A stretch of 64,000 nt of DNA from Pyrinomonadaceae bacterium (GTDB taxonomy: Bacteria; Acidobacteriota; Blastocatellia; Pyrinomonadales; Pyrinomonadaceae): positions 620,001-684,000 of the forward strand of contig DASUNM010000023.1 in the NCBI GenBank assembly GCA_036277115.1. The letters run 5' to 3'. This document shows positions 1-64,000 of this stretch, one piece after another. Under the pieces are notes generated by a model. That model did not search any database. It was not told the origin of the DNA and saw nothing but the letters and a program-made list of their open reading frames with translations. The position numbers and the translations under genes were made by a program. Position 1 is the stretch's first letter. Each line of letters opens with the position of its first letter.

Positions 1-1
1 C

Positions 2-526
2 ACCTACTTCGTCATCGCGCACTTTCACTACATCATGGTGGGCGGGACGCTGCTCGCTTATCTGGGCGGCCTGCATTACTGGTGGCCGAAGGTTTCCGGC
101 CGCATGTATCCCGAAGGCTGGGGCCGTTTCTCAGCGCTGGTTGTTTTCATCGGCTTCAATCTGACGTTTTCGCCGCAGTTCGTGCTCGGCTATATGGGCA
201 TGCCGCGGCGCTATCACACCTACCCGGTCGAAGAGGTGTCGTGGCAAGTACTGCATGTGCTTTCGACGGCGGGCGCGTCAATTCTCGGCATCGGGCTGCT
301 GATTCCACTGATCTATCTGGCGTGGTCGCTGCGATACGGACGCCTTGCGGAAGCGAATCCGTGGCAGTTACCGGGACTTGAGTGGCAGACGGCTTCGCCG
401 CCCCCGACGGAAAACTTTATTGAGACGCCGATCGTGCGCGAGGAAGCTTATGAATTCGCGCCGCCGGAAACGAAAGAAGTAGTCGGAAAGTTCGAGAGGG
501 AGAAGCCGTTTCCTTTTTATGGCTGA
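2..526 (+). CDS. ctaD: Cytochrome c oxidase subunit I, C-terminal part (partial)
   Basis: Catalytic subunit of an aa3/caa3-type heme-copper oxidase in the inner membrane, reducing O2 and pumping protons. The gene enters from the left edge. The open frame begins at base 2 and reads [15 protein letters not shown], the helix X signature in which the two His of HFH (codons at 20 and 26) bind heme a3 and heme a in characterised oxidases. Further hydrophobic segments follow ([44 protein letters not shown]), then a polar tail ending FPFYG. The stop overlaps the next gene by 8 bp (519-526), indicating translational coupling with subunit III. The family assignment is secure. Confidence 0.95.
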
Positions 527-1268
527 GGGTTTAGCGACAACTGAACACGAACCACACGCGCATCCCGCGTTGCAGCACCATTTCGAGAACATGGAGCAGC
601 AGCGCGAGGCGGGCACGCTCGGCATGTGGGTGTTTCTGGTCACCGAGATAATGTTCTTCGGCGGCATGTTCCTGGCCTACACGCTTTATCGCTACAAGTA
701 TCCGGATGCGTTCGCGGTGGCGAGTAATCACCTCGACTGGAAACTTGGCGGCGTGAACACCCTCGTCCTGATCGTCAGCAGCTTTACGATGGCGATGGCC
801 GTCTTCAGCACGCAGATCGGCAAGCGGCGAAATACGATCATCTTTCTGGTGTTAACGCTCGTGCTCGGCCTCGCGTTTCTCGGTATCAAAGCCGTCGAAT
901 GGAACACCAAGTACCATGATCATCTGATTCCTGGCCAGTTGATCCCCGGCAATCCATTTAATCCAGCGGTGGCGCAACACGGCGACACGGATCCGCACAA
1001 GTTTCACCTGCCCGAAGGTGTCTCAGTCCGGCATGTCGAAATGTTCTACTGGATTTATTTCATCATGACCGGCATGCACGCGCTGCACATGATTATCGGC
1101 GCCGGAATCCTGATCGTCATCTTAATCATGGCCTGGCGCGGTAAGTTTAGTCCCGAGTATCACGCGCCGGTAGAGATCTTCGGGTTGTACTGGCACTTCG
1201 TCGATATCATCTGGATCTTTTTGTTTCCCTTGCTGTACCTGTTGGGACGGCACCTGGAAGGACACTAA
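519..1268 (+). CDS. ctaE: Cytochrome c oxidase subunit III
   Basis: Non-catalytic core subunit of the aa3/caa3 oxidase, 249 aa, a usual length for a seven-helix COX3. It has a short polar N-terminus ([19 protein letters not shown]), then helices starting [19 protein letters not shown], a COX3 hallmark, and ends with [20 protein letters not shown], the conserved WHFVD helix. The ATG at 519 lies within the end of ctaD (ATGGCTGA overlap), so the start is fixed by coupling. It is followed after 61 bp, occupied by a palindromic repeat, by subunit IV. Confidence 0.95.
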
Positions 1269-1271
1269 TTA

Positions 1272-1326
1272 GGTACGCACGCCTCTGGCGTGCTTTCCAT
1301 TAGAGCGCGCGAGACGCGCACGTACC
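1272..1326. repeat. Palindromic repeat between coxIII and coxIV
   Basis: Short outer arms GGTACG (1272-1277) and CGTACC (1321-1326) enclose a perfect hairpin CACGCC-TCT-GGCGTG (1278-1292) and a G/C-rich second hairpin. The right arm ends 3 bases before the subunit IV ATG at 1330, where no Shine-Dalgarno sequence is visible. The head-plus-hairpin, inverted doublet layout is like other repeats in this window. Confidence 0.7.
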
Positions 1327-1329
1327 GTT

Positions 1330-1632
1330 ATGAGCGAACACATAGTTTATCCGCGGGTCTACATCGGTATCTTTCTGGTTCTGTTGGTCGGCACCGTGAT
1401 TACGGTACTCGCCGCATTCCAGGATTTTCCGGGGCCGTTGAACGCTATTGTGGCGCTGACGATCGCGACCGTAAAAGCGACGTTCGTCGTGCTCTATTTC
1501 ATGCACGTGCGCTACAGTGGTCGGCTGATTTGGCTGGTGATTGCCGCGGCGCTGTTTTGGATGGGAATTATGTTCGCGCTGACGCTGAGCGACTATTCGT
1601 CGCGAGATTGGCTCCCGATTACGACTAGTTAA
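1330..1632 (+). CDS. ctaF: Cytochrome c oxidase subunit IV-type protein
   Basis: Small membrane subunit, 100 aa, of the prokaryotic COX4 type found after subunits I and III in ctaDEF operons. Three hydrophobic helices are visible (YIGIFLVLLVGTVITVLAAF; IVALTIATVKATFVVLYFMH; LIWLVIAAALFWMGIMFALT). The motif KATFVVLYFMHVRYS is typical of the family. It probably helps assemble or stabilise the oxidase (family knowledge). The ATG follows a palindromic repeat with no clear ribosome binding site. It is the last gene of the oxidase run; the next gene is convergent, 11 bp away. Confidence 0.88.
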   Translation: MSEHIVYPRVYIGIFLVLLVGTVITVLAAFQDFPGPLNAIVALTIATVKATFVVLYFMHVRYSGRLIWLVIAAALFWMGIMFALTLSDYSSRDWLPITTS

Positions 1633-1643
1633 GCTGCTTCAGG

Positions 1644-1997
1644 CTACTGCGCCGCCAGGATCAATTCTTTCTCTCGCACATCAATCACACTGTGACAATG
1701 TGGGCATTTCAGACGGAGCGTTGCGTCTGAAGTTCGGATGGGCGCGCTACAGTTCGGACAGGGAGCGTTAATCTCATTTGTCTTGAACAAGTCGCGCATC
1801 ATGAAGACGGGTAGCACGAGGCCCGCGATCAGCAGAGGTATTCCGAAGATCAAGCCGATCTTCGTGCCATCACTCAATGTCAGGCTAATTACCAGGCCGG
1901 CGATGAACAGGACCAATCCGACTGCGATGCTGAATGAAAAACCGTAGGCGCTGTCGAATGTTTTTGCCGGCTTACGCTCGCTAGTTTCTTCCGCCAT
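1644..1997 (-). CDS. Membrane protein with C-terminal zinc ribbon
   Basis: Protein of 117 aa, function unknown. After a polar N-terminus there are two hydrophobic segments (about residues 20-40, FSFSIAVGLVLFIAGLVISL, and 48-67, IGLIFGIPLLIAGLVLPVFM), then a rubredoxin-like zinc ribbon CPNC...CPHC near residues 79-101 (CPNCSAPIRTSD, LKCPHCHSVIDV). The ATG at 1997 is the only sensible start. It is convergent with the oxidase operon and separated from the next minus-strand gene by a spacer holding a palindromic repeat. The zinc-ribbon-plus-two-helix layout is common in uncharacterised bacterial proteins; no function is inferred. Confidence 0.75.
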   Translation of the reverse strand: MAEETSERKPAKTFDSAYGFSFSIAVGLVLFIAGLVISLTLSDGTKIGLIFGIPLLIAGLVLPVFMMRDLFKTNEINAPCPNCSAPIRTSDATLRLKCPHCHSVIDVREKELILAAQ

Positions 1998-2053
1998 GTT
2001 CGCTCTCTCCGTAGGCCACGACTTTTACCCGACCGGATTCCAGTATGTCAATC

Positions 2054-2121
2054 GTTTAGAGGCGAGCTACTGCCCGCCTTCGTCCCGCGAGAGTAGGGCG
2101 GGCGGTAGCCCGCCTCTAAAC
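2054..2121. repeat. REP-like inverted repeat, GTTTAGAGGCGGGCTAC family, copy 1
   Basis: Left arm 2054-2078 and right arm 2097-2121 are 25-bp inverted copies with two mismatches. Each arm is a GTTTAGAG head followed by a short hairpin (GGCGAGC-TACT-GCCCGCC on the left). A second copy is at 8159-8224. It lies downstream of the coiled-coil gene 2136-2873 and upstream of 1644-1997; there is no T-run, so it is a repeat first and only possibly a terminator. Confidence 0.85.
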
Positions 2122-2135
2122 AAAGACAACCAGTT

Positions 2136-2873
2136 CTACGAAACGTGTGCCGGCTGCGCCGCGTTCTCAGGTTCGTAGTAAAGAATGCGATTGCAGTTGT
2201 CGCACGTGATCACTTCATTGCCGCGCCTCACGTCGGCCATGATCTGCGGACGCAGAGCCATGAAGCACGCGGTGCAAGCGCCATTGTGCGCTCGCGCCAC
2301 GGCCACGCCGTCTCTGATGCGCTTGCTGATGCGGTTGAAGAGGGCGGCCATCGGCTTGGGGAGTTCCTTCATCAGCCGTTCGCGTTCCGCGCGCGCTTCT
2401 TCCAACTCTTTCTCTTGCCGCTTCACCTGCTCGTCAAACTCAGCAAAGCGCGCCTGCATATCTTCGCGCAGCTTTTCGACTTCCGGCGCCCGCTCTTTCA
2501 ATTCTTTCTCGGCCGACTCGAAGCCTTCCATTTGTTCGAGCACCTGCGTCTCGTATGCGGAAATCTGTTTGCGCGCGGCATCGGCTTCGCGAATCGCGGC
2601 CGTGTACTCGTCAGGCTTCTTGACGGCCTTTAGGTTTCTTTCAGCGCGCTCAAGCCGCTGCTTCTGTTCGAAGATTTCCTTTTCCACTCGCGCCCGCTCG
2701 TGAAAGGCTGCTTCTTTCTTTTGTTCGAGGGCACGAATTTCAAAAGCGCGCTGATCGAACTCTCTTTCGATCTCGGCGCGCCTTTCAGGAATGCTTTCGA
2801 TTTCAGTCTGTAGTGTTCTTATATTTGTATCAGTCTTCTGTAGTGCGATTAATTGCGCTAATTCCGCCTTCAC
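2136..2873 (-). CDS. Coiled-coil protein with C4 zinc ribbon (DUF164/zf-RING_7 type)
   Basis: Protein of 245 aa. Residues about 1-175 are a long Glu/Arg/Lys-rich coiled coil starting MKAELAQLIALQKTDTNIR. The C-terminus carries CTACFMALRPQ and CDNCNRILYYEP, the two CxxC pairs of the C4 zinc ribbon shared by the widespread bacterial CT398/HP0958-like family. Characterised relatives bind nucleic acid or act as flagellar/export chaperones, but the role here is unknown. The start is GTG at 2873, with GAGGAG about 12 bases upstream. Length and architecture are normal for the family. Confidence 0.85.
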   Translation of the reverse strand: MKAELAQLIALQKTDTNIRTLQTEIESIPERRAEIEREFDQRAFEIRALEQKKEAAFHERARVEKEIFEQKQRLERAERNLKAVKKPDEYTAAIREADAARKQISAYETQVLEQMEGFESAEKELKERAPEVEKLREDMQARFAEFDEQVKRQEKELEEARAERERLMKELPKPMAALFNRISKRIRDGVAVARAHNGACTACFMALRPQIMADVRRGNEVITCDNCNRILYYEPENAAQPAHVS

Positions 2874-3061
2874 TCTTTATCGGCTCCTCAGGAATTCGGG
2901 GATGTGAATCGTGACATTCATTGAGCCAATAATCACACAGGGTGTGGCGCGCGCGCAAGGAGGGCTGTCTGGCGCGGAAGTGTTTTCCGAAATAACTCCC
3001 ATCCTGCACTCCTGATTTCGGATTCGCCCAAGTCCGCAATCGGTATATCGAAGTGAGCAGC

Positions 3062-6000
3062 TCAGGCCGTCCGGTGTTGTCTCGCCCGAATCTGTTCAAG
3101 TAACAAGGATAGCTCGTCGAGGATATCAAACTCGTGGGGAAATAATGTGCCTTTCTTTATAAGTCGAGTTTCATACCAAGTGTCAAACTCATCTCGGTCA
3201 ACTGAGACGGGTTCGGATTTGTTACCGGTAAAGAAGTCCGGGATGTTCTCTTCTGAGCCGCCCGACCTGCTCGATTGCCGTTGCATTCGATCCCTTTCAA
3301 TGCGGAGGCACAACTTTGCAATCATGTTTTCTGTTTCTTCCGTCGCCACCAAAGACGCGTTTTTCCTAATCCGCCCGATCAACCGTAATCGCATTGTCGC
3401 AGTCGAGTACTGTTCTACCAATCTCAAAAATTCACTCGAAGTAATGGAATGTGCATAATTCTTGGACCCTCTAATCCAATGGATTCTGTCCTTTACCCAG
3501 TGACGCCTCCCCACCAGAAAAACAAGAAGTGAGAACGAATAGATTGCATACATTACCCACATTACAATCGGGCTCGTAATATCCACGAACCGGATTATGG
3601 CAAAGACCAATACTCCGGAAATCACAACGAGCGTGATCGTAAGGAATATGACACCTAACGCTTTGCGTTTGTTTTCAAAGACTCTTGAAAGAATAGACCC
3701 CAGATTCTTCCCAAGAATTAATATCGTTACCAGCGGCATAACCGGCCACCAGCCGATCGATGTAAACTGGCCCACCCTGGAAGCTAATAATGCTGACGGC
3801 GCCCATGCCAGTATGTAAAAAAGCAATGGCAGGAGCGTCAAGGCTGGGCCATGCAAGCCTCGAGCAAGCAAAATCACAACACCCGGCACGAAAATAAGAG
3901 CATAGATCCGGAGCATGATATTCCCTTTTGCCAAACTGATGCTGCCCGCTCCCAAGTATTGGGGTCTACATAAACTGAGATGGGAAAAGGCACAAGCAAG
4001 TAGTAAGACAAGAAGCATACCCATCTTTACAATCATTTCTGTTTTCGGCAGGGTGGCTGCCGCCACAACAAAAATCACCGCGTGTGTGACACCGTCAACG
4101 AATGGAATCCACAACAGCAAGCGAAAAGCCCTCATGAAATCGCCCGCTTTGTCTAGACGCGCCAGATGAGCATAAGTTGAGTACTTCTCTGCTTGTAGTC
4201 GACCTTCCAGGGCGAGTCTGGTTAATCCCTTATAAATTGAACGGACTATGTCACCAGGGATCTCTGTTAGACGGGCAACTTGTCTATAAGCGACATCGTT
4301 TAGCATCTGGCTGCCTGTCGCAAAAGCACGTCGAATTAGTTCAGTTAACTCTGAAGCGGGGAGCGCGCCGGCCACTTCCAATGCCCATTTTCTATCGAAA
4401 TGCCCGCCACTACTGCTCGCTGCATTTACAAGCGTCGCAGCTTGTACTCTGATGTCACTTGGTAGTTCCGTTAACCTACGTCCAAATCCGTCTTGCACGA
4501 GACTGAGCACATGAAGCGCGCGCAATGGCCAAGGAAATCGTTCGATAACCGTTCTTTTTTGTTTCTCGCCCGCACCGCCGACATCACTGGCTAATAGGAA
4601 TTCCTCCGGAACCGAGTTAATAGCCAACGCAAGGGTTCGCCTGAGTTCGTCAAGAAGCGGTGATAGAGATTGGACGGGCTGAGTCTGACACATTACGACG
4701 GCCGTTTCGCGCCATCGAGCATCACTAACCAGATCCTTTGCGGTGACGCGCTCGGGTTCCCGAAGGGCCACACACGTTGCGAAATATTCCTGGAAACGAC
4801 GATGTGCAAACGTGAAGGGTTTCGAGTCACCAACGGCGCTTGCCACTTCAGACCGCGCAAGCTTGATGAATTCGAGAGCATCCAAAGTCACTTCGAAATT
4901 TCCGAGAGCCGCGATTTCCGTTCCTCTATTAATCAAAGCTCGTGTAAGTGCTTTGCGCGATGGACTTAAGCCTAAGCCAAGATCCGCAGCCATAACGAAT
5001 GCCACCTGCTCAGACACGACCCGAAGTTCCCCAGGTTCGATCTTAAATCGTCGCCAGAGCCGATCACGATCCCGGGTTAGTCTATTGTCGATGTAGGTAG
5101 CAAATAGGGTGTGAGTGTTACTCGGAAACGAATTGCCGGACTTCATGTGTGCACAAAGTAAACCAAGGAGCATCGGATTCCTGATCATGTCGCGAATCTC
5201 CGGGTTGGCGAATCCCAATTGCGATATCACCTCGCCCTCCGCTACCGGTTCCAATTCAGCTTTCCGGATAAGGTTGAGACGACGCTTCTCTGATAGCGGC
5301 AGAATTCTAAACTGTGCCCACTGAGATCCACCCGGACCACGGAAGTGTCGTGAAGCGAGTACGCCGCGGCACTGATTCATGCCACTCAAGAAATCGGAGA
5401 TAGCGTCGGCATGGGAGCGTATGACCGCGTCAGCTTCTGTAGAGCTAAGGATTTCCGGTATCTCGTCAAACGAGTCAAACAGAAACAGCCATGTTCCGTC
5501 TTTGATTCCGGTGCTGAATTCCTGTTCAAGGTACTCTTCGATGTCCCGGTCATTTACGCGGTTAAGCGATTTGAACACGAATGACTCAATGAGCGTGCGA
5601 TCTACGGGCTCGCCATCGAGCCTCGATAATTCTTTTAGGTTAATGTAGATAGGTATGAGACTTTTCGTACTGCCTGATCTTGACGCACGGTCGGCAAGCG
5701 ATTGAGCGACGAACCGAAGCGCGACACTCTTACCCGATCCGGGATCTCCCTCCAGTTGAATTAATCGATCTTTGCTTTTCTCAAGAGCTTTAGATAAAGA
5801 CCTTTCGCGTCGAAGTCCGCTGCGCGTAGCTTTCCCAAAACCAAATAGCCGGAATACGCGGCGCTCAGCATCTGCTTCAACTTCTGCTTCGAGCTCCGCA
5901 AAGCGGTATTCATTCCATTCTTCAAGGCTATTAAGCCGCTTTATTTCACGTTCGATGTGTTCGGCAAACCGGCGCCGTTGACGCGCGCGTTTCTTTTCAT

Positions 6001-6187
6001 CAGCGCTATACAAGAGAGGTCCGATGTTCTCGGTCAACATCTTGATAAACCAAATCGCGCCTCTTACGAGCAACGCCAACAGGACAGCGCCGATAACTAT
6101 TTTGATTATTAGTGGGTGAAGATTCTCACCAAAGAGCTGCTTCAGCGCGTATACAAGGCCGTCAATGATTTCTTTGAGGTCGGGCAC
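3062..6187 (-). CDS. NACHT-domain STAND NTPase with N- and C-terminal membrane segments
   Basis: Protein of 1041 aa. One transmembrane helix at about 27-47 is followed by a charged linker, then a NACHT NTPase: Walker A GDPGSGKS at 147-154, Walker B FLFDSFDEI at 235-243, and a sensor-like LASRHFRGPGG near 278-290. A helical region follows, then a hydrophobic bundle of about seven or eight helices at roughly 690-895, then a polar tail. Bacterial NACHT proteins include anti-phage NLR-like (bNACHT) systems and signalling ATPases; the effector here may be the membrane bundle (inference). The start is GTG at 6187 with a weak ribosome binding site. It stands alone, with about 190-210 bp spacers, and its DNA looks A/T-richer than neighbours, which suggests transfer. 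No adjacent defence genes are seen. Confidence 0.85.
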   Translation of the reverse strand: MPDLKEIIDGLVYALKQLFGENLHPLIIKIVIGAVLLALLVRGAIWFIKMLTENIGPLLYSADEKKRARQRRRFAEHIEREIKRLNSLEEWNEYRFAELEAEVEADAERRVFRLFGFGKATRSGLRRERSLSKALEKSKDRLIQLEGDPGSGKSVALRFVAQSLADRASRSGSTKSLIPIYINLKELSRLDGEPVDRTLIESFVFKSLNRVNDRDIEEYLEQEFSTGIKDGTWLFLFDSFDEIPEILSSTEADAVIRSHADAISDFLSGMNQCRGVLASRHFRGPGGSQWAQFRILPLSEKRRLNLIRKAELEPVAEGEVISQLGFANPEIRDMIRNPMLLGLLCAHMKSGNSFPSNTHTLFATYIDNRLTRDRDRLWRRFKIEPGELRVVSEQVAFVMAADLGLGLSPSRKALTRALINRGTEIAALGNFEVTLDALEFIKLARSEVASAVGDSKPFTFAHRRFQEYFATCVALREPERVTAKDLVSDARWRETAVVMCQTQPVQSLSPLLDELRRTLALAINSVPEEFLLASDVGGAGEKQKRTVIERFPWPLRALHVLSLVQDGFGRRLTELPSDIRVQAATLVNAASSSGGHFDRKWALEVAGALPASELTELIRRAFATGSQMLNDVAYRQVARLTEIPGDIVRSIYKGLTRLALEGRLQAEKYSTYAHLARLDKAGDFMRAFRLLLWIPFVDGVTHAVIFVVAAATLPKTEMIVKMGMLLVLLLACAFSHLSLCRPQYLGAGSISLAKGNIMLRIYALIFVPGVVILLARGLHGPALTLLPLLFYILAWAPSALLASRVGQFTSIGWWPVMPLVTILILGKNLGSILSRVFENKRKALGVIFLTITLVVISGVLVFAIIRFVDITSPIVMWVMYAIYSFSLLVFLVGRRHWVKDRIHWIRGSKNYAHSITSSEFLRLVEQYSTATMRLRLIGRIRKNASLVATEETENMIAKLCLRIERDRMQRQSSRSGGSEENIPDFFTGNKSEPVSVDRDEFDTWYETRLIKKGTLFPHEFDILDELSLLLEQIRARQHRTA

Positions 6188-6396
6188 AGCTTCGCATGCG
6201 CAAACTCGAATTTAGATTGGCTCAAAGCTAAGGCTGGATCGAAATCGTTATCGAGGCTCTGAGGACCAGCCTGTGGGTTGCGCAGAACGGGCGAAGAATA
6301 TTTGAAGTCCTAATCAGAGTCAACGAAAACTTGATTAGCCGGGATTATTCGTAGTTCAAGTTGCCGCTGAAAGTCGAGACCCAACGCCGAGACATC

Positions 6397-7797
6397 TCAG
6401 GGCGTCAGCGCCTTCGCGGCGTTAATCCGGCCACCGGTGGTGACTTTGCCCCGCAAGGACGGCAACGGATCGACCGAGTTGAGCAGCCGAGCACGCAATT
6501 CATCTATGGAAATGCCGGGATTGGCGGCGAGGATGAGCGCGGCCACACCCGACACGAACGGGGTTGCCATCGAAGTGCCCTGCTTCTCCTGGTACCCGTG
6601 CTCGAGCCAGGTGCTGACGATTTGCTGACCGGGAGCGGCGATATCGACGCTCGTCGCGCCGAAGTTTGAAAAGGTCGTCAGCTCATCATTCCGATTTAAA
6701 GCGGCGACGCTGATCACGTTGGGCAGATCGAAACTACCCGGATAGTGCGGTTTGGCGTCGTTGTCAGAACTCGAGTTGCCGGCGGCGGCGACAACCAGGA
6801 TTCCTTCATCGCCGGCCTTGCGAATCACATCTTCCAGCGCACGGGACTTCGCAAATGTGCCCCAGCTCGAAGAGATGATGCGCACGTTCACGCCGGCGCG
6901 CTTTCGATTGATCACGTAGTTGATCGCTTCGATCGCGTCGCGCACTGTGGCTACGCCTTCGGCGTCCATGAATTTCAGCGGCATGATCTTCACCGTCCAG
7001 TTCACGCCCGCGACACCGATCTCGTTATCGCCTTCAGCGCCGATAATGCCGGCGCAATGCGTGCCATGCCCGTTGTCGTCCATCGGATCGCCCGTGTCTT
7101 CCAACAGGTTCAGCCCATTGATGTCATCAATTGGCCCGTCAGGCGTCAGGTCTTCGTCCTGGTAGGCGATGATGATTCCCGGCCGGCGCCAGATGTTTCT
7201 GGCCAGATCGGGATGCGTGTAGTCAACGCCGCTGTCGAGCAGGGCCACGACCACCTCGCCGCTGCCCTGCGTCGTGGCCCAGGCTTGCATCGCGCTGATG
7301 TCCGCGCCTGACTTTCCCCCGTCCTGGCCGTGATTGAACAGTCCCCATTGCTTGTAGAAGAGTTCGTCGTTGGCGTGGACGTGTTTGCCGGCGCCTTCGT
7401 GATCGAGCTTGATCTGAATGTTCGGTTCGGCGTATTCGACTTCCGAGAGCATGCGGTACTGCGCCACCACTTCGTCAGCGCTCCGATTGTCTTCGTCTTC
7501 AATGACTGAGAGACCTTCGACTGCCTCGATGCGATCTTCCACGTCGTCGTTCATACGCGTGGTAATAGTTTCAATCGCCTGTCGCGTAATGCCGGGCTTA
7601 AAGCGGACAAGGATCTCAGTCCTCAGCGAACCTGCTTCATCCTCGTCACCCTCGCTCGCAGCGTCCAGCGGTCGTGACGTGTCGGACGCCTCGCGCGCCG
7701 GACGGTTCTTCCGCCATTTGTGCAATTGACCAGCGAACGCTGCGATCAGAATTAGCGCCGCCGCGATTGAGATGTTGAGCCAGAAATTACGTGACAT
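6397..7797 (-). CDS. Membrane-anchored or secreted subtilisin-like S8 protease
   Basis: Serine protease of 466 aa. An N-terminal hydrophobic segment (residues 8-24) is an uncleaved anchor or signal. Residues about 58-130 form a fervidolysin-like propeptide (ILVRFKPGITRQAIETI, SEVEYAEPN). The catalytic domain has the full triad: Asp188 in ALLDSGVDYTHPDL, His244 in NGHGTHCAG, Ser409 in GTSMATPFVSG, plus an oxyanion Asn in AAAGNSSSDND. It acts outside the cytoplasm on unknown substrates. The ATG at 7797 gives the full signal segment. The next gene upstream on the same strand is 18 bp away, so the two may be cotranscribed. Confidence 0.93.
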   Translation of the reverse strand: MSRNFWLNISIAAALILIAAFAGQLHKWRKNRPAREASDTSRPLDAASEGDEDEAGSLRTEILVRFKPGITRQAIETITTRMNDDVEDRIEAVEGLSVIEDEDNRSADEVVAQYRMLSEVEYAEPNIQIKLDHEGAGKHVHANDELFYKQWGLFNHGQDGGKSGADISAMQAWATTQGSGEVVVALLDSGVDYTHPDLARNIWRRPGIIIAYQDEDLTPDGPIDDINGLNLLEDTGDPMDDNGHGTHCAGIIGAEGDNEIGVAGVNWTVKIMPLKFMDAEGVATVRDAIEAINYVINRKRAGVNVRIISSSWGTFAKSRALEDVIRKAGDEGILVVAAAGNSSSDNDAKPHYPGSFDLPNVISVAALNRNDELTTFSNFGATSVDIAAPGQQIVSTWLEHGYQEKQGTSMATPFVSGVAALILAANPGISIDELRARLLNSVDPLPSLRGKVTTGGRINAAKALTP

Positions 7798-7815
7798 AGA
7801 TCATTGCGCGCATAT

Positions 7816-8091
7816 TCAGACGCGACAGTTCTGACCTTTGAAGTTTACCAAACGCAACTGCCGCTCAGTCGCGCGATATTCATAAATCTCGCCGCCGGCC
7901 TGGAAATGAATGCGCCAGCCGGGCGTAATGACCTGCGCGCTCATCTCGTCTTCGACCGGTGCGCCGAGTGAACCATCCGGAAAATCGGCAGGTTCGACGT
8001 CCACTTCGGTAATTTCCGTTTCATTGAGCCGAAGCCGTTGCGCCAAATCGCAGCGTGCTCTATTGATGGTTTGCGGTTCGATTGCTGCCAT
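7816..8091 (-). CDS. Small conserved protein of unknown function
   Basis: Protein of 91 aa from the ATG at 8091 (a GTG two codons upstream at 8097 is possible, but AGGTTAGTGAAAATG spaces the AGG better for the ATG). The sequence has the pattern CDLAQRL...DFPDGSLGAPVEDE...QVITPGWRIHF...YEYRAT, which I recognise from a family often annotated only as hypothetical, usually with W/FPD-SLG-P and TPGxRI motifs. No signal peptide is evident and no function is known. It lies 18 bp upstream of the S8 protease gene on the same strand; an inhibitor or partner role would be speculation. Confidence 0.7.
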   Translation of the reverse strand: MAAIEPQTINRARCDLAQRLRLNETEITEVDVEPADFPDGSLGAPVEDEMSAQVITPGWRIHFQAGGEIYEYRATERQLRLVNFKGQNCRV

Positions 8092-8158
8092 TTTCACTAA
8101 CCTGCCACTGTAAACGAAATGAGATCGGTTTCAGTTCCGAGAGGCTTTTTCGTTGATC

Positions 8159-8224
8159 GTTTAGAGGCGGGCTACCGCCCGCCAACGCAATGTAGAGAAC
8201 GGCGGGCAGTAGCCCGCCTCTAAC
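8159..8224. repeat. REP-like inverted repeat, GTTTAGAGGCGGGCTAC family, copy 2
   Basis: Arms 8159-8183 and 8201-8224 are near-perfect inverted copies. The left arm contains the hairpin GGCGGGC-TACC-GCCCGCC. The same unit occurs at 2054-2121, and a related core GGGCTACTGCC is in the 60658-60729 palindrome. It sits directly after the rsmE stop (8235) and could also end transcription of that operon, although no T-run follows. Confidence 0.85.
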
Positions 8225-8234
8225 CAATCAGAAT

Positions 8235-8990
8235 TCAGCCCAGGTCTCCGAGCCGATGCTGGAGCAGAGTCGCAGCCACAATCGCCGCCGTTTCCGCGCG
8301 CAACGTGCGGCCGCCGAGAGTTACGAGCTGCCATTCGTGCTTGCATGCCTGACTTAGCTCATCGTCGGTCCACCCACCTTCCGAACCCACCAGCGCGATG
8401 ACGCTTTTAAAGTCCGGCTTCGTTTCAAACGCGACCTCCATCGATGCGCCGTCACGCGCGGTAAACATCACCCCCAGGTGAACATCGGTAATGGATCGGA
8501 AAAATTCGTCGAGGTTAGCCGGTTTATCCACCAGCATAAGCCGCGCCCGTCCGCACTGTTTGGCTGATTCAAGCGCGATGCGCTGCCAACGCTCGGCCTT
8601 TCGCGCTGCATCCTGAGGTTCGCGAATCCGAACATCCGCGCGCGCCGTGATCAGCGGCACCAACCTCGTCACGCCAAGCTCCGTGGCCTTCTGTACGACG
8701 AGATCAAACTTCTCGCCTTTAAGCAAAGCCACCGCCAGGGTGAGATCGAGCGGTGACTCAGGCCTGGCTGCTTCGGTTTCCTCGGCGACAGTCAGCGTCA
8801 TTGAGCGCGAGCCGATGTCCGCGATGAGGCAGCGATACTCGCGTCCCTCGCCGTCGAATACGAAGACTTCATCATCGCGGCCGAGGCGCAGTACGTCGCG
8901 CGCATGTCGCGCCTGATCGTCACTAAGCGTAATTGTGTCGCTGTCGGCAGCGAATGCGATTCGCGGTGCGTAGAACCTTCGTCGAGTCAT
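8235..8990 (-). CDS. rsmE: 16S rRNA m3U1498 methyltransferase RsmE
   Basis: SPOUT-class enzyme, 251 aa, that methylates N3 of U1498 of 16S rRNA. Starting from ATG 8990 the protein opens RRFYAPRIAF, the family N-terminus (an RNA-binding PUA-like domain, residues about 1-70), followed by the SPOUT domain with LLKGEKFDLVVQKATELGV and the knot motif IALVGSEGGWTDDEL, ending RTLRAETAAIVAATLLQHRLG. A longer frame to 9047 would overlap prmA and lacks family similarity, so 8990 is preferred. The start lies 35 bp after prmA; it is the last gene of the FAH-era-prmA-rsmE run. Confidence 0.93.
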   Translation of the reverse strand: MTRRRFYAPRIAFAADSDTITLSDDQARHARDVLRLGRDDEVFVFDGEGREYRCLIADIGSRSMTLTVAEETEAARPESPLDLTLAVALLKGEKFDLVVQKATELGVTRLVPLITARADVRIREPQDAARKAERWQRIALESAKQCGRARLMLVDKPANLDEFFRSITDVHLGVMFTARDGASMEVAFETKPDFKSVIALVGSEGGWTDDELSQACKHEWQLVTLGGRTLRAETAAIVAATLLQHRLGDLG

Positions 8991-9025
8991 TTTTCGCTTG
9001 CTCCCTCGCTCTTGGGAAAGGGAAA

Positions 9026-9931
9026 TCAAATCACCAGAGCGAGCCACTCATTGTCCTGCATGATTTCGTTTACCGTCGCGGCCTGCTCCAAAAGCCGCGC
9101 GTGCACCATCTCGAACTGGGTCTCAAGAATTCCAGACAGAACTAAGCGGCCGCAAGTGACTCCGAGCAATGCGGGCAGCAGATCGACGATCACCGGCGCC
9201 GTAAGATTCGCGCAAACCAAATCCGCTGAAGGTGTCTTTTCATCAATCGTTCCCACGCGGAAATCGATGTGCTCGCCCACCTGATTTAAATCGGCATTTT
9301 CTTTCGCGATCGCGATTGCATCGGCATCGGTGTCGCATGCCGTGATGGAAGGTAAGCCTTCCTGACGACCACCCCACGCGGGTTGCCCGCGTGGGGGCCC
9401 CGGTTGGTCGGGCTTCTGACATATCTTCGCGGCCGCGATGGCCAGGATTCCCGTACCCGTTCCGACGTCGAGGAAGCTTCCACTCGCGTAGTATTTTTCA
9501 ATCGCTTTCAAGCAGAGCCGCGTTGTTTCGTGCGTGCCGGTGCCGAAAGCCATGCCGGGATTGATACGGATAAGGAGGTGATCATCAGCAGCAGGCGGTT
9601 CCGACCACGGTGGCGCAATGATGAATCGACCTACCTCGACTGGCCGCCAATGCTTCTTCCATTCAGACAGCCAGTCTTGATCGGCGATCACGCGCGTTTG
9701 AAATTCAATTAATGCAGTTTTGTCGAAGCCGTAGATTTGTAAAGCTGCAAGCACGCTCTCCTGCGCGGTATTTCCTGACTCAGGACTATCAAAGTACGCG
9801 GACACCCGCAGGCGGCCCTCTGCCTCGTCGGTCGTCTCAGTTCCAATCGCGCCGGCTTCCATCAGCCCGTACTCGGCTGCTTCGCGAGCATCGCTGATGA
9901 CGATCGCATCCATGACCTGCCAGGTCTTCAT
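9026..9931 (-). CDS. prmA: Ribosomal protein L11 methyltransferase with in-frame palindrome insertion
   Basis: SAM-dependent methyltransferase of L11, 301 aa from ATG 9931. That ATG overlaps the era stop as ATGA, so translation is coupled. An N-terminal substrate-binding domain is followed by a linker (DWLSEWKKHWRPVEVG) and a Rossmann methyltransferase domain with INPGMAFGTGTHETTRLCL and FLDVGTGTGILAIAAAK (SAM loop), then VCANLTAPVI. Between AAAK and ITACDTDADAI (SAM-acidic loop) family members have only a few residues; here about 20 extra (CQKPDQPGPPRGQPAWGGRQ and neighbours, residues about 170-190) are encoded by a 45-bp palindrome at 9366-9410. The motifs are otherwise intact, so the enzyme is probably functional. 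Confidence 0.92.
   Translation of the reverse strand: MKTWQVMDAIVISDAREAAEYGLMEAGAIGTETTDEAEGRLRVSAYFDSPESGNTAQESVLAALQIYGFDKTALIEFQTRVIADQDWLSEWKKHWRPVEVGRFIIAPPWSEPPAADDHLLIRINPGMAFGTGTHETTRLCLKAIEKYYASGSFLDVGTGTGILAIAAAKICQKPDQPGPPRGQPAWGGRQEGLPSITACDTDADAIAIAKENADLNQVGEHIDFRVGTIDEKTPSADLVCANLTAPVIVDLLPALLGVTCGRLVLSGILETQFEMVHARLLEQAATVNEIMQDNEWLALVI
9366..9410. repeat. Palindromic element inserted within prmA coding sequence
   Basis: Outer 6-bp stem CGACCA/TGGTCG (9366-9371, 9405-9410) and inner 11-bp perfect stem (9372-9382, 9386-9396) with a TTG loop. The element is 45 bp, exactly 15 codons, so the frame is kept. A fragment with the same CCCACGCGGGCTGCCCG core is at 14534-14550. Confidence 0.85.
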
Positions 9932-10815
9932 GCGATTCCCATTTCGTTCAGCAGGCGCTGTTTGTCGCGCCAATCCTCTTCGACCTTGACGAAGAGTTGG
10001 AGATGACAGCGATGGCCCAGCATCTTCTCGATCTCTCCACGCGCGCGCGTTCCGATTTGTTTTAGCCGCTGAGCACCCCGGCCAATGATGATCTTCTTCT
10101 GTGAGTCGCGCTCGACGAAAATCGTGCAGTAAATCCTGGTGAAGTCTTCCCGCTCCTCCTCCCACCGTTCGGTCACAACTGCAGTGACATAAGGAATCTC
10201 TTCGCCAGTCGTTTCCAGGATCTTTTCACGGACGATCTCGGCCGCGAGTGCGCGCATTGATTGATCGGTGAACTCATCGTCCGAGAAGATGGGCCCGGCT
10301 TCCGGCAGGTTCTCGCTCATCTCGTGCAACAGTTGTTCGATCTGATCGCCTTTTAAGGCAGAGATTGGGACGATGGCTTTCCATTCGTGCTCTTTCTGGT
10401 ATGACTCGATCAGTGGTAACAGCTGGGACTTGTCCGCCAGCTTGTCGGTCTTGTTCAGCAGGAGAATCGCAGCCTTCCCTGATTGCTTCACCAGATCAAG
10501 CACAAACCGATCGCCGTTTCCGGTCGCCGCCGACGCATCGCGAATCAGACAAACGACATCCACGCCGAGCAGCGCATCATGCACCGCAGACATCATCCGC
10601 CGGTTCAATTCGTATCCGGGTTTGTGCACGCCCGGCGTATCGACCAGGACAATCTGACCTGCGGGACGATTAACGATGCCGAGGATTTTGAAGCGAGTGG
10701 TTTGCGGCTTGTTCGAGACCGCCGCGATCTTTTCGCCGACCAGCCGATTGAGCAGCGTCGATTTGCCCGCGTTTGGCCGGCCGACGAGCGCGACGTAACC
10801 GGAATGGAAGTTCAT
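9928..10815 (-). CDS. era: GTPase Era
   Basis: Essential ribosome-associated GTPase needed for 30S maturation, 295 aa. From ATG 10815 it begins FHSGYVALVGRPNAGKSTL (G1 P-loop), with G2/G3 in QTTRFKILG and LVDTPGVHKPG, G4 NKTDKL and G5 ISALKG. The C-terminal KH domain contains IIGRGAQRLKQIGTRAR. The ATG overlaps the stop of the upstream FAH-family gene as ATGA, and its own stop overlaps prmA the same way. A longer frame to 10872 is rejected because it reads into the upstream gene and adds non-family residues. Confidence 0.96.
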   Translation of the reverse strand: MNFHSGYVALVGRPNAGKSTLLNRLVGEKIAAVSNKPQTTRFKILGIVNRPAGQIVLVDTPGVHKPGYELNRRMMSAVHDALLGVDVVCLIRDASAATGNGDRFVLDLVKQSGKAAILLLNKTDKLADKSQLLPLIESYQKEHEWKAIVPISALKGDQIEQLLHEMSENLPEAGPIFSDDEFTDQSMRALAAEIVREKILETTGEEIPYVTAVVTERWEEEREDFTRIYCTIFVERDSQKKIIIGRGAQRLKQIGTRARGEIEKMLGHRCHLQLFVKVEEDWRDKQRLLNEMGIA

Positions 10816-11729
10816 CGTGGAGCCACGACCGGATTGCGCAGTGCGCCAAGCTTTTCCACGCGCACTTCGCATACGTCACCCGCCTTTAGCAGCACCGGCG
10901 GATCGCGGAAGAAACCAACGCCTTCGGGAGTGCCACTGGCGATGACGTCGCCCGGTTCGAGCGTGATGCCCTGCGAAATGTAAGAAATCAGGTAAGCAAT
11001 GCTGAAGATCATCTTGCTTGTGTTGGAAGCCTGCGTGACTTCACCGTTATACAAGCCTTCAATCTTCAGGTTTTGAATATCCTCAATCTTGTCGCGCGTG
11101 GTGATGAAAGGACCCAGCGGCGCGAACGTGTCGAGGCCTTTGCCGCGCGTCCATTGTCCGTCCTTGCGTTGCAGATCGCGCGCCGTCACATCGTTCATCA
11201 ACGTATAGCCGAAAACGTAGTCGAGCGCGTCGGCTTCGCTGACGCTTTTTGCGCTACGGCCGATTACAACGGCCAGCTCAGCTTCCCAATCGATAGTTTC
11301 GCTAACCGCCGGCAGCACAATCGGCGCGTTGTGCGCGCTCAAGGCATTCGAGAGTTTCGCAAAAATAAGCGGCGCTTTCGGAGGCTCGCCGCCACCCTCG
11401 ATCGCGTGGTCGGCGTAATTGCGGCCAATTGCGAGAATCTTGCCGGGACGAACCGCGGGAAGAAACTCGATGTCTGCTTCGCTAAAACCAGCTACAGATA
11501 TTCGCGAGCCGGTTTGAAGAGTAACGAGTGCCTCTAATTGTTCGACACCTTCCGCTCCCCGACTGATGACGTCCAGCGTGCTATTTGTTTCGAGCAACCA
11601 ATCGGCGACTCTGGCGCCGCCGGATCGCTGGGCCCGCGCCAGCTCGGCAACATCGCAAACGACATCGCCAAGCAGCACCCCCACGCAAGGCTGGTCCCCG
11701 TTTTTGGGTTTGAATTGAGCCAGTTTCAT
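10812..11729 (-). CDS. Fumarylacetoacetate hydrolase family protein
   Basis: Protein of 305 aa from ATG 11729 (MKLAQFKPKNG), the usual family start; the frame stays open 28 codons further up, but those residues look non-homologous. The C-terminal FAH catalytic domain is complete: KILAIGRNYADHA, DWEAELAVVIG, GYTLMNDVTARDLQ, KGLDTFAPLGPF and IASGTPEGVGF, with metal-binding acidic residues present. Relatives are acylpyruvases, oxaloacetate decarboxylases or 2-hydroxyhepta-2,4-diene-1,7-dioate isomerases; the substrate cannot be read from sequence. It heads the operon and overlaps era by 4 bp. Confidence 0.9.
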   Translation of the reverse strand: MKLAQFKPKNGDQPCVGVLLGDVVCDVAELARAQRSGGARVADWLLETNSTLDVISRGAEGVEQLEALVTLQTGSRISVAGFSEADIEFLPAVRPGKILAIGRNYADHAIEGGGEPPKAPLIFAKLSNALSAHNAPIVLPAVSETIDWEAELAVVIGRSAKSVSEADALDYVFGYTLMNDVTARDLQRKDGQWTRGKGLDTFAPLGPFITTRDKIEDIQNLKIEGLYNGEVTQASNTSKMIFSIAYLISYISQGITLEPGDVIASGTPEGVGFFRDPPVLLKAGDVCEVRVEKLGALRNPVVAPR

Positions 11730-11902
11730 TTCCGCGATCTCAGCATGATTGCCGCTCAGTTCACAAGTGTCAATTGGGTCTTTCGAGTGGATTGGCCCAT
11801 TTGTCACTTTCAAATAACAGTGATAGCTTTCCGCTCCCCCTTGGAGAATCCGAAGACCGCGAACGGCATTAACCCAAATTCAATTTGAACGGGAGCATAA
11901 CC

Positions 11903-12391
11903 ATGAGAAGAATGCGAGCACTGCTGTTTCTGATACTGGTCGGAGGTATTTCGTCAGTGGCGTGGGGACTGTCGCCACAACGCGCCGAGACGCCCAAACT
12001 CAAGATTGACGGGCCTGGTGCGGTGACGGTTAACGGCACGTCCGCAATCAGCGGCGCGACAGTTTTCTCCGATAGCACGGTCACCACCGCAAAAGGATCC
12101 AGCGCCGTGGTCAGCCTGGGAAAACTCGGCAGGGTTGAGCTGAAGCCTGAGACCACCGCCAAACTGACTTTCACGGATTCCAATTTCAGTCTCACCACTG
12201 GTGATGGCCAGATAACAACCATCGGTGACAAGAAAGCCGAACTATCCATCGACACGAGCTGCGGTAATACTGTGGTGGCGGTGAAAAAGGGGCGCGTTGA
12301 ATTACGCGCGGGTGATACGGTGAAGCAGATCGCCGCCGGCAGCCAGGACACCGCCGGCACGGCGAGACCCGGCTGCACTCCTGGCAGATAG
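11903..12391 (+). CDS. Secreted FecR-like protein
   Basis: Protein of 162 aa from ATG 11903, preceded by GGGAG 7-8 bases upstream (an in-frame start at 11885 is less well placed). A signal peptide (MRRMRALLFLILVGGISSVAWG) is followed by a small beta-rich domain: VTVNGTSAISGATVFSDSTV, SAVVSLGKLGRVELKPET and VVAVKKGRVELRAGD. This is the pattern of FecR/Sigma-regulatory periplasmic repeats, but there is no sigma factor or TonB receptor nearby, so a regulatory role is not supported. It ends with a short Gly/Pro/Arg tail. The antisense frame over it is a shadow. Confidence 0.72.
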   Translation: MRRMRALLFLILVGGISSVAWGLSPQRAETPKLKIDGPGAVTVNGTSAISGATVFSDSTVTTAKGSSAVVSLGKLGRVELKPETTAKLTFTDSNFSLTTGDGQITTIGDKKAELSIDTSCGNTVVAVKKGRVELRAGDTVKQIAAGSQDTAGTARPGCTPGR

Positions 12392-12657
12392 CGCACGTTG
12401 CTTGCTGAAAATTGAAACTGGGCGCCCGGCACGATCGGTGTGGTCTTCTTATTCGAAGTCAGACGCTCGATCCAATTGAAGGACGTGTGCCCACCGCTTG
12501 ATGGGTTTGCGCTCGCCTAACAATCCGACGCAGGCGCGCACGTTCAGTTCCGGACTACCGGCGCGGGATTGCTAACAACTTTACTAAACAGGCTTGCCAG
12601 TATTTTGCTATTATCTCGCCGCCCATGTCCGGCGCCGCGGCGGGCCCTTTGTAAGCA

Positions 12658-13422
12658 ATGACCCCTTCTCACGATCACACTGCTCAGAAACCTCAGCGCG
12701 AAGCTGAACGGACTGAGTCACAACGACTGGCAGAGGTTGAAGCTGCCTTGCGCGAAAGCGAAGAACGCTATCGGGAGTTGTTCGAGCATTCGCGTGACGC
12801 GATTTACATTCACGACATGAACGGCCGCTATACTTCGGTCAATCACGCCGCAGAGGAACTGACCGGATACAGCCGTGAAGAGATTCTCGGCAAGCATTAC
12901 TCGAACTTTGTGCGGCCGACGTACTTGAAAACCGTGCGCGAAAATTTCTGCCGCAAGCTCGATGTGCCGCTCGAGACGACGTACGAAACAGAGATTGCGT
13001 GCAAAGACGGGACCCGCAAGCCGGTCGAAGTCAGCAGCCGAATGATCTACCGGAACGGCGAGCCGGCGGGCGTGCAAGGCACGGTGCGCGATATCAGCGA
13101 GAAAAAACATGCCCAGCGCGCTTTACAGACGTATTCGCGCCGCCTGGTTAACGCGCAGGAGGCCGAACGCGAAAACATTATGCGCGAGCTGCACGACAAC
13201 ATCGGCCAGTCGCTGAAGGCCGTCAGCCTTAACCTCAAAGCGATACAAACATCCGGTGAAGTACACGAATCAGCCCTCTCGCGTCTGCGCGAAACCATCG
13301 ACGTGCTTGATGGTGTTCTGCGCCGGGTGCGTGAATTGTCTTCTGAATTGCGCCCCGCAAACCAGGACGATTCGGAGTCAGTGAAAAATGGGCTTCTTTA
13401 CCAGCCCGCCGTGAACATCTGA
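12658..13422 (+). pseudogene. PAS sensor histidine kinase truncated before the ATPase domain
   Basis: Protein of 254 aa. A coiled start (residues 1-35) leads into a PAS domain with PAC (about 36-150: YRELFEHSRDAIYIHDMNG, EELTGYSREEILGK, VQGTVRDISEKK), then a HisKA_3-type dimerisation segment containing the phospho-acceptor His (ERENIMRELHDNIGQSLKAV). The frame follows the family up to VRELSSELRPANQDD and then diverges to SESVKNGLLYQPAVNI and stops; the HATPase_c domain of about 100 residues is missing. Its last 45 bp overlap the convergent yitT gene. It is best read as a deletion remnant, though it could still make a signal-sensing fragment. No response regulator is adjacent. Confidence 0.75.
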
Positions 13423-14241
13423 TAAAGCCTGCATGGCAATGAATGCATCCGGATCGATTTCGGTTACGGCATTCTTGATTCTTGAGATCTCCAGTCGCGT
13501 GACAACGCAGTAGAGAATCTCCCGTTCTTCCTCAGTCCAACCGTGGGTCCCTAACCCGCCGGTGCTTTTGTAAACTGTAACGCCGCGATGCAGTTGGTTG
13601 ATGATCGCGTCCTTAATCTCCTGGCTCTTTACCGAAACAATGGTCACGCCCCGGTATTCCTCGATGCCGTGAAGCAGGAAATCAATCGTCCGCGAAGCCG
13701 CGGCGTACGTCAGGATTGAATACATAGCTGAGTCGAGGCCGAGAAAGAAGGCAGCCGTCAGGAATATGAAGATGTTGAGGATGAGGATGACATCGCCAAC
13801 ATTCAGCAAGTTGCTGGTGCGGCTGACGAGGAGTGCGGCAATCTCAGTTCCATCCAAAACCGCTCCGCCACGGATGGCCATCCCGATGCCCGCGCCGATA
13901 AAGAAACCTCCGAAGACCGCCGTCAAAAGTTTGTCCGGCGTCACGTCGGGAAACTTTACGAATGCCAGCACCAGCGACAGCCCGGCGATCGACAGGACGC
14001 TCTTGATGGCGAACACGCGCCCGATTTGGCGATAGCCGATAGCGATGAAGGGAAGATTAATGACCAGGATCAGAATCGACAGGGGCAGATGAAAAATGTC
14101 CGACAGCAACATCGAAACACCCGTCACCCCACCGTCGATGAAACGGCTCGACAAAAGAAAGCCCTTCAGCCCGAACGCGGCCGAAAAGACGCCCCCGATG
14201 ATCAGCGCAAAGTTCAGGACGCTCCTGCCAAACTTCTTCAT
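13378..14241 (-). CDS. YitT family membrane protein (DUF161/DUF2179)
   Basis: Protein of 287 aa with about five or six helices over residues 10-185 (for example FALIIGGVFSAAFGLKGFLL, LLTAVFGGFFIGAGIGMAI, DVILILNIFIFLTAAFFLGL) and a cytoplasmic DUF2179 domain at about 200-285 (GVTIVSVKSQEIKDAIINQL, YCVVTRLEISRIKNAVTEID). Family members are uncharacterised inner-membrane transporters or permeases. The length is usual. The C-terminal GGLVKKPIFH is encoded in the overlap with the truncated kinase, so the yitT gene appears intact and the kinase the disrupted partner. Confidence 0.9.
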   Translation of the reverse strand: MKKFGRSVLNFALIIGGVFSAAFGLKGFLLSSRFIDGGVTGVSMLLSDIFHLPLSILILVINLPFIAIGYRQIGRVFAIKSVLSIAGLSLVLAFVKFPDVTPDKLLTAVFGGFFIGAGIGMAIRGGAVLDGTEIAALLVSRTSNLLNVGDVILILNIFIFLTAAFFLGLDSAMYSILTYAAASRTIDFLLHGIEEYRGVTIVSVKSQEIKDAIINQLHRGVTVYKSTGGLGTHGWTEEEREILYCVVTRLEISRIKNAVTEIDPDAFIAMQALSDVHGGLVKKPIFH

Positions 14242-14365
14242 TAGGCTTGAGAATAACGGGGTCAGCGCGAGGGCTCAAGCGTCGAACTGGCGGGCGGCTC
14301 TGCCGGCACCGGAACTTCGGTTGGAGAGCGCCACACCCAGACGGGTAACCCGCGGGAAAGGAAGG

Positions 14366-14393
14366 TTGACGCGCGCGGGAATTTTATTACAAT
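14366..14393 (+). promoter_or_regulatory. Sigma70-like promoter for the candidate small RNA
   Basis: TTGACG (14366-14371) and TACAAT (14388-14393) are separated by 16 bp. Both hexamers are one base from consensus. Transcription would begin near 14400, just before the structured region 14400-14485. No coding gene starts within the next 290 bp. Confidence 0.5.
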
Positions 14394-14399
14394 ACACGG

Positions 14400-14485
14400 C
14401 ACTTGGAGTGAGGCTGAATGCTTTGCTCCCGCGCGATTACGCGCGAGAGAGCGGCGATGAGTGGGAGCATCGCCGCTTTCGTTTT
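14400..14485 (+). ncRNA. Candidate small structured RNA or attenuator ending in an intrinsic terminator
   Basis: About 86 nt in the 450-bp spacer between yitT and the porin gene. It holds a perfect hairpin CGCGCG-ATTA-CGCGCG (14430-14445), then a 10-bp perfect stem AGCGGCGATG/CATCGCCGCT (14450-14459, 14468-14477) followed by TTCGTTTT, as in a Rho-independent terminator. GCTCCC (14425-14430) could pair with GGGAGC (14463-14468), which would open the terminator stem, so a switchable structure is possible. It could be a stand-alone sRNA or a leader of the porin gene at 14692. I do not recognise a known family. Confidence 0.45.
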
Positions 14486-14530
14486 AAATGGTCCTTTAGT
14501 TTGCAGGTTCCTTCTCGATCGTCGCATCCA

Positions 14531-14573
14531 CCACCCACGCGGGCTGCCCGGTCCGCTCCCGGAACTGACTCAC
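14531..14573. repeat. Repeat fragment sharing cores with two other families
   Basis: CCCACGCGGGCTGCCCG (14534-14550) matches the core of the palindrome in prmA, and the next bases GTCCGCTCCCGGAACTGACT resemble GTCGCTACCGCTCCCGGTACTGAC at 17197 and 33354. It looks like a degenerate or half copy. The remaining spacer up to the porin start shows nothing else clear. Confidence 0.5.
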
Positions 14574-14691
14574 TTCGCCACCGTTAACGTCGAGTTAACT
14601 TCCGCTTCAAACACTTGTAACGCGAAATCAATAACCTGTAAGGTGCAATTCGAAAATCTTGCCTCGCTCGGAAGAAATGGAGTAACAAACC

Positions 14692-16344
14692 ATGTTTAGA
14701 ATGCGGCCTCTTTCTATCCCCGGCATGCTCGCGCTGCTGGTTCTTTTAGTTGTGCCGGTTTCGCATTACGCGCAAGCGGAAGTCGCGCGCGCCGGCAACG
14801 ACCCGAATGTCCCGCCCACGGCAAAGCCCGACGCGGATATCGCGCACAAGCTCGAGCTGCTGGAAGAACAATTGCGAGCGCAAAACGGCCGCATCGATCA
14901 ACTGACTGCTCTGATCGCTGAGCAGCAGCGACTGATTAATCAATTGGTCGCCGCGCGAGTCGCGAACACCACCACCGGCGCCGTCGATTCAGCGCCGGGC
15001 ACAGTCGCCTCGGCGACGGAACCCACCATCTCGACGACCACCGATACGGCGGCCCAAAATCCGTCGGAAGATCGAATCAAGAAACTCGAAGAGCGCGTGT
15101 TGAAGTTTGGTCCGTTCCGATTCAGTGGTGATTTCCGATTGCGCTTTGACGGAACGTTCCGGCCAGCGGAACCGAACCCTCCCGCCGGATTCGCGCCGCT
15201 CACACACGTGCAAAACGTGCGCATGAGGTATCGTTTCCGCTTCAACTTCGATACTGACATCAATTCGAAACTCAGTTTTCACGGACAACTCTCGACCGGT
15301 GCGATCACCGATCCCCTTTCGGCGGATCAGGATTTCGCGCAGACCACGGTCAAGCATCCGTTCTTTATCAGTGAGGCCTGGATTGACTATCACCCGAACA
15401 AGTCGCTCCAGCTTCAGGCGGGACGCGTGCAGGAAATCTTTGCCGACAATTCGAAGTTCATGTTTGACGACGACGTGCGATTTAATGGGTTCAACGAGAA
15501 GTACATCTTCTTTTTCAAAAACAACAGCCTGAGAGTTTCAAGTTTGGAATTGCGTGCGGGCCAATACTTCCTGACGAACCCGAACGTGGCCATCGTGACC
15601 CCGGGAAGTCCTCTGGCGCAGGCGGGCGCCGTCATCGGTTCAACCGGTCGCGCCGCGCAACTGTTTCACCAGGGTTTATTGCTGAATCAGAAATACAACG
15701 ATCGTTGGAGCTCGCAGTTCGGCGGCGACGTGCAGGTGTATCGAAATCCGAATCAGATCCAACTCCCATCGACCGCCAATGGCGTGGCCATCATTGTGCA
15801 AAACGGTCTGGGCATCGCGCTTTCCGGTCCCATATCGGGCACCGGCAATGCCACTACGAGCCCGGGCGGAGCGATCTACACGGCCCGCAATTTTCATATC
15901 GCGCGCCTCACGTACCGTTTGAACTGGGCTGGATTTTCAAAGGGCGGCCACGACTATCCCGTAACTTTCTATCTTCAGGGGTCGCGAAATGTCGGTATTG
16001 GCATGCCTGAACGCGATGCGATGCTGGCCGCGCTACAAGTCGGCCCCAGCCGCGCGACCAAGCGCGGCGACATGGCTTTCCTTTACTTGTTTTCAATCAA
16101 AGGCGCGAACGCTTTGATCTCCCAATTTACTGACAACGATTTGGGCACTGGAAGCGGAGTGAACATCCGCACGCATCACTTCCGTTTTGACTATGCAATC
16201 AATCGTAAAGTGTCCTGGCAAAGTCTGTTCTACATTCAGAACGAGCTGCGCAACAGCGGCCAGTTCCCGAACTTCTTCGTGCCGCTGAACGCTTTCACAC
16301 CGCGACAATATCGCTGGCAGGAGCAACTAGTGTTTACTTTCTGA
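14692..16344 (+). CDS. Putative outer membrane porin (Porin_5-like)
   Basis: Protein of 550 aa. A signal peptide (PLSIPGMLALLVLLVVPVSHYAQAE) is followed by a coiled-coil stretch (about residues 50-85, KLELLEEQLRAQNGRIDQLTA), a Thr/Ala linker, and a long beta-rich region from about 135 to the end. FGPFRFSGDFRLRFDGTF and NVRMRYRFRFNFDTDINSK are typical first strands of Acidobacteria/Bacteroidota-type putative porins. It ends QYRWQEQLVFTF, with a C-terminal Phe as in many outer membrane barrels. It probably forms a passive channel. It is monocistronic, with a possible regulatory RNA upstream at 14400. Confidence 0.85.
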   Translation: MFRMRPLSIPGMLALLVLLVVPVSHYAQAEVARAGNDPNVPPTAKPDADIAHKLELLEEQLRAQNGRIDQLTALIAEQQRLINQLVAARVANTTTGAVDSAPGTVASATEPTISTTTDTAAQNPSEDRIKKLEERVLKFGPFRFSGDFRLRFDGTFRPAEPNPPAGFAPLTHVQNVRMRYRFRFNFDTDINSKLSFHGQLSTGAITDPLSADQDFAQTTVKHPFFISEAWIDYHPNKSLQLQAGRVQEIFADNSKFMFDDDVRFNGFNEKYIFFFKNNSLRVSSLELRAGQYFLTNPNVAIVTPGSPLAQAGAVIGSTGRAAQLFHQGLLLNQKYNDRWSSQFGGDVQVYRNPNQIQLPSTANGVAIIVQNGLGIALSGPISGTGNATTSPGGAIYTARNFHIARLTYRLNWAGFSKGGHDYPVTFYLQGSRNVGIGMPERDAMLAALQVGPSRATKRGDMAFLYLFSIKGANALISQFTDNDLGTGSGVNIRTHHFRFDYAINRKVSWQSLFYIQNELRNSGQFPNFFVPLNAFTPRQYRWQEQLVFTF

Positions 16345-16562
16345 TGGCGGTTGAAGTTGAACCGCGTCGGTGATATAAGGCGCAACAGCGAACGGCCCGA
16401 CGCGTTCGCGAGCACGCTTCAGTCTCAAAATTTGAAGCTGTGCCTTGCGCTAAATCTTCGAGGATCAGGCGCGAGACTCGACGGCGGCGCGGAGTTTGTG
16501 GGGACTTCGCGCCGCTTTCGACTTTTCAGGCCAATTCTCCCGGCACAAAAGTGCAGAGTCAC

Positions 16563-16970
16563 ATGGGCAATCGTAATTGGCGAGCCAGGGTTCTACCGAC
16601 TCTCATGATGGCGGGCGTACTCTCGCTGCTGCTCAGCCTGCTGCTCGGTGGATTTATCTTTTACCAGTGGGTGCTTGCTGTTGAAGCCAGCGCAGCGTCT
16701 TTGATGCTGCTTGTTTTTTACTTCCGAAATTATCACCACAGCACGCGCCGGTCTCAGTGGCCGCCGCTTCTGCCGCTGGCGCTAATCTTCGCGTCAGGCG
16801 GCGCGAAGAGCTTCTACGTCGCCACCGGCAAAGAAACGCCCTGGTTAGTCATCGGCATATTGTTGGCGGGGGTGTTCTGGCTCGCTCTCTCCTCGTGGCT
16901 AATATTACGCAGGCGACAACGCCTCAATCATCCGACGGACCTGGGCGACGGGCCGAAGCGACAAGGATGA
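16563..16970 (+). CDS. Small hydrophobic membrane protein, function unknown
   Basis: Protein of 135 aa from ATG 16563 (the frame is open upstream, but those residues are Arg-rich and unlikely). About four hydrophobic helices are visible: TLMMAGVLSLLLSLLLGGFI, ASLMLLVFYF, WPPLLPLALIFASGG and WLVIGILLAGVFWLALSSW, with a basic tail. The start lacks a strong ribosome binding site, so the exact N-terminus is uncertain. No family is recognised. It lies after the porin gene, with 218 bp between them in which I see no gene. Confidence 0.55.
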   Translation: MGNRNWRARVLPTLMMAGVLSLLLSLLLGGFIFYQWVLAVEASAASLMLLVFYFRNYHHSTRRSQWPPLLPLALIFASGGAKSFYVATGKETPWLVIGILLAGVFWLALSSWLILRRRQRLNHPTDLGDGPKRQG

Positions 16971-17055
16971 GAACTCCGCGCGATTGAATCCGACGAGTCC
17001 TTACGCAGACTGGCGGTTACCAGAGTCGATTCGAATTAGATTATTGAAGTGATAA

Positions 17056-17132
17056 TGGTGCACCCGGCACGACTCGAACGTGCGACCCCCTGATTCGTAG
17101 TCAGGTACTCTATCCAGCTGAGCTACGGGTGC
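17056..17132 (-). tRNA. tRNA-Arg (anticodon ACG)
   Basis: On the minus strand the 77-nt sequence folds as a standard cloverleaf: acceptor GCACCCG/CGGGTGC, D-arm with AGCTGGATAGA, anticodon stem CCTGA/TCAGG around loop CTACGAA (anticodon ACG, A34 normally edited to inosine), T-arm GCACG-TTCGAGT-CGTGC, discriminator A, and an encoded CCA at 17056-17058. It reads the CGU/CGC/CGA Arg codons. Upstream (17157-17190) is a TTTCAAG-word repeat; TTGAAA there could act as a -35 element. Confidence 0.97.
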
Positions 17133-17196
17133 GTGAAGGAATGAATGGAGTTTAAAGTCTCAGGTTTGAAGTTTCAAGTTAGTGCGTAAGACCACC

Positions 17197-17223
17197 CGGT
17201 CGCTACCGCTCCCGGTACTGACC
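17197..17223. repeat. Half copy of the GTCGCTACCGCTCCCGGTACTGAC repeat
   Basis: This 27-base stretch matches the right arm of the inverted repeat at 33354-33384. It lies between the tRNA and the end of the VWA gene 17234-18268. No inverted partner is seen here. Confidence 0.7.
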
Positions 17224-17233
17224 AGCACGCCGA

Positions 17234-18268
17234 TTACTTCGCGTAATACCCGGTCTTTGTCTTCGCAATTAGATCAGGTCGCGTGACGTCCACGCGGATC
17301 GCGCGCCACAGGCCGTCACGTTTGTCCGGGTTTGGTGCCTGATAAGCAATGCTGTAGAGCGTACGCAAGTGCGCCGCAAGCTCGGCATAGACTCTGGCCA
17401 TTTGATCGAGACGCCGAATATCGCTGACCTGCCCGCCGGTGCGATCCGCCATCATCTGCAGACGCGTGCGCGCGGCCGAGTACTGCGCGATGATTCGCGG
17501 ATCCGGAAGCGGCAGCCGTCTCGCATCGCCCGATGGCAGCGCTAAAGGAAAAATTGTGACACCCTGGCGATCGGCATCAGCCAAAACGGAAACCAAAGCC
17601 GAAGCGGCCTCTGGTTTGATCACGGTGCTTACTTCCACTTCGGTTGCTTTCGCGACCGCCGCGCGATCAGACTTGCGGACTTCCGTGTCCAGACCGTCTG
17701 TCAACGCCACGATCGCCTTGCGGCGCTTTCCCTCAGCGGCCAATTTCCTTAACGCCTCTTTTAATCCATCGAAGAGCAACGTATCGCCGGAGCCGCTGGC
17801 CAGCGTAATTGAGTACGCAGTTTTCTGACGATCGGTCGTGAAGCCCGACAACTCGCGCACGCCTTTGCCATTGAACACAATCACCGCGACGCGATCTTCG
17901 GGTGCGAGTGCATCCAGAAATCTGATCGCTGCCTGGTGAATCTGTTGGCGAAAGTTCACCGTCGAACCCGACATGTCCAGGAGCATCACCAGACTGAATG
18001 GTGACTGCGTCGGTTCGAACGCGACTATTGGCCGCTTAACATCGTCTTCGTAGATCGCAAAATCGCCCTGAGACAGCGAAGTGATCGCGCGGCCCTGCCG
18101 ATCTACCACGCCGACGTTAAGTTGCACGACCGACGTATCGGTCTTGAGAATGTCATCCTGCGCCGAGACTGCCGTGGAAAAACCGAGGAAAACAGCCGCG
18201 CAAAATAAGGCGGTCAGGCCGAACCTGGCGCTGGCTTTGACTAAGTATGATCCCGAAAACACGAACAT
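17234..18268 (-). CDS. Secreted VWA protein (VWFA-related Acidobacterial domain)
   Basis: Protein of 344 aa with a signal peptide ending near VSAQ. An N-terminal segment VVQLNVGVVDRQGRAITSL...DFAIYEDDVKRPI is the usual lead-in of the Acidobacterial VWFA family. The von Willebrand A domain has the MIDAS motif DMSGS, with downstream Thr and ALTDGLDTE. The C-terminus YSIAYQAPNPDKRDGLWRAI also matches the family. It is probably a periplasmic or surface metal-dependent adhesion module; the partner is unknown. A paralogue is at 30718-31668. It is apparently monocistronic. Confidence 0.9.
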   Translation of the reverse strand: MFVFSGSYLVKASARFGLTALFCAAVFLGFSTAVSAQDDILKTDTSVVQLNVGVVDRQGRAITSLSQGDFAIYEDDVKRPIVAFEPTQSPFSLVMLLDMSGSTVNFRQQIHQAAIRFLDALAPEDRVAVIVFNGKGVRELSGFTTDRQKTAYSITLASGSGDTLLFDGLKEALRKLAAEGKRRKAIVALTDGLDTEVRKSDRAAVAKATEVEVSTVIKPEAASALVSVLADADRQGVTIFPLALPSGDARRLPLPDPRIIAQYSAARTRLQMMADRTGGQVSDIRRLDQMARVYAELAAHLRTLYSIAYQAPNPDKRDGLWRAIRVDVTRPDLIAKTKTGYYAK

Positions 18269-18412
18269 TTAGTTGAGTTTCACCCGATTTGAGTTCGCTG
18301 GGGTTTGCAGTATCCGATCTCGCGAGCGAAGTTTGCAACTGCGGTTGATCGGGCTACTGCCCGTTCAACGTTTTCGTTCCTGCGGAACTCAACCCACTTT
18401 TTTCACGAGCAG

Positions 18413-18438
18413 CTATAAACATTTGACGGCTCTGCGGC
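18413..18438. repeat. REP-like unit CTATAAACAT plus hairpin
   Basis: CTATAAACATTTGACGGCTC followed by TGCGGC matches 22 of 26 bases with 44401-44426, inside the molybdopterin oxidoreductase gene. Here it is a single unit in the spacer before 18520. The same spacer also holds CGGGCTACTGCCCG near 18347, a small hairpin sharing the core of another repeat family. Confidence 0.65.
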
Positions 18439-18519
18439 TAAGGCTAGCCACTTGTATTACCCCAACGCCCTGCGTCCACTCGCAATATAATCGCGTGCTC
18501 ACTTCCAGAGGCTCCCACG

Positions 18520-18996
18520 ATGAGCAACTCCAACTTCTGCAGAAACTGTGGTGCGCGGCTCATACGTAAAGGTTGGCGACTGTGGATACGCGGCGCACTC
18601 TGCGACGATTGCGCCCGCCGGCCAGGAGTTAACACGCGCAGCCGAGCAATCATCGTCATCGGTCTACTGGCCGCCGCCGCCTTTGCTTTCGGACGCTATC
18701 TGCGACCCTCGGCCCCGCCTTTGATCATTCAACGAGCCGCGAACTCGCCGCTGTCGGATGCGCCGCTCGATCTCAACTCACTCACAAAACGAGGCCCAGG
18801 CCCTTCAAACTCAAACGGGCCACCAACGTCTGCCGACGACGAGGCGACTTACATCTGCGGGGCGCGAACTAAAAAAGGCGCACCGTGTCGCCGCCGCGTG
18901 CATGTCGCCGGCGAGCGGTGCTACCAACATAAAGGCCGCACCGCAATGGTCGCACTGGAGAAACTAGTCATCGGCCCCGACGCCCCAAAAAAGTAG
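18520..18996 (+). CDS. Zinc-ribbon membrane protein with C-terminal Cys/His motif
   Basis: Protein of 158 aa. The N-terminus has a zinc ribbon (FCRNCGARLIRKG...LCDDCARR), one transmembrane helix at about 46-65 (RAIIVIGLLAAAAFAFGRYL), a low-complexity linker, and a C-terminal module CGARTKKGAPCRRRV...RCYQHKG of the C-x-C-x-C-x2-H type seen in DUF5763-like proteins. Probable single-pass protein with two metal sites; function unknown. Its last codons overlap the intrinsic terminator of the convergent tricorn gene. Confidence 0.7.
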   Translation: MSNSNFCRNCGARLIRKGWRLWIRGALCDDCARRPGVNTRSRAIIVIGLLAAAAFAFGRYLRPSAPPLIIQRAANSPLSDAPLDLNSLTKRGPGPSNSNGPPTSADDEATYICGARTKKGAPCRRRVHVAGERCYQHKGRTAMVALEKLVIGPDAPKK

Positions 18997-19023
18997 CCCG
19001 CGCGAAATGCATCACGCGGGCTA
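18987..19023 (-). terminator. Intrinsic terminator of the tricorn-like gene
   Basis: On the minus strand a 9-bp perfect stem TAGCCCGCG/CGCGGGCTA (19015-19023 and 18994-19002) is followed by a run of six T (18987-18992). It lies 19 bp past the stop of the gene 19042-22377 and overlaps the stop codon of the convergent plus-strand gene. Confidence 0.75.
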
Positions 19024-19041
19024 TTAAGTGAGCCTTCACTG

Positions 19042-22000
19042 CTATCGAATCGTCTTGACCGGCGGCGCTTGTCTTGTCGGCAGCTTCACCGGGTTCTTCA
19101 GCTTCACCATTACTTCAGCGATGCCGCGTTCGAGTTGTGGATCGCGACCGGCAATCTCTGACGCCGGGTCATTGTCGACTTCGATGTCAGGATCGACGCC
19201 ATAGCCTTCGATGATGTACTCGCCTTTCGTGTTTGCGAGCGCCGAGCCCGGCACAAAGATGTTGCCGCCGTCGATCAGAACGCCACGGTTTTGAATGCCG
19301 ACAACACCGCCCCATGAACGCTTGCCGATTAGCGGTCCAAGGCCCGCTTCACGGAACATCCACGGAAAGATGTCGCCGTCCGAAGCCGAGTTCTGATCCA
19401 GCAACGCGACCATCGGTCCGATGAAGACTCCGTCAGGATACGTGTTGCCGATATCGTCGGTCCGCGCATAGTTGACGGCGAGCATCTTGCGCCGCAAACG
19501 CTCGATCAGCATGCGCGAAACGTTGCCGCCGCCATTGGCGCGCACATCGACGACCAGACCTTCTTTGTCGATCTGCGGGTAATACCACTTGATGAACTCG
19601 CGGATGCCCGCAGCGCCCATGTCGGGAATGTGAATGTAGCCAACGCGGCCGTTGCTCGCTTCTTCAACCTGCTTGCGGTTCTTCGTAATCCAATCGAGAT
19701 AGATCAAATTACTCTCGTCGGTGATCGGACGATACGAAATCGTCCGCGCGCCGTCCATCACCGGGCGGCTGTTCACCGTCAGCGAAACCGGGTTGTCGGC
19801 TTTGTTGCGCAGCAGACGATAAATGTCGTCGTTAGCCTTAACTTCTTCCCCGTCGATCGCCAGCACATAATCGCCGACGTTGGCATTTATGCCGACTTCC
19901 GTCAGCGGGGAACGGTAAATGTCTTCTTCGTTTTGCCCCTGAAAGATTCTCGAAATGCGATAGCGTCCCGCCGCCTGATCAACGTCGAAGCGCGCTCCGG
20001 CCAGACCGACGCGCGGCCGCGGCGGAATCAAGAAGTCGCCGCCTTCGATATACGCGTGCTGCACGGTCAGCTCGGCAATCATTTCGCCGATGACGTAGTT
20101 CAGATCCGAGCGGTGGCCGACGTACTGGAGCAGAGGCTTGTACTGCTCGCGCAGCGCGACCCAGTCATAGCCGTGCATGTTCGGCACGTAGAAAAAGTCA
20201 CGGTAGCGCCGCCAGACTTCGTTAAAAATCTGGTTCCACTCTTCAACCGGAACACGATCCACGACCAGCCCGGCAGTCGAAACCGGTTTACGCGTGCGGT
20301 CGCCCACAGGCGTCGCTTCGTAGATAGAAAAGCCCGGGCCTTGACGCGCCAGGACCTTCGAGCCGTCACGCGACATGGTGGCACCCCCGACGTCATCGAT
20401 CAGGGTCGTCTCTCTGCGGTCTTTCAACGAATAGAGTTTGAGCTGCGCGGGACGATCACCCGGACGGCCGATGTAGCCGGCCGAACCCACGGCGTAAAGC
20501 AGAAAACCCGGTTTGGTGCCGAGCCCCCCGTAATTGTCAGCCCCGATCGGCGCCCGCACCACGCGATTCATGATGCCGTCGAAATCGATCGTCATCGCCT
20601 TTGGCTGGGGCGGCGCGGCGGGTTTCGGCGCATCGGCTTTCGGAGCTTCGGCTTCGCCTTCTTTCTTCGGCTCCGCCGGCGCGGCGCCTTCTTCTCGCGC
20701 CCTGGTCACTGCAACTTCATCGCTCTCCGGTGGAAACGGATGCTTCACGTCTTTACGCAAAGCCATTGCGTAAATATAGCTGGTGCGGTTCGTCGCGAAG
20801 TTGAATTCGATCTGCGAAACTTGCGGCGCGAATTCGTGGTCGCTCAGGAAGAAGAGATAGCTGCCGGTGCTGTCCCAAGCCGGACTGCCGGCGTTGAACA
20901 TCTGGCTGGTCACGCGCGTGACTTTGTTGTCGGCCCCGTTCCAAATGTGCAGCTGCGCGAAGCCATTGCCATTCGTTGCCATGCTGAACGCGAGGTAGTT
21001 ACCGCTCGGGGACCATGTGTAATCGCGAATCTGTCCACGCGGCGCGTCGATGATCTCGGTGATCTTCTTGTCAGCGAGGGTAACGACATAAAGCTTGCCG
21101 TCTTTGTCGCTGAAAGCGAGACGCTTTCCGTCGGCCGACCACTCCGGTTGATAACGCATCGCTTTGCCGCCGGTCGTGATCTGCTGTGGCGGTTTCAAGC
21201 CATCCTGCGCGATGACGTAAACCTCTTCTTCGCCGGTCATGTCGGATATGAAAGCTATCTGCGATCCGTCGGGCGACCAGCTGGGCCATTTGTCGTGCGC
21301 ACCCGATGAATGCGTGAGATTACGCGTCGGGCCTTTCTCAATCGGCACCGTGAAAATGTCGCCGCGCGCAGACATCAGGGCGCGTTCGCCTTTCGGGCTC
21401 AATTCATAAGATTCAATGTTGCCTGCGGCTGAGACGCGACTGGGCCGGCGCGCTAAGCCATCATCGGGAACGGTGATCGAGATTGGCGCAGCTTTTCCGC
21501 TGCGCGTGTCGAGCACTTGCAGCTCGCCATTCATCTCGTAAACGATGCGATTCTGATCGTCCGCGCTGGGCCAGCGCACGTCCCAGAGCTTGCTGTGGGT
21601 AACCTGCGTCGTTTTGCCATTGCCGGTGTTGTAGGCGTACAGGTTGAAATGGCCGTCACGATCCGAATCGTAATAAATCGTGTCGCCAATCCACATCGGA
21701 TCGCGCGTCGCGCGCGGGCCATCAGCGATCGACTTGGTGGCATGCGTCTTCAAATCGTAGATGTAGAGACGGTTCGCCTGACCGCCGCCGTAACGCTTCT
21801 CAGGACGAAAGTCGCGCGATTGCGGCGAGTAAACCATGCGCGTTCCATCCGGCGAGTAATCGCCGGAACCCGCTTGCGGCATCGGCAGAGCTTCCGCGGC
21901 GCCACCTTCAACTGAAACCGTGTAGAGCTTTGCAATCGGCAGCGACCATGAATCACGTTGCGACTTGAAAACGATGCGCTTGCCGTCGCGTGTCCAGCCG

Positions 22001-22377
22001 TAAACCTGATTGTCCCAGCCCCAGCGCGGAGTAAAAGGGCCCTTGGCCGGATAAAAAGTGAGCTGGCGCGGCACGCCGCCCACGGACGGCATGACGTACA
22101 CCTGCTCGTCGCCATCGTACTGTCCGGTGAAAGCGATCCACTTTCCGTCCGGCGAGAACTTCGCGAACACTTCAATGCCGGGATGCGCCGTCAACCGAAT
22201 TGCGCTCCCACCATTCGCGGGCGCGGTCCAGAGGTCGCCGGCGTAAGTGAAGGCGACGCGGTCGCCGTGCATGTCCGGGAAACGCAGCAGCTTTGTCTGT
22301 GCGGAAGCGGTTGTCGCTCCGATTAGTGCGACGAGAAGGGGAAGGAAGACGCGGATCGATACAAGTCGTTTAAGCAA
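19042..22377 (-). CDS. Secreted tricorn-like S41 protease
   Basis: Protein of 1111 aa with a signal peptide (FLPLLVALIGATTASAQ). Residues about 25-560 form two beta-propellers of PD40/WD40-like repeats (SPDGKWIAFTGQYDG, SPDGTRMVYSPQ, SPSGNYLAFSM). An Ala/Pro/Glu insert (about 560-600), a tricorn core (WRRYRDFFYVPNMHGYDW), a PDZ-like domain (NANVGDYVLAIDGEEV) and the S41 catalytic domain (GLVVDVRANGGGNVSRMLI, then QNSASDGDIFPW with Ser999 as probable nucleophile) follow. Tricorn hydrolyses peptides; acidobacterial homologues are exported. The start is TTG at 22377, backed by AAGGAG about 9 bases upstream. Transcription ends at the hairpin at 18987-19023. Confidence 0.93.
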   Translation of the reverse strand: MLKRLVSIRVFLPLLVALIGATTASAQTKLLRFPDMHGDRVAFTYAGDLWTAPANGGSAIRLTAHPGIEVFAKFSPDGKWIAFTGQYDGDEQVYVMPSVGGVPRQLTFYPAKGPFTPRWGWDNQVYGWTRDGKRIVFKSQRDSWSLPIAKLYTVSVEGGAAEALPMPQAGSGDYSPDGTRMVYSPQSRDFRPEKRYGGGQANRLYIYDLKTHATKSIADGPRATRDPMWIGDTIYYDSDRDGHFNLYAYNTGNGKTTQVTHSKLWDVRWPSADDQNRIVYEMNGELQVLDTRSGKAAPISITVPDDGLARRPSRVSAAGNIESYELSPKGERALMSARGDIFTVPIEKGPTRNLTHSSGAHDKWPSWSPDGSQIAFISDMTGEEEVYVIAQDGLKPPQQITTGGKAMRYQPEWSADGKRLAFSDKDGKLYVVTLADKKITEIIDAPRGQIRDYTWSPSGNYLAFSMATNGNGFAQLHIWNGADNKVTRVTSQMFNAGSPAWDSTGSYLFFLSDHEFAPQVSQIEFNFATNRTSYIYAMALRKDVKHPFPPESDEVAVTRAREEGAAPAEPKKEGEAEAPKADAPKPAAPPQPKAMTIDFDGIMNRVVRAPIGADNYGGLGTKPGFLLYAVGSAGYIGRPGDRPAQLKLYSLKDRRETTLIDDVGGATMSRDGSKVLARQGPGFSIYEATPVGDRTRKPVSTAGLVVDRVPVEEWNQIFNEVWRRYRDFFYVPNMHGYDWVALREQYKPLLQYVGHRSDLNYVIGEMIAELTVQHAYIEGGDFLIPPRPRVGLAGARFDVDQAAGRYRISRIFQGQNEEDIYRSPLTEVGINANVGDYVLAIDGEEVKANDDIYRLLRNKADNPVSLTVNSRPVMDGARTISYRPITDESNLIYLDWITKNRKQVEEASNGRVGYIHIPDMGAAGIREFIKWYYPQIDKEGLVVDVRANGGGNVSRMLIERLRRKMLAVNYARTDDIGNTYPDGVFIGPMVALLDQNSASDGDIFPWMFREAGLGPLIGKRSWGGVVGIQNRGVLIDGGNIFVPGSALANTKGEYIIEGYGVDPDIEVDNDPASEIAGRDPQLERGIAEVMVKLKNPVKLPTRQAPPVKTIR

Positions 22378-22388
22378 GGGCTCTCTCT

Positions 22389-22407
22389 CCTTAACGGTAG
22401 TGTTTAG
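22389..22407 (-). promoter_or_regulatory. Leader motif CTAAACACTACC-TTAAGG shared with the gene at 36298
   Basis: On the minus strand CTAAACACTACCGTTAAGG leads into the ribosome binding site of the tricorn gene. Nearly the same 18-base word, lacking one G, is at 38465-38482 upstream of another secreted-protein gene. It may be a conserved promoter or 5' leader element. Confidence 0.35.
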
Positions 22408-22565
22408 AGTACCAGCCTTAGCTGGGCCTTCGGTAAACCGACAAACTGCCCGACTAGAGTCGGTACTCTGACATCGTGTCGTTGATTTTAGTTTTCAAAA
22501 ACGCGCAGGATGCTCAGGCTTCTTTACGCCCGGCAGGCAGGTTCGGTTTCAAAATGATTGTTAAA

Positions 22566-22847
22566 TCACCACTTGATCGAGCCTTCTTTCGAAGTGTCGA
22601 TCTGCGCTAGCTCATTCTCACCGTAGAAGAAGCCTTTCATGTTGTCCATCAGGAAGCCTTGCGCTTCAGGGTTCGTAAGATCCAAACCGTAATGGTTAAT
22701 GATGCGGGTCTGATTCTGTAACCACTCAGCCCAACATGCCTGGCAAACTTCCTTGGCGACTTTCTGGCCAAGTTCAGTCGGGAGGGGCGCATAGCCGAGC
22801 GGACTGCGTTTCTGCCCGCAGCGGGCGCATTTGATTTCGTCTGGCAT
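22566..22847 (-). CDS. YggX-like Fe(II)-trafficking family protein with extra CxxC pairs
   Basis: Protein of 93 aa. The core GYAPLPTELGQKVAKEVCQACWAEWLQNQTRIINHYGLDLTNPE matches the YggX/Iron_traffic fold (PGELGKRIYNEIS...WAQWQHKQTMLINE...LN in E. coli), which protects Fe-S proteins from oxidative damage. Unlike E. coli YggX it has an N-terminal CARC pair and a CQAC pair, so it may bind a metal. The ATG at 22847 gives the expected length. It lies upstream of a heptamer repeat, with a peroxiredoxin gene beyond, consistent with a joint oxidative-stress role (inference). Confidence 0.8.
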   Translation of the reverse strand: MPDEIKCARCGQKRSPLGYAPLPTELGQKVAKEVCQACWAEWLQNQTRIINHYGLDLTNPEAQGFLMDNMKGFFYGENELAQIDTSKEGSIKW

Positions 22848-22865
22848 GAACTATGTACCTCGGCT

Positions 22866-22951
22866 GGGATTATCAGGTTTCAAGTTTCAGGTTTCAAGTT
22901 TCAAGCTCGCGGCTTCAACTTGAGACCTTAAACTTAGAACTTGAAACTAAC
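22866..22951. repeat. TTTCAAG-word tandem and inverted repeat
   Basis: Tandem copies of GTTTCAAG-like words (GGTTTCAAGTTTCAGG) run towards the centre, and the complementary word (CTTGAAAC) reads back on the other side, so the spacer can fold. Related words occur at 17157-17190 and 61556-61590. It fills the spacer between the YggX-like gene and the peroxiredoxin gene. Confidence 0.75.
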
Positions 22952-23402
22952 CCGTTGCTGCGCGAATCGCTTTCAGCACATCGTCATCCTTGGGCCGAAA
23001 CAATCCCAACGGGCGGACGTCGCGATGACGAATCGCGCCCTTCCCATCGATCACGAAAACCGAGCGGGCGACTTTTCCCGGCACCAGCGAGTTCGCCCCG
23101 TACATGTCTGCCACTTTTCGATCAGCATCCGAAAGAAGACGCAGCGGCAGATCGTGATGATCGGCGAACTTCTTGTGGGATTCGACGCTGTCAGTCGAGA
23201 TGCCGACAACTTCCGCGCCGGTGGCCGCATAGTCGTCCCAACGGTCGCGCACAGAACACATCTGGCGCGTACAGACCGGAGTCTCGTCGCCGGGATAGAA
23301 AAGCAGCACGACGACTTTGCCGCGATAATCTGAAAGCCGCCAGGGCTTCCCTTCTCCGTCAGGCAGTGTGAAGTCGGGCGCGTCCGATCCTTCTTTGAGC
23401 AT
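22947..23402 (-). CDS. Peroxiredoxin (AhpC/TSA, BCP/PrxQ-like)
   Basis: Thiol peroxidase of 151 aa. It begins [20 protein letters not shown] and has the active-site loop [19 protein letters not shown]: the peroxidatic Cys in PVCT and a resolving Cys five residues later, as in BCP/PrxQ atypical 2-Cys enzymes. [20 protein letters not shown] and [17 protein letters not shown] complete the thioredoxin fold. It is probably cytoplasmic and reduced by thioredoxin. Its C-terminus runs up to a TTTCAAG-word repeat. It is divergent from the metalloprotease gene at 23618. Confidence 0.93.
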
Positions 23403-23471
23403 AGCTCAGACTTTAAGCGCCAAAGGCGGCTCTGGCAAACACAGGTCGACGTTACCTCGCACTTACTGATA

Positions 23472-23501
23472 TTGACGTCTCGGGCCGTCGGTTATTAAGA
23501 T
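23472..23501 (+). promoter_or_regulatory. Possible sigma70 promoter of the metalloprotease gene
   Basis: TTGACG (23472-23477) and TAAGAT (23496-23501) with an 18-bp spacer, 116 bp before the start at 23618. The same TTGAC(C/G)-18-TAAGAT arrangement is seen before pilT at 47758. Confidence 0.4.
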
Positions 23502-23617
23502 GATCGAGCCCCCTGCTCCCCCGCGTGAGAATTCATCAGCAGATTGCGCGCCCCGAATAACTCCACACGCTGAAGTAACTCCCCCGTGAAATTAAGTCGC
23601 GGAAGCAAATCGTTTTT

Positions 23618-25642
23618 ATGACAAAACCTCGCGTCGTTTTTCGATTGCCTATTCAATTGACGCTGGTACTTAGCCTGGTCGTTGCGTTTTCCGTGATCGA
23701 CGCCTATTTGCCGGTGGGGGCGCAAACTAACAAAACGCATTACCGTCAGGACCTGGCGAGGTTTTTCTCAGAGCATGAAGAAGTTCAGCTTGATTCACGG
23801 TCTGCCGCCGAAGGTGTCAGACGGTTGGGGCGGTTGTCGCTGAAAACGGGCGCCCGCACTCTCGAAATTATGTTAACGCCGAATGACCTGCGCGCGCGCG
23901 GTTATCGCGCGGAAGAATTCTCGGCGGACGGGGTAACGCGGATTCTGCCAACGCCGCCGGTAGTAACGTACAAAGGAACGGTTGCGGGCTTACCGAACAG
24001 CGAAGCGCGCCTGACGGTTGAAGATGACAAACTTGAAGGAATGATCCTAACTGGCGATGACGTGTATTACATTGAACCAGGCCGCCGGTACTCTGCCGCC
24101 GCTCAGTCGTCTGATTACATCTTCTACCGCGCCGCGGACGTTCGTTCCGACAGTACTGTTTCGTGCCCGGATTCGCTTGGCGCACAGGTTAATCTCAGCG
24201 CAAAAGAGCTGATGTCTCAGGCCACTGTATCGTACGAGCACGCTTTTTCGCCGTTCAAGATCATCGAGATTGCCACCGAAGCTGACTTCGAATATACGAA
24301 CGCATTGGGGGGATCGGCCGCTGCCAACAACAATATTCTGAGCATTCTGAACAGTGTCGAGGCCATTTACGAGCGCGACATCGGCTTAACGTTCACGGTT
24401 AGTGTCCAACACACCTGGACGAGCCCCGATCCATACAGCACGGCCGGTGCGCAGGCCCCGGCGGTCAACCTGCTGAACTCGTTTGCAGCCAATCATCCGT
24501 TTGGATCGGCGCAACGCGACGTGGCGCATTTATGGACCGGCAAAGACATAGGCGCGCCGAGCGGCATCGCCTTTCAAGGAGTGGTTTGCCGTAGTCCGGG
24601 GGCGGCCTACGGATTGTCGAAACTCCGATCAACTGATCCGTTTCCCGTGACAGTCCCTGCTCACGAATTGGGCCACACGCTGGGCGCGTCGCACGTCGAT
24701 ACCGTGGCGGGCTGCGAGAATTCAATAATGCTGGCAACGTTGACACAATCCAGCACCGCGTTCTGCAACTTTTCAATCAACGAGATCACCAGCTACGTCA
24801 ACGCAAACGGATCCTGCCTAACCGATGCTCCCGCTAACCCGATTGACGATCCGACCTTTTTCGTGCGGCAGCACTATCTGGACTTTTTGAATCGTCCAGC
24901 AGATCAAAGCGGCCTCAATTTTTGGGTTAACAACATCACTAGCTGCGGTAACAACGCTGGTTGCATCGAAGTAAAGCGCATCGATACTTCGGCAGCCTTC
25001 TTTTTCGCGATCGAGTTTCAAGAGACGGGTTATTTGGTCGAGCGAACATATAAGACCGCCTATGGTGATGCCCCCGGGTCTTCGCAGCTTGGTGGCGTTT
25101 TGCACACCATCCCGGTTCCTATCATTAGATTGTCAGAGTTTCTTCAAGACGTTTCGCAGATTGGAAATGGCGTGGTGGTGCTTCAACCGGGGTGGGAGCA
25201 GAAACTCGAAAGTAACAAGGTCGCCTACTTCAACAATTTTGTCTCGCCTAACAACGGCGCCTTCACTCAACGATACCCATCAACCATGCCGCCACCTGAT
25301 TATGTGTCGCGGCTGAATGATAATGCGGGCCGACCGCTGCCGACTACAGAACTCGCGACTTTAACTGCCGAGCATACGGCCGGAGTGAAAAACCGCGCCC
25401 AGGTTCTCAGGCAAATTGCAGAGCACCCAAACCTGGCAACCGCAGAACGCAATCGAGCATTCGTGTTGATGCAGTACTTCGGATATCTGCGGCGAAATCC
25501 TAATGATGCACCGGACACCGACTACACGGGATACGAATTTTGGCTGAACAAATTGACCCAGTTTGGCGACTACCGCTCGGCCGAAATGGTGAAGGCGTTC
25601 CTCAGCTCAACTGAATACCGAAGAAGATTCGGCCCACCATAG
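23618..25642 (+). CDS. Secreted M12-type zinc metalloprotease with DUF4214 region
   Basis: Protein of 674 aa. The signal peptide (QLTLVLSLVVAFSVIDAYLPVGAQ) is followed by a propeptide-like domain (about 35-190), then a reprolysin/metzincin catalytic domain with HELGHTLGASH at 349-359 (zinc His349, His353, His359; Glu350) and a downstream turn ENSIMLATL. Residues about 400-670 carry DUF4214-like segments (FVRQHYLDFLNRPADQSGLN and FVLMQYFGYLRRNPNDAPDT), often found in surface or secreted proteins. The substrate is unknown. It is monocistronic; the next gene is convergent. Confidence 0.9.
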   Translation: MTKPRVVFRLPIQLTLVLSLVVAFSVIDAYLPVGAQTNKTHYRQDLARFFSEHEEVQLDSRSAAEGVRRLGRLSLKTGARTLEIMLTPNDLRARGYRAEEFSADGVTRILPTPPVVTYKGTVAGLPNSEARLTVEDDKLEGMILTGDDVYYIEPGRRYSAAAQSSDYIFYRAADVRSDSTVSCPDSLGAQVNLSAKELMSQATVSYEHAFSPFKIIEIATEADFEYTNALGGSAAANNNILSILNSVEAIYERDIGLTFTVSVQHTWTSPDPYSTAGAQAPAVNLLNSFAANHPFGSAQRDVAHLWTGKDIGAPSGIAFQGVVCRSPGAAYGLSKLRSTDPFPVTVPAHELGHTLGASHVDTVAGCENSIMLATLTQSSTAFCNFSINEITSYVNANGSCLTDAPANPIDDPTFFVRQHYLDFLNRPADQSGLNFWVNNITSCGNNAGCIEVKRIDTSAAFFFAIEFQETGYLVERTYKTAYGDAPGSSQLGGVLHTIPVPIIRLSEFLQDVSQIGNGVVVLQPGWEQKLESNKVAYFNNFVSPNNGAFTQRYPSTMPPPDYVSRLNDNAGRPLPTTELATLTAEHTAGVKNRAQVLRQIAEHPNLATAERNRAFVLMQYFGYLRRNPNDAPDTDYTGYEFWLNKLTQFGDYRSAEMVKAFLSSTEYRRRFGPP

Positions 25643-25663
25643 TCCTTCAATCGTCAGTAAAAA

Positions 25664-27070
25664 CTATGAGGCCACGGCGGTCTGAGGATAATTTGCTCCC
25701 AATTTCGCCGCATCGCCTTCCGCAAGCGTGTTTACCAATTCCTGGTGGAAATAGTCGTGCAGGGCGGCGACTGGAGGGGCGACTCGTTTGTCGTACATCT
25801 GCCGCGAGCGATCGATGTCGTCACGAAGGCGGTCGTAAATGTCGCTTTGATTACGCCCCTCGCTGACCTTCTGTTCGTTATAGAGCTTGATCTCGGAGAC
25901 CAGCAAGCGCGCGAAGCGGCGCGCGTCGTTGTGCAGACGGCGCTCTTCATCGTTGACTTGAACCGGCAAGTCAGCCTCGGGCATGCCGTAGCGACGCGAC
26001 CGTCCCAGCGGTGTGCTGTATTGCTCGCTGAACACCGGCGTTGCGACTGGTGTCTCGGGCGGCGGAGGCGGCGCAATCGATTCCTCACGTGGAGCAATTT
26101 CCGGCTCCGGTGCAGCTTCAACCGCAGGCGGTTCAAGTTCCGCGGTCTCAGCCTCTGATACGGATGGTTCTTCGGTCGATGCTGCAGGCGCCTGAGCTTC
26201 GACCTGCGGAGTCGGCTCTGTTTCAACGTGAGCAACGTATTGGGTTTCATCCCGCTCCGGTTCGGCTTGAGCCGTTTCAGCCGGTGCGGCCGGCGCCGGC
26301 TCAGGTTGCGCAGCTTCGACTGCGCGGGTGACTGGGGCGGGACGTGTCGCGCGCGGCCCGGCTAACTCAACGGCCATGCCGGCAACCTGCGTTAATACAT
26401 CGAGCGCGTCCAATTGGATAGCGTCTTGATGAGGCCACGCGGAATCTACGTAAAGGACGCCAACGACTTTTCCGCGGACCGTCAGCGGCAGAGCCGCGAG
26501 CTGTTGTGCATCGCCACCAAGTTGTTTGACTAAAAGGCTGTCTTCGGCGCTCGTTGCCGACGCCGTTTCTGCGGAATTGGATCTGAATGTCTGACTAACG
26601 ACAGTATTGCCGTCGAGCGGCACCGCCACCGACACCGGCTTCAGATTGCCCGAGTCGCTGGCCTCGCTCATGCGCCATCCGATGGCCTGGTCGTTCTTAA
26701 TGACGAATAGCACGGCTCGATCCGCGAACTGAGCTGCGTTACGCAACAGACTCGACAAGACATTGCTCTGCGTCTGCTGGTCCTTGAGCTCATCGACACC
26801 GCGTCTGAGCCCCGAAAGATCCGCGGGCCCGGCTGGTACCGCTGCCGCGGCACTCAGTTTCTGGTCGCGTGCCGTTTGCAGATGCGCGCTTATCGCCGAA
26901 GACAATGGCGTGTCCTGGACAGGTGAACTGGCCGCCGCGTCGCGCGCGTGCGTCAATGCCTCGTGGAAATCGGACTGTAGCTTCGCGAGCTGCTCGTCTA
27001 TCGATCTCAGTCGGTCGTCGAGGTAGGTCTGAATTGATTCGAAGAGGCTGTTTTCCAATTCTTTGCTCAC
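25664..27070 (-). CDS. GAF-domain protein with acidic Pro/Glu/Ala-rich linker
   Basis: Protein of 468 aa. The N-terminus (about 1-95) is helical (MSKELENSLFESIQTYLDDR). A GAF domain lies at about 100-240 (VLSSLLRNAAQFADRAVLFV, LPLTVRGKVVGVLYVDS, LDVLTQVAGMAVELAG). Residues about 245-355 are a low-complexity Ala/Pro/Glu linker, and the C-terminus (about 360-465) is a charged helical domain (DEERRLHNDARRFARLLVSE). No kinase or cyclase domain is present, so it is a sensor or scaffold rather than an enzyme. The start is GTG at 27070. Similar architectures occur in Acidobacteria (recollection, unverified). Confidence 0.8.
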   Translation of the reverse strand: MSKELENSLFESIQTYLDDRLRSIDEQLAKLQSDFHEALTHARDAAASSPVQDTPLSSAISAHLQTARDQKLSAAAAVPAGPADLSGLRRGVDELKDQQTQSNVLSSLLRNAAQFADRAVLFVIKNDQAIGWRMSEASDSGNLKPVSVAVPLDGNTVVSQTFRSNSAETASATSAEDSLLVKQLGGDAQQLAALPLTVRGKVVGVLYVDSAWPHQDAIQLDALDVLTQVAGMAVELAGPRATRPAPVTRAVEAAQPEPAPAAPAETAQAEPERDETQYVAHVETEPTPQVEAQAPAASTEEPSVSEAETAELEPPAVEAAPEPEIAPREESIAPPPPPETPVATPVFSEQYSTPLGRSRRYGMPEADLPVQVNDEERRLHNDARRFARLLVSEIKLYNEQKVSEGRNQSDIYDRLRDDIDRSRQMYDKRVAPPVAALHDYFHQELVNTLAEGDAAKLGANYPQTAVAS

Positions 27071-27344
27071 TGCGGTTGATCGTCCTCCGTGGGCCGGCTC
27101 TGGTGCCGTGCCGCGAAGATCGATTATGGAGGCCGCCAGGAAGGAACGTCAAGAAGGTTTTTCACCTCCCCCTATCGCCACCGCGCTCGAACTGTAAAAC
27201 GGGCGAACCAACCGTAAGCCCAAAGGCAATAGAGATTGTTTGCCCGTGGCGGTGTATGGTAGCCTCTACGCGTTCGTAACAATTAGATCCGCCGAAGCCT
27301 GTTCGTGGTTTTGCATTAGTCGCTCGCCCTTGAAAGGATCCGTA

Positions 27345-29369
27345 ATGAATCAACTTTGGCTGGCTGTACGTGTAGTGCGCTCGATCGCCCTCGCCGTCGC
27401 AATCGTCTGCGTGGGCATGGCATCAACCGTCCTTGCGCAGAACGCAGATTTGAGCGTGAGTAAGAGTGGCCCGAATACAATTGTTGCGGACACTGATGCC
27501 GAGTACACGGTCAGCGTGTCGAACTTTTCAGGCGATGTCTCTACGCCGACGAACACGCTGACCGACACGTTTCCGGCTGAATTAACGTTCGTGTCTGCAG
27601 TCATTCCAGATGGTTGGACGTGTACTACGCCGCCAGTTACCGGCCCAAATTCAATTACTTGCACCTCAGAGACCGCAATTCCGGATGAGAGTTCGATCAT
27701 TTTCACTTTCACCTTCCACGTCGGCTCCGATCTTTTGCTTGGCACACAGGTAACTAATTCCGCCAGTATTTCGCATGAAGGTTCGGACGGAAATACCGAG
27801 AACAACAACACCATGTTCATGTCAGTTGTTGGTACGCCACCGCCGCCGCCGCTTGAAGCCAGGGAGGTTCTGATTAGCGAGTTTCGTTTAGCAGGCCCGG
27901 GCGGATCCGAGGACGATTACATCGAGCTCTACTGTAATCGCGACACTAATTGCGACATCAGCGGTACCGCTTTGCGCAGTTATGATCCGAACCAACAGAG
28001 CGATTTCTCGTTGACGTTTCCTGGCCAAACGATCATTCCGGCCCGGCACTATCTCTTAGTCGCCGACAGTCGCGGCTACACCCTGGATAGTTATGGGTTT
28101 CCAGACTTTGACGTGGCTCTTATGCAACCGCCCGAGCCGGAGCCGGCCTTTTACTTCTATGACAACGAAGGAATTCAACTCATCGGCGCGGACGAGCCCA
28201 TCATCATTGATTCCGTGGGATTCATAGGCGGAGGTAACCAGGAAACGTACGTGGAAGGAACTGGCTTGCAGAAGTCAGGTGGCATCATGCCTTTCCGTCC
28301 TGCCGATCAGTATGCTTACGTGCGAAAGCGCACCATGGCGACCAACGGTCTGCCTCAGGACACCAACAATAACGCTGACGATTTTGTCCTGGTATCGGTC
28401 ACGGGGGATCCTCATCCCGGGATCACCAATCCACCCGTGCTCGGCGCACCCGGTCCTCAGGGACTTCTCAGTCCACTCAGCTTTAACAACACGCAGATAA
28501 CCGCGGGGCTGACGGATCCGACCAAGTCCAAAGAAGAAGATCCGAATCGCGTACGCGTGGGGGAAGGAGACGCGGGGACGTTGTCGCTCCGCCGCAGCTT
28601 CACCAACAACTCGCCCTTCGATGATTTCTTCTACCTGTCCTTCCGCGTAATCGAAACCAGCACGCTCAATTCACCGAACAACCTCGGTGAGACTCAAGCC
28701 GACCTGCGTTTGATTTCGTCTGAAGAAACATCCGCTGACGTGCCAAGTCGCGGCGGGACGATTCCGATTTGGGGCACGGTGCTGGAATACGACAACAACC
28801 TGTGCGGGTGCGAACCACAGCAGCCTAACGGCGGCGGACTAAATAGCACGGTCTACGTTGAGCCGGGTGAAGGAAGCGAAGGGTTTCCCTCAACTTTCGA
28901 CGTCCAATTCCTGTTCAACGTCAACAAAGCCGGCGCTTACCGGTTCTTTGTGTACGTGGAAGCAATTCCTCTGGAGATATTCGATATACCGGCGACCGAG
29001 TTGGCGTCAACGCCCGGTCGAACCCGCGCGCAGCGCGCCCGATCCAAGACGGCAACGCCGCGCAAATTCGCCAGCGCAAAGCGACAGCAATTAACCTCCA
29101 CGAAACAGACGCTGCGAACACCAGTCTTAAGGCCAATGACAGGGAGCAGCGCGACTCCGGCAACTTCGCCGGCAACTTCGCCCGCGACTTCGCCGGCCAT
29201 TCCTCCGGTCACGAGGCTCGCGCCGCGGGTCATCATCATCAACCGAGGGATCGCGGAAGGCGAAAAGAAGCCGCGCAAGAAGAAGCGTGTGAGAACAAAG
29301 AGCTCCGCGGCTCTGAAAAAGCAAGCTGAAGAAAAATTCGCAACCGCGGCTGAGAAGCCACAGAACTAA
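27345..29369 (+). CDS. Secreted DUF11 / lamin-tail domain protein
   Basis: Protein of 674 aa from ATG 27345, with GAAAGGA about 7 bases upstream; the frame extends further back to 27240 without family support. The signal peptide ends near VLAQ. A DUF11-type Ig-like domain follows (ADLSVSKSGPNTIVADTDAE, about 26-170), then a Pro-rich hinge and a lamin-tail domain (VLISEFRLAGPGGSEDDYIE, about 180-330). A further beta-rich region leads to a basic Ala/Lys/Arg/Thr-rich C-terminus (about 560-674) with the repeated unit TSPA. Probable extracellular structural or DNA-binding-like surface protein; function unknown. Confidence 0.8.
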   Translation: MNQLWLAVRVVRSIALAVAIVCVGMASTVLAQNADLSVSKSGPNTIVADTDAEYTVSVSNFSGDVSTPTNTLTDTFPAELTFVSAVIPDGWTCTTPPVTGPNSITCTSETAIPDESSIIFTFTFHVGSDLLLGTQVTNSASISHEGSDGNTENNNTMFMSVVGTPPPPPLEAREVLISEFRLAGPGGSEDDYIELYCNRDTNCDISGTALRSYDPNQQSDFSLTFPGQTIIPARHYLLVADSRGYTLDSYGFPDFDVALMQPPEPEPAFYFYDNEGIQLIGADEPIIIDSVGFIGGGNQETYVEGTGLQKSGGIMPFRPADQYAYVRKRTMATNGLPQDTNNNADDFVLVSVTGDPHPGITNPPVLGAPGPQGLLSPLSFNNTQITAGLTDPTKSKEEDPNRVRVGEGDAGTLSLRRSFTNNSPFDDFFYLSFRVIETSTLNSPNNLGETQADLRLISSEETSADVPSRGGTIPIWGTVLEYDNNLCGCEPQQPNGGGLNSTVYVEPGEGSEGFPSTFDVQFLFNVNKAGAYRFFVYVEAIPLEIFDIPATELASTPGRTRAQRARSKTATPRKFASAKRQQLTSTKQTLRTPVLRPMTGSSATPATSPATSPATSPAIPPVTRLAPRVIIINRGIAEGEKKPRKKKRVRTKSSAALKKQAEEKFATAAEKPQN

Positions 29370-29381
29370 ACGGGCGGCGAG

Positions 29382-30698
29382 CTAAGCGGGCAGCCCTTTG
29401 CGCGCGATCTCAGCCATCACTCCGCAGAACCGATCGAGTTCGTTCAGCGTGGTGTAAAGGTTCGGCGTGATGCGCAGGCCCTGAAACTCCTCGTGGACAA
29501 TGGGCGTCGTAAAAATGCGGAGCTTGTTGAATAGATAACTCCCAATCTTCACTGGATCCAATCCTTCAATCTGCACGTTCGCGATCGCGCACATCTGCGC
29601 GGGCTCAAATGATGTGTTGAAGCGAACTCCGGGAATTCCTTTGAGTTGATTCATCCAATAGTGGGAAAGATAACGCAGGCGCGCTTCCTTCCGTTTGCCG
29701 CCGACGCCGTTGTGAAACAGCATCGCTTCGCCGATAGCCAGACGCGGCGCCGCTGAATGCGTGCCGACTTCTTCAAACTTGCGGATGTCAGTCTTCTGCT
29801 TTTCTTCGGCCGGGAACAGCGGCCAGATCTTCGCGATCTTATCGCGCTTCACATAGAGCATGCCGGTGCCTTTCGGCGCGTACAGCCACTTGTGAAGCGA
29901 AGTGCCAAAATAATCGCAGTTCAAATCCGCCTGCTTGAAATGAAACTGGGCGAATGAATGCGCGCCGTCAACGATCGTTTCCACTCCGCGCGCGCGCGCC
30001 ATTTCGCAGACCGCTTTGACCGGTGTAATTTGCCCGGTGAGGTTCACCTGATGCGAGATTTGAATCAGGCGCGTGCGCGGCGTGATGGCGCGCGCGAAAG
30101 CCGACGTAATTTCTTCGATGTTCTTCGGCGGGATCGGAATTTTGATCACGCTCAGCTTAATGCCTTCACGTCTTTCGCGCTGACGAATCGTGGTCAGCAT
30201 CCGCGGATAATCCTGCGTCGTGGTCAGGACTTCATCGCCTGATTTCAAATCAAGCCCAAGCAGCAAGGTCTCGAGCGACTCAGACGCGTTCCGCGTGATC
30301 GCGATCTCTTCACGGTCACAGCCGAACAATTCGGCCAACCCGGTGCGGATGGTTTCCGATTGCGGTTCGAGGATCTGCCACATCGTGTAGGCAGTGGCGT
30401 CTTCCTGCTGCCAAATGTATCGCACCAGGGCTTCCGTCACGATCCGCGGGCTGGGACTTACCCCGCCGTTGTTGAGATTGATGATGCCGCGGGTAACTGA
30501 GAATGCATTTTGAATTGTTGACCAGTAATCTTCATTCATTGCCGCCTGCTGCGGCGTCAGGTGCGCGACCCTCGTGGTCGCCGCGGTGACGCTTTTCAGG
30601 AGGCTACCGACCGTGGTGGACGAAAGCGCGGCGAGGCCGACGCCTTTGCCGGCAAGCGAAAGAAATCGGCGGCGGCTGGTTGAGTCAGAAACAAACAT
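29382..30698 (-). CDS. Tat-exported class V aminotransferase family protein
   Basis: PLP enzyme of 438 aa with a twin-arginine signal (SRRRFLSLAGKGVGLAALSS, about 8-27). The aminotransferase V / cysteine desulfurase fold follows: INLNNGGVSPSP, ITRNASESLETLL, VDGAHSFAQF and the PLP lysine Lys270 in SLHKWLYAPKGTGMLYV. Homologues act on amino-sugars or amino acids, such as isopenicillin-N-epimerase-like proteins; the substrate is not predictable. An exported PLP enzyme is notable but common in this group. It is close to, and in the same direction as, the VWA gene 30718-31668 (19 bp apart), so the two may be cotranscribed. Confidence 0.9.
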   Translation of the reverse strand: MFVSDSTSRRRFLSLAGKGVGLAALSSTTVGSLLKSVTAATTRVAHLTPQQAAMNEDYWSTIQNAFSVTRGIINLNNGGVSPSPRIVTEALVRYIWQQEDATAYTMWQILEPQSETIRTGLAELFGCDREEIAITRNASESLETLLLGLDLKSGDEVLTTTQDYPRMLTTIRQRERREGIKLSVIKIPIPPKNIEEITSAFARAITPRTRLIQISHQVNLTGQITPVKAVCEMARARGVETIVDGAHSFAQFHFKQADLNCDYFGTSLHKWLYAPKGTGMLYVKRDKIAKIWPLFPAEEKQKTDIRKFEEVGTHSAAPRLAIGEAMLFHNGVGGKRKEARLRYLSHYWMNQLKGIPGVRFNTSFEPAQMCAIANVQIEGLDPVKIGSYLFNKLRIFTTPIVHEEFQGLRITPNLYTTLNELDRFCGVMAEIARKGLPA

Positions 30699-30717
30699 GT
30701 GAATAAAGAACGAACGG

Positions 30718-31668
30718 TTAAGGCGCCGCGAGGACGGGCCGGACGATCACTTTTCGTTTTCCTGGGTCCGCCTGTCCGACCCACTTCACCTGAACTCTTC
30801 GTTCCAGCCCCGCGGCTTTATCACTGGCAACGTACCCAACTGTGAACTGGGTGTGCAGATCGCGCGCCACTTCGCGCGCTGCTTCGGGCAGGCCCGCAGC
30901 CGACGCTGGAAAGAATGCGCGCCCGCCACTCTGTTCGGCCAACCCGTTAAGCAGCGACATCGCCTTCGAACCAGACGATTGCAAGCCCGAAAACTTTGTC
31001 AGTCCGAGCACGAAAATCTGCACATCGCTTTGCCGCGCACGCGCCAGAATCGCTTTCGCATCTTTAATTTTGCTGTCACGGTCTTCGCCGTCGGTCACCA
31101 GCACCAGCACGCTGCGCCGCGCCTTCGCATCGCCCGAACGATCTTCTTCCAGGTACGACAGCGCCTTGTCGAGTGCGTCGTGCACGGCGGTCTGTCCACC
31201 TTCGACGTAGATGTCATCGAGCGCGTCGCCGATAGATCCGAGATCACTAGTCATTGGTTCCTTGATCTGAAACGTCTCAGGCCCGACAAAGCGCGCCACG
31301 AAGCCCTCGTCACCCGGCTTCATGCCTTCGGCCGCAAGTTTCGCCGAGTCGATTAGGTAGTTCAGAATGCGCCGGACGGATCCAGAGGCGTCAATCACAA
31401 AGCCAACCGTCAGTGGCCGCTCATCCCGGGCGAAATGCGTCAACGTTCGTGCCGCTCCATTTTCGGTAACCTGCAGGTCTTCCTGGCGCACATCATCCGC
31501 CGCACGATCCAAAGGGTCCGTCACGATGACGTTGAACTTAACCAACGTATCGGAGGATGGCGCTGCGGGTGCGGCTTGCGCGAAGACACGGGAAAGGGAA
31601 ATTAAAAGGATGACGAGTAGCGAAATTGGCTTGATGACTCCGTAGAATTGAGAAGTTGTCATTCTCAT
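30718..31668 (-). CDS. Secreted VWA protein (VWFA-related Acidobacterial domain), second copy
   Basis: Protein of 316 aa. The signal peptide (SLLVILLISLSRVFAQ) precedes the lead-in LVKFNVIVTDPLDRAADDV...EDLQVTENGAARTL and a VWA domain with MIDAS DASGS and LVTDGEDRDS. It ends YVASDKAAGLERRVQVKWVG. This is the same architecture as 17234-18268, with limited residue identity. A second in-frame ATG two codons on (31662) is equally possible. It is followed by the aminotransferase gene; upstream lies a long palindromic repeat. Confidence 0.88.
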   Translation of the reverse strand: MRMTTSQFYGVIKPISLLVILLISLSRVFAQAAPAAPSSDTLVKFNVIVTDPLDRAADDVRQEDLQVTENGAARTLTHFARDERPLTVGFVIDASGSVRRILNYLIDSAKLAAEGMKPGDEGFVARFVGPETFQIKEPMTSDLGSIGDALDDIYVEGGQTAVHDALDKALSYLEEDRSGDAKARRSVLVLVTDGEDRDSKIKDAKAILARARQSDVQIFVLGLTKFSGLQSSGSKAMSLLNGLAEQSGGRAFFPASAAGLPEAAREVARDLHTQFTVGYVASDKAAGLERRVQVKWVGQADPGKRKVIVRPVLAAP

Positions 31669-31707
31669 TTTGCGCCCGACTCGTGATGGATGGCAGCTGC
31701 GCTATTG

Positions 31708-31796
31708 CCCCTCCCCGCGCGCGGGGAGGGGTTGGGGGTGGGGTTAGCGTCGGCACCCACCTCTCCGCCTAACCCCTCTCCGCTTGCGGAGAGGGG
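31708..31796. repeat. Palindromic repeat doublet overlapping the end of the MBL-rhodanese gene
   Basis: A 24-bp perfect palindrome at 31708-31731 (CCCCTCCCCGCG and its complement) and an 11-bp stem CCCCTCTCCGC/GCGGAGAGGGG at 31773-31796 with a 2-nt loop. The second hairpin encodes the last residues SPQAERG and leads directly into the TAG stop of the MBL-rhodanese gene. Confidence 0.85.
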
Positions 31797-33214
31797 GAAG
31801 CGGCTGCCGCGGTTCCAGGCATTTCGACTTCGTAGCCGGCTTTGATCCATGCGTTGGTTCCGCCCGTCACGTTCAGCAGGTTTGTAAAACCGAGCGACTG
31901 CATGATGCTGGTCGCCGCGCTCGAACGATAACCGCCCGCGCAAATGACCGCGGTTTTTCGGGAAGGATTCAGATTCAGCTTCGGCAGCGTCTCGCGAAGA
32001 TTTGCCAGCGGTGCAGTCGCGGCTCGTGGGGCATGGCCTGACTCATATTCACCGCCCCGCCGCACGTCGATCACCTGAAGATAGTTATCGTTCTCGATCA
32101 GCTCTTTCAGTTCCGCGACCGTAATTTGCGGGACGGTCGCGACCTCGAATCCAGCTTCGCGCCACGCCTGAACTCCTCCGGCAAGATAACCCTTCACGTT
32201 TTCCAGACCGACGCGCGCCAGGCGACATTGCGCTTCGTTGGCCTTTTCTTCTGACTCAGCAACGATCACCACGGGCGCATCAAACGAGATCAAAGTTCCG
32301 GCCCACGAAGCGTATTGTCCGCCGAGCCCAATGTTCAATGAGCCGGGCAGGTGACCAGATCCAAAATCAGCAGCCGATCGAACATCAAGGACCACACCAG
32401 CCTGCTTCGCATGTTGCAAAACATCCGCCGCCGATAACGGCGACAGCGGCGGAAGCTCAGTCAACGACGACGCGCCAGTGCGATTGATCTCGGCATCTTT
32501 CGGAAAATAAGCCGGGGCTTCAGGCAAGTCCGCCGTCATCATGCGCACGAATTCATCTTTTGTCATCGGCTGGAGCGCGTAGTTGAACTTACGCTGTTGA
32601 CCAATGGTCGAGGACTTTTCGCTCGACAAATTTTTTCCGCACATCGAACCCGCGCCGTGCGCCGGATAAACTTCAATCGCGTCATCCAATTTTAGAATCT
32701 TGTTGTGAAGCGTGTCGTACATCATCGCCGCCATCTGCTGCGGCGTGAAACCCAGGCCGCCGGCGAGATCGGGACGACCCACGTCGCCGACAAACAACGT
32801 GTCACCGGTCAGAAGCCTCTGCGGCTCTCGGGCGCCGTCGCCCGCATCCGCTTCCGTCACCAGCAAGCAAATACTCTCCGGCGTGTGCCCGGGAGTTTCA
32901 ATCACGCGCAACTTCACGCTGCCGATACTTACCTCGTCGCCGTCTTCCACGGCCCGATGGGGGAATGTGGCGCCGGCTTTTTTGCCGAAAACGATTTCCG
33001 CCCCGGTGCGTTCGGCTAGTTCGCGATGACCGCTCACAAAGTCAGCATGCAGGTGTGTTTCGATGACGTACTTAATCTTTAAACCCTGGGCCGCCGCTTC
33101 AGCGACGTACTGCTCAACATCGCGTTGCGGATCAACGACGGCGGCTTCACCGTCCGAGCCAATCAGGTAAGACGCGTGCGCCAGACAGCCGAGATAGAAT
33201 TGCTTGAAATACAT
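31769..33214 (-). CDS. MBL-fold sulfur dioxygenase-like protein with two rhodanese domains
   Basis: Protein of 481 aa. The N-terminal metallo-beta-lactamase domain (about 1-250) has YVIETHLHADFVSGHRELAE and ETPGHTPES, the metal-binding pattern of persulfide dioxygenases (ETHE1-like). The first rhodanese domain (about 265-360) lacks a Cys at the active loop (VIVAESEEKANEAQ). The second (about 365-460) has it in VICAGGYRSSAATSIMQS. The protein probably oxidises glutathione or low-molecular-weight persulfide in the cytoplasm (family knowledge). The C-terminal SPSPQAERG is encoded by a palindromic repeat and is not part of the fold. The ATG at 33214 matches the family start MYFKQFYLGCLAHASYLIGS. 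Confidence 0.92.
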   Translation of the reverse strand: MYFKQFYLGCLAHASYLIGSDGEAAVVDPQRDVEQYVAEAAAQGLKIKYVIETHLHADFVSGHRELAERTGAEIVFGKKAGATFPHRAVEDGDEVSIGSVKLRVIETPGHTPESICLLVTEADAGDGAREPQRLLTGDTLFVGDVGRPDLAGGLGFTPQQMAAMMYDTLHNKILKLDDAIEVYPAHGAGSMCGKNLSSEKSSTIGQQRKFNYALQPMTKDEFVRMMTADLPEAPAYFPKDAEINRTGASSLTELPPLSPLSAADVLQHAKQAGVVLDVRSAADFGSGHLPGSLNIGLGGQYASWAGTLISFDAPVVIVAESEEKANEAQCRLARVGLENVKGYLAGGVQAWREAGFEVATVPQITVAELKELIENDNYLQVIDVRRGGEYESGHAPRAATAPLANLRETLPKLNLNPSRKTAVICAGGYRSSAATSIMQSLGFTNLLNVTGGTNAWIKAGYEVEMPGTAAAASPSPQAERG

Positions 33215-33301
33215 GGAAATTCCGAGCGGGCTTTAAGATCGCCACAACCTTTGAACGCGTTTACAAATACCGCGACGCGTAGCTGCTGTCAAAGTCGACA
33301 C

Positions 33302-33384
33302 GTGTCAGTACCCGGAGCGGTAGCGATGGGATCAGGACACAAGTTGCCTCTCGATCCGGTCGCTACCGCTCCCGGTACTGACAC
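33302..33384. repeat. Inverted repeat, GTGTCAGTACC...GCTCCCGG family
   Basis: Arms 33302-33332 and 33354-33384 are 31-bp inverted copies with three mismatches. Each has a GTGTCAGTACC head and an internal AGCGGTAGCG-like hairpin. A half copy is at 17197-17223. It lies between the penicillin acylase stop and the MBL-rhodanese start. Confidence 0.85.
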
Positions 33385-33405
33385 GCTGCTGGACGCTTCC
33401 CGACC

Positions 33406-35625
33406 TCATTTTTCGCCCGGCCGGTACCTCGAGACAGCTTGCGCATCGACGTCCGCCTTCGTAAAGGCCACCTTCTTCAGTTGACCTTTCGCGAACATCT
33501 CGGCCTGATCCGCAAACCAGCGTGACTCTCGGCGCGGGCTCTGCCCGTATGCCAATACGGACAAAGCGCGCGGGACTTCTCCGAACTCCACGGCAAGCAC
33601 CCAGCCGTCGCCGCCAGTCACCGCGAGTTTTCCGTCCGTATCCCTGGCAAACGCCAACGCCCGGAAACAACCTAACGAACCGGCGCAACCTCCCACCGGA
33701 ACGTCAACGTTACCGCGTCTGACGCGATGGACGTCGCCCCAGGCCACGTCAAAACTTCCATACCGGCGCGCGGCTTCTGCCACCGCCCAGTTGAAAGACT
33801 CAACGGCACGAACCGGGTCCGCCAACCCGCGCGGCGTATTAAATGGATCGGTCGCAGTCCAAACTTTCGCGAAACGTCTTTCATCAGGCAAAGGCGTGCG
33901 GTTCGGTGGGCGCAAACCTGAATACTCAGCCCACCACAGTTCGAAGAGCGTGGCGCCTTTGCTCTCAGGCGCCGCCGTATTGTCCCAGCGTTCGAGCAAA
34001 ACGATTGCTGCCGCCACGTCGCCCGTCGGCTCTTTCGACTTAACCGCCGCAATCAAATCCGCTTTCACGCGATCGGCCAGCAACATCCGATAACTATGCT
34101 TCAGCCGCACCACGTCCTCGAGACTTAACTTCTCGTCGCCGCCGATTAGCTGAATGGCCAGTTGGCCCCGCAAAGACAGATCCGGCTTTTCAAAATTCGG
34201 AAAAGCGTTGCTGGTATCAACCGGACCTTTGACGTTCGTGAAGTGCGGCGAATCGTTTTCGTTGTGGATGTACCCGCCGCGGGGATTGAGAACTTGCGGC
34301 AACGACTCAAACGGAACATAACGAGTCCAGATATCGCGCATGGTGCGCGCCGGGGTCGCCAACGCATCGCCGCCCGTCGGATGCGGTAAGTGGGGCAAGG
34401 CCGCATTCCAAATGAAGTAGATGTTTCCGGCGCGATCGGCGTATGTAAAGTTTGAAGTCACGCGCGCGCGCATTTTCATCGCTTCCTTCCATGCGTCCAG
34501 GGAAGACGCGCGCATCATTCGCAGAAACTGTTCGCCCGCGCGAAACTCTCCATCTCCGCCGGTCTTAACGATGTAGATCTTTCCATTAGCGCGATAGATC
34601 ACGGGCCCGAGCGGCGTTGACCAGAACTCGCGTGTCTCAGTCGAAAGACCTTCGCCATTTCGAAATGTCACCGTCCTCAGCTCGCGGGTCAGCGGCAGCG
34701 AAGCGCCGTCGAACAGGTAAGAATCCGCGGTTTGCGGATCAACATCGAGCGCGTAGACCTCGGCCAGATCTTGTGTGTTGTTGGTGGTCGACCAGCCGAG
34801 ATGGCGATTGAAGCCGCCTACGACAATGAATGGACCGCCAATCCGAAAGTCGCCATAGAAATCGACGACCCCGGGAACGGTGAAATGCGCTTCATAGTAG
34901 CCCGCCGTCCACATCAAGTGAGGATTCCGCAATAGGATCGCTTTGCCGGATTTCGTCCGGCTGGGAGCGAGTGCCCACGTGTTTGATCCTTCGTCCGGGT
35001 TTTTCTCGGGACTTTCGTTTGGGCGATTGCGCGGGGCTTCAGGCGTAGGCGTGGGCGTGGGCGTCGCCGGCGGATTGATCTTCGCGAGAAATGCTCTCGC
35101 TTTTCTGAGCGACGGGCCAGCGGCGTCGATTGCGGCCACGTCATAACCACTGAAGTCTTTAGGCATCCGCGCTGGAAACTCACTCGGATGCAACTCGATA
35201 TACCGATTCAATCCAGCCGCGAAGCCTTCGTAGACATCGCGGGTCTCCTGATCGAGCAGGTGATAAGTTTGAATCACTCGATTCCGCAACGGCAGGGCCA
35301 TAAAATCAGATTCGATGCCGGCGTAGCCGTTGACCAGCGCCAACTGGCCACGCGCTTCCAAAGCATTGAAAGCGGTCCGAGACCCGTAATCTTCAGATTG
35401 GAGCCACGCGAGCGCGTAACCAGCCGCGCGCAAATTCTCAGCGCGGATGTGCGGAACCCCATGCGACGTGCGAATGATTTCAACCTGCCGCCAGAGTTGG
35501 GTTGCCGTCGACTGATCGATCTGAGGTTGAGCACTGCTCGGAGTCGCCTGACCTCGGGTAGTTCGAGTGAAGAACCCAACGGCGACCAGGCTCAAGATCA
35601 GGCAAACTGACAGAAGCTTTTTCAT
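33406..35625 (-). CDS. Penicillin acylase family (S45) amidohydrolase
   Basis: Ntn hydrolase of 739 aa with a signal peptide (LLSVCLILSLVAVGFF). Residues about 40-190 form the alpha-chain region (VEIIRTSHGVPHIRAENLRA). A Pro/Thr repeat and acidic linker lead to EGSNTWALAPSRT with Ser214, the autocatalytic nucleophile that becomes the N-terminus of the beta chain (family knowledge). The beta chain continues with LLRNPHLMWTAGYYEAHFTV, FIVVGGFNRHLGWSTTNN and a C-terminal GGCAGSLGCFRALAF. Relatives hydrolyse N-acyl-homoserine lactones, penicillins or cyclic imides; the substrate is unknown. Periplasmic. It is monocistronic. Confidence 0.9.
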   Translation of the reverse strand: MKKLLSVCLILSLVAVGFFTRTTRGQATPSSAQPQIDQSTATQLWRQVEIIRTSHGVPHIRAENLRAAGYALAWLQSEDYGSRTAFNALEARGQLALVNGYAGIESDFMALPLRNRVIQTYHLLDQETRDVYEGFAAGLNRYIELHPSEFPARMPKDFSGYDVAAIDAAGPSLRKARAFLAKINPPATPTPTPTPEAPRNRPNESPEKNPDEGSNTWALAPSRTKSGKAILLRNPHLMWTAGYYEAHFTVPGVVDFYGDFRIGGPFIVVGGFNRHLGWSTTNNTQDLAEVYALDVDPQTADSYLFDGASLPLTRELRTVTFRNGEGLSTETREFWSTPLGPVIYRANGKIYIVKTGGDGEFRAGEQFLRMMRASSLDAWKEAMKMRARVTSNFTYADRAGNIYFIWNAALPHLPHPTGGDALATPARTMRDIWTRYVPFESLPQVLNPRGGYIHNENDSPHFTNVKGPVDTSNAFPNFEKPDLSLRGQLAIQLIGGDEKLSLEDVVRLKHSYRMLLADRVKADLIAAVKSKEPTGDVAAAIVLLERWDNTAAPESKGATLFELWWAEYSGLRPPNRTPLPDERRFAKVWTATDPFNTPRGLADPVRAVESFNWAVAEAARRYGSFDVAWGDVHRVRRGNVDVPVGGCAGSLGCFRALAFARDTDGKLAVTGGDGWVLAVEFGEVPRALSVLAYGQSPRRESRWFADQAEMFAKGQLKKVAFTKADVDAQAVSRYRPGEK

Positions 35626-35673
35626 AAGGAGCGCGAGAATGCTCTTGGTTTTAAAGGTAGTTGTCGTTACCGA

Positions 35674-36213
35674 TCATGGGCTGGCTGATCCCGGAGAGGG
35701 CGTGGGCACAAAGTGCACCTGTCGCAGCCGATTGTTCTTCCATTCGTAGTAATAGACGCCGGGCGGTCCCCATTCCTCGTATGCGCCAAGGCGCGGCGAC
35801 CCATAGATCTTCAGCAGCCGGCTGTTGGTGCGAAAGGTCCGCACGTCTTCACCTTCATCGGGATAGCCGCCGGGCCCGACAGACCAGCCGTCGAAGACCT
35901 GTGGAAAGTACGCGCGGCCATTTCGCGCGTCCACGATCGCCGTGGTCGAGCAACCCGTCCCGCAACCCATCACCGCAATCGTGTAGTGGCCTGCGAAGTT
36001 GATGCCTTCTTCGTGCAGCTGCTCGCGGATGCGCGTGCGAAACATGCGCGCCATCCGATGACTGCGAAGATTCAGCGGCGCGGGCTTGCCTGCATAGACA
36101 TCCGCCGGGAAGCTTTCAAAGCGCGGCGGCGCCTGCTTCTGCGCCACGACCGAGGCCGTGAAGCAAACAATGAAAACAATAGTGGCAATGAAGCGTCTCA
36201 ATGTTATGGGCAT
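35674..36213 (-). CDS. Secreted protein of unknown function (NFAGHYTIAVMGCGTGC family)
   Basis: Protein of 179 aa with a signal peptide (FIATIVFIVCFTASVVAQ). The conserved core GINFAGHYTIAVMGCGTGCSTTAIVDARNG is familiar from many small proteins annotated only as hypothetical. The two Cys of CGTGC could form a disulfide in the periplasm. GPPGVYYYEWKNNRL follows. The ATG at 36213 is the only start that gives a signal peptide. It lies between the penicillin acylase gene (48 bp) and 36298-38418 (85 bp) on the same strand; joint transcription is possible. No function is inferred. Confidence 0.75.
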   Translation of the reverse strand: MPITLRRFIATIVFIVCFTASVVAQKQAPPRFESFPADVYAGKPAPLNLRSHRMARMFRTRIREQLHEEGINFAGHYTIAVMGCGTGCSTTAIVDARNGRAYFPQVFDGWSVGPGGYPDEGEDVRTFRTNSRLLKIYGSPRLGAYEEWGPPGVYYYEWKNNRLRQVHFVPTPSPGSASP

Positions 36214-36297
36214 CGCTGTTGAGTACTGGCAGACGTCGGCGACTCCTTCGGCGTCTGATTCTACGCGTGACGGATTGCACGTCGAAACGGTGCTCGG

Positions 36298-38418
36298 CTA
36301 GTCGTTCGAGTTATATCCCATTGGCTCGTCCGGTTCCAGAGGAATTTCCATCGTATGTTGCGCGATGAGCAAAAATACTCGGATGCGCACGTCGAGCCGG
36401 TTCAGGCCGTCGGCCGCGGTCTTCGCGCGATCAAAATCGAACATCGCCAAGGTCGCCAGGGTGTCAGAAAACTGGTGCGCCATCTGCGCGACGGGATTGT
36501 CGTTCGAGCTTACCAATTCGCCGTCGCGATAGTAGTCGCGATCGAAACCGCTCATGGTCACGGCCGCGGCGCTCACCTCGTTGAATTGACCCAGCAACGG
36601 CTCGACGATTTCGAACGCCTGGTTAACATCGTACCGGGCAAAGATTCGGGCGAGCGCTAACAAGTTGTGCATCTTTTCCTGATTCGCGGCTCGCGGCGTG
36701 GAAGAGATCATGTCTTTGCCCTGCGCAAGGTATTGCAGCGCCATTTGCTTCTTGACGCCCGGGTTTAGCTGCTCGAGGATCTGCGTCACCAGGGCATCGC
36801 GTTCCACGCCCGAACGAAATTTGCCTAAGAGTCTCAACGCCTCGTCGTATCGCCCTTTGTTTGCTGCTGAATTCACTTCCTGTTGCTGAAGATTGTACAG
36901 AGCCGTCTGCCGCTGCGTTGGATTACTCACGTGTTCTGAAAGAATCTGCCGGGCCCGCGCCATGTCCCCGGAGGTTGCGACCCTGCTCGCGACTTGCTGG
37001 TAGAGGTAATCGCGCATTTGCACCGGCGCCTCAGTGACCGACTCCAGAGCAGTTTCTATCGGCGCTGAATTAATGGTCGTTTGATATCGCTGCCAATCTG
37101 CCACTGGCTGTTCGGTATGACCCATAAGCTCATTGACCTTTTTTTCCACTGCGGCTGCGCGATCCGCGGCGTAGGTTTTCAACTCAGTGGGCATTTGCCT
37201 GATCACCCCAGCCAAACTGCGCGCCGCGTCATATTCCTGCGTATAGTTTGTGGGCGTCGGTGGTTTATACGACATGACCTCGGCAACGAGCTTGAGAAAG
37301 AGATCTCGATAGTCCTCATCTGACAGCAGTCGGCCGCTCGCCGCGCCGTTGCCGTTATTGTTCGTTACGGTTTGTCTTAACCGGACTAGGTTCACGAGAC
37401 TCCCGGCCAGGTAGGCAGCCTCGCGCGACTTCACCAGATCCTCACGCTGCAGCTTCGCGGCCATGTCGTGCGCGAGCCGTCCCGCTAATTCGCGATCTTT
37501 CGATGCCAACTGCGTCAGCGTTTCAATCAACATCGCCGAAGAGCTCCGCTTCAGTAGATCTTGCGCCAAATCAAACGCTCGCTTTGGATCGGCCGCCGCA
37601 ACTTGATTGACCAGTTGGAATTCAAGCGGAAGTTCCGGATCCCCCTGACCCTGCGCAACCGCCAGTTCAGCAGGGATGCGGGTGGACTGCAGAAACTTGA
37701 GTGCGGCTTCCGGATCGTGTGGCGCTAAAGCGCGTAGCAGTCGTTGCCGGAGCTGCATGGCCAGTTGATAACTTTCGTAAGCGGGCTCTTCACGCGTGCT
37801 CATCCGCGCGATCAGTTCCCTGACGTCATCTGCAGCTTGCTCGAACAGTTTTGCTGCGCGCTTCTGATCCGACTTCCACATCAACTGCGCGGCTTTGATC
37901 CTCATCTCGACGCGCGTCTCGGGTAAGCGCAGCTGATCAACGAACGGCATCGTCTCGGCTAGCAGCGCGATGCCCTTTTCCTTCCGCGTCCGCTCGTTCT
38001 TCATCCTTTGCAGTTCCTGCTCAGTCGCTTTGCGCAGCTCCTCGATCTTAATTTCGTACTGCCCCGTGGCCCCTCGGCCATCGATTTGCAGGACGTCAAC
38101 TCGATAGTTACCGGATGCGTCGCTAACGAACTCAACAAACTCAACGCCCTCGGTCCCGGTGGGACTGTCAAACTCGCGCAGCAGCGTTCCGTCCGGCAGA
38201 AAAACTCGCACGACGACGTCAATCTGGAGTTGCTCAACGGTAAGCTGAACAAACTGGTCCTTCGCAACGGTGACTGTGTAGCTGTGCGTCTGTGTGACCG
38301 ACAGAGTTTTCTTGACCGCCACGTCCGGCTCGAGTGAGCGGATGGCCGTCTGACCGGCAATCGTTAACGCAATTGACAGCAACGCCGGTAGGGAAAGAAC
38401 AAGGCTGCGTCGGCGCAT
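36298..38418 (-). CDS. Large secreted helical repeat protein, function unknown
   Basis: Protein of 706 aa from ATG 38418, with AAAGGAG 6-7 bases upstream. The signal peptide (LVLSLPALLSIALTIAGQ) is followed by a bacterial pre-peptidase-like beta domain (about 30-125: HSYTVTVAKDQFVQLTVEQL, ASGNYRVDVLQIDG). The rest is alpha-helical and rich in AARQILSEH-, ALRLLGKF- and ARIFARYDVNQAFEIV-type segments suggesting TPR/HEAT-like repeats. No catalytic motif is seen. The element CTAAACACTACC-TTAAGG lies upstream at 38465-38482, as for the tricorn gene. Probably periplasmic scaffold. Confidence 0.8.
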   Translation of the reverse strand: MRRRSLVLSLPALLSIALTIAGQTAIRSLEPDVAVKKTLSVTQTHSYTVTVAKDQFVQLTVEQLQIDVVVRVFLPDGTLLREFDSPTGTEGVEFVEFVSDASGNYRVDVLQIDGRGATGQYEIKIEELRKATEQELQRMKNERTRKEKGIALLAETMPFVDQLRLPETRVEMRIKAAQLMWKSDQKRAAKLFEQAADDVRELIARMSTREEPAYESYQLAMQLRQRLLRALAPHDPEAALKFLQSTRIPAELAVAQGQGDPELPLEFQLVNQVAAADPKRAFDLAQDLLKRSSSAMLIETLTQLASKDRELAGRLAHDMAAKLQREDLVKSREAAYLAGSLVNLVRLRQTVTNNNGNGAASGRLLSDEDYRDLFLKLVAEVMSYKPPTPTNYTQEYDAARSLAGVIRQMPTELKTYAADRAAAVEKKVNELMGHTEQPVADWQRYQTTINSAPIETALESVTEAPVQMRDYLYQQVASRVATSGDMARARQILSEHVSNPTQRQTALYNLQQQEVNSAANKGRYDEALRLLGKFRSGVERDALVTQILEQLNPGVKKQMALQYLAQGKDMISSTPRAANQEKMHNLLALARIFARYDVNQAFEIVEPLLGQFNEVSAAAVTMSGFDRDYYRDGELVSSNDNPVAQMAHQFSDTLATLAMFDFDRAKTAADGLNRLDVRIRVFLLIAQHTMEIPLEPDEPMGYNSND

Positions 38419-38464
38419 AGTTAGCTCCTTTGTGATGTATGACACCTGATCGGGGCCACTGGTT

Positions 38465-38482
38465 CCTTAAGGTAGTGTTTAG
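38465..38482 (-). promoter_or_regulatory. Leader motif CTAAACACTACC-TTAAGG, second copy
   Basis: Matches 22389-22407 apart from one missing base. It lies 47 bp upstream of the start of the gene 36298-38418. No other copy was noticed. Confidence 0.35.
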
Positions 38483-38558
38483 GAGCGAGGCTGCGAATGT
38501 GGGTTGCCTCGTTAGCCCCGGTGGGGAGAGACGGGGCTACGTTGGGGTTTTTCGGTTC

Positions 38559-38619
38559 GGCAATTTGTAGAACTCCCTTGCGGGTTTCAAAGGCCGCAGC
38601 ATCCAGTAAGGCCGGCGCT
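38559..38619. repeat. Displaced 3' end of the oxidoreductase gene (attR-like repeat A)
   Basis: This 61-bp segment matches 42369-42429 at 53 of 61 bases in the same orientation. On the minus strand both read RRPYWMLRPLKPAREFYKLP; the differences that fall within that peptide change no residue. Here the frame continues NRKTPT to a TAG, with no gene attached upstream. It starts 4 bp after the stop of 38623-39000. Confidence 0.85.
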
Positions 38620-38622
38620 GTC

Positions 38623-39000
38623 TTAGTATTCGGTTTCGAAGTTCGGATGGACCCAAAGAAACTCCTGCCGCTTGTTCTGGACGCGCACCAGTCCGCCGAA
38701 AGACGGGTCCTTCTCTTTCAACCAAGCGTGCAGTTGTCGGAGTATCGCGCCGTCGGCGCGAATCGCTGCTCCGTGGCTGAGGTCGAGGTCGTCATCCTTG
38801 GCCAGCCACTCACCCATTTTCTCTCCACCCTTCAGCAGCGCTTCCGCGCTCGCCTTTCCAAGCGCCAATTGCGCCTCAATTCCCTTGTAGTCAATTTCGG
38901 GAAGCGCCACCTTCGCGCCGGCAGCGACGACCGTTTTCGTAATCGTTTCAGGGCCTGGATCGAGCGTGCGTTTCGCACAGCCAGCGATATGAATTATCAC
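38623..39000 (-). CDS. Small ORF related to the C-terminal domain of the ROCO protein
   Basis: Protein of 125 aa starting at GTG 39000, inside the last 53 bp of the ROCO gene in another frame (an in-frame TGA immediately precedes it). Its second half, AIRADGAILRQLHAWLKEKD followed by PSFGGLVRVQNKRQEFLWVH, has the same pattern as the ROCO protein's C-terminus (MRTALARFLEETAP...RRWGSLERVHMSDNSYRWLC). The first half, TITKTVVAAGAKVALPEIDY, resembles the helix before it. It may be a remnant of a second STAND/ROCO C-terminus or a small partner protein made by coupling. No other family is recognised. Confidence 0.6.
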   Translation of the reverse strand: MIIHIAGCAKRTLDPGPETITKTVVAAGAKVALPEIDYKGIEAQLALGKASAEALLKGGEKMGEWLAKDDDLDLSHGAAIRADGAILRQLHAWLKEKDPSFGGLVRVQNKRQEFLWVHPNFETEY

Positions 39001-42000
39001 TCATGTGCACGCGCTCCAGAGAACCCCATCGACGCGCCCTATAGTTATTGGGAGCGGTCTCTTCAAGAAAGCGAGCAAGTGCGGTGCGCATCAATCGGGT
39101 TTTCAGATGGCGTTCAGACAAATTGGCGGAGTCTCGCTGGAACACTTCCACCGCGCCTGCGGTCCGATCGGTATCGGCTTTCAACTCCATGTGCTTGGTA
39201 AGTTCATTCATTAATTTCACATGGTCCTTTATCGCGTCGAATGTCTGCGGTTCCAGTGCGAGTGGCATTCCGGCAAATGCTAACTGCAAGCCCGCCGCCA
39301 AAACCTTAGTTCCGCGCGCGATCCAAGGCGCGGTTTTCTCCCACCATTCACGGTCCTTCATAAACTCAACCTGCCCGTCTTCACACGGATGAATGTTATC
39401 TAGGGATTCGCAAAACGGCGTCAACAGATATGTCTTCTTAAAGTAAGATGCCGGGTTCCATCTGCTTTGATCCCTTGTGCTAATCGAAATGATTCCCGGC
39501 GCCGAAGTGAAGTTCCGGTCGTCGAGCATATCACTCACAAACCCGAGATAATCGTGTAATTTGAGCTCGACCTGTTGCTTGATTTCTGGGATCAGGTTAG
39601 CCTGATCGCGAACTAACTGGTCTAATTTGTCGCTGCTGTCATCCACCCAGACCAACAACTTCCCCAAGTCCTGCGTCAGCGTTTCGGCCCACACCGGCTT
39701 CTTGTCCAGCTCTCTTCTCAAGAGCGCGGCGAGCGCCGGACTATCAGGCACAAATTCGCCGAAACTGCTGAATCCGAAGATCAGCTTCCGCGGATCCACT
39801 TTGTGGAATCCGTGCTCGCAATTCAATGTTGGGCTTTGGTTCAAAATCTCTGAGAATATCCGCTTCTCCGTATGAAGGCCCACGCAGTCAATTTCTTCGG
39901 GAGTATCGTCTTCAAATTTAATGCAACCATACGAGCGCTCAGGTTCGAGCCCTCCAAAAAATGAAAAGACGGCTCTGACGTAACCATGAATCTGTTCGAG
40001 TAGGTTTTGCGGGAACGCCGCGCGGACTTCAATCCGCAGTTTGCGCTGGTCGCTGTCGAATTCGCACAGGGCTTCACTCGTTAATTTACCCTCGCCGGTA
40101 CGCAGGAACACGCCGTTGTGCCAATAGATACCTTTCGGATGCTCCGCCGTCTTGACGATCATGTGATGGGTCTTGACGATGAAGCGGCTCATAATGCCGG
40201 TGGGCGGCCGAATGTTCAGCTTGTATTCGACCCGTCGCTCCTTGACCCCGTTATTAATGGTCCATGGAATGGGCGGCTTTTCGTAGCCAAAGCGTAGCGG
40301 CACTAGGCAACTTCGATCGCGATCCTCAAGGTCGTAGCAAAGTTCGAACTCTTTCATGCAGTTGTGAAATGTCGCGAACAAGCCGCCATATCCTTTGCCA
40401 TCCCAAACAGTCTCCATCCGTTGCAGCAAGATCTCGCCTTTGTCAATCGTCAGTTGCTTGTCTTCCATGATTTCGCTGATGGCTTTGGTGAGCCACTGCG
40501 GTTGCAGCACCACAAAGTCGGTCAAGTCGGGGCAGTCAGGAAACTGGGTAATTGCTCCGAGTATGGACATGGAACGTGCCAGATCTTTGAAGACGCTCTG
40601 GTCAATCTCGCACTCTTCAAAGATGCCGTTTAGTTCAGTGCGTGTGATGTGCGCTTCGGCGCCGGCCCTCTCCTTGATCCCCCCTTCGGCGCGGCTGTAA
40701 CTCTGCGGCCAATCAGAACCCATGAAATCGAGGTCAGCCGCCCACCGCTTCAAACAGCTCTGCAGTTCCGCGACGCCCGAATTGTCTCCGCAACCTACCG
40801 GAAACAGCCACTGGCCTTCGACAAACAATTCCCCGTACTGCGACTGAAGCTTGTCTTGCGGGACATAAGGTGTCCGCTCTTCGCATTGGGTGATCACAAT
40901 TGCGACTTTCGCGCTTGGCGCGCGCGCTTTGATCGTGTCCAACCAATATTCAGCCCGATCCATCAGGAACTGATCGCGGCATTTGAACACGATTAGGTAA
41001 AGGGCCTGCGTAGTCAGGAAGAACTGATGTGTCTGGTGATTGATTTCCTGACCTTCGAAGTCCCAGATGTTCAAGGTGATCACTTTGCTGGCATCGTCAG
41101 GCTCATCCGGGTGGCCAAATTTCCACTGTTCGACGTCAACTCCACGTGTTGTCACTTGATGCTGAAACGGCAAGCCGCGGAGCGCGCGCGACACGCAGGA
41201 CTTGCCTTCATTGCCGTCACCCAGAATCAGGAGCTTGGCTTCGTACCGTTTTTTTGTGCCCTTGGCCAGTTCACGCAGGTAGCGTTTGACAGCGTCGAGG
41301 CCTTCGTTGTAAGCGGCGGCGAGTTCGGGGTTGAGGGGATTACCGTCGACTTTTAGAACTACGAGCAGTTCGAGTCGTGCAAGCCAATCTGGCAGTGTGG
41401 CCAGTTGGTTGTTGGACAGATAGAGATGATCCAATTTCGTGAGCTGGCCTAGCGTTTCGGGCAGCGCGGTTAGCTGGTTGTTGTCGAGATCCAGCCACTC
41501 CAATTGGGTGATCTCGCCCAGCCACTCGGGCAGCGTGGTCATTTGGATGCTGTCGAGAGACAGCGACTGCAGCTGGGTGAGTTGAACCAACGACCCGGTC
41601 AGAGCCGTCACAGGGTTGTAGGAGATAGACAAGGTTTGCAATTGGGTGAGTTGGCCCAGCCACTCGGGCAACCCTGACAGTTGGTTTTTGGATAGATCCA
41701 GTAGTTCTAACCCGGTGAGTTGGCTCATTGACTCCGGCAATGCCGTCAGTCGGTTGTTGGCGAGATACAGCGTCTCCAACTGAGTGAGTTCGCCCAGCCA
41801 CTCGGGCAGTGCCGTCAGTTGATTATTGTCGAGATCAAGCCACGCCAACTGGGTGAGATGCCGCAGTGATTCGGGCAGCACCCTAAGTTGGTTGTCATCG
41901 AGAGAGAGCGTATGCAACTGAGTAAGTTGACCCAGCGACTCGGGCAACGCCGACAGTCGGTTACGGCCGAGAAGAAGCTGATGCAACTCAGTGAGGCTGC

Positions 42001-42340
42001 TGAGCATTCTGGGCAGCTCCGTCAGTTGGTTTTCGGTTAGATCCAGCGCATGCAACTGGGTGAGTTGGCCCAGTGATTCAGGCAGCGAAGTCAGTTCGTT
42101 GTGGCTGAGATACAGCGACTGTAACTGAGTGAGTTGACCTAGCGACTCGGGCAGCGTCGTCAGTTGGTTTCGGAAGAGTTTTAGGGAATGCAACTGCGCA
42201 AGCTGACCGATTGATTCTGGCAGTTGCGTGAGCTTCTCCTCCGCCTTCCACTCCGCACTGAGATCGAGTTCCTTTGCGCCCGACCGCCGCGCCGCTTCGA
42301 TCTTCTTCTCCGCTTTTCGATAAGCTTTGTTTTTCGCCAT
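38948..42340 (-). CDS. LRR-Roc-COR (ROCO family) STAND-like GTPase
   Basis: Protein of 1130 aa. A basic helical start is followed by 13 leucine-rich repeats of 23 residues at 37-335 (consensus LTxLPESLGQLTQLxxLxLxxNQ), a Roc GTPase domain with P-loop GDGNEGKS (374-381), G3-like WDFEGQ (426-431) and VITQCEER (G4 region), then a COR domain (about 560-760: LTDFVVLQPQWLTKAISEIM) and a long C-terminal region ending in a small Trp-rich domain. ROCO proteins are dimeric GTPase switches; bacterial roles are mostly unknown, and some LRR/STAND proteins act in defence. The ATG at 42340 is 12 bp after the oxidoreductase stop, so it should be read from that operon. Gene and small ORF lie between repeats A and B. 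Confidence 0.93.
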   Translation of the reverse strand: MAKNKAYRKAEKKIEAARRSGAKELDLSAEWKAEEKLTQLPESIGQLAQLHSLKLFRNQLTTLPESLGQLTQLQSLYLSHNELTSLPESLGQLTQLHALDLTENQLTELPRMLSSLTELHQLLLGRNRLSALPESLGQLTQLHTLSLDDNQLRVLPESLRHLTQLAWLDLDNNQLTALPEWLGELTQLETLYLANNRLTALPESMSQLTGLELLDLSKNQLSGLPEWLGQLTQLQTLSISYNPVTALTGSLVQLTQLQSLSLDSIQMTTLPEWLGEITQLEWLDLDNNQLTALPETLGQLTKLDHLYLSNNQLATLPDWLARLELLVVLKVDGNPLNPELAAAYNEGLDAVKRYLRELAKGTKKRYEAKLLILGDGNEGKSCVSRALRGLPFQHQVTTRGVDVEQWKFGHPDEPDDASKVITLNIWDFEGQEINHQTHQFFLTTQALYLIVFKCRDQFLMDRAEYWLDTIKARAPSAKVAIVITQCEERTPYVPQDKLQSQYGELFVEGQWLFPVGCGDNSGVAELQSCLKRWAADLDFMGSDWPQSYSRAEGGIKERAGAEAHITRTELNGIFEECEIDQSVFKDLARSMSILGAITQFPDCPDLTDFVVLQPQWLTKAISEIMEDKQLTIDKGEILLQRMETVWDGKGYGGLFATFHNCMKEFELCYDLEDRDRSCLVPLRFGYEKPPIPWTINNGVKERRVEYKLNIRPPTGIMSRFIVKTHHMIVKTAEHPKGIYWHNGVFLRTGEGKLTSEALCEFDSDQRKLRIEVRAAFPQNLLEQIHGYVRAVFSFFGGLEPERSYGCIKFEDDTPEEIDCVGLHTEKRIFSEILNQSPTLNCEHGFHKVDPRKLIFGFSSFGEFVPDSPALAALLRRELDKKPVWAETLTQDLGKLLVWVDDSSDKLDQLVRDQANLIPEIKQQVELKLHDYLGFVSDMLDDRNFTSAPGIISISTRDQSRWNPASYFKKTYLLTPFCESLDNIHPCEDGQVEFMKDREWWEKTAPWIARGTKVLAAGLQLAFAGMPLALEPQTFDAIKDHVKLMNELTKHMELKADTDRTAGAVEVFQRDSANLSERHLKTRLMRTALARFLEETAPNNYRARRWGSLERVHMSDNSYRWLCETHARSRP

Positions 42341-42352
42341 GACTTCGCTCGG

Positions 42353-45343
42353 CTAAGTGGCTTGAGATGGCAACTTATAGAACTCACGCGCCGGTTTCAA
42401 AGGTCGCAGCATCCAATAAGGCCGGCGCTCGCCATTGGGAGAATACTTTTCCGCAGGTCGCGTCTGGGCCAGCCATTTCTTGTAAACCTCACGCGACTTC
42501 GCGGTATCAACATGAATGTCTCCGTAGCTGTCCGCCGGTTCGGCTTTGCGCACGCGCACGGCCTGATGCCAGCAGTGCATGCCGGAGATCGGATCGGGGT
42601 GAACCGGAAAAGTCAGGTTCTGATGCACCCCGACATCGTTCCACCAGATACGCAGGCTGTCAGCGTCGCTGGATTCAAACGGCTCGGCGCCCCGCTCGCG
42701 CTTCATTCCCCATTTAGTTCCATCACGATCGAGTGTCACTGTCGCCGTCAACTGGCGTTGGCCACTCTCATGCGTCTTCCAACGGCCCATGTGATGGCTG
42801 CATGCGACGATGCCCGGCTTAATGCCTTCAGTCACCCACGCCCGCACGACGAAATATCCAATCTCAGTTTCCACGCGCACCAGGTCTCCAGTGCGCACGC
42901 CTAACTTCGCCGCGTGAGCCGTGTGCAACCAGAGCGGATTCGTGTGCGCAATTTCATTCAGCCACTTCGCGTTCGCGCTGCGCGTGTGAATCTGAATGGG
43001 AAGCCGGAACGTTGAGATGAGAATGGTTTGATCGGCTTCGAGATTCTCAGGATGAACATGACTGGCGATGTAGTTTGGAATCGCGCATTCAGGCCAGCCC
43101 CAATCAGCGATCGTCCGGGAGAAAAATTCGAGCTTGCCGCTCTGGGTCGGAAAGCCGCGTCTGATTTCACCATCGAGACGCACGCCCACCAGGCGGCGGC
43201 CATCGGCATCGCCATCGGGACTGGGAACCGGCACGACGTTAGGCGAAGCCGGCTTCGGCGCGCGCGTGAATACGCGGCCGCGTTCGTCTTCCCGGACATC
43301 GTCGAGTTCTTCCGGCGGTATGGCTTGCTCGTAAAGCGGGCCAACTTTCTTTGAGATTTCAAACGAACCGTAACGCCGCATGAATTCCAGCGGCGACAAA
43401 TTCTCGGCGGCGGCCTTTTCAGGCAATCCCGGAACTGAGTTTTCAAACATCCAGCCGTAGTACTCGTCTACGCCCAGACGCGTGCCCGGCTTCTTTTTCG
43501 ATTCCACGTACTGGCGAATGCCAAGCGAGCCATCGCGGTCGATGCGCCAGGTCAACTCCATCCAAAATTCGTTCTCTTCCCAGACTTCACCCGGATTCAC
43601 TTCTCGCGTATCCGTGACGTCGTCCCCATTTCGTTGCCGCGCCGCGCGCATCACCGGCTGGCGAAAGCCAAGCCACTGCGCATCGTGCGTTTCGTATGAA
43701 TGAACGTCATGCCGCTCAGGCCCGAGTCCCATCGGCAAAATGTAGTCCGCGAAATAACTGGTTTCGTTCCACACCGGCGTCAGCGCAACGTGACAGCCAA
43801 TTAGACTCTCGTCGGTCAGTGCTTCAATCCACGCGAAGCCATCGGGATTCGTCCACACCGGGTTGTAGACGCGCGTGAAATACGTATCGAGTTTGCCGCG
43901 GCCGTCCTGTAAAAGATGCGGAAGCAGGAACGACATCTCGTGCATCGAAAGCGGAAATTCCTGCGGCCAATTGATCTCGCCCCACATCTTCGGATGCGGC
44001 GGCGTGTGAATCGGTTTTGGCACAAACTTGTTCCACGCGTTGGGAAACACGCCGCCTTCAGTGGCGATGGCGCCGAGCAAAGCGTTCAGCATGAACAGGC
44101 AGCGCGCGACGGACCAGCCGTGACTGACTCCCGAAGTCGCACTGCGCCAGTTGTGACTTGAGAAGCGCGTACCGGCCGTTGCGACCAGCTTCGCGATCTC
44201 TTCCAGCGTCTTCGCGCCAACGCCTGATTCCTGTTCGGCGAAATCGAAGGTGTATTCACGGTAGAGCAGTTTTAGCTCCTGCTCGAAGGCTTGGAATGAT
44301 GCTGCCGGGTTTTCGCGCCGTAGGCGCGACATGTTTATAGACTCGTCCGTTCCATCTGAACCCGGCTCGCTCCGGGAATCTGGGGAGGTGGCATCGCCGT
44401 CTATAAACATTTCGCCGCTCTGCGGCGATGATAGCTCTGCTGACCTGTGATCTCTGACCTCTGACCTCTGTTCGAGGTATTCCTGCCAGTTCCACCATCT
44501 CCGCACAAACTCGCGATTGTAGAGATTGTTCTGAATCAGGTAGTTCGCAATCGCTAACAGAATCGCCGCTTCCGAGCCGGGATAAGGCGCGATGTAGTGA
44601 TCCGCATGCGTCGCGGTGTTCGACAGCCGCGTGTCCATCACGATCAGCTTGGCGCCATTCGCCTTGCCGTCGATGACGCGTTGCGCGTGCGGATTGAAGT
44701 AATGGCCGGACTCGAGATGCGCGCTGATCAGCAGAATAACCTTCGCGTTTGCGTGATCGGGACTCGGCCGATCGAGCCCCATCCAAAGTTGGTAACCTTC
44801 ACGCGCCCCTGAAGAGCAGATGTTTGTGTGCGAGTTGTGACCGTCAACGCCCCAGGCCGCCAGAATGCGTTCCGTGAATCCATCTTCGCCGGGCCGTCCG
44901 ACGTGATACATGATTTCCTGACGCCGGTCCTCGACAATCGCCTTCCGAATTCGCGAAGCAAGATCGTCGAGCACTGCATCCCAACCGACGCGTTCCCATT
45001 TACCTTCACCGCGTTTACCGCTCCGCTTCAGCGGATAAAGAATTCGATCCGGATCGTTAACTTGATTGAGCGTCGCCGGACCCTTGGCGCAGTTTCGTCC
45101 GCGGCTGCCCGGATTCTCGGGATTGCCTTCAAACTTTTGAATCTGGTTTGTGTCTTTGTCGATGTAAGCGAGCAGCCCACACGCCGACTCGCAGTTGAAA
45201 CAAGTCGTGGGCACGAGTTGATAGTGCCGCTCTTTCCGTCGCGGCCAGGCCTGCGAATCAAGCTCAGTCCAATCATCCCAACGTTCCTTGGGCGGGAACG
45301 CGGAGAGATGAATGCGCGAAGGGCCCGGATAACGATTGCTCAT
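42353..45343 (-). CDS. Molybdopterin oxidoreductase (DMSO reductase family, Psr/Phs-like) with in-frame repeat insertion
   Basis: Catalytic subunit of 996 aa. An N-terminal 4Fe-4S site is formed by Cys48, Cys51, Cys55 and Cys85 (TCFNCESACG...RNCAKG). NICSSGAREG offers Cys176 as probable Mo ligand, as in polysulfide/thiosulfate reductase-type enzymes. The C-terminal molydop-binding domain contains IHTRSANAKWLNEIAHTNPL. No Tat signal is visible at the N-terminus. Residues about 291-346 (SEVRDHRSAELSSPQSGEMF onward) are encoded by a composite repeat and are not family sequence. The electron-transfer partner is the FeS/NrfD protein at 45967-47607. The substrate is not certain. The last 61 bases of coding are duplicated at 38559-38619. 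Confidence 0.88.
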   Translation of the reverse strand: MSNRYPGPSRIHLSAFPPKERWDDWTELDSQAWPRRKERHYQLVPTTCFNCESACGLLAYIDKDTNQIQKFEGNPENPGSRGRNCAKGPATLNQVNDPDRILYPLKRSGKRGEGKWERVGWDAVLDDLASRIRKAIVEDRRQEIMYHVGRPGEDGFTERILAAWGVDGHNSHTNICSSGAREGYQLWMGLDRPSPDHANAKVILLISAHLESGHYFNPHAQRVIDGKANGAKLIVMDTRLSNTATHADHYIAPYPGSEAAILLAIANYLIQNNLYNREFVRRWWNWQEYLEQRSEVRDHRSAELSSPQSGEMFIDGDATSPDSRSEPGSDGTDESINMSRLRRENPAASFQAFEQELKLLYREYTFDFAEQESGVGAKTLEEIAKLVATAGTRFSSHNWRSATSGVSHGWSVARCLFMLNALLGAIATEGGVFPNAWNKFVPKPIHTPPHPKMWGEINWPQEFPLSMHEMSFLLPHLLQDGRGKLDTYFTRVYNPVWTNPDGFAWIEALTDESLIGCHVALTPVWNETSYFADYILPMGLGPERHDVHSYETHDAQWLGFRQPVMRAARQRNGDDVTDTREVNPGEVWEENEFWMELTWRIDRDGSLGIRQYVESKKKPGTRLGVDEYYGWMFENSVPGLPEKAAAENLSPLEFMRRYGSFEISKKVGPLYEQAIPPEELDDVREDERGRVFTRAPKPASPNVVPVPSPDGDADGRRLVGVRLDGEIRRGFPTQSGKLEFFSRTIADWGWPECAIPNYIASHVHPENLEADQTILISTFRLPIQIHTRSANAKWLNEIAHTNPLWLHTAHAAKLGVRTGDLVRVETEIGYFVVRAWVTEGIKPGIVACSHHMGRWKTHESGQRQLTATVTLDRDGTKWGMKRERGAEPFESSDADSLRIWWNDVGVHQNLTFPVHPDPISGMHCWHQAVRVRKAEPADSYGDIHVDTAKSREVYKKWLAQTRPAEKYSPNGERRPYWMLRPLKPAREFYKLPSQAT
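42369..42429. repeat. 3' end of the oxidoreductase gene (attL-like repeat B)
   Basis: Partner of 38559-38619 in direct orientation, 53/61 identical. It codes the C-terminal RRPYWMLRPLKPAREFYKLP of the intact oxidoreductase, which ends SQAT here. Together the two copies bound the ROCO gene and the small ORF, about 3.75 kb. Confidence 0.85.
44306..44473. repeat. Composite REP doublet and heptamer repeat inside the oxidoreductase gene
   Basis: Two REP-like units face each other: ATGTTTATAGAC (44331-44342) and GTCTATAAACAT (44399-44410), each followed outwards by a hairpin (CGCGCC-TAC-GGCGCG type, and CGCCGCTCTGCGGCG at 44413-44427). A CTGACCT-word tandem (about 44437-44472) adjoins. The insert of about 170 bp keeps the reading frame. 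A single related unit is at 18413-18438. Confidence 0.8.
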
Positions 45344-45347
45344 GTAA

Positions 45348-45866
45348 TTAAGCGAACTTTCGCTTCAATTCAGAAATGCGCGCCAAGTGGTGGTCGTCAT
45401 GTTCGGCGATGAAAAATGCTAAATCGATCACGCGAATCTGAATCTTCAGGCGCGGATGCAATGCGGTGCGCGAAACGAACTCTTCATCATACGAATCGAG
45501 ACGCGCAACGAATGCCATTCGTTCTCGGCGAAATGCACTGAGAATGTTTTCGATCGAATTCGCGTTGTGATCCGCTTCGTGCGTCAATTGATTGGTCATA
45601 TCAGCGGCGGAGAGCGTGTCACGTCCGGCTTCGAACTCGTCCAGCCGTCTCATCTCAAGTTCTCCGATATCGAGCAGATGCCCGGCCTGCTCCTGAATCG
45701 ACCACTTGTCACCGTCACGCCGCGTCAAGATCTCTCGCGACAACCCACGCGTCAGATCTTCGAGGCGCGCCGGCGTGCCGCGCACACGCTCGACGACATT
45801 CCCGTACATGCCGAGCCGCAGCTCGAACTTAAATTGACGTTTAATCCATTCGGTACGATCAACCAT
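45348..45866 (-). CDS. DinB-like putative metal-dependent hydrolase
   Basis: Four-helix DinB/YfiT-like protein of 172 aa from ATG 45866 (GGAGCG just upstream); a longer frame to 45962 is encoded by repeat DNA and rejected. The family pattern is seen in DKWSIQEQAGHLLDIGELEM (first His), LTHEADHNANSIENILSAFR and FFIAEHDDHHLARISELKR (C-terminal HDDHH), giving the three-His metal site. Members are thiol transferases or unknown. It lies between the two subunits of the molybdenum oxidoreductase, with 4 bp to the next gene. Confidence 0.88.
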   Translation of the reverse strand: MVDRTEWIKRQFKFELRLGMYGNVVERVRGTPARLEDLTRGLSREILTRRDGDKWSIQEQAGHLLDIGELEMRRLDEFEAGRDTLSAADMTNQLTHEADHNANSIENILSAFRRERMAFVARLDSYDEEFVSRTALHPRLKIQIRVIDLAFFIAEHDDHHLARISELKRKFA

Positions 45867-45900
45867 AACGCTCCAATCTTTGAAGTGCGGTGACGTATGC

Positions 45901-45962
45901 TCCCTCTCCCATTGGGAGAGGGAACAAAGCGCCGTCAAGCCGGCGCACTCCAAAAGGCGCAT
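45901..45962. repeat. Palindromic repeat upstream of the DinB-like gene
   Basis: A 10-bp perfect stem TCCCTCTCCC/GGGAGAGGGA (45901-45910, 45914-45923) with an ATT loop, then a second, shorter CG-rich hairpin. It occupies most of the 100-bp spacer between the FeS/NrfD gene and the DinB-like gene. Confidence 0.7.
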
Positions 45963-45966
45963 TCAA

Positions 45967-47607
45967 CTATGCAAGCGGCACTGACTGTCCTGCCTGCACG
46001 TACGCGTGCTCGTAAAGCATCATCCCGATCATGGCCAACGGTGCGCCGGCAATACCCATTGAGGCTTCCACGTAGCCCAAAATCGCCAGCAACGGCAACG
46101 CTCCCCCGGCGACCGACAGCGCCACTCCCGCCCAGAACACGTTCTTGTATCGACCGCTCTTCATTTCCCAAATTGCGAGACGTGCATGTGAAGTCGAATG
46201 AGTGAGCGTCACTTCGCCCCAGATCATTAAAAGGTGGAGCAAGCTTGAAATGACGACAATCCACTGCCATCCGATTAGGTCTGGCGCTATCGCGGCGAAT
46301 CCCCGATCGCTGAGATATGTCCATCGCATCAATGCTGCGAACAGCAACATCACTGAAGAACCCAGCAACAAAGCCTGCAAGAACAAATGTGGCGGCAGCA
46401 AAGGATTCTGCCAAAGGTCGCGTGCCTTGGCCTGGGCAAAAAGATAGGCGGTGTAGATCGCGGTTAAAGTCGCCAGCGCAATTCCGGGAATCATCAACCA
46501 AAACTGCACGCGCTCAGTCCAGGGTGGGAAACAGAACATGCAGAGCCCAATCTGAGGGGGTCTCAGGATGCTAAGCACGAAATGTGTGGCGAGAACAATG
46601 GAATATCCGGCGATAATGAACGCCCCTTTCACCAGCCAACTTCGCCACTGCGCTTTGGTAAAGATCATGTAGAACCGCGCGGGATGCTCCAGGTCCCAAA
46701 TCAACAACAGTCCGGTGATGCCCAGGAACGCGCCTGAAACAATCGGTGCTACCCAAAGCCACAAAGGGTCTTCAGGGGGCATGAATCCGAATAGCACTAA
46801 CAACGCGGCCACCAAATAAACGCCACTCGCAATTCCCTTCGTCCACGTGTAAAGGCTCACGCGCCAGTCCCAGGGAATTGAATGCGCCACGTCGTAACTC
46901 AACAACGCCGCCGCCGAAGTGTTGTTGTAAGTTGGATTGCCGGAAACTACTTGCTCACGTGACTGCTGCTGTTCACTCCACATGAAGAGGCCGGCTTCGG
47001 GACGCCGTGCTGCGAGAGGATCCAGCGTCGCCTGGTGCGCCCCTTTGTAGAAAAGTTTCGGCAACGTCTCCTTCTCAGGCCGGCGCACATTCACCGCTTC
47101 GCGATTCACAATCTGCGCGACGTATGAAGACTGATCGTTCATGTCTCCGATCAGAATCGCTTGCGTCGGACAGACGACTACGCAGGCCGGCTCGAGCCCC
47201 ACATCGATGCGGTGCGCGCAGAAGTTACATTTCTCGGCTGAGTGATCTTCCGGATTGATGAAGATCGCGTCGTAGGGACAGGCAGCCATGCAGGCTTTGC
47301 AGCCGATGCAGATCGATTTATCGAAATCGACGATGCCGTCCGCGCGTTTGAACATCGCCGCGGTCGGGCAAGCGGTCACACAAGGCGCGTGCGCGCACTG
47401 ATTGCAGCGCGTCACCTGGTGCGCGCGGCGCACTTGCGGCCAGACGCCGACGTCAACGTGCTTCACGTAAGTGCGGGTGACGCCGATCGGAACGATGTTC
47501 TCGGACTTACAGGCTGTCGTGCACGCGTGGCAGCCAATGCAGCGAGTGTGGTCGATTACCTTCGCCCACTGCACGCGATCAGGGTGAGCTGTTTCTGGCT
47601 CAATCAT
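45967..47607 (-). CDS. Fused 4Fe-4S dicluster and NrfD-type membrane subunit
   Basis: Protein of 546 aa. Residues about 1-190 are a PsrB/DmsB-like ferredoxin module with cysteine clusters CIGCHACTTACKSEN, CNQCAHAPCVTACP, CIGCKACMAACPYD and CNFCAHRIDVGLEPACVVVC for four [4Fe-4S] centres. Residues about 240-546 form an NrfD/PsrC membrane domain of about eight helices (GVYLVAALLVLFGFMPPEDP, LIWDLEHPARFYMIF, LHLLMIWGEVTLTHST). The fusion places electron transfer and quinone interaction on one chain, partner to the molybdoprotein at 42353. The ATG at 47607 is unambiguous. It probably heads the operon FeS/NrfD-DinB-oxidoreductase-ROCO. Confidence 0.93.
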   Translation of the reverse strand: MIEPETAHPDRVQWAKVIDHTRCIGCHACTTACKSENIVPIGVTRTYVKHVDVGVWPQVRRAHQVTRCNQCAHAPCVTACPTAAMFKRADGIVDFDKSICIGCKACMAACPYDAIFINPEDHSAEKCNFCAHRIDVGLEPACVVVCPTQAILIGDMNDQSSYVAQIVNREAVNVRRPEKETLPKLFYKGAHQATLDPLAARRPEAGLFMWSEQQQSREQVVSGNPTYNNTSAAALLSYDVAHSIPWDWRVSLYTWTKGIASGVYLVAALLVLFGFMPPEDPLWLWVAPIVSGAFLGITGLLLIWDLEHPARFYMIFTKAQWRSWLVKGAFIIAGYSIVLATHFVLSILRPPQIGLCMFCFPPWTERVQFWLMIPGIALATLTAIYTAYLFAQAKARDLWQNPLLPPHLFLQALLLGSSVMLLFAALMRWTYLSDRGFAAIAPDLIGWQWIVVISSLLHLLMIWGEVTLTHSTSHARLAIWEMKSGRYKNVFWAGVALSVAGGALPLLAILGYVEASMGIAGAPLAMIGMMLYEHAYVQAGQSVPLA

Positions 47608-47639
47608 GTTTGCGAGGCGGCGAATATAACACGGAACTG

Positions 47640-47752
47640 GGGTCCGAAGTCTGGAGTCTGAGGTCTGCAGTCATAAAGTAATTTCAAGCCAGATCCCTCA
47701 AACTCTGAGCACTTCAAGCTCCAGACTCCATACTGAAGACTCTGGACTAAAA
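47640..47752. repeat. AGTCTGG-word tandem and inverted repeat
   Basis: AGTCTGGAGTCTGAGGTCTG-type words at about 47649-47671 face CTCCAGACTCC and GAAGACTCTGGAC words at about 47720-47747. It lies in the 289-bp spacer between the FeS/NrfD gene and pilT. Confidence 0.7.
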
Positions 47753-47757
47753 TTTCA

Positions 47758-47787
47758 TTGACCGCTTTCGAACCAACCCGCTAAGAT
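47758..47787 (+). promoter_or_regulatory. Possible sigma70 promoter of pilT
   Basis: TTGACC (47758-47763) and TAAGAT (47782-47787) with an 18-bp spacer, 109 bp before the pilT start at 47897, the same layout as before the metalloprotease gene. Confidence 0.4.
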
Positions 47788-47896
47788 AATCGAGGTCCCG
47801 CTCCAAGGCGCTTTCGCCTGACCAATTCAGTCCAGTTCTTGCCCATTACCTCTCCGATAGTTAACCGAAACCCTCGGCAAGGATTAATACAGCTCT

Positions 47897-49060
47897 ATGT
47901 CTGTCAAAATCGACGATCTGCTCGTCACGGCTACCGCGCACTTTGCTTCTGACCTGCACTTGAAAGCAGGCTCGTTCCCCATCATGCGGATCGGCGGTGA
48001 ACTCTATCCCGTCGCCGACGCGCCGAAGCTTTGCCCCGAAGACACGCTCGACATGGCGTTCTCGATGATGTCGAATCGCCAGAAGCAGAAGCTGAAGGAA
48101 GTTTCCGAAGTCGATATCGCTTACAGCGTCAAAGGCCTGGGGCGTTTTCGCGCGAACATTTTTCAGCAGCGCGGCACGGTGAGTATCGTCTTGCGCGTGA
48201 TTCCCGATCAGAGCAAGTCCTCAGCGGCGCTCGGACTTCCAGGGGTGATTGATCGAATAGCCGAAGAGCGACGCGGCTTGATTCTCGTCACCGGCGCGAC
48301 CGGTTCAGGCAAGTCGACAACGCTCGCGGCGATGATCGATCGCATCAACACCACGCGGTCCGGTCATATCGTAACGATTGAAGATCCGATTGAGTTTCTG
48401 CATCGCGACAAAGTCGCCTTTGTCACTCAGCGTGAAGTGGATGTTGATACGCGTTCGTTCGCCGAAGCACTGCGGGGCGCGCTCCGCCAGGACCCGGATG
48501 TGATTCTGGTCGGTGAGATGCGCGACCTGGAAACGATCAGCACCGCGCTGACCGCGGCTGAGACCGGCCATCTGGTGTTATCGACGCTGCACACCCTCGA
48601 CGCCACCGAAACGATTATGCGTATCGTTTCATCGTTTCCTTCACATCAACAGAAGTCAGTGCGCATTCAGTTGGCCGGAATTCTGAAAGCGGTGATTTCG
48701 ATGCGGCTGGTGCGCTCCGCCAAAGGTTCAGGACGCGTGCCGGCAGTCGAGGTGATGGTTTCGACGGCTCTGATTCGCGATCACATCGTCAATGAGGACA
48801 AGACTTCGCTGATTCGCGAAGCGATCGCAAATGGCGCGTCGCAATACAACATGCAGACATTCGATCAGTCTCTGTTCCATCTGCTTCAGTCGCGCCAGAT
48901 CACTTACGAAGAAGCGATTCACAACGCGACCAACGCGGACGAGTTCAAGATGCGCGTCTCGGGAATCTTCTCGACCGATCAAACTACGATGGAGAATTCG
49001 AGCGCGATGAATTTCTTCGAGCCTCCACCGGAAGAGTTCGAGCGAATTGTGAGCCGCTGA
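47897..49060 (+). CDS. pilT: Type IV pilus retraction ATPase PilT
   Basis: Secretion-superfamily ATPase of 387 aa powering pilus retraction and twitching. The N-terminal PAS-like domain has FASDLHLKAGSFPIMRIGGE. Walker A is LVTGATGSGKSTT at about 131-143, the Asp box is in IEDPIEFLHR, Walker B is DPDVILVGEMRD and the His box is LSTLHTLDATETIMRIVSSF. The AIRNLIRE-like retraction motif is present as TSLIREAIANG. The C-terminus is slightly extended. The other pilus genes are not nearby. A promoter-like sequence precedes it. Confidence 0.95.
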   Translation: MSVKIDDLLVTATAHFASDLHLKAGSFPIMRIGGELYPVADAPKLCPEDTLDMAFSMMSNRQKQKLKEVSEVDIAYSVKGLGRFRANIFQQRGTVSIVLRVIPDQSKSSAALGLPGVIDRIAEERRGLILVTGATGSGKSTTLAAMIDRINTTRSGHIVTIEDPIEFLHRDKVAFVTQREVDVDTRSFAEALRGALRQDPDVILVGEMRDLETISTALTAAETGHLVLSTLHTLDATETIMRIVSSFPSHQQKSVRIQLAGILKAVISMRLVRSAKGSGRVPAVEVMVSTALIRDHIVNEDKTSLIREAIANGASQYNMQTFDQSLFHLLQSRQITYEEAIHNATNADEFKMRVSGIFSTDQTTMENSSAMNFFEPPPEEFERIVSR

Positions 49061-49128
49061 CGATCACGGCCAGAATCACCCTGTTCTTCATTTAAGACCT
49101 TTTGCAGGATTCGAGTGTTGTCGTAACC

Positions 49129-49232
49129 GCCTCGCTCTGTGTCTCTGTGAAATGCTCTGTGTCTCTGTGGGAGTTTTGCTTGGATATTTTCACCACAGAG
49201 GCACACAGGACACACAGAGACACTGAGAAAAC
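49129..49232. repeat. CTCTGTG-word tandem and inverted repeat
   Basis: CTCTGTGTCTCTGTG occurs twice on the left (about 49135-49167), and the complementary words CACAGAGGCACACAGGACAC and ACACAGAGACACTGAG on the right (about 49193-49228). It fills much of the 295-bp spacer between pilT and the histidine kinase gene. Confidence 0.75.
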
Positions 49233-49355
49233 CAAAACCTTTTGCACCAAATTGCGCGCTTCACCCCTCATTACTCACCATTGGCCACACACCTGCGAGT
49301 TTCGAATAGGATTTGTTTTTGCGCGCAAACGGATCGGCGCTAAGCTTGGTGCGCC

Positions 49356-50471
49356 ATGGATCGCAAGCGCGCACTCAACTCAACCTTATCGAAGTGGATA
49401 CTGATAGGTCTGGGGTGGACGGCGTTCGCTCTTTTCTTCGCGAGCGAGATCGTCGTCAGACGCGCTTACGCCGGAGTTCCAGCGAACATTCTACGCGCGG
49501 TGGTCATCTGGCTGATTTGCGCGGGTCTCTGGTTCGCGGCCACGCCGCTGATTCTCCGCTTAGCTCACCGTTTTCCGATTGACCGGCAAAGATGGGTAGG
49601 GAGCATCCTTATACATCTCGCCGTCAGCGGCGTGATCTCATTTGTTCTGCTGGGAATTTATACCGCGATCACAGCTGCACTCGTTTTTACTGATGGAAGG
49701 CAGACGTTGTGGCAGGCATTCCGCGCGCAGCTCGTGGGAAGTTTTCATGCCGAGGTGCTCACCTATTGGATGGTGATCGGCCTCAGCCATGTGATCGATT
49801 ACTACCGCAAGTATCGTGAACGCGAGTTGCGCGCATCGCAACTGGAAGCCAGGCTGACCCAGGCGCGGCTCGACGCGCTACGAATGCAGCTTCATCCGCA
49901 TTTCCTCTTCAACACCCTGAACTCAATATCAGTTCTCATGAGCGAGGATGTGACGGCCGCACGTCGCATGCTGACCAGACTCAGCGATTTGCTGCGCGCG
50001 AGTCTGGATAATGCCGCGACCCATGAAGTCTCGTTGAAAGAAGAACTCGAGTTTCTGAATAACTATCTGCAAATCGAGCAGACGCGCTTTCACGATCGGT
50101 TGACGGTCAGAATGGACATCGACCCGGCAGTCCTGACCGCGACTGTACCGAATCTGATCTTGCAGCCGCTGGTAGAAAACGCGATTCGACACGGCATCGC
50201 GCCGCGGGCGCAGCCGGGGGTGATTGATATCTCGGCGGCGCGCGAGAACGGCATGGTGCGACTGAAAGTCCGTGACAACGGAGCCGGTCTTGGTTCCGCC
50301 GGCGCGGCAGGATTAACCAAGGGAATCGGCCTGGCGAACACCCAAGCGCGACTCGACCAGCTTTATGGCGCCAATCACAGTTTCGAGATGCACAGTCCTC
50401 ACGGTGGCGGCTTGGAGGTAACGATCCTCATTCCATTCCGCAACGGCTCAAGCGAGGCAGACGCGGCTTAA
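49356..50471 (+). CDS. LytS/YehU-type sensor histidine kinase
   Basis: Membrane histidine kinase of 371 aa. About four helices lie at residues 10-145 ([40 protein letters not shown]). Then a coiled segment and the His_kinase domain [18 protein letters not shown], with the phospho-accepting His at about 180. The HATPase region has [15 protein letters not shown] and VRDNGAGL...[16 protein letters not shown]. There is no periplasmic sensor domain, so the signal is probably sensed in the membrane. It pairs with the LytTR regulator 4 bp downstream. It may control the hydrolase run that follows (inference). Confidence 0.93.
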
Positions 50472-50475
50472 GAGC

Positions 50476-51249
50476 ATGCCCAGGATTCGCACGATCATTG
50501 CCGACGACGAGCCGCTCGCTCGACGTGGGATTCGTGCGCAGCTCAAGGACGAGAAAGACTTCGAAGTCATTTCTGAATGCCGTAATGGCCACGAAGCCGT
50601 GAAGACGATTGAGACAGAGTCGCCGGATCTGGTTTTTCTTGATGTGCAAATGCCCGAGCTGGATGGCTTTGGGGTGGTGAATGCGGTGGGGCCCGCGCGG
50701 ATGCCGGCCGTGATCTTTGTCACCGCGTACGATCGTTATGCTTTGCGCGCTTTTGAAGTCCACGCCCTGGACTATTTGCTTAAACCTTTTGACGACGACC
50801 GCTTTGCAAGCGCACTGCAACGCGCGCGGCAGCACATTGAGCGCAAGGACATCGACGACCTGGGCCGACGATTGCAGGGGCTGCTGGACGATCTCCAGCC
50901 GCGGAACAAGTATGTGGATCGGTTGGTTATCAAGTCCGCCGGCCGAATCTTTTTCCTGAGCGTAGCCGAAGTTGATTGGATCGAAGCGGCCGACAATTAC
51001 GTCCGGCTGCACGCCGGCAGTGAATCGCATCTGCTGCGGGAAACGATGAATAACCTCGAAAAGAAATTGGATCCGGACCAATTTCTGCGCATCCACCGCT
51101 CGCGAATCGTAAACATTCAAAGAGTCAAAGAATTGCGGCCCCTGTTTCGCGGAGAGTACGACATCATGCTCAAGGACGGGACTCGACTGGAAACCGGCCG
51201 TGGCTATCGAGATCGAGTGCAGCGACTGCTCAACGATTCTCCCCGTTAG
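50476..51249 (+). CDS. LytTR-family response regulator
   Basis: Response regulator of 257 aa. The receiver domain (1-120) has [13 protein letters not shown], the phospho-acceptor Asp56 in [34 protein letters not shown] and LLKPF. The LytTR DNA-binding domain (about 150-255) has [40 protein letters not shown] and [18 protein letters not shown]. It is coupled to the kinase gene (4-bp gap). LytTR regulators bind direct repeats upstream of target genes; no clear target site was identified here. Confidence 0.95.
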
Positions 51250-51272
51250 AAACTCAGGAACGTGAGACTCTC

Positions 51273-51446
51273 TTAACCCCACGAGTATGCCGCCTCGCCG
51301 TCTGCTTTCCCCCACTCACCACAAAACCGTTTCCCACAGGCACATTCGAACGTACGCTCGGGCCATCGCGAAGAATGGTCATTACTGTCGTCGCACGAGT
51401 CGCAGTTATCAGCATGCTTGGTTTGTAAAATTTGCCAGCGGCTCAA
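51273..51446 (-). CDS. Possible small zinc-binding protein
   Basis: Tentative 57-aa protein starting at TTG 51446. The C-terminal part CDSCDDSNDHSSRW then ECACGKRFCGEWGKADGEAAYSWG has two Cys pairs and looks like a compact zinc ribbon. The frame stays open to 51593, but an upstream ATG would overlap the next gene antisense. It is convergent with the LytTR gene. It could be a chance ORF: no ribosome binding site is strong and no homologue is recalled. Confidence 0.3.
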   Translation of the reverse strand: MSRWQILQTKHADNCDSCDDSNDHSSRWPERTFECACGKRFCGEWGKADGEAAYSWG

Positions 51447-51504
51447 GTTGGCTGGAATTCCAACGTGAGGCAGAAATGCTGGAAAGGTATTGCAGGCAGG
51501 TGGG

Positions 51505-52806
51505 ATGAAGATAAGTCGGCGTGATCTACTATTCGTAGGTGGACTTTCCTTGCTCGCAGGCTCGTCGACGTTGGGGCAAGGGACGGGCACCACACCTTCC
51601 GGCGGCTCGACGCAGATTGATAGCCGGGTATCGCGCCTTCTCGAAGCACTTCAAAGAAACCGGCTTCCCTTAACCATGAGCGGCGGTCCGGCCGGGCCCG
51701 GCTGGGATTGGCTGGTGCGGGAAGCGCGGAATGCACGTTTCACATTGCTCGGTGAGGAGCACGGAGTTGCGGAAACCGCCGAACTCTCAGCGGCACTGTT
51801 CCATGCACTTCGCGGATCCGGTTACAGCCGAATAGCCCTTGAGCTTTCGCCGGCTATCGCGACGGATGTTGAAGCGGCCGCGAGGCGCAACGGCGTCAAA
51901 GGGATCGAAGATCTGTTGAAGACTCCCGGGTTGTTTACGTTTTACAACTTGCGTGAGGAGGCTAAGTTCCTCGCCGATGTCATCCAGACCGCGCCCGGAA
52001 ATGAGCGCGTTCTTTGGGGACTGGACCGTGAGATCTTTAGCGATCGCTATCTGATCTCGAGGCTCGAAGCCAGAGTCCCGCAACGCGCACGAGAGGCCTT
52101 CACTCGTCTGAAGCAGGCGTCCGCCAACGCCTGGGCTCGGTTTGAGCAAACTCGAAACCCGGATGACATGTTCATCCTGGCGGAAGACCCGGCCCTGGTG
52201 TCGGCTGTGCGGGCGGCGTGGCCTGACCCCGACCATGAGAGTGACGCGATCATGCGCACGCTTGAGGAATCACTTGCCATCGAAACCGCCGAGCGCAGCG
52301 GAGGCATGTGGCCTTACATGCAGCGCCGAACTAAATGGACCCGCGATAACTTCGCGGCGATGCTAAAGGAAACGCCAGTGCGCAAGACGCCGCCTAAGGT
52401 CATGATGAAATTTGGCTTGAACCACATGATCCGCGGCGCCAATTACGTCAATCTCTTCGATATCGGCGCGATGGCGGACGAGGTCGCGGCGCTTACGGGA
52501 GAGCGAGCTTTTCATATTCTCGTCCTCCCTGGTCCCGGTTCTCGTCAGGCGGTGCCCGGGCAGGGCCGGAGCTTCCGCTCGATTTCGACGGACGACTATG
52601 ACGACCTCGGATCCGGCGACCGGCGCCTCACGCGCGTGCTGCCAAACGCCAATGCCACGGGTCATGAAGTGATCGATCTCCGCGCCCTGCGGCCACTGTC
52701 TATGCGGGGCCTCGAGGGTTGGAATCCCGATGTCATCAAAACGATCCACGGCTTTGACGCAGCCGTGATCTGGAAGGCGGCAAAGGCCTCTTCAGGCCTG
52801 GAGTGA
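51505..52806 (+). CDS. Exported erythromycin-esterase-like / ChaN-like protein
   Basis: Protein of 433 aa from ATG 51505, with a twin-arginine-like signal (ISRRDLLFVGGLSLLAGSS). The body has FTLLGEEHGVAETAELSAAL, YSRIALELSPAIATDVEAAA, LWGLDREIFSDR and MMKFGLNHMIRGANYVNLF, the E/H-rich pattern of erythromycin esterase and heme-binding ChaN/TraB-like proteins. Catalytic residues cannot be assigned with confidence. It opens the tight run of exported hydrolases after the LytS/LytTR pair and probably acts in the periplasm. Confidence 0.75.
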   Translation: MKISRRDLLFVGGLSLLAGSSTLGQGTGTTPSGGSTQIDSRVSRLLEALQRNRLPLTMSGGPAGPGWDWLVREARNARFTLLGEEHGVAETAELSAALFHALRGSGYSRIALELSPAIATDVEAAARRNGVKGIEDLLKTPGLFTFYNLREEAKFLADVIQTAPGNERVLWGLDREIFSDRYLISRLEARVPQRAREAFTRLKQASANAWARFEQTRNPDDMFILAEDPALVSAVRAAWPDPDHESDAIMRTLEESLAIETAERSGGMWPYMQRRTKWTRDNFAAMLKETPVRKTPPKVMMKFGLNHMIRGANYVNLFDIGAMADEVAALTGERAFHILVLPGPGSRQAVPGQGRSFRSISTDDYDDLGSGDRRLTRVLPNANATGHEVIDLRALRPLSMRGLEGWNPDVIKTIHGFDAAVIWKAAKASSGLE

Positions 52807-52895
52807 GCCAATGTGGTCAAGCAGTAAATCGAGAAGTACAAGTCGAGGTATAAGCAAGTGAAACGTTACCCATTCAATGTTTTTGGAGGACGAAT

Positions 52896-53342
52896 ATGAA
52901 AAGAATCATCACCACCACACTGTTAGTTCTGACGGTTTGCTGCGCGGGAGCCTATGCCCAGGAGGCTGACAAGGAGCGAGAGGCAATTAAGCAAACCGCG
53001 CTCGACTATGTTGAGGGCTGGTACGAAGCGAATGCCGAACGGATGGAACGGTCGCTACATCCCGATTTGGCCAAGCGTATTGTGCGCAACAGTCCGGAAG
53101 GACGCAGCCGCCTCGATCAAATGAGCGCGATGGGCCTTGTGCAAGGCGTGAAGCGTGGCGGCGGCAAGGACACTCCGAAAGACAATCAACAAAAGGACGT
53201 GATCATCCTGGACGTCTTTGAGAATACCGCCAGCGTGAAAGCAGTCATGTCGGGCTGGATCGACTACATGCACATGGCGAAGTTCAACGGGCGTTGGGTA
53301 ATCGTGAACGTGCTTTGGGAATTGAAGCCGCAGAAGAAATAA
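52896..53342 (+). CDS. Secreted putative lumazine-binding / NTF2-like protein
   Basis: Protein of 148 aa with a signal peptide (ITTTLLVLTVCCAGAYAQ). The NTF2-like fold follows: AIKQTALDYVEGWYEANAER, MERSLHPDLAKRIV and AKFNGRWVIVNVLWELKPQ, matching the Lumazine_bd_2 group in which the ligand is not established. GGAGGACGAAT precedes the ATG. It is 89 bp after the preceding gene and 19 bp before the next, within the hydrolase run. Confidence 0.85.
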   Translation: MKRIITTTLLVLTVCCAGAYAQEADKEREAIKQTALDYVEGWYEANAERMERSLHPDLAKRIVRNSPEGRSRLDQMSAMGLVQGVKRGGGKDTPKDNQQKDVIILDVFENTASVKAVMSGWIDYMHMAKFNGRWVIVNVLWELKPQKK

Positions 53343-53361
53343 CCGATCAGGAGGAAGGAAC

Positions 53362-54081
53362 ATGTACAAGATTCGTGGCGTTGTGCTGGGCGCCGGCATT
53401 ATTGGTCTCGCGTTGCTGTCGTTAGCTGTCCAACCAACAAAAACTCAGATGGGGCCGGTGGTAAGTGCGGAACCGCAACAAGCTCTATCGCTCGCGCCCT
53501 TCACCTCAATCGAGTTGGATGGCGGCGTCAAAGCGATGCTTCAATATGGATCGCCACAGCGAGTGACGCTGCTCAAAGGCAATGGAGATACTTCCCTGAT
53601 CGCGGTCACGCAAGAGCGGCTGCTCATCGAAAAATGTCGTGACAAATGCCCCCGTGGATACGAACTTCAGGTTGAGATTGTGACTCCACGCATCAATGCG
53701 ATTTCCGCTACCAACGGCGGTCTGATCGAAAGCCGGGGGAATTTCCCGCTTCAGCCAGCAATGAGTCTCGCTGTCAGGCATGGTGGCACGGTTGACGCCC
53801 GCGCAATCCTGGCGAACAACATCACTTCTGCGGTGAACCAGGGCGGCAGAATTCTCGCTAAACCACAGATAACAATGGTCGCTAGTGTTTCCAACGGTGG
53901 AGTGATTACTTATTGGGGTGACGCGCGAGTCACGTCATCGACCGAACACGGAGGAATAGTCTCCAAAGGCGCGGCCGGCGACCTGGACAAACCGCTGTCT
54001 GATGTTGAAGAGCCATCATGTACGCCCGACACTCCCGCGCGTCCCGCGGGTGCAAAGCGCTCAAGGACAATTGTTATTTAG
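53362..54081 (+). CDS. Secreted DUF2807 (head GIN) adhesin-like protein
   Basis: Protein of 239 aa with a signal-like N-terminus (VVLGAGIIGLALLSLAVQPT). A right-handed beta-solenoid-type region follows: SLAPFTSIELDGGVKAMLQY, LIEKCRDKCPRGYELQVEIV and then short turns ISATNGGLIE, VRHGGTVDAR, VNQGGRILAK, VSNGGVITYW, TEHGGIVSKG, which is the DUF2807 Gly-rich repeat. The Cys pair CRDKC may form a disulfide. Basic C-terminal tail. GGAGGAAGG precedes the ATG. Fourth member of the plus-strand run counted from the LytTR gene. Confidence 0.82.
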   Translation: MYKIRGVVLGAGIIGLALLSLAVQPTKTQMGPVVSAEPQQALSLAPFTSIELDGGVKAMLQYGSPQRVTLLKGNGDTSLIAVTQERLLIEKCRDKCPRGYELQVEIVTPRINAISATNGGLIESRGNFPLQPAMSLAVRHGGTVDARAILANNITSAVNQGGRILAKPQITMVASVSNGGVITYWGDARVTSSTEHGGIVSKGAAGDLDKPLSDVEEPSCTPDTPARPAGAKRSRTIVI

Positions 54082-54133
54082 CCCTCGTCGGTAACCGGCG
54101 CGTACCTTGTCTGGGCAGAACAGGGGTTGAGGA

Positions 54134-55810
54134 ATGAAGAGATCAAAATCGCTATTGCTCGCCACTCTGACCATAGTTCTCTGCTTATTCGTTTGCGGTC
54201 GAGTGCGAGCCCAGGGTGACGTCGTAAAAAACGATGGAATAACCGCTCCGATCCATCAAGCGAACGTCGGCCGGATCGTCTTTACAGCTAAACCTGTTCC
54301 GATCGAGAACCTCAAGCCTGCCGACTTCATAACCACCGCTGAATTACGAGCACCGGCTGATTTGAGCTTGCGAGCTTTCATGGGGAACTCGCTCACGAAT
54401 TACCTGCACAAACTTCAGCCGCATTTAACCGTCGAGGAGCTTAATAGGCAGGGCAGTTACCAGTTTTCCTTTTTCGTCGATGGCGTCCTGGTCCACGAGG
54501 AAAACTTGAATCCATATTGGGTACGAGAAGAAACCAAGATCAAGCTGACAACTCTTGGGTTCGCTCTTCTAAATTCGGCGGAACCGGATAGCGCCGGTGC
54601 CGGTGCCAGAATTTGGCAACTGTTTCTGATGAACGGCGGGCAACAGGCTCTGACTGCAGGGACGCATCGACTAATGATCGAGCTGCGCCCGTACCTTAAA
54701 ACCTCGGAAACAAAAGTCGGAGATTTGATTGCGGCCGGCGAGATACAAGTCGTCGTGCCGGCCAAGAGGAAATCTGATGAAACACTAGCTGCGATTCAGC
54801 CGATCCGGCCGAACAGCGGCTGGCAAATTTCGAAGGCGCCATACGACCGCACCAGGATTGAAGAGCTCAACCGCATGATCGCGGCAAATGTGTACAAGGA
54901 GATCACGAGCGTAGTTGTCATCAGGGATGGCGGGCTATTGATTGAGGAATATTTTAATGGCGCGACCAGAGACACGCTGCACAACACGCGCTCAGTCGGG
55001 AAGTCTTTTGCGTCGACGATGATGGGAATGGCAATCCAGGACGGTTACATCAAAAGCGAGAATCAAACGCTCAAAGACTTTTACGTTCTCAAAAGGTTTG
55101 CGAACTACTCTCCGCAGAAAGAAAGCGTCACGCTTAAGAATCTGCTGACGATGAGCTCTGCCTTTGACGGCAACGATGATGACGAGAACTCGCCCGGCAA
55201 TGAAGAAAAAATGTATCCCACTGGTGACTGGATAAAGTTCGCGCTCGACCTGCCGATGGATCAAAAGAGAAAGGCGGGCGAAAAGTGGGCTTATTTCACG
55301 ACCGGCGTCGTGCTGCTAGGCGACATCATTAACAAATCCGTTCCTGAGGGATTGGAAAAGTACGCTGATCGGAAATTGTTTAAACCGCTCGGAATTACTA
55401 AGTACCAATGGCAATACACGCCGCAAAAAGTTCCAAGCACGGCGGGTGGTCTCCAGCTAAGCGCGCTTGATTTCGCAAAGTTTGGGCAGCTTTACCAGAA
55501 CGGGGGCAGCTGGAACGGCAAACAATTGCTGGCTCGCGATTGGGTGCAGAAAACTTTTACGAAACAGATAGTTCTCTCGCCTGGAGGCAGTGACTTTTAC
55601 GGCTACCTCTTCTGGAACACGACCTTCACGATTGGCGGCAAACGTCATGAGGCTTTTTTCGCCACCGGTAATGGCGGCAGCAAGATCTTCGTCTTCAAAG
55701 ATCAACCGCTGGTCATAGTCGTCACTGGCACCGCCTACGGGAAATGGTACATGCACGCCCAGGTTTTCAGCATGATGAGCAGGTACATCTTGCCGGCCGT
55801 GATCAATTGA
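54134..55810 (+). CDS. Exported serine hydrolase, class C beta-lactamase type (1)
   Basis: Protein of 558 aa with a signal peptide (LLLATLTIVLCLFVCGRVRAQ). Residues about 30-215 form an N-terminal domain of unknown fold. The beta-lactamase/transpeptidase-like domain has the SxxK motif S287-V-G-K290 in NTRSVGKSFASTMMGM, the YxN-region equivalent YFTTGVVLLGDI, and the C-terminal FFATGNGGSKIFVFKD in place of KTG. Relatives are D-alanyl-D-alanine peptidases, esterases or 6-aminohexanoate-dimer hydrolases. A paralogue is at 58871-60655. It lies in a run with an amidohydrolase and an alpha/beta hydrolase. Confidence 0.9.
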   Translation: MKRSKSLLLATLTIVLCLFVCGRVRAQGDVVKNDGITAPIHQANVGRIVFTAKPVPIENLKPADFITTAELRAPADLSLRAFMGNSLTNYLHKLQPHLTVEELNRQGSYQFSFFVDGVLVHEENLNPYWVREETKIKLTTLGFALLNSAEPDSAGAGARIWQLFLMNGGQQALTAGTHRLMIELRPYLKTSETKVGDLIAAGEIQVVVPAKRKSDETLAAIQPIRPNSGWQISKAPYDRTRIEELNRMIAANVYKEITSVVVIRDGGLLIEEYFNGATRDTLHNTRSVGKSFASTMMGMAIQDGYIKSENQTLKDFYVLKRFANYSPQKESVTLKNLLTMSSAFDGNDDDENSPGNEEKMYPTGDWIKFALDLPMDQKRKAGEKWAYFTTGVVLLGDIINKSVPEGLEKYADRKLFKPLGITKYQWQYTPQKVPSTAGGLQLSALDFAKFGQLYQNGGSWNGKQLLARDWVQKTFTKQIVLSPGGSDFYGYLFWNTTFTIGGKRHEAFFATGNGGSKIFVFKDQPLVIVVTGTAYGKWYMHAQVFSMMSRYILPAVIN

Positions 55811-55863
55811 ACGTTCGGCGAAAAAACTTCTCCCATCCACATTGACGTAAAGCCAGCACGAAT

Positions 55864-57165
55864 ATGTCTAATGCCACCGAAATCACACGACGATCTTTTC
55901 TAGCCACCGCGGCGGCAGCGTCAGTTGGTATGACGACTGCGGCAAAGATGGCGGGCCGGCGTTCGGTGTCAAAGGCTTACGAGTTCGTCAATGGCCGATG
56001 GTTCGACGGGCAAGGGTTTAAGAACTCGCGATTCTATTCGGTCGACGGAGTTTTGAGATCCGAAAAACCAACTCGAATTGATTCCGTCATAGACCTGGCC
56101 GGCAAATATGTGGTTCCGCCATTCGGAGAGGCACACAATCATAATATCGAGTACTCCGGGCGCATTGATGAGGTCATCCAAAAGTACCTTCAGGCGGGTA
56201 TCTTCTATGTCAAAAACCCGAATAGCCTTCCTACGGCAAAAACGTCTCTGTCCGGGAAGATAAATATTCCGACGAGCGTTGATGTGACCTTTGCCAACGG
56301 CGGATTGACCGGCTCGGGAGGGCACCCTTTCGGCATCGTGAAGCGCAACCTGGAACGCGGCGAGAATCCCGAAATCTGGGCTGAAGGCAGTTTCTATTTC
56401 AGCATTGATAACACCGCAGATCTTGACCGCAAATGGGGAAGGGTTCTCGCGGGAAAACCGGATTTCATCAAGACCTACCTTCAGTACTCAGAGGAATACG
56501 AGAAGCGCAAAGGCGACGATGCTTATCTTGATTGGCGAGGACTTAATCCCACCCTACTACCCGAAATCGTCCGCCGCGCGCACGCGGCAGGCCTTAAGGT
56601 CGCAACTCATGTCGAGACGGCAACCGATTTTCATTACGCCGTAGTCGCCGGTGCTGATGAGCTGAATCACACGCCCGGATTAAGACCGGAAAGGGGCGAT
56701 TGGACAAAGTATGACGCGGCACGCTTCAGAATCTCCGAGAGCGACGCGCGACTTGCCGGACGAAACCGAATAACGGTTGTGACGACATTAATATCCGCCA
56801 TAGACCACGCGCTTAAGAAAAACGCGGGCGAGCCGTTCGATGAAATACGCGGACTGCTCGTTCACAATCTTCAGTTGTTGAAGAAGCACGAGGTTCATCT
56901 TGCAATCGGCAGCGACAGTTACCGGCAAACATCTCTGGATGAGGCGCTGAATCTGCAGAAGCTGGCGGTATTTGATAATCGCACTTTGCTGAAAATGTGG
57001 TGTGAGACAACGGCGGCAACGATTTTCCCTAAGCGCAAAATCGGCTATCTGAGAAATGGATATGAAGCGAGCTTTTTAGTGTTAGAGGGCAATCCGCTTC
57101 AAGACTTCGCAAACGTTATGAAGATTGACAAACGATTTAAGCAAGGAGAGTTTTTGTCAGCATAA
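55864..57165 (+). CDS. Tat-exported amidohydrolase
   Basis: Metal-dependent hydrolase of 433 aa with a twin-arginine signal (TRRSFLATAAAASVGMTTA). A composite beta domain (FVNGRWFDGQGFKN) is followed by the TIM barrel with metal-binding GEAHNHNIEYSGR (HNH), VATHVETATDFHYAVVAGAD (His in THVE) and LAIGSDSYRQTSLDEALNL (Asp), ending GYLRNGYEASFLVLEGNPLQ, typical of imidazolonepropionase/dipeptidase-like amidohydrolases. The substrate is unknown. GCACGAAT before the ATG is a weak ribosome binding site. It lies in the hydrolase run, 53 bp after one member and 29 bp before the next. Confidence 0.9.
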   Translation: MSNATEITRRSFLATAAAASVGMTTAAKMAGRRSVSKAYEFVNGRWFDGQGFKNSRFYSVDGVLRSEKPTRIDSVIDLAGKYVVPPFGEAHNHNIEYSGRIDEVIQKYLQAGIFYVKNPNSLPTAKTSLSGKINIPTSVDVTFANGGLTGSGGHPFGIVKRNLERGENPEIWAEGSFYFSIDNTADLDRKWGRVLAGKPDFIKTYLQYSEEYEKRKGDDAYLDWRGLNPTLLPEIVRRAHAAGLKVATHVETATDFHYAVVAGADELNHTPGLRPERGDWTKYDAARFRISESDARLAGRNRITVVTTLISAIDHALKKNAGEPFDEIRGLLVHNLQLLKKHEVHLAIGSDSYRQTSLDEALNLQKLAVFDNRTLLKMWCETTAATIFPKRKIGYLRNGYEASFLVLEGNPLQDFANVMKIDKRFKQGEFLSA

Positions 57166-57194
57166 GTGCAGAACTCTTCAACGCCGTAAGCAAA

Positions 57195-58853
57195 ATGACA
57201 AACGGTCTCTGCAAACACCGGGAAATAGCCAACGCCACCAGAGGTCTGGTTCTTCTTCTGCTGCTGCTCTGGTCAGGAACGGCGGCAACTTCTCATGTCG
57301 CACAGCCTCTGGCCGGCAGCGTTTGGACGGGCGGGTTCTGGTTGGATGGCAGATGGGTGGCAGTGAATGTTCGCTTCAGCGCCCAGGACCAAAACTCGGG
57401 TGGCACCGCCGATGTGATTTCGCCTTACTACGGAGGCAGCGAAAACGCCATCAATGTGCCGCTAGAGAATCTGAAGCACACCGGGGATATTTTGCATTTG
57501 GAAGTTCCCGTGCAGACGCGAAAAGTGATTTTCGACGGGCGTCGAAACGGCAACACCATCTCAGGAAATTTTGTTTACGGTGAATCAAAAGGAACGTTCG
57601 GACTCACGCCGTGGGCAAACGTGACGCTTGCCACGCTGGAAAAATATTACGGCGCGTACCGAGTTGCGCCCGACCACGTCATTTCCCTCTTCCGAGGGTG
57701 GAACTACGCAAGAACGCTGAATTACGTTGACTATAAGACCGGACAAGTCGGCACGCTCTGGCCCTCGGAAAATGAGTTCTTTTCCGGTGATGGTCTGGCG
57801 GTCAGTTTCCCCGCAACCACCAGAGTTATTTTTGAGATGGACTCAAACAGCAAGCCTATAGGCCTGACGTGGCGAACCAACAATGGCGTCCAGCTCAAGG
57901 CTCGCAGAATCGAATTGAAAGAGGAGCGAATCACATTCCAAAACGGCGAGGTCAGTCTCGGCGGCACCCTGATTCTGCCTGCGACCGGCCCACGCCATTC
58001 CGTTGTGATTGTAACGCCCGGAGATTACGGCACGGTCCGAGACCTATTACGAATGTGGGCGCACAACTTCGCGAGTCGCGGCATCGCCGCCTTTATCTTT
58101 GACGCTCGTGGAGGCGGCGAATCGAGCGGTACTGCTAACTCAAGTTCGTTTTCGGATCTAGCCAACGATGTTTTGGCCGCGGTTCAGTCTCTTAAGACTC
58201 GGACAGACGTCAATCCAAAACAGATCGGTTTGTTCGGCTTTAGCAATAGCTCTTTCATAGTTTCTCTCGCCGCTTCACGCTCTCAAGACGTTTCGTTTTT
58301 GATCATGCAGTCATTTGTCGGCGTGCCGGGCTGGAAACAGGAAAGCTTTCGCGCAGAGACGCAGCTTCGAGTCGATAAATTCCCGGAGTCCACCGTCAAA
58401 CAAGGTGCAGATTTCATGCGGCTGAAATTTGAGGTGGCGCGAACGGGCAACGGATGGAGCGAGCTTCAGGCCCTCATGGAAAAAGCGCGCGGTGAACGAT
58501 GGCTTGCGTACACGAATCCTCCGAACAGGTTGGAGCGTCTAACACAGCGTCAATCAATCATGACCTACGACCCGGTGCCTGCGTTGGAAAGTCTGAAAAT
58601 CCCCGTCTTCGCGTTTTGGGGTGATAAAGACACTTTCCTGCCGGTTCAGGAAAGCGTCGCAAATTTTCGACGCGCGATGGTAAAGGCCGGGAACAAAAGA
58701 TACCTCATCAAGGTTTATACGAATGCCAGTCATAGTCTGCTCGAGACCAAGTCGGGAAGTCCGAGCACCGGCGGCGCAGAGCAGAAATTTGTCGCAGGCT
58801 TGTGGAAGCTGAAGGCCGACTGGGTGCACCGTCACACTACTCTCTCGAAATGA
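57195..58853 (+). CDS. Exported alpha/beta hydrolase with N-terminal beta domain
   Basis: Protein of 552 aa with a signal peptide (GLVLLLLLLWSGTAATSHVAQ). Residues about 35-235 are beta-rich (LAGSVWTGGFWLDGRWVAVN, NTISGNFVYGESKGTFGLTP). The alpha/beta hydrolase domain has HSVVIVTPGDYG, IFDARGGGESSG and the nucleophile elbow GLFGFSNSSF with Ser350. FWGDKDTFLPVQ gives the acid residue and TNASHSLLETK the catalytic His. Relatives are acyl esterases or peptidases of the S9/S33 type. It lies in the hydrolase run between the amidohydrolase and the second serine hydrolase. Confidence 0.88.
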   Translation: MTNGLCKHREIANATRGLVLLLLLLWSGTAATSHVAQPLAGSVWTGGFWLDGRWVAVNVRFSAQDQNSGGTADVISPYYGGSENAINVPLENLKHTGDILHLEVPVQTRKVIFDGRRNGNTISGNFVYGESKGTFGLTPWANVTLATLEKYYGAYRVAPDHVISLFRGWNYARTLNYVDYKTGQVGTLWPSENEFFSGDGLAVSFPATTRVIFEMDSNSKPIGLTWRTNNGVQLKARRIELKEERITFQNGEVSLGGTLILPATGPRHSVVIVTPGDYGTVRDLLRMWAHNFASRGIAAFIFDARGGGESSGTANSSSFSDLANDVLAAVQSLKTRTDVNPKQIGLFGFSNSSFIVSLAASRSQDVSFLIMQSFVGVPGWKQESFRAETQLRVDKFPESTVKQGADFMRLKFEVARTGNGWSELQALMEKARGERWLAYTNPPNRLERLTQRQSIMTYDPVPALESLKIPVFAFWGDKDTFLPVQESVANFRRAMVKAGNKRYLIKVYTNASHSLLETKSGSPSTGGAEQKFVAGLWKLKADWVHRHTTLSK

Positions 58854-58870
58854 GTGTTTCGTAACTACCA

Positions 58871-60655
58871 ATGCGAAGACTTCTTCTAACAACCATGGTC
58901 TCGGCGCTTGTGATTTCAGCGATGATGTCGGCGCGGAGCGTCACACCTCAATCGAACTCGGCGAAAGAACTCGCCGGACTGTGGGAAGCAAAGAAGCGCT
59001 TCGGTCCTGAAGTGCGCGGGACTTTGTTTGTTCGGCAAACAGGCGACCGTTGGCAAGCAGAAATCGCGGGCCGTTTCGCCACCGTGAAGATTGAAGGCGA
59101 TTCAGTTTGGTTTGAATTGCCGGATCGGCAGGGGAAGTTTCGCGGCAGGCTCGACGCGCGCCGCACGAAAATAGTCGGCCATTGGACGCAACCCCAAGGC
59201 GTTGAAATCTCTCCTCTCGCATCTCCCGTCACGCTCACCAAACACGGGCGCGAGTGGCGTGGGGAGGTCGCGCCGCTGGATGACGCGCTGACCTTCTACT
59301 TGATGATTAAGCAGCGCGACGACGGCTCGATGGGCGCTTTCCTGCGCAATCCCGAACGCCATCTCGGCTGGCAGGTCCGATATCGCGTTGACTCGGTCGA
59401 GCGCGAGGGAAAATCAATAAAACTCTTTGCCGCGAAACAAGGCAGCGAGAAAGGAAGGCTCATAGCTGAGGGCAGCTTCAATGCTGATGCCGGACTGCTG
59501 GCGATCTATCTGGAGCGAGGAGGGACTTACGAATTCAGACGCGTGACGTCTGATGCGACAAGCAACTTCTATCCGCGCGGCCGTCCCACCGAGAAATACC
59601 GATACGCGTCGCCTCCGGTGCTTGAAGACGGCTGGCAGACCGGTACACTCGAAGAAGTGGGAATCTCACGCGCCGCGATAGAGAAATTTATCCAAATGGT
59701 GAGTGACACGCCGATGGACGCACCCAACGCTCGGGAAGACCACGGCATACTGATCGCGCGGCATGGCAAGCTTGTCCTGGAAGAATACTTTCACGGAGAG
59801 CACCGCGAGAAGCCGCACGACACGCGCTCGGCCTCAAAAAGCATCGGTTCAGACATGACCGGCGCCGCGATGTATTCCGGCATTCCGATCCGGACAAACG
59901 ATTTTGTTTATCAAGTTATGAACGGCGGAGAATTTCCGCCCGGCTTAGAGGCGCGAAAGCGCGCCCTCACACTCGAGCATCTGCTCACCATGTCGTCCGG
60001 ATTTGAATGCGACGACTGGGACACGCCGGAGAGATCGCCGGGCTATGAAGATAATTTCTGGGACCAGGACAAGGAGCCGGATTATTACAAATGGACGATG
60101 GCGTTGAAGATCGTTCACGAGCCAGGCACGAAAGCATTTTATTGCAGTGCGGGCTCGAACCTCGTCGGTGGAGTTTTGGCTCGCGCGTCGCGCCAAACCG
60201 CGCAGGAACTCTTTCATAAACTCTTAGCGGAACCACTCGGGATCAAACGCTATTACGTGATGGTATCGCCGTCCGGCGATTTCAGCCTGACAGGCGGCGC
60301 CAGATTTCCACCGCGCGATTTCATGAAACTTGGGCAATTGCATCTGAATGGCGGGACATGGAACAGGCGAAAGATATTTACGCCTGAATGGTCACGACGC
60401 GCCACGGCGACGTCAGTGACGGAGATTGGCGGTCGCAAAAGACAATACGGTTACCTTTGGTGGATCAATGAATATCCTTACCAAGGCCGCACTGTGCGCG
60501 CGTATTATGCGGGGGGAAACGGCGGTCAGATCGTGATGGCGATCCCTGATCTCGATTTAGTGATTGCCTTTTACGGCGGCAACTACAATGACCCGTCGAT
60601 GTTTATTTCCCAGAACGTCTACGTGCCCGAACATATTCTGCCGGCGGTAAATTGA
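58871..60655 (+). CDS. Exported serine hydrolase, class C beta-lactamase type (2)
   Basis: Protein of 594 aa with a signal-like N-terminus (LLLTTMVSALVISAMMSARS). Residues about 35-240 are a beta-sandwich-like domain (GLWEAKKRFGPEVRGTLFVR). The penicillin-binding-like domain has SxxK S320-A-S-K323 in DTRSASKSIGSDMTGA, YCSAGSNLVGGVL (YxN-like), and YYAGGNGGQIVMAIPDLD at the C-terminus. It is a paralogue of 54134-55810: FMKLGQLHLNGGTWN here parallels FAKFGQLYQNGGSWN there. The start is 17 bp after the upstream stop. It ends the run; a long palindrome follows. Confidence 0.9.
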   Translation: MRRLLLTTMVSALVISAMMSARSVTPQSNSAKELAGLWEAKKRFGPEVRGTLFVRQTGDRWQAEIAGRFATVKIEGDSVWFELPDRQGKFRGRLDARRTKIVGHWTQPQGVEISPLASPVTLTKHGREWRGEVAPLDDALTFYLMIKQRDDGSMGAFLRNPERHLGWQVRYRVDSVEREGKSIKLFAAKQGSEKGRLIAEGSFNADAGLLAIYLERGGTYEFRRVTSDATSNFYPRGRPTEKYRYASPPVLEDGWQTGTLEEVGISRAAIEKFIQMVSDTPMDAPNAREDHGILIARHGKLVLEEYFHGEHREKPHDTRSASKSIGSDMTGAAMYSGIPIRTNDFVYQVMNGGEFPPGLEARKRALTLEHLLTMSSGFECDDWDTPERSPGYEDNFWDQDKEPDYYKWTMALKIVHEPGTKAFYCSAGSNLVGGVLARASRQTAQELFHKLLAEPLGIKRYYVMVSPSGDFSLTGGARFPPRDFMKLGQLHLNGGTWNRRKIFTPEWSRRATATSVTEIGGRKRQYGYLWWINEYPYQGRTVRAYYAGGNGGQIVMAIPDLDLVIAFYGGNYNDPSMFISQNVYVPEHILPAVN

Positions 60656-60657
60656 GG

Positions 60658-60729
60658 GGCAGTAGCCCGACCGTAAGGGAGGGCGTGAATCGTTTAGGAA
60701 ACGCCCTCCCTTACGGTCGGGCTACTGCC
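60658..60729. repeat. Perfect 29-bp inverted repeat at the mazG 3' end
   Basis: Arms 60658-60686 and 60701-60729 are perfect complements, with the 14-base loop holding ATCGTTTAG. Each arm starts GGCAGTAGCCCGACCGTAAG. It codes the C-terminus GSSPTVREGVS of MazG. The core GGGCTACTGCC is shared with the 2054 and 8159 repeats. Confidence 0.9.
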
Positions 60730-61545
60730 TCGCTTTGCTTCCTGCCAGAGTTCTTCCAAATCCCGAAGCGAAACATCTTCGAACTTCCGGTTCTGCTCGC
60801 GCAGTCGTTTCTCGATATGCGCAAAGCGCTGCCGGAACTTACGATTGGCAAGCTTCAATGCCGCTTCGGGCTCAACGCTCAGGTGGCGTGCGATGTTGGT
60901 AACCACGAAGAGCATGTCGCCGATTTCTTCTCGGATGTGAATGTGATCGGCTTCATCGGCTGATTTTTTGTGCGCTTCAATTGCGACGCGCAGCTCTTCA
61001 ACTTCTTCCTGAAGCTTTTCAAAAATCTCGTCAACGCTGGTCCAGTCAAAGCCGACCCGTGCGACCTTTGTGGAGATCTGATGCGCTTCCATTAGCGCCG
61101 GCGCTTTCGTAGACACGCCGTCCAGAATTGAACCATCGGCTTCGCCTGACGCTTTGCCGGCAGCGCGTTTCTCTTCGGCCTTGATCGCTTCCCAGTTGCG
61201 CAGGACTTCGGCTGAATCTCCGGCCTCGACTTCGCCGAAGACATGGGGATGCCGCCGCACCATCTTCGTGTGAACTTCTTCGATCACGTCATCGATGGTG
61301 AACTCGCCCCGCTCTTTCGCGACCCGCGCAAAAAAGGTGATCTGGAAAAGCAGATCGCCAAGCTCTTCGCGTAGCGGATCAGGCCGCCCCTGTCGCGCTT
61401 CTTCCAAAGCGTCGAAGGCTTCGTAAGCTTCTTCCAGCAGCATCGGCGCCAGAGTCGCGTAAGTCTGCTCGCGATCCCACGGACAGCCGTCCGGAGAGCG
61501 GAGTCGATCCATCAACTGGACGAGATCGGCGAAGGTTTTCGGCAT
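60694..61545 (-). CDS. mazG: Nucleoside triphosphate pyrophosphohydrolase MazG
   Basis: House-cleaning NTP pyrophosphatase, 283 aa, from ATG 61545 (PKTFADLVQLMDRLRSPDGC, the family start; the frame upstream is repeat DNA). The first MazG domain has WDREQTYATLAPMLLEEAYE and EELGDLLFQITFFARVAKER (EExxE, ExxD metal site). The second has RVGFDWTSVDEIFEKLQEEV, EEVEELRVAIEAH and REEIGDMLFVVTNIARHLSV. Family similarity ends near DLEELWQEAKR; the last residues GSSPTVREGVS and the TAA come from the palindromic repeat at 60658-60729. Confidence 0.93.
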   Translation of the reverse strand: MPKTFADLVQLMDRLRSPDGCPWDREQTYATLAPMLLEEAYEAFDALEEARQGRPDPLREELGDLLFQITFFARVAKERGEFTIDDVIEEVHTKMVRRHPHVFGEVEAGDSAEVLRNWEAIKAEEKRAAGKASGEADGSILDGVSTKAPALMEAHQISTKVARVGFDWTSVDEIFEKLQEEVEELRVAIEAHKKSADEADHIHIREEIGDMLFVVTNIARHLSVEPEAALKLANRKFRQRFAHIEKRLREQNRKFEDVSLRDLEELWQEAKRGSSPTVREGVS

Positions 61546-61555
61546 GCGAGCTAGT

Positions 61556-61590
61556 TTCAGGTTTCGAGTTTGAAGTTTCAAGTTCGCAAT
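61556..61590. repeat. TTTCAAG-word tandem repeat
   Basis: GTTTCAGGTTTCGAGTTTGA and AGTTTCAAGTTC words just upstream of mazG, the same type as 22866-22951 and 17157-17190. Confidence 0.7.
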
Positions 61591-61591
61591 T

Positions 61592-61737
61592 TCATTCACA
61601 CCCGATTCAGCGAGGTGGTGGCAAAATGCCCGGGATATCCGCAGTCGTTTTTTACGGCTTATGCTGGAAACCGTTGAAACGGTTTCTGTGTTAGTGCTCG
61701 ATCTTAAGGTCACCTCGCTGAAGCGAGGTGTGAATGA
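61592..61737. mobile_element. MITE-like element with about 27-bp terminal inverted repeats
   Basis: About 146 bp in the spacer between mazG and the DUF1844 gene. The left end begins TCATTCACACCCGATTCAGC and the right end, read on the minus strand, begins TCATTCACACCTCGCTTCAG; about 24 of 27 bases agree. Inside are two perfect 9-bp hairpins: GAAACCGTT-GA-AACGGTTTC (61667-61686) and CACCTCGCT-GA-AGCGAGGTG (61711-61730). There is no coding capacity. It may be moved in trans by a transposase not seen here, or be a REP doublet. Confidence 0.6.
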
Positions 61738-61856
61738 GATGCCGAGCTTTGCGATCATTCAAAAGCGAGTGCTAACATCAGCGCGTCTTAATCCCAAAAA
61801 TGATCGTATGCGCGGCGGTTTGCAGCTACCGTAAGCGCATCCCTGTTTAGAAAGTC

Positions 61857-62420
61857 ATGGCAGAAGAACAACCCACATTCAAAGTAGTCGACCGCCGGCC
61901 TTTCAATCCCGACGGCACGCCGCGCGAGCTTTCCGCGGAAGAGAAAGAGGCGCAGGAAGTGGCCCAAGCGAAAGCCGCGGCCGAACCACCACCACAAGCT
62001 TCACCGGCACCGGAGCCGGCCGCTCCGACGCCGCCGCCGCCTGAGTCAAAGACGCCGCGGGTAGCTTCTGAATCGCACGCCGCGCATGAACAAGAGGGGC
62101 CGGCCGGTCGCGATCCGCTCGACGATCCGGCGAGTTTCATCAGCCTGATCATGTCTTTGGCCTCGAACGCCGCCGCGTCACTGGGAATGATGCCGCATCC
62201 GGTGACGGGGGAAACGGGCGTCGATTTGAAAACCGCAAAGCATTGGATCGACGTGCTCGGTATGCTCGAGAAGAAAACCACCGGCAACCTGGATCCTCAG
62301 GAAGACCAAATGCTGGAAGGCCTGCTCGCGGACCTGCGGATGCAATACGTTTCATTTTCCGGGGCGCCTACGCCGCCGCCTGCGAAGTTCAGCGCCAGCG
62401 ATATCACGGGCGGACGATAG
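61857..62420 (+). CDS. DUF1844 domain protein
   Basis: Protein of 187 aa. The first 90 residues are charged and Ala/Pro-rich (FKVVDRRPFNPDGTPRELSA then a proline-rich hinge). The C-terminal half is the DUF1844 helical domain: PASFISLIMSLASNAAASLG, KTAKHWIDVLGMLEKKTTGN and LDPQEDQMLEGLLADLRMQY. Function unknown; the family is widespread in Acidobacteria, Deltaproteobacteria and Planctomycetes (recollection). The TAG stop (62418-62420) is the first triplet of a repeat also found at 63376. Confidence 0.9.
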   Translation: MAEEQPTFKVVDRRPFNPDGTPRELSAEEKEAQEVAQAKAAAEPPPQASPAPEPAAPTPPPPESKTPRVASESHAAHEQEGPAGRDPLDDPASFISLIMSLASNAAASLGMMPHPVTGETGVDLKTAKHWIDVLGMLEKKTTGNLDPQEDQMLEGLLADLRMQYVSFSGAPTPPPAKFSASDITGGR

Positions 62421-62613
62421 TCAGTTGTCAGTGGTCCGTCGTCAGTTGTTCCTTGTACTTAGTGCTTAGTGCTTAGTGCTTTTTCCTTGATGTGGTTTCG
62501 CAGCAGCTCATGAATTTTAACCCGAGCTTCCTTGGAGAGACGTCAAAGTTCAAAGCTCCAAGCACAAAGTACAAGAGCGAACAACTGACGACTGACTACT
62601 GACCGCGACTGAC
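62418..62613. repeat. Spacer-filling inverted heptamer repeat (copy 1)
   Basis: TAGTCAGTTGTCAGTGGTCC with the next G (62418-62438) is identical to 63376-63396 and includes the stop codon of the DUF1844 gene. TTAGTGC is repeated three times at about 62459-62479. The right half (about 62546-62612) is the approximate complement of the left, ending CGACTGAC directly before the ATG at 62614. Confidence 0.8.
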
Positions 62614-63378
62614 ATGAAACTAACCTTCCTCGGAACCGGCACCTCCACTGGCGTTCCTTCCATTGCCTGTAACTGCGAAACGTGCACGTCCGACGATCCG
62701 CGCGATAAGCGTCTGCGCGTTTCGGTCTTGATCGAACATGCCGGACAAACAGTCATCATCGACACTTCCTCTGACTTTCGGCAGCAGGCCCTACGCGCGG
62801 GCATCAAGCATCTCGATGCGGTGCTGGTCACGCATTGTCATGCCGATCACATTTTTGGGCTCGATGATATTCGGCCGTTGAACTTTCGTCATGGCGCGTT
62901 GGGGCTGTATGCAAACGAGCGGGCCTGGAAAGACATTCGGCGAATTTTTCAGTACGTGTTTGAACCCACACATTTCGGCGGCGGGTTGCCGCAGATTGTT
63001 CCGCACACGGTCGTGAACGGGGCGCCGTTCTGCTTCGGAGCTGATTTACAAATCACCCCACTCGAAGTGATCCACGGCAGGCTGCCGGTGATTGCCTATC
63101 GGCTTAATGACTTTGCTTATGCGACTGATTTGAGCGAGATTCCGCCGGACACACTCGAAGGGTTGCGAGGATTAGAGGTATTAGCTTTGGATTGTCTGCG
63201 CATTCGCCCGCATCAAACACACCTTTGGTTGGAGCGGGCGCTGGAATACGTTGAGGAGCTGAAACCAGGACGCACTTTCTTCACTCACATCACACATGAC
63301 ATCAAACACGCTCGTGATTCCAAGTTACTGCCGGACAATGTTGAGTGGGCTTATGACGGGCTGGTGGTAACCGACTAG
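62614..63378 (+). CDS. PhnP-like MBL-fold hydrolase
   Basis: Protein of 254 aa. It begins MKLTFLGTGTSTGVPSIACN, with the Cys pair CNCETC of PhnP-type phosphodiesterases, the metal motif THCHADHIFGLDDIRPLNF, and C-terminal GLEVLALDCLRIRPHQTHLW and TFFTHITHDIKH. Relatives cleave cyclic phosphate diesters, such as phosphoribosyl 1,2-cyclic phosphate or 2',3'-cyclic nucleotides; there are no phn genes nearby. The ATG directly abuts a repeat, with no ribosome binding site of standard type. Its TAG stop opens the next repeat. Confidence 0.92.
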   Translation: MKLTFLGTGTSTGVPSIACNCETCTSDDPRDKRLRVSVLIEHAGQTVIIDTSSDFRQQALRAGIKHLDAVLVTHCHADHIFGLDDIRPLNFRHGALGLYANERAWKDIRRIFQYVFEPTHFGGGLPQIVPHTVVNGAPFCFGADLQITPLEVIHGRLPVIAYRLNDFAYATDLSEIPPDTLEGLRGLEVLALDCLRIRPHQTHLWLERALEYVEELKPGRTFFTHITHDIKHARDSKLLPDNVEWAYDGLVVTD

Positions 63379-63454
63379 TCAGTTGTCAGTGGTCCGTTGT
63401 CAGTAGCACGCTACCCAAACTGACAACTGACAGCTGACAACTGACGACTGACTA
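63376..63454. repeat. Spacer-filling inverted heptamer repeat (copy 2)
   Basis: The left part repeats 62418-62438 exactly over 21 bases. The right part CTGACAACTGACAGCTGACA followed by ACTGACGACTGACTA is its approximate complement. It fills the whole gap from the stop of the MBL gene to the start of ribF. Confidence 0.85.
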
Positions 63455-64000
63455 ATGAGACTTTTTCACGGAACCGAAAACGCCGACATCTCGCGCCCGA
63501 CGGTTTTGACGCTCGGTGTGTTTGATGGGCTGCATCTTGGCCATCAGCTGATCATGAAAACGGTGGTCGAACGCGCGCGGGCGGTGCGCGCGGTGCCAAC
63601 GGTCATCACGTTTGAGCCGCATCCGCGCGCGGTTCTGCATCCCGCGTCCGCGCCGCCGCTGCTGCAAACTCTGGATCAAAAGATTGAAGCGCTGGGCGTG
63701 TTGGGTATCGAGCAAGCCATCGTCATTCATTTCGATCAGGCGTTCGCGCAAATCAGGGCTGAAGATTTCCTGCGCAATGTTGTGCGCGAGCGTTTACAGG
63801 CGAAAGAGGTTTATCTCGGCCGCGGGTTCTTCTTTGGCCATAATCGTGAAGGCAACATTGATCTGCTGCGCAGCGCCAGCCAGCGTCTCGGTTTTTTTGC
63901 CGATGAAGTGCCTGAAGTGAGATTGCGCGGAACACGCATCGGGTCCACACGCATTCGCGAACTGCTGCAACAGGGGCGCGTGAATTTGTCGCGGAGACTG
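63455..64000 (+). CDS. ribF: Bifunctional riboflavin kinase/FAD synthetase (partial, 3' cut)
   Basis: Makes FMN and FAD from riboflavin. The 182 visible residues cover the FAD synthetase domain: VLTLGVFDGLHLGHQLIMK (nucleotide-binding), PTVITFEPHPRAVLHP, GIEQAIVIHFDQAFAQIRAE and YLGRGFFFGHNREGNIDLL, ending GTRIGSTRIRELLQQGRVN at the window edge; the riboflavin kinase domain is beyond it. The ATG at 63455 follows the repeat ACTGACGACTGACTA directly, with no Shine-Dalgarno sequence, so translation may depend on coupling or a leaderless-like start. Confidence 0.95.
   Translation, partial: MRLFHGTENADISRPTVLTLGVFDGLHLGHQLIMKTVVERARAVRAVPTVITFEPHPRAVLHPASAPPLLQTLDQKIEALGVLGIEQAIVIHFDQAFAQIRAEDFLRNVVRERLQAKEVYLGRGFFFGHNREGNIDLLRSASQRLGFFADEVPEVRLRGTRIGSTRIRELLQQGRVNLSRRL

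What the first reader, a model, noticed from the sequence alone, without database searches (positions are those of the whole stretch)
9366..9410. 45-bp palindrome inserted in frame in the methyltransferase domain of PrmA
Seen: a 45-bp element with an 11-bp perfect inner stem and a 6-bp outer stem lies in codons between the AAAK helix and the ITACDTDADAI strand, adding about 20 residues where PrmA proteins have a short loop. The length is a multiple of three and no stop is created. Known analogy: Rickettsia palindromic elements are tolerated inside proteins. This shows a repeat family able to enter essential-type coding sequence.
Basis: partly seen in the sequence, partly recalled or inferred. 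Interest (0 to 1): 0.62.

Follow-up and report, generated by a model that had tools for sequence, protein, structure and literature searches.

The report
Nested DNA hairpin inside PrmA gene
In a soil acidobacterium, a 39-base hairpin repeat has settled in the loop of an older palindromic repeat that had itself entered a protein gene, adding about 20 amino acids without breaking it, and relatives show this happened step by step in several core genes.

Summary
The closest relative (G006) carries the plain REP at the same prmA codons; five other genus members have neither there. 48 cap copies were read in this genome, in loops of at least four palindrome classes; about 12 lie in frame inside genes (PrmA, transketolase, MutL, MutS2, Mfd, MetG and others). 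Orthologues of transketolase, MutL, MutS2, Mfd and PrmA show plain versus capped REPs at the same site, each differing by 13 codons. A second PrmA loop also hosts REPs in most of the genus. AlphaFold2 keeps the PrmA fold; the insert is a low-confidence loop. Intragenic REPs and Rickettsia palindromic elements are known; the in-frame, loop-nested second step seen by orthologue comparison is the new part. How the cap is added is inferred, not shown. The genome's nearest matches are Pyrinomonadaceae MAGs (Acidobacteriota).

The parts
9029..9931 (-). prmA, ribosomal protein L11 methyltransferase, 301 codons (MKTWQ...LALVI)
   Evidence: Pfam PF06325 1e-59; aligns with T. thermophilus PrmA 1ufk; AlphaFold2 model matches PrmA structures
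9354..9420 (-). whole nested element: class C REP-type palindrome carrying the cap; encodes about 22 residues (CQKPDQPGPPRGQPAWGGRQEGLP)
   Evidence: relative G006 has the plain REP (CAGAAACCCGACCGTGAGGGAGGGC) at this site, five other genus members none
9405..9420 (-). 5' arm of the REP (GTCAGAAGCCCGACCA on the minus strand)
   Evidence: matches plain class C REPs such as window 60658-60729
9354..9365 (-). 3' arm of the REP (TCAGGAAGGCTT on the minus strand)
   Evidence: pairs with the 5' arm in the fold
9366..9404 (-). 39-bp cap hairpin, ACCGGGGCCCCCACGCGGGCAACCCGCGTGGGGTGGTCG on the minus strand
   Evidence: repeat family across the genome; capped minus plain = 13 codons at five orthologous sites
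9372..9396 (.). perfect 11-bp stem of the cap with 3-nt loop
   Evidence: I16; 0 expected by chance
9591..9605 (-). remnant of a second REP (GTCGGAACCGCCTGC) in the loop after APPW of the same gene
   Evidence: G006 has a complete plain class B REP here, G003 a capped class A REP pair

Best explanation
The insert is a two-layer palindromic repeat. Step 1 (shown by comparison): a class C REP-type palindrome entered the turn between helix alpha-A and strand beta-2 of the PrmA methyltransferase domain, in frame, in the lineage of G000 and G006. Step 2 (shown by comparison): in the G000 lineage a 39-bp hairpin cap was added inside the apical tetraloop of that REP, lengthening the loop by 13 codons. 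The cap is a repeat family living mainly in the loops of other palindromic repeats of this genus and a few related genera. It is tolerated in genes because the unit is 39 bp, is read without stops in five of six frames among the copies found in genes, and survives only in loops and interdomain linkers (inferred from where copies are found). Mechanism, inferred: REPs disperse through a TnpA-REP/RAYT-like Y1 transposase acting on single-stranded hairpins; caps reach existing REPs either by hairpin-loop-directed insertion or by conversion from an already capped REP. Selection then removes frame-breaking and core-damaging copies. The added peptide most likely has no function of its own.
For: Cap copies: (42 matches in G000, a few of them the reverse strand of the same hairpin); 48 distinct copies read. 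Nested history: plain REP in G006 prmA against capped in G000. The same 13-codon difference in transketolase (G002/G005 VSTGSGSDRV-type against G000 VSTGSG-PGSLRGQPARGGG-SDRV), MutL (G006 VSEPGAVATGS against G000), MutS2 (G001/G005 against G000) and Mfd (G004 plain against G006 capped). Loop position: plain classes A and B fold with apical GGTA, class C with GTAA, and the cap lies within that loop. Modular: caps sit in palindrome classes A, B, C and D and further contexts. Dependence: plain class A REP in 69 of 119 family genomes (14 genera), cap in 18 of 119 (4 genera), every cap genome also in the REP list. Tolerance: insert between residues 142 and 147 of 1ufk; model mean pLDDT 89.8 with residues 182-188 the only segment under 50; other hosts carry the cap mostly between Pfam domains. 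Nine Y1_Tnp genes in the genome.
Against: No transposition or target-site duplication was demonstrated. Y1_Tnp genes occur in 106 of 119 family genomes, so their presence does not track the cap, and enrichment of REPs beside them was not tested. Some capped orthologues differ from their plain relatives in stem type (MutL), so independent replacement at a shared hot loop is possible at some sites. Several compared genomes are fragmented MAGs. Expression and PrmA activity were not tested.
Confidence: 0.82

Rival explanations
1. The cap does not move on its own: capped REPs are an allelic form that overwrites plain REPs by gene conversion or template switching through shared stem sequence.
For: Many capped class A copies share a linked variant in the 3' arm (ATGCGACC or TTGCGACC instead of TAGCGACC), as expected if cap and arm travel together; orthologous plain-to-capped changes are clean.
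Against: Caps also sit in class C, class D and other palindromes with little arm homology to class A, and an A-type cap sits in a class B stem (L008).
Confidence: 0.45
2. The two PrmA repeats in G000 and G006 are independent insertions at a hot loop, not one insertion followed by nesting.
For: The same loop carries unrelated repeats in other lineages (L154, L145), and MutS2 and Mfd linkers carry different palindromes in different species.
Against: G000 and G006 share the same REP class, orientation, phase and codon position (CAGAARCCCGACC), and four other genes show the same plain/capped relation.
Confidence: 0.12
3. The inserted peptide or RNA hairpin was kept for a function, for example in folding, regulation or mRNA stability of prmA.
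For: The hairpin is very stable as RNA, and REP hairpins are known to affect mRNA (own knowledge).
Against: The loop is short or filled by unrelated repeats in other species; the modelled insert is low-confidence; copies in genes read in five different frames give unrelated peptides.
Confidence: 0.08
4. Assembly or binning artefact.
For: The relatives compared are MAGs.
Against: The window genome is 100% complete in 30 contigs; frames are intact across many genes and several species.
Confidence: 0.02

Closest known systems
REP / BIME / REPIN repeats and intragenic GTAG- and CGTC-tagged REPs (PMC3733652)
   Same: Short high-copy palindromes, often in opposite-facing pairs; a minority in frame inside genes, with many in DNA repair genes; loop variants are described there.
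   Different: Seen here in Pyrinomonadaceae-like genomes; carries a separate 39-bp hairpin shared by unrelated REP classes, with orthologues showing plain and capped states at one site.
Rickettsia palindromic elements (RPEs; PMC10969869, PMC3733652)
   Same: Palindromic repeats inserted in frame into unrelated conserved genes and tolerated.
   Different: RPEs are reported at about 150 bp in Rickettsia; no sequence relation was shown, and the present element is nested and mostly extragenic.
Insertion sequences that target REPs, such as ISPsy8, ISPpu9/10, ISRm22 (PMC1525189)
   Same: A second element inserts specifically into REP sequences.
   Different: The cap is 39 bp and codes for nothing; no autonomous partner was found.
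REPs lying inside other palindromes (A. variabilis GTAG-15, H. neapolitanus CGTC-1; PMC3733652 section 7)
   Same: Palindrome within palindrome.
   Different: There the REP is the guest; here the REP is the host and the cap is the guest in its apical loop.

Membership tests
REP (repetitive extragenic palindrome) | 20-40 bp imperfect palindrome in many copies per genome | tested here: met
   63 plain REP units of four classes in 464 kb; 69 of 119 family genomes with class A
REP (repetitive extragenic palindrome) | pairs in opposite orientation (BIME/REPIN) | tested here: met
   class A, B and C pairs, e.g. window 33301-33385 and 60658-60729
REP (repetitive extragenic palindrome) | GTAG or CGTC tetranucleotide at the foot of the hairpin | tested here: inconclusive
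   plain class C begins GGCAGTAGCCC; classes A and B begin GTCAGTACC or GTCAGAACC
REP (repetitive extragenic palindrome) | mainly extragenic | tested here: met
   36 of 48 capped copies are outside long recognisable ORFs; 7 of 47 plain clusters have a spanning ORF of 200 aa or more
REP (repetitive extragenic palindrome) | association with a RAYT (TnpA-REP) gene | tested here: inconclusive
   nine Y1_Tnp genes in G000; REPs within 1-2 kb of some, enrichment not tested; the gene is found in most family genomes
Rickettsia palindromic element | in-frame insertion in conserved genes | tested here: met
Rickettsia palindromic element | sequence membership in an RPE family | not tested
   no RPE sequence was compared; the resemblance is in behaviour only
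MITE / IS-derived element | terminal inverted repeats with target-site duplication and an autonomous partner | tested here: inconclusive
   the cap is itself an inverted repeat, but no duplication could be defined beyond 2 ambiguous bases, and no larger relative was seen in the sampled sequence

The most novel reading that the evidence does not exclude
The cap is an independent miniature element that recognises the apical tetraloop of REP hairpins in single-stranded DNA and inserts there as a fixed 39-bp (13-codon) unit, so that REPs inside genes act as landing pads that lengthen protein linkers in frame.
Probability: 0.35. Interest if true: 0.8.

Novelty: new variant of a known kind. Interest (0 to 1): 0.62.

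Why it matters
Intragenic palindromic repeats are known, but stepwise evidence for how they build up is rarely available. Here one genus offers plain and capped states at the same codon in five conserved proteins, which makes two questions directly testable: how REP-like elements gain new loops, and whether selfish hairpins are a regular source of protein loop length. The same linkers in MutS2 and Mfd carry different palindromes in different species, so these sites can be used to follow repeat turnover under coding constraint.

Tried and rejected
Single 45-bp palindrome: rejected, since the element is two nested repeats. Ordinary PrmA loop: rejected, absent in nearly all of 48 homologues. Chance hairpin: rejected. 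Plasmid source: no match in plasmids. Y1 transposase as a marker of cap presence: it does not discriminate. Frame test of coding against non-coding caps: by a simple pattern, 5 of 5 measurable full-length coding copies have 39 bp and 5 of 16 non-coding copies have 38 bp; suggestive only, numbers small. The 464-kb sample was partly chosen around known caps, so its cap density is not a genome estimate. Papers on cyanobacterial nested repeats were sought without a direct hit.

Full report
What is there. The stems are real, the core is not a chance match, and the ORF is PrmA. The window lies at 620001-684000 of contig C23 of a 4.85-Mb genome, 100% complete in 30 contigs. The relatives that match it best are Pyrinomonadaceae and other Blastocatellia MAGs of the Acidobacteriota.

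Nested anatomy. On the minus strand the element reads GTCAGAAGCCCGACCA / ACCGGGGCCCCCACGCGGGCAACCCGCGTGGGGTGGTCG / TCAGGAAGGCTT. The outer parts are the arms of a REP-type palindrome (class C; plain copies read GGCAGTAGCCCGACCGTAAGGGAGGGC, e.g. window 60658-60729). The middle 39 bp is the cap. The most direct reading is that the palindrome came first and the cap second.

A family. The cap was found at dozens of places in this genome; 48 distinct copies were read. They sit in the loops of several classes of palindrome with different stems. Folding shows that plain classes A and B have a GGTA apical loop and class C a GTAA loop, with the cap falling inside it. In the family, plain class A REPs occur in 69 of 119 genomes from 14 genera; the cap in 18 genomes from 4 genera, all of which also have the REP. 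In a wider draw of 396 genomes of the phylum only 5 had the cap, one of them outside the family. Copy number differs strongly within the genus: 42 matches in G000 against 2 in G006.

In genes. About 12 of the 48 copies lie in frame in long recognisable ORFs. Those with Pfam support are PrmA, a LigB-AMMECR1 fusion, transketolase, MutS2, MutL, MetG, Mfd, a zinc dehydrogenase, a Pyr4-like membrane protein, and a NUDIX/metallo-beta-lactamase protein (near its N terminus, so less certain); two more (L008, L099) have no Pfam match above the cut-off. In most cases the cap lies between domains; in PrmA it lies in the alpha-A/beta-2 turn, between residues 142 and 147 of T. thermophilus PrmA. Plain REPs also enter genes in frame, for example a Der-like two-GTPase protein in L078 (named from its sequence by eye, not by a family search).

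Orthologue tests. In transketolase, MutL, MutS2 and Mfd, other species of the genus carry a plain REP where G000 or G006 carries a capped one, and the difference is 13 codons each time. The MutS2 linker holds class A palindromes in four species, a class D palindrome in G004 and an unrelated inverted repeat in G002; the Mfd linker is similarly varied. PrmA has a second such loop, after APPW: plain class B in G006, degenerate REPs in G004 and G005, a capped class A pair in G003 and a remnant in G000 itself (9591-9605).

Effect on the protein. AlphaFold2 gives mean pLDDT 89.8; the only segment under 50 is residues 182-188, inside the insert, flanked by an intact helix (162-172) and strand (196-200). 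The 17 best PDB matches of the model are all PrmA. The insert is therefore most likely a flexible surface loop. Activity was not tested.

How it works. Shown by comparison: repeat family, loop position, two-step history at five genes, in-frame tolerance. Inferred: REP movement by a Y1 (TnpA-REP-like) transposase, of which the genome has nine genes, and cap addition either by loop-directed insertion or by conversion from capped REPs. The presence of caps in unrelated stems favours some independent movement; shared 3'-arm variants among class A caps favour spread as a unit. I cannot decide between them.

Compared with what is known. Intragenic REPs, many in repair genes, are reported by PMC3733652, in-frame RPEs in Rickettsia by PMC10969869, and IS elements that target REPs by PMC1525189. 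The present case is a new variant: a fixed 39-bp hairpin that nests in REP loops, with plain and capped orthologues at the same codons. My literature search covered open-access papers only.

Noticed in passing
L158/L098 (G003), prmA loop after APPW: A capped class A REP pair of about 125 bp lies in frame in a second PrmA loop; G004, G005, G006 and G000 have plain, degenerate or remnant REPs there.
   Followed up: yes
L194-L198, MutS2 linker; L208-L213, Mfd linker: The same interdomain linker holds different palindromic repeat families in different species of the genus.
   Followed up: partly
L154, L145, prmA alpha-A/beta-2 turn: Other lineages carry unrelated repeats in the same PrmA turn (runs such as GACTCAAGACTCAAG and AAGTCCTAAGTCTCAGG), resembling the GTTTCAAG repeats at window 22877-22948.
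   Followed up: partly
window about 14500-14569, minus strand: A class A REP with what looks like an internally deleted cap (GAGCGGACCGGGCAGCCCGCGTGGGTGGTGGATGCGACG).
   Followed up: no
L078:13732-15264 minus: A plain class B REP in frame between the two GTPase domains of a Der-like protein.
   Followed up: partly
G210:C292:24546-24599: One genome of another family in the phylum has a strong cap match including the REP tail; transfer or contamination not distinguished.
   Followed up: no
L110, L111: Caps between two short hairpins (GCGACTAGTCGC and GCGCTGACAAGTCAGCGC), a further host context.
   Followed up: no
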